From the IMG/VR virus record IMGVR_UViG_3300021960_000542, positions 1 to 23,055 of that record: DNA of 23,055 nt. The stretch is one strand, 5' to 3'. Of this stretch, positions 1 to 23,055 are shown piece after piece (position 1 is the stretch's first letter; each line of letters begins with the position of its first letter). The notes beneath the pieces are model-generated. The model was given only the letters and a program-made list of their open reading frames with translations. It made no database searches and was not told the origin of the DNA. This DNA is from a virus. The translations under genes were made by a program, and so were the position numbers.

Positions 1-29
1 ATGCGCACGGAAACGGTAAAAATTTTTAC
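1..29. other. Left-end noncoding segment with a 14-bp palindrome; possible half of the cos region
   Basis: These bases follow the stop of the HNH gene. They contain the perfect palindrome GTAAAAATTTTTAC at 16-29. A second perfect palindrome, CCCCTAGGGG at 34-43, lies inside the last codons of the HNH gene. If the molecule is circular, or has cohesive ends, this piece joins the 81 bases at the right end to form a gap of about 110 bp between the HNH and small terminase genes, the usual place of cos in HK97-like phages. That role is inferred from position only. Confidence 0.4.
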
Positions 30-329
30 TTACCCCCTAGGGGTCTGGATTTTTTTCCGCTCGCCTGACGACTTCCTATTGTGGCACTTCTCGCACAACG
101 GTTGCCAGTTGTCGCGGTCCCAAAACTCCCCGCCCATCGTGACTGGTGTGATGTGATCGACCACCGTCGCCGTCCGTCCGCATGCGTTGCATGTTGGGTG
201 CTTGGCAATGAAGCCCGTGCGCGCCCTTCTCCATGCAGTGGACCAGTAACGTTTGTCCTGTGGTGTGTCACGTCTCCCGTCATCCAGTGGGCGGGGTGCT
301 GGTGTCTGTCTTCTCGGTATCGTTGGCAT
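30..329 (-). CDS. HNH endonuclease next to the terminase (packaging-associated)
   Basis: A 99-aa protein with a full HNH nuclease signature in its second half: CxxC at residues 47-50, DHI at 58-60 (general base His), Asn 74, and a second CxxCH at 79-83 followed by N-R-K. The paired cysteines should bind structural zinc. Proteins with this layout are encoded beside the small terminase in HK97-like cos phages, where the HNH protein helps the terminase cut cos. Here it is the last gene of the leftward operon and would abut terS across the window ends. A GTG at 332 could also start it, but ATG at 329 forms a TGATG overlap with the stop of the gene before it, the pattern used elsewhere in this operon. 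Confidence 0.88.
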   Translation of the reverse strand: MPTIPRRQTPAPRPLDDGRRDTPQDKRYWSTAWRRARTGFIAKHPTCNACGRTATVVDHITPVTMGGEFWDRDNWQPLCEKCHNRKSSGERKKIQTPRG

Positions 330-499
330 CACCTATCGTATTTCATTCTGTACTGTGTGCTTGGGTTGTACCTCTCGTCCCCTGTCCTGGCATATATGCG
401 CAATGATACCCGCTCAATCTTTGCGCTCAATTGGCGCTGTAAATTCGATGCCTCTGGCGCATTCACTACATCACGCAACAGTTCACGACGCTGCCTCAT
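329..499 (-). CDS. Small basic protein of unknown function
   Basis: A 56-aa, arginine-rich, mostly helical protein starting MRQRRELLRD and ending RMKYDR. Its reading frame stays open far upstream as a shadow of the NinG-like gene. The ATG at 499 is chosen because it leaves only a 17-nt overlap with that gene, and its own stop forms TGATG with the HNH start. No family was recognised. Its place between two nucleases suggests a role in recombination or packaging, but nothing in the sequence proves this. That it is a gene rests on the tight overlaps and sensible composition. Confidence 0.6.
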   Translation of the reverse strand: MRQRRELLRDVVNAPEASNLQRQLSAKIERVSLRIYARTGDERYNPSTQYRMKYDR

Positions 500-1013
500 C
501 AACTCCCTCGTTCCCTGGTCCCTCCTCGGCTGTTCTTCTATCTCGTCTGGCCCTGGGTGACCTGGCCCAACTGAACCCTTTGAGTTGTTGCAGGCGCACT
601 GCCTCCCCTTTGTAGTGGTCCCACATCCTTTGCAATTCCTCCCGCCTCCACTTCCTGCCTCGTTTGCTTTGTTGGTAGATGCGTTCCGCAGTTCCTGGAC
701 CCTCCTGATCCAATCGTCTGCCGAACTCCCATTGCCTGCCTTGGTCGTAGATGTTGCAGGCGACGCATTGGGGGCGGACATTGTCCATTTCATACCTGGT
801 GGAATAGTGCCGCCTGCTGATAAAATGTCCCACATGAGCATCCCCGACCATATGCCGTTTGCCGCAGGTGTAACATTCCACGGTCCCCTGGTTGTCTGCA
901 TACAATGCCCGAATGTATTTCGATTGCCACTCATCGACTTTCTTTTTGAGTTGTGGTATTGTCAGTGCCTTTGGTTTGGCTGCCTTTTGCGTGGGTGCTT
1001 TGCGTCTTGTCAT
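483..1013 (-). CDS. ninG: NinG-like recombination nuclease
   Basis: A 176-aa protein resembling lambda NinG (Rap), a structure-specific endonuclease acting on recombination intermediates. A basic N-terminus (residues 1-16) is followed by a helical segment around residues 20-40, then a zinc-knuckle/HNH-like core: CxxC at 47-50, GDAHVGHFISR at 57-67, YEMDNVRPQC at 74-83 and the second CxxC at 83-86. The C-terminal third is charged and helical. The start at 1013 overlaps the preceding gene by 83 nt, which is long for this genome. No later Met lies before the conserved core, so the overlap seems real. It is followed by a small basic protein and the HNH nuclease. Confidence 0.85.
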   Translation of the reverse strand: MTRRKAPTQKAAKPKALTIPQLKKKVDEWQSKYIRALYADNQGTVECYTCGKRHMVGDAHVGHFISRRHYSTRYEMDNVRPQCVACNIYDQGRQWEFGRRLDQEGPGTAERIYQQSKRGRKWRREELQRMWDHYKGEAVRLQQLKGFSWARSPRARRDRRTAEEGPGNEGVDEAAS

Positions 1014-1473
1014 CGGTAGGCAATTTGCGAACCTTTGCCAACATGGCGTCGTTGAGTTCGTCCAATTGCTCCCGTTGCTTTGCTGCCGCTTTGTACGCTG
1101 GCGATGCCTGCACCTCCTTTGCCTGTCGTTGTAGACGCATCAAATAGGCCTTCATCTGCCCTTTGTACATGCGTTCCATGTCCTCGAAATATCGCAGGTG
1201 GTGGGCGTCCTTTATTTCGCAAATCTGTTGCGCCTCCATCACTGGGACTTCCGTGTCCTCTGTTGTGACGTGATCGGGCAATTTGCCCCAGGTCTTGAAA
1301 TACTCGCCCTCTGCCTTCAGTGGTTTGTACCGCTCTGCCGCTTCAGGTCCGTATATCTGGCGAATTGCAAACTTGCGTGAATCCAATATTTCATACCACA
1401 TGCGCCGCCAGTCGTCCGCGTGTTTGATGGGGTCTGGTTTCCACCTCTTATTCGCCGCTTCCTGCTCCGCCAT
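931..1473 (-). CDS. Hypothetical charged helical protein of the replication operon
   Basis: A 180-aa protein of unknown function. It is rich in Lys, Glu, Gln and Arg and looks mostly helical, with a likely coiled-coil tract (ERMYKGQMKAYLMRLQRQAK and onward) and a low-complexity Thr/Lys/Gln tail. The chosen ATG at 1473 overlaps the end of the preceding gene by 26 nt; an in-frame start at 1530 would overlap it by 83 nt. The last 83 nt also encode the start of the NinG-like gene in another frame, which may explain the unstructured tail. Its place just after the initiator pair would suit a replication accessory role such as a helicase loader, but no motif for that was seen. Confidence 0.7.
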   Translation of the reverse strand: MAEQEAANKRWKPDPIKHADDWRRMWYEILDSRKFAIRQIYGPEAAERYKPLKAEGEYFKTWGKLPDHVTTEDTEVPVMEAQQICEIKDAHHLRYFEDMERMYKGQMKAYLMRLQRQAKEVQASPAYKAAAKQREQLDELNDAMLAKVRKLPTDDKTQSTHAKGSQTKGTDNTTTQKESR

Positions 1474-2059
1474 CGTCTGTTGTTTTGGGCCTGTTTTTGT
1501 CGCGCTGTGCCATCTCCTCCCGCTCTGCAAACGTCAGTTTGTTTTTGCCGGCCAAAAATTCGGCCATTGTACGGCCTTTCTCCTGCCGTTCCATACCATC
1601 ACCCCACCCAAGGTGTTTGGATGCATTGTAGGCCCTCTCAGCGGCATCAGCGGCCGCCCTGCTCTTCGCCCGCTGGGCTATTTCTTCTCTGGCTTCGAAT
1701 TTCCGTTCGTTGTATGCCTGTTGACATTCGCGAATCCACCCAGTGGATGGCCTGTTGTAGTGTGGCTTCAGTTGGTTTTTGGCCATCATGTCCATGCACA
1801 ACGCCAAATCCTCGATGGTCCATGTGAAATCAAAGGTCATCATTTCATCCACTTCATCCCTTGCGTCCTGCTCCATCGTCCATGGGTGGTCGACATTCAT
1901 TCGGCGCAACATCCGTGCAAATAGCAACTGCACGACCATCACTGTGGTTTCCTCGTCTTGCATGACTGCCGATCGGACGTTGCAACCAAACCACGCCTGG
2001 TGGATGGTCAATGTCCGTTCATTGATTGCTGTGGCGTTCTTGCAGGCGCTGTGCAACAT
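1448..2059 (-). CDS. Phage replication-associated protein, unnamed family
   Basis: A 203-aa protein directly after the initiator gene. The central part (TIEDLALCMDMMAKNQLKPH, then W-I-R-E-C-Q-Q-A-Y-N-E-R) recalls a family of Bacteroidota mobile-element proteins that follow replication initiators, with a body of helices and a lysine/alanine-rich coiled C-terminus. This likeness is from memory and weak. The frame is open up to an ATG at 2176, which would overlap the initiator by 158 nt. The ATG at 2059 limits the overlap to 41 nt and is preferred. The C-terminus ends in a Gly/Ser/Asp-rich tail. Function cannot be assigned from the sequence. Confidence 0.65.
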   Translation of the reverse strand: MLHSACKNATAINERTLTIHQAWFGCNVRSAVMQDEETTVMVVQLLFARMLRRMNVDHPWTMEQDARDEVDEMMTFDFTWTIEDLALCMDMMAKNQLKPHYNRPSTGWIRECQQAYNERKFEAREEIAQRAKSRAAADAAERAYNASKHLGWGDGMERQEKGRTMAEFLAGKNKLTFAEREEMAQRDKNRPKTTDDGGAGSGE

Positions 2060-2747
2060 CCCGCGCCCAATCCGTGGTTCGTCCAATGTTTTCTCCGCTC
2101 TTTGGAGTCCTTGGAAATATGCCGCGCCATCCTCGTGTGATGGCTGTGGCGATTGCTTCAATGGCTGTTCGTTCATCTCCGTTTGTGTTTTGGTGTAATT
2201 GGTGCAACTCCAGTTCCTCGTATTTGGCTGCTCGGTGTTCGAACTGGTGTTGGGTTAGTCGGTATTCCTTCCATTCATCCCAGGCCATCTCAAATTCGTC
2301 CGAATCCCAGAATTTTCTCGAAAATGCCTTTTCTCTACTTACTGATTTATTTACTTCTTTACTTCTTTCTCTACTTGGGGGACCGATTGGTCCTCCCTTG
2401 CGGACCGATTGGTCCTCCCCTGCGGACCGATTGGTCCTCCCTTCCGGACCGGTTGGTCCCCCGGACCGATTGGTCCTCCCTTGGGCCGTTTGGTCCTCTT
2501 TCGTCCTGATCATCCTGGCCACGCCTTTGGTGGTTGTCTCCACCATGCCCATTTGTTCCAACTTTGACACCGCGCGTCGGACTGAACGGCAGTTGACCCC
2601 AAACATTTCGGCCAACTGCTCGTTCGTCCTGTATGCGTCCATGCCCTGTTGTTGCCATGTCCAGGCATCGCACCAAATGGCCATTTGTAAGCCACTCAAT
2701 GCCCCGGCATGCCGTTGGATGAACTCTGGCATTTGCAGATATTTCAC
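2019..2747 (-). CDS. Replication initiator-like protein with winged helix and embedded iterons
   Basis: A 242-aa protein. Residues about 15-75 form a winged helix-turn-helix (NEQLAEMFGVNCRSVRRAVSKLEQMGMV), as in phage O/DnaD-type replication proteins. Residues 83-125 are low-complexity, encoded by tandem DNA repeats. Residues 126-145 are Ser/Lys/Glu-rich, encoded by an AT-rich tract. The C-terminal part (146-242) includes W-D-E-W and an IATAITRGWRGIF segment like that near the end of DnaD-domain proteins, which bind the host replisome. The start is GTG at 2747, with a GTGA overlap on the previous gene. The layout (DNA-binding head, origin repeats in the middle of the gene, partner-binding tail) matches lambda O. 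The initiator role is inferred from domain type and context. Confidence 0.8.
   Translation of the reverse strand: MKYLQMPEFIQRHAGALSGLQMAIWCDAWTWQQQGMDAYRTNEQLAEMFGVNCRSVRRAVSKLEQMGMVETTTKGVARMIRTKEDQTAQGRTNRSGGPTGPEGRTNRSAGEDQSVRKGGPIGPPSRERSKEVNKSVSREKAFSRKFWDSDEFEMAWDEWKEYRLTQHQFEHRAAKYEELELHQLHQNTNGDERTAIEAIATAITRGWRGIFPRTPKSGENIGRTTDWARDVAQRLQERHSNQ
2326..2376. repeat. AT-rich, pyrimidine-skewed tract with an 11-bp direct repeat beside the iterons
   Basis: On the plus strand this tract is almost only T, C and A. It contains TTTCTCTACTT twice (2330-2340 and 2366-2376, 36 bp apart) with TTACTT/TACTTCTT repeats between. It directly borders the iteron array. In lambda-type origins an AT-rich segment beside the iterons is where the duplex first melts; that role here is inferred from position and composition. 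Confidence 0.55.
2380..2496. repeat. Iteron-like array: six near-palindromic 14-mers, candidate replication origin
   Basis: Copies of GGACCGATTGGTCC start at 2380, 2402, 2424, 2446 (GGACCGGTTGGTCC), 2463 and 2483 (GGGCCGTTTGGTCC, most diverged). The first three steps are exactly 22 bp, then 17 and 20 bp. Each unit is an interrupted palindrome with GGACC/GGTCC arms. The 22-bp step is not a multiple of three, so successive units are translated in different frames (GPIGP, DQSV, TNRS). This implies that the DNA, not the peptide, is conserved. The array lies inside the initiator-like gene and next to an AT-rich tract, as in lambda ori. Confidence 0.8.
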
Positions 2748-2962
2748 GCCTGCTCATCCAGTTCCATTGCGTCAATCTCCGCCATCACCACATCCACCAC
2801 CTCATCGGCAATGACGTCATGATGTTTGACCATGTGGGGCAGGTATCGCAGGATGCCCGCCGGGTTCCCGTTCGTCCAGTACAAAACGGTTCTGTAGTTG
2901 ACGTTTAGCGCCTCCGACGCATTGACCAGGGATCCAAACTGTCTGGTTAAAAACGCCTTCAT
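2744..2962 (-). CDS. Small helix-turn-helix DNA-binding protein
   Basis: A 72-aa protein. Residues about 9-30 (SLVNASEALNVNYRTVLYW) look like a Cro/repressor-type helix-turn-helix: the chain is skipped over a short helix, a turn, then a recognition helix with N-Y-R-T. The rest is a helical, acidic tail (VIADEVVDVVMAEIDAMELD) suited to dimer contact. ATG at 2962 overlaps the SSB-like stop as TGATG; an in-frame ATG at 2971 would add three residues. Its gene lies just before the initiator, so it may regulate the replication genes or act at the origin. This is inference. It is the only small HTH protein seen in the window. Confidence 0.65.
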   Translation of the reverse strand: MKAFLTRQFGSLVNASEALNVNYRTVLYWTNGNPAGILRYLPHMVKHHDVIADEVVDVVMAEIDAMELDEQA

Positions 2963-3360
2963 CAATCCCATGGCAAATCGTTGGTTTGAACGTTGTTTTT
3001 GGCTGCCTTTGCCATCACCTGTTGTTTGATGGACTGTTGCGCCTGGGGTGCTGGTTGCGCTGGTGGTTGTGCCGCCGCCAACGTTCGCATTTTGTATGCC
3101 TTCAACGACAAAAACGCCATGACTGGCCTGCCGTCCTGTGGGTCCCATTCACGCCCGCCCATGAACGCCAACACCTGGATGGTGTCGCCCTGGTTCAGTG
3201 CCTGCGCCTCCACCACCTTGTCGCCCCAGAACTGCACCGGTATCACTTGTTCATATTCGCCGTCCATGTAGGACAAATGCACCTCCACCAACTCGTTGCC
3301 GTTGTTGAGTGTCTTGGTGGGGCATACCCGCACCACATCGCCTGTGAAATCAATTTTCAT
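2962..3360 (-). CDS. SSB-like OB-fold protein
   Basis: A 132-aa protein. Residues 1-95 have the strand pattern of a small OB fold (MKIDFTGDVVRV, ELVEVHLSYMDGEYEQVIPVQFWGDKVVEA, DTIQVLAFMGG). They resemble the DUF3127-type single-stranded-DNA-binding proteins of Bacteroidota. A Pro/Ala/Gln-rich linker (96-115) leads to an acidic, aromatic tip, NDLPWD, similar in kind to the C-terminal peptide by which bacterial SSB recruits partners. It likely coats ssDNA during replication or recombination. It starts 9 nt after the previous stop and has an A-rich leader without Shine-Dalgarno. Confidence 0.75.
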   Translation of the reverse strand: MKIDFTGDVVRVCPTKTLNNGNELVEVHLSYMDGEYEQVIPVQFWGDKVVEAQALNQGDTIQVLAFMGGREWDPQDGRPVMAFLSLKAYKMRTLAAAQPPAQPAPQAQQSIKQQVMAKAAKNNVQTNDLPWD

Positions 3361-3369
3361 TGTCTTGAG

Positions 3370-3654
3370 TTATTTGGTGATCCATCGCCACCAGTTACAA
3401 AAATCTGTTTGCGTCCAGTTGCGCAAATCGATTGCGCGCAATTGGTTCATTCGTAGTCGTTCGAACAGGTTCACCCGTTCGCGTTCCGTCCATTCGCCTG
3501 TTGCAATGTCCGTTTCCAAATGCTCCTCCTCGACACATGTCGAACGGTCGTACAATCTCAATGCGTCCGTCCTCCACTGCCAATCGAATGCCCTGGCGTT
3601 GTGTTCTGCATGCAGAAACAATTCGGCCATGTCGTCCCATTCCTCGTCGTCCAT
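3370..3654 (-). CDS. Hypothetical acidic protein
   Basis: A 94-aa protein starting MDDEEWDDMAELFLHAEHNA. It is acidic at the N-terminus and rich in Trp, Arg and Leu toward the C-terminus (NWTQTDFCNWWRWITK). No family was recognised. It shares TGATG with the upstream 30-codon gene and sits between a conserved phage protein and the SSB-like protein. Acidic small proteins in early phage operons often bind host factors, but nothing here shows a partner. The sensible composition and exact junction with its neighbour support it as a real gene. Confidence 0.6.
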   Translation of the reverse strand: MDDEEWDDMAELFLHAEHNARAFDWQWRTDALRLYDRSTCVEEEHLETDIATGEWTERERVNLFERLRMNQLRAIDLRNWTQTDFCNWWRWITK

Positions 3655-3746
3655 CAGTCCCGTTCTATGTCAATCAAATCATCATCAGGACTCAGGGCCA
3701 TGGCAACAATTGCCATTACCACCACAATTGCCATGGCTTCAATCAT
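3654..3746 (-). CDS. 30-aa putative single-span membrane micro-protein
   Basis: This frame encodes MIEAMAIVVVMAIVAMALSP followed by an acidic tail DDDLIDIERD. Residues 3-18 are continuously hydrophobic and long enough for one membrane helix; the tail should stay in the cytoplasm or periplasm. The ATG at 3746 overlaps the end of the upstream gene by 8 nt, and its TGA forms TGATG with the next gene. It thus fills the only gap in the overlap chain here. It is too short for standard gene calling. It is known only from its frame, composition and junctions. Confidence 0.5.
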   Translation of the reverse strand: MIEAMAIVVVMAIVAMALSPDDDLIDIERD

Positions 3747-4131
3747 CGTTGTCCTCCATTTCGTCCGCTGCGTAAATGCCTTCTCCGTACATCCCAGCCA
3801 ACTTCAACACCGCCCTGGACAACGCGCGTTTTTCGCTCATTGCGATGGGATAGGCGTTCTTGTTGTTGCCTGGTGTCACCTCACCAAAGGTTGTGACCTT
3901 CCTTATGCCGTGGGCGGTCATCATTGACGCATCGCAGCGCATGACGAAACGCCCCTTGTCGGGATCGGACCACGGCAAAAATGGTTCGTAGTCCGCCTGG
4001 ATATTCAACACCGCCTGGACTGTCTCAACGCCCTGCCGGTTGATAATGATAAACCCACGTTTGTCAACGTGAAAATGTTCTTTTTTCAGCCCATATTTTT
4101 GGGAGAATTGCTTGAGTGTTTCCGGGTTCAT
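3739..4131 (-). CDS. Conserved phage protein, possibly linked to ssDNA recombination
   Basis: A 130-aa protein with an alpha/beta N-terminal part (FHVDKRGFIIINRQGVETVQ) and a C-terminal signature TFGEVTPGNN followed by YPIAMSEKRALSRAVLKLAG and an acidic end. The AMSEKRALSRAVLKLAG stretch resembles segments of phage proteins encoded near ssDNA-annealing proteins and SSBs; this is recall without a search. The SSB-like gene lies three genes downstream. It starts by an ATGA overlap. A role in recombination or replication is plausible, but a biochemical activity cannot be read from the sequence. Confidence 0.6.
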   Translation of the reverse strand: MNPETLKQFSQKYGLKKEHFHVDKRGFIIINRQGVETVQAVLNIQADYEPFLPWSDPDKGRFVMRCDASMMTAHGIRKVTTFGEVTPGNNKNAYPIAMSEKRALSRAVLKLAGMYGEGIYAADEMEDNDD

Positions 4132-4334
4132 TGGTTGGGAAGTTGAACGCGTTTATACAATGTGATCAGGCCCCACAGGTATGTCACCTTGCGAAATGCC
4201 TGGATGGTTCGTGGTTGGTCAATGGTGAATGTCTGCCGATCGTTCAACAGGTCATTCACGATATTTTGTGGCACTGGTGGCAAACCGAGTTCTTTGCGCC
4301 ATGCCAACCAGTTGTGGAGTTGTGGACGTGTCAT
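4128..4334 (-). CDS. Hypothetical protein
   Basis: A 68-aa soluble protein starting MTRPQLHNWLAWRKELGLPP. It has an N-terminal Trp/Leu-rich helix, a Pro-containing turn and a C-terminal helix with aromatic residues (FRKVTYLWGLITLYKRV). No family was recognised. ATGA overlaps link it to both neighbours, so its translation is probably coupled to theirs. The short N-terminal part could be a helix-turn-helix remnant, but the pattern is too weak to claim. Confidence 0.6.
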   Translation of the reverse strand: MTRPQLHNWLAWRKELGLPPVPQNIVNDLLNDRQTFTIDQPRTIQAFRKVTYLWGLITLYKRVQLPNQ

Positions 4335-4468
4335 TGGATGAGTTCTTGTATGATTTGGTCCGCCAATTGCTTCACCTTGTAATCGATGGTCATATCTGCA
4401 ATGTCACGCAACGCGTTGATAGCCACCGCGCGTTCGCGCTTCATCTGTTCGATTTCCTGGTGTGTCAT
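4331..4468 (-). CDS. 45-aa hypothetical helical micro-protein
   Basis: The frame encodes a 45-aa peptide, MTHQEIEQMKRERAVAINAL through YKVKQLADQIIQELIQ. It is charged and predicted as helical with a heptad-like spacing of Ile/Leu/Val, so it may be a short coiled-coil dimer. Its ATG overlaps the upstream stop as ATGA and its own TGA overlaps the downstream ATG as ATGA. That exact fit on both sides strongly supports it. It is too short for most gene callers. Function unknown. Confidence 0.65.
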   Translation of the reverse strand: MTHQEIEQMKRERAVAINALRDIADMTIDYKVKQLADQIIQELIQ

Positions 4469-4710
4469 CGGTGGTGGTTTTCTGCAATTTCCTGTTCCAA
4501 CTTGTGCATCGGCAAAAGGTCATCGGCACATTCGGTGATGTCCAACGCTTCATGGGTGTTGGTGTTGATTAGGTACACTTCCAACACCTCAAATTCTTCT
4601 GGCGTTCCTGGTTCGTGCCGTGTTTCCGGCTCCGCTGGCCAATGACGGTACACCAATTTTGCGATGTAGCCAGACCCAATGCCGTGTTCGTATGTGTGCA
4701 ATTGTCTCAT
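4465..4710 (-). CDS. Hypothetical small phage protein
   Basis: An 81-aa protein starting MRQLHTYEHGIGSGYIAKLV. The pattern (I-A-K-L-V-Y-R-H-W-P-A-E-P-E-T, then P-G-T-P-E-E-F-E-V-L-E-V-Y-L) recalls small beta-rich phage proteins with a loop of Pro, Gly and Glu and a final acidic helix. No function is known to me. The ATG at 4710 is chosen because it forms ATGA with the prim-pol-like stop; the frame is open further up to 4842 but only as a shadow of that gene. It ends in another ATGA junction. Confidence 0.65.
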   Translation of the reverse strand: MRQLHTYEHGIGSGYIAKLVYRHWPAEPETRHEPGTPEEFEVLEVYLINTNTHEALDITECADDLLPMHKLEQEIAENHHR

Positions 4711-5231
4711 GCCTTCAAATCTAATGGGGTGACGTCCAAGTTGATGTATGGAACCCATGGCGACGCAAAGCGAATGGACGCCAGGTTGACCGACACTGGA
4801 CGATCGGTCAAAACGTCCAAATTCGCCTCCACCCAATCGCACACATCATGCGCCATGGCTGCGTGGTTTTCGGCGTTGATGTCCTCCACCGCAATCAGGA
4901 TGTAGACACCATTTCCCCCGCAGCTAATGCCACCAGCCACCACATGCGGGAACGCGTCCAGGGAACGAACCAAACTTTCCCAGGACTTTGGTTCCGCCTG
5001 GTGTTTGCCGTCTATGTCCACTTGCACCAACCCGCTGTGACGCGCCAAACTATCCTTTTTCCGCGACATGAACAGCCCATGGGGCATGATGGCCGGCAAT
5101 GCCTTTTTGTTGCGTTGGACGTCTGCATGTGTTGGGCGGACGTTTTCGAGCCAATCAATCAATGATTGTTCGTTGGTGTTGCGATCGAATGCGCCTCGGC
5201 ATGCGCTCACTGCGTTGAATGAAAAATACAT
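4707..5231 (-). CDS. BT4734/VirE-N-like primase-family domain protein
   Basis: A 174-aa protein consisting of little more than the N-terminal domain of the BT4734/VirE-N family, found mainly in Bacteroidota and related to archaeo-eukaryotic primase folds. Visible signatures: SGLVQVDIDGK (D72 and D74, likely metal ligands), HVVAGGISCGGNGVYILIAV (residues 96-115) and the closing IRFASPWVPYINLD. Full-length relatives carry a helicase or other C-terminal domain, absent here. It opens the leftward replication operon, 40 nt after a strong terminator, behind a leader rich in A and C without Shine-Dalgarno. It may prime or help start replication; catalytic competence is not established. Confidence 0.75.
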   Translation of the reverse strand: MYFSFNAVSACRGAFDRNTNEQSLIDWLENVRPTHADVQRNKKALPAIMPHGLFMSRKKDSLARHSGLVQVDIDGKHQAEPKSWESLVRSLDAFPHVVAGGISCGGNGVYILIAVEDINAENHAAMAHDVCDWVEANLDVLTDRPVSVNLASIRFASPWVPYINLDVTPLDLKA

Positions 5232-5264
5232 GGTTGTATGTTTTGGTTGTGATTTCAGAAAAGG

Positions 5265-5291
5265 AAAAAATGCCCCGACCGAAGCCGGGGC
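5265..5291 (-). terminator. Rho-independent terminator with UUCG tetraloop
   Basis: On the minus strand GCCCCGGCTTCGGTCGGGGC forms an 8-bp stem (one G-U pair) capped by C(UUCG)G, an exceptionally stable tetraloop. It is followed by A and six Ts. It begins 9 nt after the stop of the 86-aa gene and lies 34 nt before the start of the prim-pol-like gene. Confidence 0.9.
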
Positions 5292-5300
5292 CTATGGACA

Positions 5301-5561
5301 TCACCGCTCAACGATGATGTTTGTTTGTTCGCCATTATGGTCGAACGTAAACGTCGCGACCGACTCTCCGCGCATGCAGACAGCTTCAGTCAACATCTGC
5401 GCCACCATCTGCCATCCGTGAACGCCATGCCCCATTTCGCGCATGAAATTCACGATGCACTCGTTGGCGCTCATGCGCTCAACGTTCGCAACACTATAGT
5501 AGTTGTCCCACTTGCCGCATGCGCTGGCGATTCGGACTGAACAAAAGGTGGCTGCACCCAT
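5301..5561 (-). CDS. Hypothetical 86-aa protein in its own transcription unit
   Basis: An 86-aa protein with no recognised family. It contains six... cysteine-bearing and methionine-rich stretches (for example F-C-S-V, S-A-C-G-K-W, N-E-C-I-V-N-F-M-R-E-M) and a beta-like C-terminus (ESVATFTFDHNGEQTNIIV). It has its own Bacteroidota-type promoter about 65 nt upstream and a strong terminator just after the stop, so it can be made apart from the lysis and replication genes. The fold may be small alpha+beta. A regulatory or host-takeover role would suit the separate promoter, but this is inference. The start at 5561 is the first ATG downstream of the promoter in this frame. Confidence 0.6.
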   Translation of the reverse strand: MGAATFCSVRIASACGKWDNYYSVANVERMSANECIVNFMREMGHGVHGWQMVAQMLTEAVCMRGESVATFTFDHNGEQTNIIVER

Positions 5562-5624
5562 CTGAACTGGTGTCGTGGTTGTTCTTTGGGATTGGTTTGG
5601 CTTCCCTCAGCGCCATCGACACCA

Positions 5625-5654
5625 CAAAGATATGCAACTTTTTTCACTATGCAA
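5625..5654 (-). promoter_or_regulatory. Bacteroidota-type promoter (TTG-N19-TATCTTTG)
   Basis: On the minus strand TTG (5654-5652) is followed by 19 nt and TATCTTTG (5632-5625). This matches the primary sigma factor consensus of Bacteroidota (-33 TTG, -7 TAnnTTTG) in both sequence and spacing. It points to the 86-aa gene, with a leader of roughly 55-60 nt. Confidence 0.8.
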
Positions 5655-5664
5655 GTTTTTTCAT
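5631..5664. repeat. Two tandem 17-bp repeats over the promoter
   Basis: TATGCAACTTTTTTCAC (5631-5647) is followed without gap by TATGCAAGTTTTTTCAT (5648-5664), 15 of 17 bases identical. The pair covers the -33 element, the whole spacer and the first bases of the -7 element. This is the position expected for a repressor or activator site. Confidence 0.8.
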
Positions 5665-5679
5665 GAAATATTTTTCATG
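5662..5679. promoter_or_regulatory. Palindrome upstream of the promoter, possible operator
   Basis: CATGAAA-TATT-TTTCATG is a perfect 7-bp inverted repeat with a 4-nt centre. It ends 8 bp upstream of the -33 element. Placement and symmetry suit a dimeric regulator; it could also be a weak hairpin in the lysis transcript beyond its terminator. Confidence 0.45.
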
Positions 5680-5681
5680 CC

Positions 5682-5707
5682 AAAAAAGGGAACCACGTTT
5701 GGTCCCC
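5682..5707 (-). terminator. Rho-independent terminator after the holin gene
   Basis: On the minus strand GGGGACCAAACGTGGTTCCC folds into a 7-8 bp stem with one G-U pair, followed by six Ts. It lies 60 nt after the holin stop and just before the regulatory repeats, so it closes the late (structural and lysis) operon. Confidence 0.85.
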
Positions 5708-5767
5708 TTCCTCACTTGTGTAGAAAAAACTGCACCACAACTGCCGATGTGGCTTGACCTTCCAAAT

Positions 5768-6199
5768 TTAGTCCGATTTGCTGGATCCGTAGTAATACCC
5801 GTAAATCGTCACCGCCACGCCTTCGACCACACCCAGCAAATGAAAATATACTTCCCGTTCTTCAACGCCCTGAGTGGCCCACCAAATCATCATGATGAAC
5901 GCCACCATTCCCACAATGCCGACCGCCGTTTGCATCCAGTCCCGTCCGCCTGTGGCTTTGGTAAATTCCACTTCTCGTTGCCTGGCGTCCGCTCGGTCCG
6001 CTGCCTCCAGTTCCAACAACAGCACGCGCGCCTCCTTCTTCTCCGCTGTCGATACTGTCGTGGCGTCAATCAATGCGCCAACCGCCTGCAACACCTGGCC
6101 ACCCGGCACAACGTCGCCCACTTTGTCCAAGACGTTTGGGGCCTTGTCTCGAAACCATTCGCCCAACTTGGTGTCGCGCAATTTCTTGCGATCATCCAT
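5768..6199 (-). CDS. Holin-like membrane protein
   Basis: A 143-aa protein. Residues 1-80 are soluble and helical, with an EKKEARVLLLELEAADRADARQRE segment similar to that before the membrane part in 3TM-type phage holins. Then come two hydrophobic segments, about residues 88-107 (MQTAVGIVGMVAFIMMIWW) and about 116-136 (VYFHLLGVVEGVAVTIYGYYYG), and a short charged end (SSKSD). A holin permeabilises the inner membrane so that the endolysin reaches the cell wall. The gene overlaps the endolysin stop by 8 nt and is the last before the late terminator. Assignment rests on topology, position and the ADARQRE motif. Confidence 0.75.
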   Translation of the reverse strand: MDDRKKLRDTKLGEWFRDKAPNVLDKVGDVVPGGQVLQAVGALIDATTVSTAEKKEARVLLLELEAADRADARQREVEFTKATGGRDWMQTAVGIVGMVAFIMMIWWATQGVEEREVYFHLLGVVEGVAVTIYGYYYGSSKSD

Positions 6200-6596
6200 T
6201 GTAGACCCATATTAAATCGGCCGGTTTCGTCGGGTCATTGTCCGCATGAACAAAGCCATTGGCGATGCCCAGCCGGTTGATGCCCGCATCCAACAATGAA
6301 CCGACAATGAACGCGCGTTCCCGTGAACTGCGGACGATAATGTCCGCTGCGAATCCATCCAGGTGTGAACTCGTTTTCGATGCCCTGGGGTTCCGCTTCA
6401 TCAACGCGTTGTTGTATTCCTTCGTTCGATACCCCCCACCTTTGGAGATGACAAACGGGATGCCCGCCAAATGCCTGGCGTTGTCCAGCATCTCCAAAAA
6501 TGAATCATCCATGTATTGACCGCTGCCGGGTTCGTCTGGCGAATCAAATTCGCTGATGTCAAAATATCTCATCTCTGGTGGGGGCCACTTTTTCAC
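6192..6596 (-). CDS. Endolysin, M15-type peptidase
   Basis: A 134-aa single-domain peptidase of the M15A type (D-Ala-D-Ala carboxypeptidase-like), which cuts peptidoglycan cross-links. Visible features: YFDISEFDSPDEPGSG (11-26), GYRTKEYNNA (55-64), zinc ligands H78 and D85 in SSHLDGFAADI, and the third zinc ligand H117 in GFVHADND. There is no signal peptide, so release depends on the holin. The start here is GTG at 6596, 1 nt after the previous stop; the in-frame ATG at 6572 gives a protein starting MRYFDISEF, also typical for the family. It is the middle gene of the lysis cassette. Confidence 0.88.
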   Translation of the reverse strand: MKKWPPPEMRYFDISEFDSPDEPGSGQYMDDSFLEMLDNARHLAGIPFVISKGGGYRTKEYNNALMKRNPRASKTSSHLDGFAADIIVRSSRERAFIVGSLLDAGINRLGIANGFVHADNDPTKPADLIWVYNG

Positions 6597-6597
6597 T

Positions 6598-6804
6598 TCA
6601 TTGCACCTGATTGCGCGCCAACAGGATTTTGATTTCCTGCAATTCCTTCATGATTGTTTCGATCATAGATTTCACCTCGTCCCTGTTCGATTCAAGGTGT
6701 CCCACGCGCGCGTTCAATTCAGACATTTTCCGGTTCAAATTATTCCAACCGGCAAACAGCGCCAAACCTACTGGCACCATGGCCAAAATAATCTCCGTTG
6801 TCAT
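6598..6804 (-). CDS. Small membrane-anchored coiled-coil protein (lysis cassette)
   Basis: A 68-aa protein. Residues 4-20 form one hydrophobic helix (EIILAMVPVGLALFAGW). Residues 23-62 form a clear coiled coil (MSELNARVGHLESNRDEVKS and IMKELQEIKILLA with heptad Leu/Ile/Val). The plan, an N-terminal anchor plus a helical ectodomain or cytoplasmic rod, recalls spanin-like, XhlA-like or holin-partner proteins, and its place before the endolysin agrees with a lysis role. It begins after a 17-nt gap carrying the TAAATT-N6-ATG motif shared with three other starts. The exact role cannot be read from the sequence. Confidence 0.7.
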   Translation of the reverse strand: MTTEIILAMVPVGLALFAGWNNLNRKMSELNARVGHLESNRDEVKSMIETIMKELQEIKILLARNQVQ

Positions 6805-6821
6805 GGTTGCAATTTACGGCA

Positions 6822-9341
6822 TCACAATTTCGTTGTCCTCAAACTCCCGTCGGTCTGCACCTGCAAACGCCATCGTTCGCCCGCGCTGTCTTTCAGGACA
6901 ATAGCATCACTGGCATTGACCAACTCAATCCCATCAGATTTGACCAGCCCTGAAAACGATGCGGAAATATCATCCATCTCCAGCACGTCCGTGCCCGCCA
7001 CGGTGATGGTCACTTTCTCCGCCGCTGACGTGCCGTCGACTTCTATCTTGTTGTTGGTGTCCTCCTTCAGTTCCACCTTGTCCGTTGAGGACACAACGTA
7101 GGATTTGAGCGTGTCAATGTTGGACGTGTTGGCGCCGATGGCTGAGGTGATGGACCCGCCACCTGTTCCCGTGAAATCAATGTCATCTGAATCAATCGTA
7201 ATATCCCCGCTGACTGGACTGACGCCATTCACGCTGGTCACAATGCCCGAATCCAAATCAATTGGGTTTGTGATTGTGATGAGGTCGGTTTTTTGCTGGA
7301 TGACCGCTGTGGTTTGGCTGCCGATGCCCATGGAATCGTCCCACCCGTTGCCTGGTGACGGTGGCGTGACAATTTCATCTTCAAACGACGAATCAGGCAA
7401 GGTGATGCCAGTAAACTTGCGCAGTTCAATCAACGTGTAATCGTGAATGCCCTCATTGGGTGACCATTTCCAATTGTGCAACGCGTATTCGATCGACTCG
7501 TTTGTGAACGTGTGGATAAAACCAGGAGCAAACGTTGGTGATGTCCTGATGTCGTAGACGTTCCCAAACATCTTTTTCAGGTTGTCCGCCTGCGCTTGCA
7601 TAAAATGTTTGGTAATCAGTGACGGCAATGGCGCGTCGCCCGCCTCAAACAACGAATGGAACTCGGTCGCCTGCGCCCTGCCGGTGCCTGTGTCCATCCA
7701 TAGGCCACCGCCTTTGTTGCCAATCTTTGTGGTGTACAATGGCGTTGGCAGTTCCGCGATTTCCCGCGCTGCGCCTGCTGTGTTTTGGGCCTTGAAAACA
7801 ACGGTATTGCCTTCGATGTCGATGAGGTCAGTGGGGAAAACGGTGTAATCATGCACCTCCCGCACATAGCTGTCGCCATCGAATTGGTTGCCGTAACTGG
7901 CAATCGTTCCGGTGACGGTGAACGCTACAATGGAAATGCTAAATTCCGCGTCATCGTTCCCCAGGTCCGCAGGAAATGGCGGACAGTCCAGGGCAAATGG
8001 CAAATCAAACGAACCGCCTGCGTTCATGATGGCCACAGGCGACAAGAAAATGGCCCTGTTGCCACTGGAAACGGACCACGACGGTGAACCATATGTGGCA
8101 TTGTACACCTGAACATTGCCTTCGCCAGGGACAGCCACCGTTAAATCGGGCTGTTCGACCAACGGCCTGTTGATGTAGTATTGCCCGATTTTCATGGTCA
8201 CCCGCACCGCCCAACGCGTCGCCGTGTTTGATCCCGTCAACGTGTCGTCACCTTCCCAGTTCAATTTGGCCGTGAAGCGAATGGACATCCGATCGCCTTC
8301 GCCATACAACAGCGTTGGGGGCAACGTCAGTTGAACAGTTGTGGCGTTGGTGACGTAATCGTGTGGGTAGTGCCAATCTTCAACGAATGGTTGCGCTGCG
8401 AACGAAAACGACTGGCGCACCTCCTGCAACGCGTTGATGTATGACCGCTTCCACCCTGCCGCGCGCACAAACCCGGCAGAATTCAGGTTGATGGTTTCGC
8501 GCGTGAACGTGTGCGCCGTCAAGGTGGCCCCGCTGTTCATCAGGTACCCCACCGCTTCATCCTGATCCTCGTAATGGGCATGCAGCGAGTCCACCACGAA
8601 CATCGAATCCACCGCGTCGGTTAGTGATGGATGCCAGTAGATGCGGCAACCGGTTGCAGCCAACGCCGATTCAAGCGCCTCGTATGCGCTCACAAATTGC
8701 GGTGGGCTGCTCGTCGCGTCTTTGTAGACATTGTAATTGGCTTCCGCATCCTCCCAAAACTCCAAACCAGTCGCCAACGCCGTGTCGTGTTCCAAATGTT
8801 TGATGAGAAAACAACGGTTCGTGTCGCTGGTGATTGTCCAGGTGCGCAGCTTGTTCAATGCCAGGGACAATTGTCCCTTGACTTTTGAATACCCTACCGA
8901 TTCTGGATCCTCACGATACTCAATATCTTTCAACCCTGCCAAATCATCCATGGCTGTGATGGTGATGGCCTGCGGGAAATACTCATCCTCAATTTCGTAG
9001 AAATCTGGCAGGATAATCCCCCGCCAAAACATCACCGCAGACGCGTCCGAATAGCTGCTGCCGCCCACATATATTTCCAGGAAAAAACGCCCCTCCTTTG
9101 CGCTGGTAATCGCGTCCACCATTGCCAGGTCATTGTTGTTCAGGGCCTGCAACGTGAACGACACTGTGGACGGGATAATCAGTTGGGTTCTGCTGTCCGT
9201 CTCCCCATCATATTCAAGGTGGAAACCGTCGGACGTGTAGAACTCGGTCGGACTGCTGCCGCCGTACGTGGTGTCATGGACAGCCAAATGCCAGTTGGTG
9301 CCGTTGAAGTCCTTGAAACTGCTATGATGTTTGACCGCCAT
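6822..9341 (-). CDS. Large tail-tip / hub protein with fibre-like C-terminus
   Basis: An 839-aa protein directly after the tape measure (TAATG overlap), where distal tail, hub and receptor-binding proteins are encoded. The N-terminal 130 or so residues are beta-rich and include an epitope-like stretch (MFWRGIILPDFYEIEDEYFP, ITITAMDDLAGLKDIEY) seen in tail-hub proteins of Bacteroidota phages, by recall. The long middle is beta-rich. From about residue 690 it becomes fibre-like: SVNGVSPVSGDITI (about 701-714), an N-x-x-T/V-rich part and a final KDSAGERWRLQVQTDGSLRT. No other tail-tip gene follows before lysis, so this one chain probably combines hub and host-binding roles. Confidence 0.75.
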   Translation of the reverse strand: MAVKHHSSFKDFNGTNWHLAVHDTTYGGSSPTEFYTSDGFHLEYDGETDSRTQLIIPSTVSFTLQALNNNDLAMVDAITSAKEGRFFLEIYVGGSSYSDASAVMFWRGIILPDFYEIEDEYFPQAITITAMDDLAGLKDIEYREDPESVGYSKVKGQLSLALNKLRTWTITSDTNRCFLIKHLEHDTALATGLEFWEDAEANYNVYKDATSSPPQFVSAYEALESALAATGCRIYWHPSLTDAVDSMFVVDSLHAHYEDQDEAVGYLMNSGATLTAHTFTRETINLNSAGFVRAAGWKRSYINALQEVRQSFSFAAQPFVEDWHYPHDYVTNATTVQLTLPPTLLYGEGDRMSIRFTAKLNWEGDDTLTGSNTATRWAVRVTMKIGQYYINRPLVEQPDLTVAVPGEGNVQVYNATYGSPSWSVSSGNRAIFLSPVAIMNAGGSFDLPFALDCPPFPADLGNDDAEFSISIVAFTVTGTIASYGNQFDGDSYVREVHDYTVFPTDLIDIEGNTVVFKAQNTAGAAREIAELPTPLYTTKIGNKGGGLWMDTGTGRAQATEFHSLFEAGDAPLPSLITKHFMQAQADNLKKMFGNVYDIRTSPTFAPGFIHTFTNESIEYALHNWKWSPNEGIHDYTLIELRKFTGITLPDSSFEDEIVTPPSPGNGWDDSMGIGSQTTAVIQQKTDLITITNPIDLDSGIVTSVNGVSPVSGDITIDSDDIDFTGTGGGSITSAIGANTSNIDTLKSYVVSSTDKVELKEDTNNKIEVDGTSAAEKVTITVAGTDVLEMDDISASFSGLVKSDGIELVNASDAIVLKDSAGERWRLQVQTDGSLRTTKL

Positions 9342-11842
9342 TATCGAACCCTGTTTCGTGCGCGTGTGCCGCGCTCATGTGACAACACAATATCCTTTCC
9401 GCTAATGCGTCCAGTGACGGTGACATTGGACCCGCTGTTTGACAACATGCCTTGCAACTTCGACAACGGCGCGATGACTTCTGGATTTGATTTTGCCCCT
9501 GCATATTCGCCGACGACCGCGCTGGTCATGCCGTAAGCCAACCCCCCCTCGGCCAGCATTGGTGGCGACTGCATCCGCGACTGAAAACCTTTGATGGCTG
9601 CACCTGCCGCCACCAAACCAATACCCGCAGCCACTGCGACCGCTGGGTTGGTCAGTAGCGATTGGTAAAACGACATCGCCGCCACACCTGCCGCGATGAA
9701 CTGTTGCCCCAGGTCCATCAGCAAGTTGGCAATTCCCATCAGTGATTGCGCAAATATGTCCTGCATGGAGATCGTGCCGGCAATCAACCCACCGACCGCC
9801 ATTCCCAACCCAACAAATGCGCCCTCCACCTGCGATGACAAATCCAGAGTCATAGACAAATCTGCATGCATGTTTTTCAGGGAATCCCGCAGGGAATTGA
9901 AATAACTGGTTGTCTCCTTCGCCTGCTCGCCCATGTCCTGCAACTGGTGGCCTTCCGCCATTTGTTCCATGTGACGTTCCTGGCCTGTCAACAAACCACC
10001 GTACCTATGCTCCATGTCCTCTGGTCGCTTGGTTGTTTCCCCAGGCGCTGTGGGCGCGCCTCCTGATCCACCGCCAAACAAACTGAACCCCGCGAACCCA
10101 TCGGCCAGCATCCCCAAATAATCTTTCGTCTCACCCTCCGTTTCCTTCACCTTGAATTTGAACGCGTCCAAATCCTCAACGAGTCCATCAATGAAGGAAC
10201 TGAAGCCACCGGACAAATCCGAATCAACCCCCAACATGGACATACCTGCATCAATAATAGACAAGATGCCGCCAAACAGATATTCAACGCCCTTCAATAT
10301 CCCGCCTGCCGCATCCATTAACGCGTTGTGCAAGTACTGAAGGAACCCGCGCCAATTGCCATTGAATAACTCTGTGAAGCCATTCAGGACGTTGGTGATT
10401 GCGCCGAATACTTTGCCCAATACCTGTTGGATCATGTCAAACGCTCTCATCCAGTTGTCCACCAGGAACGTCCCCACCTTGGACCAGACCCACTGGATGA
10501 AATCCCAAAAGTACCCGAACACCTTCACCACCAAACCAATGGCAGTGTTGACGTATTCTACGACGCCATCGAAGAACGTCGCGCCTGCTCCCTCGGTGAA
10601 ATACGCTTTGATGGCATCCCAGTTGTCATATATCAAATAGACGGCAGCGGCAATGGCGGCAATGGCTGCCAAAACAGGCGCGCTAATGCCAGCGAACACT
10701 GGCAACAACAGTTCCATGGTGGCCATAATCTGTGGCAACACAAACAGCAATGGCCCCAACGCTGCCAATATCCCGCCCACCACAATGATGGTGTTGCGCA
10801 CCTCTGAACTCAACCCGCTGAACCAACCCGCCGCGCGTTCCAACATGCCCATGATGCGTTCCATGGTCGGGGCCAACGCCTCGCCCAATGCAATTTGCGC
10901 GCCTTCGATGGCCGATTGCATTCGCTTCAATGCACCTTTACTGTTGTTCGTCATTTCGTCGGCCATGCCTTTGGAGGCCCCGGCCGCTTGATCCAGTGTT
11001 GTAGTTAGTTCTTTTGTTTTTTCACTGTTTTCCGACAACACCAGCAGCGCCGTTTGCGCCGATCGGCCTACCTCATCGAACGCGTCTTCCAACGTCATGC
11101 CTTTTTCAGCCAACGCCGCTATCTTCTCCGTTGTCGGTCCGCCTTCGCTGCCCATGTCGGCAATGATGCGTCGCAGCGCCGTACCCGCCTGGCTTCCTTT
11201 GATGCCCGCATTGGCCAGCGTTCCCAACATCGCTGTCGTCTCCTCGATTGACAATCCCGCCGCGTTCGCCACCGGGGCAACGTATTTCATGGAGTCCGCA
11301 AACGAATCCATGTCCATCGCCGATGTGCTGAATGATTTGGCCATGACGTCCGTCACCCGGCCGGTCTCCATCGCATCCATCCCAAACCCGCGTAAGGTGG
11401 CGCCCGCCACTTCTGCCGCTTTGCCCAAATCGGAATCGGTCGCCTGAGCCAGGTACAACGTGGCTTCCGTTACCTGGTCGATTTCCTGCGCCGTGAATCC
11501 CAGTTTGGCGAATTCCGTTTGCAGGTTCGCTACATCGGACGCCGTGAACACTGTCGTTTTACCCAGTTGTTTGGCCTGGTTCTCCAACGCTTTGAACTCC
11601 TCCGCCGTGGCCCCACTGACGGCCTTCACCTTTGCCATTGACGCCTCAAAATCCATCGCCACTTTGAACGATGAACCCGCAATGGCAGCCATGGGCGCGG
11701 TGATGGCTGCGGACATCGTGGTCCCTAGCCGCTTCATGTTCCGACCAAACGACCGGAATTTGCCCATCGCCTTCCCCAAGTCCTTGTCCAGGTCCCGGCT
11801 ATCTGCGCCGATCTTCACCAGCAAATCGCCAATCTTCGCCAT
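9341..11842 (-). CDS. Tail tape measure protein
   Basis: An 833-aa protein of the TP901 tape-measure type. The N-terminus (residues 1-120) has the usual long helices (GADSRDLDKDLGKAMGKFRS, DFEASMAKVKAVSGAT). Residues 120-330 carry the conserved core (LGFTAQEIDQVTEATLYLAQ, AAGLSIEETTAMLGTLANAG, KGSQAGTALRRI). A hydrophobic cluster at about 350-410 and another near 730-755 would insert in the host membrane during DNA injection. It sets tail length: by the usual rule of about 0.15 nm per residue the tail would be near 125 nm. It starts as TAATG on the chaperone GT stop. It is the second longest gene here, and its size points to a siphovirus. Confidence 0.93.
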   Translation of the reverse strand: MAKIGDLLVKIGADSRDLDKDLGKAMGKFRSFGRNMKRLGTTMSAAITAPMAAIAGSSFKVAMDFEASMAKVKAVSGATAEEFKALENQAKQLGKTTVFTASDVANLQTEFAKLGFTAQEIDQVTEATLYLAQATDSDLGKAAEVAGATLRGFGMDAMETGRVTDVMAKSFSTSAMDMDSFADSMKYVAPVANAAGLSIEETTAMLGTLANAGIKGSQAGTALRRIIADMGSEGGPTTEKIAALAEKGMTLEDAFDEVGRSAQTALLVLSENSEKTKELTTTLDQAAGASKGMADEMTNNSKGALKRMQSAIEGAQIALGEALAPTMERIMGMLERAAGWFSGLSSEVRNTIIVVGGILAALGPLLFVLPQIMATMELLLPVFAGISAPVLAAIAAIAAAVYLIYDNWDAIKAYFTEGAGATFFDGVVEYVNTAIGLVVKVFGYFWDFIQWVWSKVGTFLVDNWMRAFDMIQQVLGKVFGAITNVLNGFTELFNGNWRGFLQYLHNALMDAAGGILKGVEYLFGGILSIIDAGMSMLGVDSDLSGGFSSFIDGLVEDLDAFKFKVKETEGETKDYLGMLADGFAGFSLFGGGSGGAPTAPGETTKRPEDMEHRYGGLLTGQERHMEQMAEGHQLQDMGEQAKETTSYFNSLRDSLKNMHADLSMTLDLSSQVEGAFVGLGMAVGGLIAGTISMQDIFAQSLMGIANLLMDLGQQFIAAGVAAMSFYQSLLTNPAVAVAAGIGLVAAGAAIKGFQSRMQSPPMLAEGGLAYGMTSAVVGEYAGAKSNPEVIAPLSKLQGMLSNSGSNVTVTGRISGKDIVLSHERGTRARNRVR

Positions 11843-12473
11843 TACTTAGAAATTTTCTGCAAAATACTATGAATGGTCGACGCCGATTTGACCTCCTTTC
11901 TGTCCCATGGCATCGGCCAAAACTGCATCAGCGCCGTTCCCTTTTTCAGGTACGGCCCGCATATGGCATAGGCCATCTGCCGCGCGCGTTCCCATGCCAG
12001 GCGGTCCGTCTGTTCCTCGTTCTTCCTCGTCCGCATAATGATTGCGGACAACTCGTCCCATGTTAGATGGTCGTAGTCCCGTGGGGATACACCAGCGATG
12101 GCCACGGCCGTCGCAAACAAATCGTCGTCGGTTAGGCCTTCGCCTTCCGTCGCGCTGCTCGGTTCGCTGGTGTCGTGGCGTTTTTTTCCTGGTCCTCTGC
12201 CATGGTTGCAATGACCTCGCCAATGGTTTGTATGTCCGCAAATGACATGCGATCAATAAACTGGTCCGCTGTCATCTCCAATGGTGGTTGGTTCTCAATC
12301 TCCCGATACACCTGGATGGAGAAAAACGCCAACGCGCCAAAATCTGATTCGTCCCCTTTCTCCTCAATCTCCGCCAGGCGGTATCCCGCCCACCGCTTAA
12401 AACGACGAGAAGCACCAGGACCAAAAAGGCCTTGGTACTTCTCGCCATTGCTCAATACAAATTCGATGGTCAT
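11842..12473 (-). CDS. Tail assembly chaperone GT (fusion made by -1 frameshift)
   Basis: The product is made of the first 98 residues of the G protein (12473-12180) and then 112 residues in the -1 frame (12180-11845), 210 in all. The shift site A AAA AAC lies in the zero frame. After the slip the frame stays open through RHDTSEPSSATEGEGLTDDD to the conserved T part (VSPRDYDHLTWDELSAIIMR, YAICGPYLKKGTALMQFWPM). Lambda-like siphoviruses make G and GT in this way just before the tape measure; GT links the tail tube protein and the tape measure during assembly. The T part alone has only a poor TTG start at 12120. The protein ends two bases into the tape measure start (TAATG). Confidence 0.88.
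12132..12473 (-). CDS. Tail assembly chaperone G
   Basis: A 113-aa protein between the tail tube and the tape measure. It starts MTIEFVLSNGEKYQGLFGPG, has a helical core (FKRWAGYRLAEIEEKGD, FIDRMSFADIQTIGEVIATM) and ends in a basic tail (NRAARRKAKA) after the frameshift site. It starts 2 nt after the tail tube stop. It is the normal (non-shifted) product and should be made in excess over GT, keeping tape measure and tail tube subunits in order. Identification rests on place, size and the frameshift signal, since G proteins diverge strongly in sequence. Confidence 0.8.
   Translation of the reverse strand: MTIEFVLSNGEKYQGLFGPGASRRFKRWAGYRLAEIEEKGDESDFGALAFFSIQVYREIENQPPLEMTADQFIDRMSFADIQTIGEVIATMAEDQEKNATTPANRAARRKAKA
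12180..12186 (-). promoter_or_regulatory. Programmed -1 ribosomal frameshift site A AAA AAC
   Basis: On the minus strand the zero-frame codons are CAG GAA AAA AAC GCC. The seven bases at 12186-12180 read A AAA AAC, the classical X XXY YYZ slippery heptamer in the exact phase needed. A -1 slip enters the frame of the T part, open for 112 codons. No clear downstream stem-loop was seen by eye. Confidence 0.88.
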
Positions 12474-12475
12474 AC

Positions 12476-12928
12476 TTACGCAGTAATTTCCGCGTAAGTT
12501 ACTGCGCCCGTCACCTTCAATGAAACTGAAAATTCAATGTTGTCCTCAAATGCCGATGGCAACGACAACGATGTGATGTAGGCGGTACACGATAACAAAT
12601 AATCGTTGTCACCTGCGCCATCATATGCGCCCGTTCCAACTTGGACCTCAATGTCCAACGCTGTGCCTGCCAACTGCGCCGAATTCAGGTTGTTGTAACC
12701 AAATGTCGCGTCGTGCTTGAATAGACATGTCAAATCAATTGACGCGTCCTTAAGGCCTGGCAACATCTCTGCCCAACCGTTGCTGTCCTTGGTGGTGGTG
12801 TCACGCTCTGCCGTGTTGATGGTGATGGTGCTGTCCTTGATGAGGTCAAATGCCGCCACTGATCCACCTGTTGTTGCCGCCTTAAACTTAACGTTTGTGG
12901 CGTTCAAAATGCCTGTCGTTTGTGCCAT
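12476..12928 (-). CDS. Major tail tube protein
   Basis: A 150-aa protein of the TP901-1/HK97 tail tube type. It starts MAQTTGILNATNVKFKAATT, has alternating beta strands with DSTITINTAERDTTTKDSNGW (central loop and strand), LPGLKDASIDLTCLF and a C-terminal strand pair (NIEFSVSLKVTGAVTYAEI). Such subunits stack as hexameric rings to form the tube through which DNA passes. Position before G/GT and the tape measure agrees. It starts 4 nt after the previous stop behind an A-rich stretch, without Shine-Dalgarno. Length is at the short end of the family. Confidence 0.85.
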   Translation of the reverse strand: MAQTTGILNATNVKFKAATTGGSVAAFDLIKDSTITINTAERDTTTKDSNGWAEMLPGLKDASIDLTCLFKHDATFGYNNLNSAQLAGTALDIEVQVGTGAYDGAGDNDYLLSCTAYITSLSLPSAFEDNIEFSVSLKVTGAVTYAEITA

Positions 12929-12932
12929 GGTA

Positions 12933-13130
12933 TTATCGGGTTTTTTTTCGCAATCGTTTTGCGGCCGTTCGCTTTGGTGGCGTGGCTGCCGCTGTCTCCA
13001 CTTCGACGCCTGGGGCGTCCTGTTCGTTAAAATATCCCTGCGCCTTCAACTCGTTGTATTCATGCACCCGCAGCAATCGCGGACGCATTCCATACACCGG
13101 ATGCGGCTTGGTGAAATTCGCCTTAATCAT
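12933..13130 (-). CDS. Small protein with strongly basic C-terminus, unknown
   Basis: A 65-aa protein. The N-terminal half (MIKANFTKPHPVYGMRPRLL, HEYNELKAQGYF) looks like a small fold; the C-terminal 20 residues are Lys/Arg-rich (PKRTAAKRLRKKTR). No family was recognised. It starts as ATGA on the preceding membrane protein stop and comes right before the tail tube gene. It belongs to a group of three small genes that interrupt the usual order tail terminator - tail tube. A nucleic-acid or membrane-surface contact would suit the basic end but is not shown. Confidence 0.6.
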   Translation of the reverse strand: MIKANFTKPHPVYGMRPRLLRVHEYNELKAQGYFNEQDAPGVEVETAAATPPKRTAAKRLRKKTR

Positions 13131-13537
13131 GACGGCAATTTACGCACTTTGAAAATTAGCCCGTGCCGCTTTGCCGCGCGTTCACAATGGCCTGGATCCA
13201 GCGCCTCCAATTGCGCCCGCACCCACTGCCCAACTTTGGACAATACGCCCTGGTAATGTGCTTGGCCAATCACTGCCGATGCTGGGTAATATTCACCAAA
13301 CTGTATTTCGGCGCCCGGTGCGATGAGCCACGCAGTCAGCCACGTCGCCGCTGTTGCGTTAAGGACACTGGACATCTTGACTCCGAGGCCGTAAACGTCC
13401 ATCATCATCTTCGCCACGTCGAACATCAGCAGGTACGTTGCCCACCTGAACAACCGCACGATGAACCCGTAGACGATGCCCAGCGGGTAACTGATGAGAG
13501 CCAGCGCGATGAGCGCCGTGAACCTTGCCACCTTCAT
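13127..13537 (-). CDS. Putative membrane protein within the tail gene block
   Basis: A 136-aa protein starting MKVARFTALIALALISYPLG. Hydrophobic segments at about residues 6-27 and 33-48, with a weaker one near 55-72 (TAATWLTAWLIAP), suggest two or three membrane spans; the C-terminal half is soluble and basic. The ATG at 13537 is preferred because it overlaps the upstream stop as ATGA; a longer frame from 13561 would overlap more. Membrane proteins are not part of the tail, so this is probably a cargo gene (for example host-surface modification or superinfection exclusion). That role is inference only. Confidence 0.65.
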   Translation of the reverse strand: MKVARFTALIALALISYPLGIVYGFIVRLFRWATYLLMFDVAKMMMDVYGLGVKMSSVLNATAATWLTAWLIAPGAEIQFGEYYPASAVIGQAHYQGVLSKVGQWVRAQLEALDPGHCERAAKRHGLIFKVRKLPS

Positions 13538-13932
13538 ATCTCTTCGTTTTCTGGGAACCACCCGTTTGCCACCATGTACTCGTGGTCACGCAGCGTTGTC
13601 GTGCTTGGCACAATCGCCCCGAAAGGAAATTGCTCTTGCGTGTGGATGTATCCTTGCAACGTCACCCGCTCCGTATCTGTCAGGTCGGGGAACATCGACA
13701 CCAACTTTTCAAGGTTTGCCTGTGGATGCACCGGGATGATGTACGCAGGGTCAACTTGCAAGGCGTGTTGGACGCCGTCGGGATGCTTCACCACGCCGAA
13801 CACCGTGCCGTCTTTTTGATATTCGGCCTGCACTGCAAGGGGCACTGTGATGTTGTACAGTTCCCGCGTGATTTGCTTGGCGCGCGTCTCGCTCGTCAAC
13901 ACGCCGACGGGAAGGACGATGATGTAGGTCAT
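13534..13932 (-). CDS. Hypothetical protein following the tail terminator fusion
   Basis: A 132-aa soluble protein starting MTYIIVLPVGVLTSETRAKQ. It seems alpha/beta, with VFGVVKHPDGVQHALQVDPA in the middle and an acidic end. No family was recognised. ATGA overlaps link it to the fusion gene above and the membrane protein below. Being tied to the adhesin-like gene, it could be a chaperone or partner of that protein, as small genes after phage fibres often are; this is a guess from position. Confidence 0.65.
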   Translation of the reverse strand: MTYIIVLPVGVLTSETRAKQITRELYNITVPLAVQAEYQKDGTVFGVVKHPDGVQHALQVDPAYIIPVHPQANLEKLVSMFPDLTDTERVTLQGYIHTQEQFPFGAIVPSTTTLRDHEYMVANGWFPENEEI

Positions 13933-16070
13933 GGCGTGTAGATGTTGTAGTAGTCGTTGATGTTGGTTTCGATGCCTGTGCGGTTGCCTGCGGTGTCTTG
14001 GTTAGATGGGTAAACAATTAGCTCTTGACAGTTACCTATAATCCCAAGCGTACCATCATTTTTAGTACCAATAAACAAATCTGACAATCCGTTTGACCCC
14101 ACGCTTGCCGACAGAATTGACGTGTTATCAACGAATAATTCTGAACCGCTGCCGTCAAACACACCAGTTAAAACAACTTGACTCAAAGGAGCCCCTGTTG
14201 TTGATGTGGCTGTTGTGCCAGCGAAAAATCTCCAGTTTCTTGTTGTTGCAGTTCCTATGAACACCCTGTTGGTGTTTGTGGGGTCACTGTCAAACATATA
14301 GTTAACAGCACCATATGACTGGATTGCAACAACGTGCGAAATTGTTATGGGTTGGTTAACCAATGACATTGAGTTTTTCACGTGCGTAGAGCCATCAAAG
14401 TAAATTGCTGGTTTCTCGTTCCCCGCGATTCCATCCTCAATCACTCCATTCGTGCTGTCGTAAATCTTCGGCTGGTCTCCCGTCACCGTCTGCGTCGCGT
14501 CGTTGCTGTTCGCTTGGTCGTACCAAATTTTGACAAACCCGTCCGTGCCTGAGCAGAAGGTGGCAAGCGCTGTCGTGTCAAGGTCGCCGTTTGCATCAAA
14601 GCCGATGTCCTGCTCGGCGTTGTCGGATGCGCGACGGACGCGGATGGCTGACCCGGTGTAATCGCTGTCAAGCAACCGCAGCGAATAGGCGGCTGCCGCG
14701 CCTGAGTATGTGTCGAGAAGACCAGTGAACGCTGTCACATCTTCCCAAGTTGTTTTGATGCTGACGGGCGTGTCTCCGCCGGGGCTTGTCTTCAATTGGT
14801 CTTCAAAGGCGTCCACAAGATCGGCGTATGTGGCGTTGTCTGCGAGCGTTTCCAGCAACGTCCACGAGCCGCTGTCGATGTCGGCTTGCGCTGTGGTGCT
14901 GTACCAAATCTTGCGTACAATCTTGTTGCCTGCGGATGGCGTGTCGCTTTGCGCTGTCCTGAACTGCTGGGTGTCGGTGGTGATGGAGTAGTAGTAGATT
15001 TCCACCGTCTCGGTTGCCCCCTCCAGAATCGTCTTCGACGTTTGAGGTGGCGTCCTCCAGTCGCTGGATGTGCTGTCGTAGCGCAGCAACGCGCCTTGAT
15101 ATGGGTTGCTGATGACGACGTCGTCGAGGCGGTCTAAGTTGTTGCGGTAGCCCGGTGACCACATCCGGACGAAGATGCGCCCGGTGTTCTGCTGTTGCCG
15201 CGTGACAATCGCGCAAACCAGCGGACTGGAATTCGTGCCTTCAATCCATGTAAACAGGCCGAACGGATAGAAGGTTGCGTTCACGCCTTCGAGCGGGTAG
15301 AGCAACGTGCCTACTGGGAAGTTGCTGGTATCCAGTCCTCGAATCTCGCCGTAGACGGTGGCATGGCCGTTGCTCCTGCCGGGGATGGTCTCGCCTGCAA
15401 TGCCCACGAACCGCAGCGGGCCGTATGCCGTTTGGTATGGCTCGACGCTAATGCGGTCGCCCTGCGCGCCAACTGCGGACAGCGGGCGGCCCGGTACGAT
15501 GTCATCATTTGAATTGTTGAACACTGGGATTGAGATGCTGCCAGCGCCGTCGTTTATCCACTCGCCGCTCGCCTCGTCGTATGCCAAGGTTTGCCTGTCG
15601 ATGGGGTCGTTGATGGTGACGTTCGCAAGGCGCTCTAAATTCAACGCTTCAAGCGGTTCGCCCGTAATCACCACCGACAAATCGCGCGGCAAACGGAATT
15701 GATATTGTTGCACGATGGCGTACAACTCAATTTCCGGGTAATGTTCATACGACTGATTTTGGAACTGCACCGATTGGATCGGCACCGTGGCCACTGTTCC
15801 CGAATACCTGTCGAACATCGCGCGCAACGTGGATGCAATGTCTTCCGCTTCGCTGAACTTGCGTGAATATATCACCACCTCCGTGGGCTGCACGTCCAGT
15901 GTGGATGGTCCGTGCTTGGTGTCGCTCGGTTGCGGTGGCGATGGTTCGTAGGTCACACATGGGTACTCCGCCCCCTGGGGCGCTGTCATTGGGTAGCAAC
16001 GTGTCCCAATGGTATCACCGACGCCGTTATCAGTGTCGATAATCAACGCATATATCGCCTTGCCAATCAT
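13929..16070 (-). CDS. Tail terminator fused to a long adhesin-like region
   Basis: One unbroken frame of 713 codons. Residues 1-130 look like the DUF3168 tail terminator (short helix, CYPMTAPQGAEYPCVTY, EVVIYSRKFSEAEDIASTLR), normally a 110-150 aa protein that caps the tail tube at the head-tail joint. The remaining 580 or so residues are unlike any tail terminator. They hold two copies of a fibre-type repeat (LERLANVTINDPIDRQTLAY at about 145 and LDRLDDVVISNPYQGALLRY at about 312), a beta-rich domain (180-302), and a C-terminal region from about 455 that resembles arabinofuranosidase-B/LamG-like carbohydrate-recognition folds (AYSLRLLDSDYTGSAIRVRR, GFVKIWYDQANSNDAT). Position matches a tail terminator. 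The fusion would place sugar-binding domains at the neck. DNA near 14030-14430 is visibly AT-richer than the rest. Confidence 0.78.
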   Translation of the reverse strand: MIGKAIYALIIDTDNGVGDTIGTRCYPMTAPQGAEYPCVTYEPSPPQPSDTKHGPSTLDVQPTEVVIYSRKFSEAEDIASTLRAMFDRYSGTVATVPIQSVQFQNQSYEHYPEIELYAIVQQYQFRLPRDLSVVITGEPLEALNLERLANVTINDPIDRQTLAYDEASGEWINDGAGSISIPVFNNSNDDIVPGRPLSAVGAQGDRISVEPYQTAYGPLRFVGIAGETIPGRSNGHATVYGEIRGLDTSNFPVGTLLYPLEGVNATFYPFGLFTWIEGTNSSPLVCAIVTRQQQNTGRIFVRMWSPGYRNNLDRLDDVVISNPYQGALLRYDSTSSDWRTPPQTSKTILEGATETVEIYYYSITTDTQQFRTAQSDTPSAGNKIVRKIWYSTTAQADIDSGSWTLLETLADNATYADLVDAFEDQLKTSPGGDTPVSIKTTWEDVTAFTGLLDTYSGAAAAYSLRLLDSDYTGSAIRVRRASDNAEQDIGFDANGDLDTTALATFCSGTDGFVKIWYDQANSNDATQTVTGDQPKIYDSTNGVIEDGIAGNEKPAIYFDGSTHVKNSMSLVNQPITISHVVAIQSYGAVNYMFDSDPTNTNRVFIGTATTRNWRFFAGTTATSTTGAPLSQVVLTGVFDGSGSELFVDNTSILSASVGSNGLSDLFIGTKNDGTLGIIGNCQELIVYPSNQDTAGNRTGIETNINDYYNIYTP

Positions 16071-16672
16071 TTCCTTGATGCCTTCAATGCGTACAACTCA
16101 ATAATGTCTTGGTATCCTTTGGTCAATCGTTTTTCAGCCGATGGGATGCCCGCTTTGATGCCACGCGCTATGGCCCCTTTGTTGCGCATGCCCATTTTTG
16201 GACGCGATGGGCGTTTGTTTTTGGGGTTGGCGCTGGCGCCCCTGGCCTGCTGGTTGAAATACATGTCGCCACCTTCGACGATGTTGGCAAACCAACCATC
16301 TTTCCGCCATGGCACCTTCCGGCCTACGCGCGGACCAGCAAAATAGGTGTTGTACCTGTCGTCCAGTTTGAAATGCCAAACGGATCGGCGCATGGTGCCT
16401 GGTTCGATGTCGTAGCCAGGACCGCCCGCCTTTTTGCGTCGCACCCGCGCCGTCACTGGGCTAGGCTTAATCTGCGAACGGATATGACGGACAAACATTC
16501 GGGCCACCTCCTCATGCAGGTCCTCCAGTTCCTTCGACTTTTTGAAGTTGGCGCCGAACTCCTTGAATTTCTTTTCCACCTTGTCCAGGTCGGGCATGGT
16601 GATGCCACGGCCTGCCAGGTACTCCACCTTTGCGGTGCGCGAATAGTGGATATATCCTTGCTTGCTAGCCAT
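16067..16672 (-). CDS. HK97 gp10-like tail completion protein
   Basis: A 201-aa basic protein in the usual place between head closure and tail terminator. A long N-terminal helix (DLDKVEKKFKEFGANFKKSK) is followed by VRHIRSQIKPSPVTARVRRK and a C-terminal part with FAGPRVGRKVPWRKDGWFAN, the typical pattern of gp10/minor tail proteins that join the tail tube to the connector. It overlaps the head closure gene by 8 nt and is linked to the fusion gene by ATGA. Confidence 0.8.
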   Translation of the reverse strand: MASKQGYIHYSRTAKVEYLAGRGITMPDLDKVEKKFKEFGANFKKSKELEDLHEEVARMFVRHIRSQIKPSPVTARVRRKKAGGPGYDIEPGTMRRSVWHFKLDDRYNTYFAGPRVGRKVPWRKDGWFANIVEGGDMYFNQQARGASANPKNKRPSRPKMGMRNKGAIARGIKAGIPSAEKRLTKGYQDIIELYALKASRK

Positions 16673-17003
16673 TCGTATCTCGCAATTTAGTTGTGATCAT
16701 TACGTCGTCACCCCTGCCCATCATGTGAATGCCCAAAATGTCGTAGCTACGACCGCGCCACACAATGCGGTCCTTTTCGGTGATGTCCTGGGTGAACTGG
16801 CTGTGACGCACCCGCCAAACAATTTCCGACATCGGCAGAAGTTGCGCGCCCACCTCCGTCTCTTTGATTTTCGTTTGCTTCATATCCAGCGCCGCCCACA
16901 ACTTCCCCGCCGATGCCCAGGTGCGTTCGCGTTCGCCGTAGGCGTTCACCGTCTCCGTCACCCGTTCAATCGTAATGCGCCGATCCAATCTCCCCGCTCT
17001 CAT
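16665..17003 (-). CDS. Head closure / head-tail adaptor protein
   Basis: A 112-aa protein of the SPP1 gp16-like head-tail joining family. Typical features: RAGRLDRRITIERVTETVNA at the start, then YGERERTWASAGKLWAALD, RVRHSQFTQDITEKDRIVWR and the closing GRSYDILGIHMMGRGDDVMI. These proteins form a ring below the connector that keeps DNA in the head. It starts as ATGA on the connector stop. Confidence 0.87.
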   Translation of the reverse strand: MRAGRLDRRITIERVTETVNAYGERERTWASAGKLWAALDMKQTKIKETEVGAQLLPMSEIVWRVRHSQFTQDITEKDRIVWRGRSYDILGIHMMGRGDDVMITTKLRDTNG

Positions 17004-17554
17004 ATCGTCCGAAATTGACTCACTTGGTACAACAGTCCCATGGGCGTTTCCTTCAAGTTGCCAGCGCCCACCGCTTCCCTGTTCTCGTAAATGTGTGCCG
17101 CGTAGTTCTTCGCCGCCCCCTTCAATGCCGCAGGAAATTCAGCCGATGTACACCCCGCCGTCATCGTCACCCGCACCGGGTTGTACTGGTCCGTCGCGTA
17201 TGCCGGTGGCGACACGAACGAGATGCGCGGACGTTGCGACGCCAAATCCGCGCGCCAATTGTCCGTTGACAGTGTGGTGTATGTCGACTCACCCACGGCA
17301 ATGTATGCCACCTCTGTGATGGTTTTGGCGTAGCGCAAACGCAGTTGGACGGCATCCCAGTTGTCCAGGTATACGGTGACGTTTTGAACGCCAATCGGCA
17401 ATCGGCAATACCATTCCACCCACGCCAACGCCTGATTGCGTATATCACCAATCACCGACGCGTCATCCTCGCTATCCACGCGTAGCCATTCCTGCAACTC
17501 GTCAACGGTCAAAAAGTCGTCCAATGTCGCACCGCCTGCAAATTGTATCGTCAT
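17000..17554 (-). CDS. Head-tail connector protein (gp6/gp15-like)
   Basis: A 184-aa helical-beta connector of the phage gp6-like kind. It has DDFLTVDELQEWLRVDSEDD (the common start with L-x-V-D-D/S), a helix VIGDIRNQALAWVEWYCRLP, beta strands with TVYLDNWDAVQLRLRYAKTI, and the family's end FPAALKGAAKNYAAHIYENR followed by P and L residues. It binds the portal and carries the head closure ring. It starts 78 nt after the capsid stop, beyond a strong terminator, so it depends on read-through. Its leader has the TAAATT-N6-ATG motif. Confidence 0.82.
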   Translation of the reverse strand: MTIQFAGGATLDDFLTVDELQEWLRVDSEDDASVIGDIRNQALAWVEWYCRLPIGVQNVTVYLDNWDAVQLRLRYAKTITEVAYIAVGESTYTTLSTDNWRADLASQRPRISFVSPPAYATDQYNPVRVTMTAGCTSAEFPAALKGAAKNYAAHIYENREAVGAGNLKETPMGLLYQVSQFRTI

Positions 17555-17570
17555 GCCCCGAATTTACGGC

Positions 17571-17599
17571 AAAGAAAAACGGGGCGAAATGCCCCGTTT
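17571..17599 (-). terminator. Rho-independent terminator after the capsid gene
   Basis: On the minus strand AAACGGGGC-ATTTC-GCCCCGTTT forms a 9-bp stem with a 5-nt loop, followed by TTTTTCTTT overlapping the last stem bases. It begins 33 nt after the capsid stop and would raise capsid over connector and tail mRNA. Confidence 0.88.
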
Positions 17600-17631
17600 C
17601 CCAACCAAAACAATGAGATCACAACCAATGA

Positions 17632-19632
17632 TCACGTCAACGCGTTTGCCTTGCAGATTGCACCCGCCTGGCGAATCGCGAAGTCATAGTACCGATGCAT
17701 CACTACGCGCACCATCGCTTTGGTGCTAAGTGTTGATCGGTCAAATTCAATGTCAATGCCTCCAAAGTAAGCAAGGATGGTTCCTTGTTGGAAGTTGCCA
17801 AACAGCGCTTGGCCCCCAACGGTGGTTCCGTTTGCCAATGTGCCATCGGCCAAATTCGCTGTGGCAATGGCGCGCCGTCCGTTGATGGTGTTTCCATCAT
17901 ACAACGCGCTGACCGCAGTGACCAACGTTTCCGATTGGGCAAGGTTCCACGCGTTTGGTGACAAGATGAACACACCATTTTCATGGTCCGCCTTCTGTCC
18001 CATCACGCGCGAAATCATGGCATTTACCAACGCCGCATCCAACGCCGTGTCGCCGCTGGTCTGCTCGTTGATGGTTGCCGCTGCAAAGGTGGCCAATGCC
18101 GCCTCGTCCATGCGGTTCATCATGCCACGGTACAATTCCTGGGTGATGAAGTTGGCCACGCCGTCACCGCCTTGCAACAACAACAATTTGGTGTGGTCGG
18201 TGTAAAAACCGGCCTGCTTTGGCGACATGGTAAGTTCATCCAACTCCATGCCGGATGTCTGGAATGCTACGCCCTCGTCGACGCCATCATATTCATCCTT
18301 GACCGCTGTGGTGTCGGTGCCTGTTGATGGAACCGGTGCAACCGATGTGCGTGGGAACTTTAGGTTGGCTGTTGCGCCTTCAATGATGGTTGCGCCTGCC
18401 TGCTCCAAAACAGATGGGGCGTACAATCCCTCAATGAAGCCAGGAACGTTTGTTGGAACAAATCCAGATCCGTCACCGCTGCCCGCTTGGAAGTTGTCCG
18501 CACTACCTGCGCGGAAGTTCTTGGCGTGACGCAATACCTTTTCAGGAATTGACACATCACCAGCCAACGAAACGCCGTATTTGCCGGCTTCCTGCCGCGC
18601 CTCCTGTTGGAATTCCGCTTCCGCGCCTTCCAAAGGACGGCCAGCCACTGCCCGCTCGAATGCGCGGCCCATGCTGAATTTGTCCGACACCTTAGAAATT
18701 TCACGCGCCTCGGCCCGCGATGGCTCTGCACCCCATCCATTGGCGCGCGCACTCATCGTGTCCAAATCCTTTTGGCGCTTGATTTTGTCGTCCAACCGGG
18801 ATACCTCTGAACGCAGGAACTCGTAACGTTGCTCCTCCGCTTCATTCAGGGCGCGGCCCTCATTGTCGGCCCGCTGAACGAGACCTTCAAACTCTGCGAA
18901 CGCCTTCGCGCGCTCGTCCTGCATTTGCCGTAGTGACATGTTTTCGGGGTTTAGATTTTCGGCCAATTTACGGCCTTCTGAATTATCTGTTTTTGCTTCA
19001 CTCAAATCAGGAACGTTGGGCGTTTGCTCCCGCTGTTCCTGCGTTTCCTGTTTAACTTCCTTCCGTTCCTCCGCCGGTGCCTCCACGTTCGCAAACTTGC
19101 TGCGCGCCACGATGCTGGTTCCTTCATACGCTGGGTATGTCACCACCGCCGCATCGTATATTTTATCGAATTCTAGGATCGTCCGTTCCTGTTTGGCGTC
19201 GTCCCACTGTTCACGCTTGGTGGTAAATGCGAATGACATTTGCGACAAATCGCCACGCTTCACCATCGCATACAAATCCCTGCCCGCTGTCGTGGGGACG
19301 ATGGACGCGCGGACCTTCAACCCCGTGTCGTCGGGCGTCAACTGCAACGTTCCATTTGTCGTGCGCGCAAATGGCGTATCGTCATGATTGACCAACAAAC
19401 GAACGTCAGCCATGTCCGCACCTTCAAACGATCCGGGCGCAATGACTTCGTTGTATTCCCCCATCCAATCGCGAATGGTCGTTGATTGGTTGTACACTGC
19501 CGCGTATCCCTCCACAATCATTTCCCCGCCGTCGCTCTCGTATGCTTCGCGAATTTCAACGGATCGCAATTCGGCATCGTCGCCGTGCCTGCTGCGGATT
19601 TGCTCCGCCAACTTATTCGTTTTCTTCTCCAT
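17632..19632 (-). CDS. Prohead protease fused to HK97-type major capsid protein
   Basis: One 666-codon frame. Residues 1-175 are the HK97-type (U35) protease: MIVEGYAAVYNQ (38-49), H83 in LLVNHDDTP, S133 in LSQMSFAFT, and VVTYPAYEGT (163-172). Residues 180-300 are charged and coiled (scaffold/delta-like). From about 330 follows the capsid protein with the usual segments (AGDVSIPEKVLRH, VPTNVPGFIEGLY, NGVFILSPNAWNLAQ, a final MVRVVMHRYYDFAI). Most HK97-like phages use two genes; fused forms are known. An in-frame ATG at 18939 (residue 232, MSLRQMQDERAKAFAEFEGL) looks like an ordinary capsid gene start and could give a separate 435-aa capsid protein. The gene overlaps the portal by 20 nt. Confidence 0.9.
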   Translation of the reverse strand: MEKKTNKLAEQIRSRHGDDAELRSVEIREAYESDGGEMIVEGYAAVYNQSTTIRDWMGEYNEVIAPGSFEGADMADVRLLVNHDDTPFARTTNGTLQLTPDDTGLKVRASIVPTTAGRDLYAMVKRGDLSQMSFAFTTKREQWDDAKQERTILEFDKIYDAAVVTYPAYEGTSIVARSKFANVEAPAEERKEVKQETQEQREQTPNVPDLSEAKTDNSEGRKLAENLNPENMSLRQMQDERAKAFAEFEGLVQRADNEGRALNEAEEQRYEFLRSEVSRLDDKIKRQKDLDTMSARANGWGAEPSRAEAREISKVSDKFSMGRAFERAVAGRPLEGAEAEFQQEARQEAGKYGVSLAGDVSIPEKVLRHAKNFRAGSADNFQAGSGDGSGFVPTNVPGFIEGLYAPSVLEQAGATIIEGATANLKFPRTSVAPVPSTGTDTTAVKDEYDGVDEGVAFQTSGMELDELTMSPKQAGFYTDHTKLLLLQGGDGVANFITQELYRGMMNRMDEAALATFAAATINEQTSGDTALDAALVNAMISRVMGQKADHENGVFILSPNAWNLAQSETLVTAVSALYDGNTINGRRAIATANLADGTLANGTTVGGQALFGNFQQGTILAYFGGIDIEFDRSTLSTKAMVRVVMHRYYDFAIRQAGAICKANALT

Positions 19633-20917
19633 TTTCTGACTCGTTTGATTCGTCGTCCACTTCGTCGGCTGGCTCCTCCTGTTGCAGTTCCGCTGGGGCG
19701 GGTGCTGGCTGCGGTTCAGGTGCCGATATTTTCTTTGAAAAATCCTCCAAATAGTCCAACGCGATCAGGTTCGATTGCAACAAATGTACATCACCCCCCG
19801 AAACGGGATTCAAACCCAGTTTGGCGCGCCCCTCGTTGGGCGTCAACACTGTGGACTTGATCATCTTGTCGATGTAGTCCGCCTGCGACTTCATGTCCGC
19901 TTTGTACAACGATGACAAATCGTAGTTGAAGAAATACCTGTCCTGCTCCGATGGCAACAGCAGCGTTCCCCACATCGCCTGTTCGCCCAACTCACACCAA
20001 GGCATGATGGTGTGTTGGCCAAACATCAACTGTTGTTGTTCAAAGTTGCTGTACTTGACTTGACTGTCGATATGCACCAACGCCGGGGGAACGCCGAAAA
20101 TGCGGCAAACCTCCGTGTTTTGGAATTTCCGCGATTCCAGGAATTGTGCTTCCTCCGCTGTGATGCCCACGCGCGAAAACCGCGTACCAAACGGCATGAA
20201 CAACGTGGTGGCGCCGTTTTGTTTTTGCTGCCGCACATCCTTCATGATGTTTTCCGCCGTCTCGTCATCAATGGGCGTATCTGGGGAAACGATACCAGAC
20301 ACCTGCCCGCCATCGCCGGTGTACTTCGCCCCCATGCGCATCAGAGACACCGACAACCCCATATTTTCCGCATGGGTCACGATTGGCGATTCACGCCACA
20401 ACGATGGAATTTCTAATATCTCATCCTGCGCAATCTTTCCCAACTTAGGATGCAGGTAATACCGATCCGTTCCCTCCACCCGTAACGTGCAATCGTCATT
20501 GTGCAGGACGTGCATGGCCACCACTTCGCCCGCTGTTCCCGTCTCCAGGTACACCAACCCCACGCCACGCCACACCGCGTTCGCGTATGCTGTTTGCCAA
20601 AACTCAAACGCCGTTTCGTAACTGTTGGGGCGTTTTTGGATCAGCCGTTGCAATGGGTGTTCCGCCATCACCCTGTTGCGCCCGCGCTGGGTGTACAACG
20701 CCAGGTGCAACGACGCCATCGTGCGCGAAATCAAATTCACGCATGCGTATGCCGCCGAAATGCCCTTTGCGCTGTGGTCAGTCACACGAACGTTGGACAA
20801 CGTGCGCGCATCCACCATAAATGATTGCGCCGTCGGTGACGTGTTGTATTTGCCAGGGTGCGCGCGTTCCTCCACTCCCAATGCGCGTTGAATGGCCCTT
20901 TGAATTCTGTTTGCCAT
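19613..20917 (-). CDS. Portal protein (HK97 type)
   Basis: A 434-aa portal. Visible family segments: an N-terminal basic helix, ISAAYACVNLISRTMASLHL (about 53-72), HPLQRLIQKRPNSYETAFEF (about 86-105), GVGLVYLETG, and the C-terminal core (FGVPPALVHI, KYSNFEQQQLMFGQHTIMPW, YKADMKSQADYIDKMI, TPNEGRAKLGLNPVSGGD). It ends in an acidic Pro/Glu/Asp tail. Twelve copies form the channel for DNA entry. It starts 13 nt after the terminase stop with the TAAATT-N6-ATG motif in the gap. Confidence 0.93.
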   Translation of the reverse strand: MANRIQRAIQRALGVEERAHPGKYNTSPTAQSFMVDARTLSNVRVTDHSAKGISAAYACVNLISRTMASLHLALYTQRGRNRVMAEHPLQRLIQKRPNSYETAFEFWQTAYANAVWRGVGLVYLETGTAGEVVAMHVLHNDDCTLRVEGTDRYYLHPKLGKIAQDEILEIPSLWRESPIVTHAENMGLSVSLMRMGAKYTGDGGQVSGIVSPDTPIDDETAENIMKDVRQQKQNGATTLFMPFGTRFSRVGITAEEAQFLESRKFQNTEVCRIFGVPPALVHIDSQVKYSNFEQQQLMFGQHTIMPWCELGEQAMWGTLLLPSEQDRYFFNYDLSSLYKADMKSQADYIDKMIKSTVLTPNEGRAKLGLNPVSGGDVHLLQSNLIALDYLEDFSKKISAPEPQPAPAPAELQQEEPADEVDDESNESENGEENE

Positions 20918-20930
20918 GGCCCAAATTTAC

Positions 20931-22667
20931 CTAAAACGCCCACACCCGTTTTGGCACTGGCTTCGCGTTGGCACTGTCCTTCAAATGTTCGCCGATCGCC
21001 ATGATCATCGCCACCACTGGGTCAATCTTGCCCGATGATTTGCCTTTGTCCACTTTGATGTTGCCCGCGGGATCGGTCCGCAACTCGACATTGGACAACG
21101 CCCAACGCAACACCGGGTCGCCATCGTGCCAAATTTTGCCCTGCCGCGCCAATATCTCCACTTGCTTGGTGGGTGGTGACAACGATACAAACCCCTGACC
21201 AAATGGCGCAATGGGTACTTTGTCGGCCACCAGGTCGATGCCGATTTGCGTGGCGTTGAACCTGTCGAATGCCACTTTCTGCAATTTGTATTTGCGAATC
21301 AGCGCGCCGGCATCCACTTCGACGCCGTTGGCCGTCATCATGACGCCACTGATGACGCGCCTGATTTCGTCGTAGTCAGTCACGTTGCCGTCGGTGACAT
21401 GCACATTGGGCAACTTTTCAAATGTCGCGTATGGATTGCCGCCCCTTTGCTTCATCTCCCGCATCGTGTCGCCTGGCAAAAAGTAGTGGCCACGCACCAC
21501 ATACCCGCCGTCCTGCGGCTGCACCAACACCAACGCCGTCAAATCAGAGACCGACGCCAGGTCCAAACCCGCCCAAATAGGCAAACGCGCGTCAAATTGC
21601 CGGTCGCTGGCGCCTGCCATCCACAATTCGTCCTGAATCCACGTTTCCGATGCAGCCACTTGCAAGTTCAGGTGTTTGGTTTTGAACTCCACCTCCGTAC
21701 TTCCCCCCATCGACAGCGCCTGGGTAAACTGTTCCCGCATGTATTGCCAGGTGGGTGAGATGCCAACGGATGGATTCGCCTTTGCCCAGGCGTTTTCGTC
21801 CTTCCAATCGTCGCTTTCATCCATCTCAAACATCAGGGCAAATTGCGCATCGTCGGTGCGCGCGCCTTCCAACACCGCGCGGCAATGCCTTTTCAGTTCG
21901 TCCATCGGGCCACCTGGGTTGAATCCCTCGGTTGAAATGGTGAAATGTAGGCCGTTGGGACGCGCGCCCATTGACGACTTGATGACGTTGTAAACGCTGT
22001 CATTGGGGTGCGCGTGGTATTCGTCGATGCAGCCAAAATGCGTGTCAAGACCATCCAACGTGTCTTTGTTGCTGCCCAAATAGCCAATTTTCCCGCCGTT
22101 TTTGGTCCTTCCCCCGCGCAATTTGACGTTGGCATACTTGCGCACCGTCAATGAACGTTTGGCAAATTCGAACACCGATCGGTACGCCTCCTCAGCCTGG
22201 TCCTTTTTTGTGGCCAAAAAGTAACAATCGGGGCTGTTTTCGTCGTCAAAAATGGCCATTGCAATCGCCAGCGCCGCCGCGAACACCGTTTTGCCGTTTT
22301 TTCGGCTGATCAAAACAAAGGCGTAGCGAAACCGACGCGTTCCCGTTTCGCGGTTGAACCATCCGAAAACGTTCCAAACCACGAATTTTTGCCACTCCAT
22401 CAGTTCAAATGGCTCGCCTGCCTTTGGGCCTTTGAACACCTTCAACACCGCTGGGAAGAAATCGCACCACGCCTGTGCAATGTTAGGCCGAAACTCCCAT
22501 GGCCCATTGTCCGCCTCATCCAAATCGTTCAAATATCGCCGGCATGCCAACTGCACCCAGCGCCCCGCCACGCGTTTGCCCAATGTGACGTCCACCGCCC
22601 ATTGATGCGCTGGGTGATCAGTCCAATCGTGCGCGCAGTTCATCCAATGGATCGTCTGTTTGTACAT
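20931..22667 (-). CDS. terL: Terminase large subunit
   Basis: A 578-aa two-domain packaging motor. ATPase part: Walker A-like SRKNGKT (residues 121-127), Walker B and catalytic Glu in CIDEYH (213-218). Nuclease part: GLDLASVSDLTALV (D369 as metal ligand), AFDRFNATQIGIDLV, and a late acidic motif KIDPVVAMIMAI near the C-terminus. It cuts concatemeric DNA and pumps it into the head. Among possible starts, TTG at 22670, ATG at 22667 and ATG at 22643, the ATG at 22667 overlaps terS by 50 nt and the one at 22643 by 26 nt; either is possible. Its partner is P27-type terS. Confidence 0.94.
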   Translation of the reverse strand: MYKQTIHWMNCAHDWTDHPAHQWAVDVTLGKRVAGRWVQLACRRYLNDLDEADNGPWEFRPNIAQAWCDFFPAVLKVFKGPKAGEPFELMEWQKFVVWNVFGWFNRETGTRRFRYAFVLISRKNGKTVFAAALAIAMAIFDDENSPDCYFLATKKDQAEEAYRSVFEFAKRSLTVRKYANVKLRGGRTKNGGKIGYLGSNKDTLDGLDTHFGCIDEYHAHPNDSVYNVIKSSMGARPNGLHFTISTEGFNPGGPMDELKRHCRAVLEGARTDDAQFALMFEMDESDDWKDENAWAKANPSVGISPTWQYMREQFTQALSMGGSTEVEFKTKHLNLQVAASETWIQDELWMAGASDRQFDARLPIWAGLDLASVSDLTALVLVQPQDGGYVVRGHYFLPGDTMREMKQRGGNPYATFEKLPNVHVTDGNVTDYDEIRRVISGVMMTANGVEVDAGALIRKYKLQKVAFDRFNATQIGIDLVADKVPIAPFGQGFVSLSPPTKQVEILARQGKIWHDGDPVLRWALSNVELRTDPAGNIKVDKGKSSGKIDPVVAMIMAIGEHLKDSANAKPVPKRVWAF

Positions 22668-22974
22668 CAACTTCCAATCGGCGCCGCGCTGCTGGGGTCA
22701 TGCCTAGTTCCTTCAACGCCACAATCAGTTTGGAACGCGATTCCTGCAACATCTTCACTTCTGGACGTGGGCGAACGTTGCCGTTTCCGTCTACAAAAGT
22801 GAAGCCACAGGCGTTTACGATGCTTTGCAACTGTTCCACTTCGACCGACAAACAGCCGGCCACTTCAATCAAATTTTCATCCAACCGACCAATGTGGCCC
22901 GCATGGACCAGAGACGCCTGAATCAGGTCGCCGCGCTCCTGTTGCGCCTTAAAAATCTCGTCTGTTTTGCTCAT
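22618..22974 (-). CDS. terS: Terminase small subunit, P27 type
   Basis: A 118-aa helical protein with the P27-family C-terminal signature SRSKLIVALKELGMTPAARR (about 80-99). The N-terminal part (VEVAGCLSVEVEQLQSIVNA region) would bind the packaging site DNA, and the whole forms a ring that hands DNA to the large subunit. It is the first gene of the leftward late operon. It has an A-rich leader (CACCAAAAA before ATG) with no Shine-Dalgarno. With the HNH gene on the other side of the window ends it gives the arrangement of HK97-like cos phages. Confidence 0.85.
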   Translation of the reverse strand: MSKTDEIFKAQQERGDLIQASLVHAGHIGRLDENLIEVAGCLSVEVEQLQSIVNACGFTFVDGNGNVRPRPEVKMLQESRSKLIVALKELGMTPAARRRLEVDVQTDDPLDELRARLD

Positions 22975-23055
22975 TTTTTGGTGTTTCTAGTGGTGTCGAT
23001 TGATTCGGCGAGCAGCCGAACCAAACTCGAAAATCGGAAAAAACTGAGAGGGTCC
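22975..23055. other. Noncoding right end, candidate packaging site with hairpin
   Basis: This is an 81-bp noncoding segment upstream of terS. It holds the inverted repeat TTCGGC-GAGCA-GCCGAA (23004-23020) and ends in GAGAGGGTCC. No Bacteroidota-type promoter was found in it. Together with bases 1-29 it would make the gap between the HNH and terS genes, where cos is expected; this is positional inference. Confidence 0.45.

Follow-up and report, generated by a model that had tools for sequence, protein, structure and literature searches.

The repeat array embedded in the replication initiator gene of this virus is predicted to be the initiator-binding half of the phage replication origin, a reading to which a probability of about 0.87 was assigned from sequence comparison. 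The window analysed here is the whole 23,055-nucleotide stretch of IMG/VR record IMGVR_UViG_3300021960_000542 (positions 1 to 23,055). The array occupies positions 2380-2496 on the minus strand, corresponding to codons 84-123 of a 242-codon minus-strand gene that runs from 2747 to 2019. Its six 14-bp units (+ strand coordinates 2380-2393, 2402-2415, 2424-2437, 2446-2459, 2463-2476 and 2483-2496) read as GGACCAATCGGTCC on the minus strand, where they follow one another in the order 2483, 2463, 2446, 2424, 2402 and 2380. In + strand order, units 1, 2, 3 and 5 are exact copies of GGACCGATTGGTCC, unit 4 differs from it by one change and unit 6, GGGCCGTTTGGTCC, by two. The first-pass annotation had described six units at steps of 22, 22, 22, 17 and 20 bp inside the initiator gene; these coordinates were recovered, with four of the units identical. 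The sequence GGACCRATYGGTCC has four matches in the 23,055-base record, every one inside the array, and the reversed control has none.

The same DNA is read in three frames, as had been proposed earlier. In gene direction the six units fall in frames 2, 1, 0, 1, 2 and 0 and encode EDQTAQ, RTNRSG, GPTGPE, RTNRSA, EDQSVR and GPIGPP, the peptide differing with the phase. The self-match of the gene at 22 bp is 41/44. Recoded genes were used as the null, in which the protein was kept, synonymous codons were redrawn from the gene's own usage and shifts of 12 to 40 were scored; the maximum reached in 200 such recodings was 32/44. Control ORFs from 17 records exceeded their own null (40 recodings each) in 9 of 182 cases, compared with 13 of 13 initiators. 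The two strongest control ORFs share the 22-bp period, and the one from the window is the plus-strand ORF that overlies the array itself.

No relatives were found in viral contigs, phage records or plasmid records with the initiator as sole query, and none were obtained with the SSB-like neighbour as query or in a search of genome contigs. The NinG-like gene of the window identified 39 loci in uncultured-phage records, 36 of them with an orthologous initiator, and an alignment of these relatives as query identified 80 loci on contigs partly shared with the first set. The sample comprised 73 distinct initiator sequences, each 500 nt or longer, a few truncated copies included. The strongest repeat period was 22 bp in 67 of these, 18 bp in five (the L062 group) and 12 bp in L125, and in the 67 the array sits at the same position in the gene. 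For 66 of the 67, none of 200 synonymous recodings reached the observed value (for L097, 3 of 200 did), a count that represents fewer independent cases because many of the 73 sequences are close kin. In L049, the nearest relative, the array is weak (33/44, against a null maximum of 32). When DNA and protein were compared, relatives lacked the peptide repeat and had the frame-shifting 22-bp array in place, in agreement with the earlier claim that the DNA is kept and the peptide is not. A search of the open-licence literature found no description of arrays of this kind in marine or Flavobacterium phages.

Other repeat arrangements were observed among the more divergent sequences. Five initiators (L062-L065 and L067) have a different N-terminal domain and units around GTAGCGTRGACGC at steps of mostly 18 bp, in frame; their C-terminal domain is up to 97% identical to that of the 22-bp types. 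L125 and the gene at 7835-8473 of L147 (gp045 of Flavobacterium phage sniff9-1) are initiator-like; their N-terminal domain is a different one and they lack a 22-bp array. Both have AT-rich coding repeats of 6-12 bp (GATAAT, GTAAGT) at the linker, which could represent an embedded opening element of a simpler kind.

At least seven unit types were distinguished (window, L049, type A, type B, L051, L066/L068 and L075/L087/L097). The unit sequence varies by lineage, so the conserved features are the position of the array, the 22-bp spacing and the AT-rich tract behind it. The 14-bp unit of the window is near-palindromic (12/14, p 0.03-0.06 against shuffles); the near-palindromic character claimed for the units thus stands for the window and fails as a general property of the relatives: only certain types (window, L051, L097) show it clearly, and type B lacks it. 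The units could instead act as mRNA hairpins in regulation, termination or processing, given that GGACC-AAUC-GGUCC can fold and that RNA z values of -2.7 (window) and -8.4 (L051) were obtained. However, type B arrays with the same period are no more structured than expected (z +1.1 to +1.4, mononucleotide shuffles), L049 reaches only -0.6, and hairpins need neither a fixed 22-bp step nor an AT-rich tract; a hairpin function is considered highly improbable.

A pattern scan of virus stretches for a spaced pair of the exact unit found no array of this kind elsewhere. Spaced pairs of the exact unit did occur at 17 other virus loci; those inspected were mostly runs with steps in multiples of 9 bp and were judged a confounder. 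Long GGNCC...GGNCC runs with 9-bp steps were seen in L005, L007, L010, L011, L012 and L013, as expected of collagen-like Gly-Pro-X coding, and such runs in virus contigs confound palindrome scans made with the window unit.

Synonymous variation was compared in three type-A subgroups and type B, using sequence pairs that share the amino acid and scoring the codon difference. The synonymous difference was 0.025-0.060 in the array against 0.22-0.30 upstream of it, a 3.6- to 9-fold depression, with many other windows equally low in subgroup A1. Over the AT-rich tract, in the 20 codons after the array, it was 0.010-0.053, and amino-acid identity there dropped to 0.65 in type B and 0.72 in A2. The C-terminal part gave intermediate values (8.5-22%) and is not a clean control, as it overlaps the next gene. 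Selection is acting on the DNA of the repeats rather than on their peptide. A low-complexity linker maintained at the protein level, or a minisatellite expanded by slippage, in either case without DNA function, would fit the predicted disorder of the encoded segment, and linkers tolerate repeats. This explanation is nevertheless very unlikely: the phase of the unit changes the peptide, synonymous recodings fail to reproduce the array, the 22-bp step is kept in lineages with unrelated unit sequences, and synonymous variation is reduced to the extent given above.

A candidate duplex-unwinding element, the AT-rich tract AGTAGAGAAAGAAGTAAAGAAGTAAATAAATCAGTAAGTAGAG, lies at 2321-2379 on the minus strand (GC 0.26-0.30). 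Positions 2321-2370, directly behind the array in reading direction, have a GC of 0.26 compared with 0.54 for the window and are among the two lowest separate GC minima of the 23 kb, 5626-5675 being lower (0.22) and 5222-5271 equal (0.26). The AT-rich tract had been said to adjoin the array, and the same arrangement was seen in each of the 65 genes in which a 22-bp array could be placed: G+C content was lower over the 50 bp that follow the array than over the 50 bp that precede it, with means of 0.29 after and 0.52 before (gene mean 0.48). The best self-match of the tract falls at 12 bp in the window and in 57 of the 65 arrays examined; this repeat is in frame and was therefore not counted as independent evidence. 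Direct repeats of 12 bp that carry ACTAA or AGTAA motifs occur in the tracts of the window (2321-2379) and its relatives. Across the window the GC skew falls steadily and marks no origin. The lowest G+C 50-mer of the record, 5626-5675, lies in the space between leftward genes, on the upstream side of the replication module, and may be a promoter region.

The gene that carries the array (2019-2747, minus strand) has a GTG start, backed by the aligned MKYLQ start of L049, and encodes a protein of 242 residues. Its residues 35-233 are covered by the profile of PHROG 678 (replication initiation O-like) at 1.1e-12, a family matched by 12 of 12 aligned members, and further profile matches were to initiators and DnaD-like loaders. 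The match to Pfam PF04492 (Phage_rep_O) was at E 0.068 and 14.1 bits, below the 28.7 cut-off, and the 12 aligned members gave no match to this family at 0.01. The winged helix attributed to the gene by the first-pass annotation is upheld by the predicted structure of the N-terminal DNA-binding domain (residues 1-82, positions 2502-2747, minus strand), which has a winged-helix pattern with pLDDT of about 80-93 across most of residues 11-80. Pfam HTH_36 is matched by all 12 aligned members. Residues 86-144, encoded by the array region, are predicted to be disordered (pLDDT below 50). The C-terminal helical domain (residues 150-210, positions 2118-2300, minus strand), delimited from the predicted structure and the alignment, is kept across all iteron types, with a conserved F..AW..W..Y motif, and would be a helicase-loading or protein-contact domain.

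The best structural neighbours of the N-terminal domain are winged-helix regulators (MarR, ArsR), with DnaD-N included, at weak E-values. The array could be an operator through which the initiator or another regulator controls transcription of the replication operon, with the origin located elsewhere; repeated near-palindromes and a winged helix also fit a repressor, the nearest folds are MarR- and ArsR-type regulators, and dual roles are common among initiators. An operator is nonetheless unlikely, although the least so of the alternatives considered. The array lies mid-gene rather than at a promoter in every relative, an AT-rich tract with frozen synonymous sites stands behind it, and the PHROG matches are to replication initiators. 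These observations favour an origin, the iterons of which the winged helix (residues 1-82) is predicted from the structure model to read.

Iteron type and winged helix vary together. Over 2,080 pairs, unit similarity correlated at 0.88 with the N-terminal domain and at 0.47 with the C-terminal domain; the partial Mantel r of units with the N-terminal domain given the C-terminal domain was 0.86 (0/999 permutations), and the partial correlation with the C-terminal domain given the N-terminal domain was -0.38. L051 and L042 have C-terminal domains that are 100% identical, helix-turn-helix regions 54% identical and an iteron identity of 0.59 (shuffled mean 0.47, 95th percentile 0.55). L133 combines type-A iterons (1.00 to L043) with an N-terminal domain at 73-75% and a C-terminal domain at 57%. 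Since the iterons and the winged-helix region are adjacent in the gene, recombination transferring both could explain part of the co-variation without function, and recognition is supported rather than proved.

A broader interpretation is offered tentatively, as possible but on balance doubtful. The window may belong to a large undescribed group of small aquatic phages with modular embedded origins, in which a 22-bp ruler is fixed and the winged-helix recognition part and the iterons are swapped as one cassette. The C-terminal domain and the in-frame 12-bp repeats of the AT-rich tract would stay constant, the repeats forming a second code and both serving strand opening. If so, these phages would hold natural sets of orthogonal initiator/origin pairs. 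The lineages offer a natural experiment on joint specificity change of a winged-helix initiator and its sites.

The initiator had been assigned to a replication operon, and its neighbours agree. Upstream on the minus strand are an SSB-like protein (DUF3127; 2962-3360, Pfam 7.8e-9, PHROG 4932 at 1e-10), a weakly matched RecT-like protein (3739-4131, Pfam E 0.02, conserved synteny) and a BT4734-like N-terminal domain, primase-like in phages (4707-5231, Pfam 1.9e-10, PHROG 18375 primase/helicase at 7e-9). A NinG/Rap-like endonuclease (483-1013, minus strand, PHROG 5034 at 1.4e-22) served as a synteny anchor, and the order SSB-like, RecT-like, primase-like, NinG-like recurs in the loci of relatives. 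A conserved gene downstream of the initiator (1448-2176, minus strand; syntenic, about 22-29% identity) shares up to 158 bp with the 3' end of the initiator and occupies the place of lambda P. It has no Pfam match, and its weak structure model has no PDB match; a helicase loader was sought by fold and profile, with no recognisable homologue found, and its relatives match PHROG 35728, a family without assigned function. Homologues of the RecT-like gene occur in Flavobacterium and Tenacibaculum phages, mostly the former, which suggests Bacteroidota hosts. In plasmids, iteron arrays have roles in partition and copy control as well, and the array of the window might by analogy be an incompatibility, partition or packaging site instead of a replication origin; this is a slight possibility, as the array lies within the initiator gene, is linked to its DNA-binding domain and has a candidate unwinding element alongside.

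For the origin, the following sequence of events is proposed. The N-terminal winged helix of the initiator would bind the iterons, with dimers probably occupying the near-palindromic 14-bp units, which are spaced by about two turns of the DNA helix. The bound initiators would assemble into a compact nucleoprotein complex, and the strain it places on the neighbouring AT-rich tract would open that tract, after which the C-terminal domain would recruit helicase-loading functions. The peptide encoded by the array would serve just as a flexible linker, which allows the DNA sequence to be preserved at the expense of the peptide. On this proposal the origin position is predicted with a precision of about 180 bp across a family of uncultured phages. 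A general route to finding such origins follows, in which initiator genes are screened for a frame-shifting repeat period and this period is tested against synonymous recoding.

In lambda, O dimers bind iterons and a 40-bp AT-rich region opens, and the O protein binds DNA through its N-terminal domain and P through its C-terminal domain, with a flexible linker between the two (PMC5043065, PMC6022878, PMC7466680). As a control, the iterons of the lambda O gene were found to be spaced by 20, 24 and 23 bp and to be read in frames 0, 2, 2 and 1, with an AT-rich stretch behind. The earlier description of the window as a lambda O/ori layout with an unrelated repeat holds: the order and polarity of DNA-binding domain, iterons, AT-rich tract and C-terminal domain agree and the linker is flexible, while the lambda iteron ATCCCTCAAAACGAGGGA is unrelated to the window unit. 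Unlike in lambda, the step is fixed at 22 bp in most relatives, the initiator falls below the Phage_rep_O cut-off and the next gene is not recognisable as P. As the cut-off is missed and the downstream gene has no recognisable homologue, the window gene is O-like and not a strict member of the O family; as such, it is predicted by analogy to work like lambda O/ori.

Other known systems share parts of this arrangement. Plasmid iterons usually lie outside the rep gene. In iteron plasmids the initiator sites are phased and adjoin an AT-rich region, and most of them are direct repeats to which monomers bind (PMC5043065); the phased sites next to an AT-rich region are common to the window, in which the array is inside the gene and for which the plasmid collection gave no match, in contrast to an iteron plasmid replicon. 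The lambdoid phages P27 and 933W have six iterons in O, as the window gene does, and extra iterons lengthen the protein (PMC7466680); their iterons are nearly those of lambda, whereas the window group changes the sequence type and keeps the spacing. The lytic origin of phage P1 is postulated to lie inside the initiator gene repL with an AT-rich region needed (PMC9948254), which resembles the arrangement proposed for the window in both respects and differs in the initiator. Also comparable are the cultured phages vB_OliS_GJ44, Skulduggery, HU1 and Cruim01, found through the N-terminal domain, with best in-gene periods of 23, 22, 22 and 23 bp, respectively. GJ44 (37/44), Skulduggery (31/44) and Cruim01 (29/44) beat all 200 recodings, and HU1 was weaker (4/200). 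In Skulduggery, a phage of P. fluorescens SBW25, an annotated DnaC-like loader is the next gene after the initiator. These phages have a related N-terminal domain but other hosts, C-terminal regions and unit sequences, and the similar arrays of GJ44 and Skulduggery make the embedded-origin reading testable in culture.
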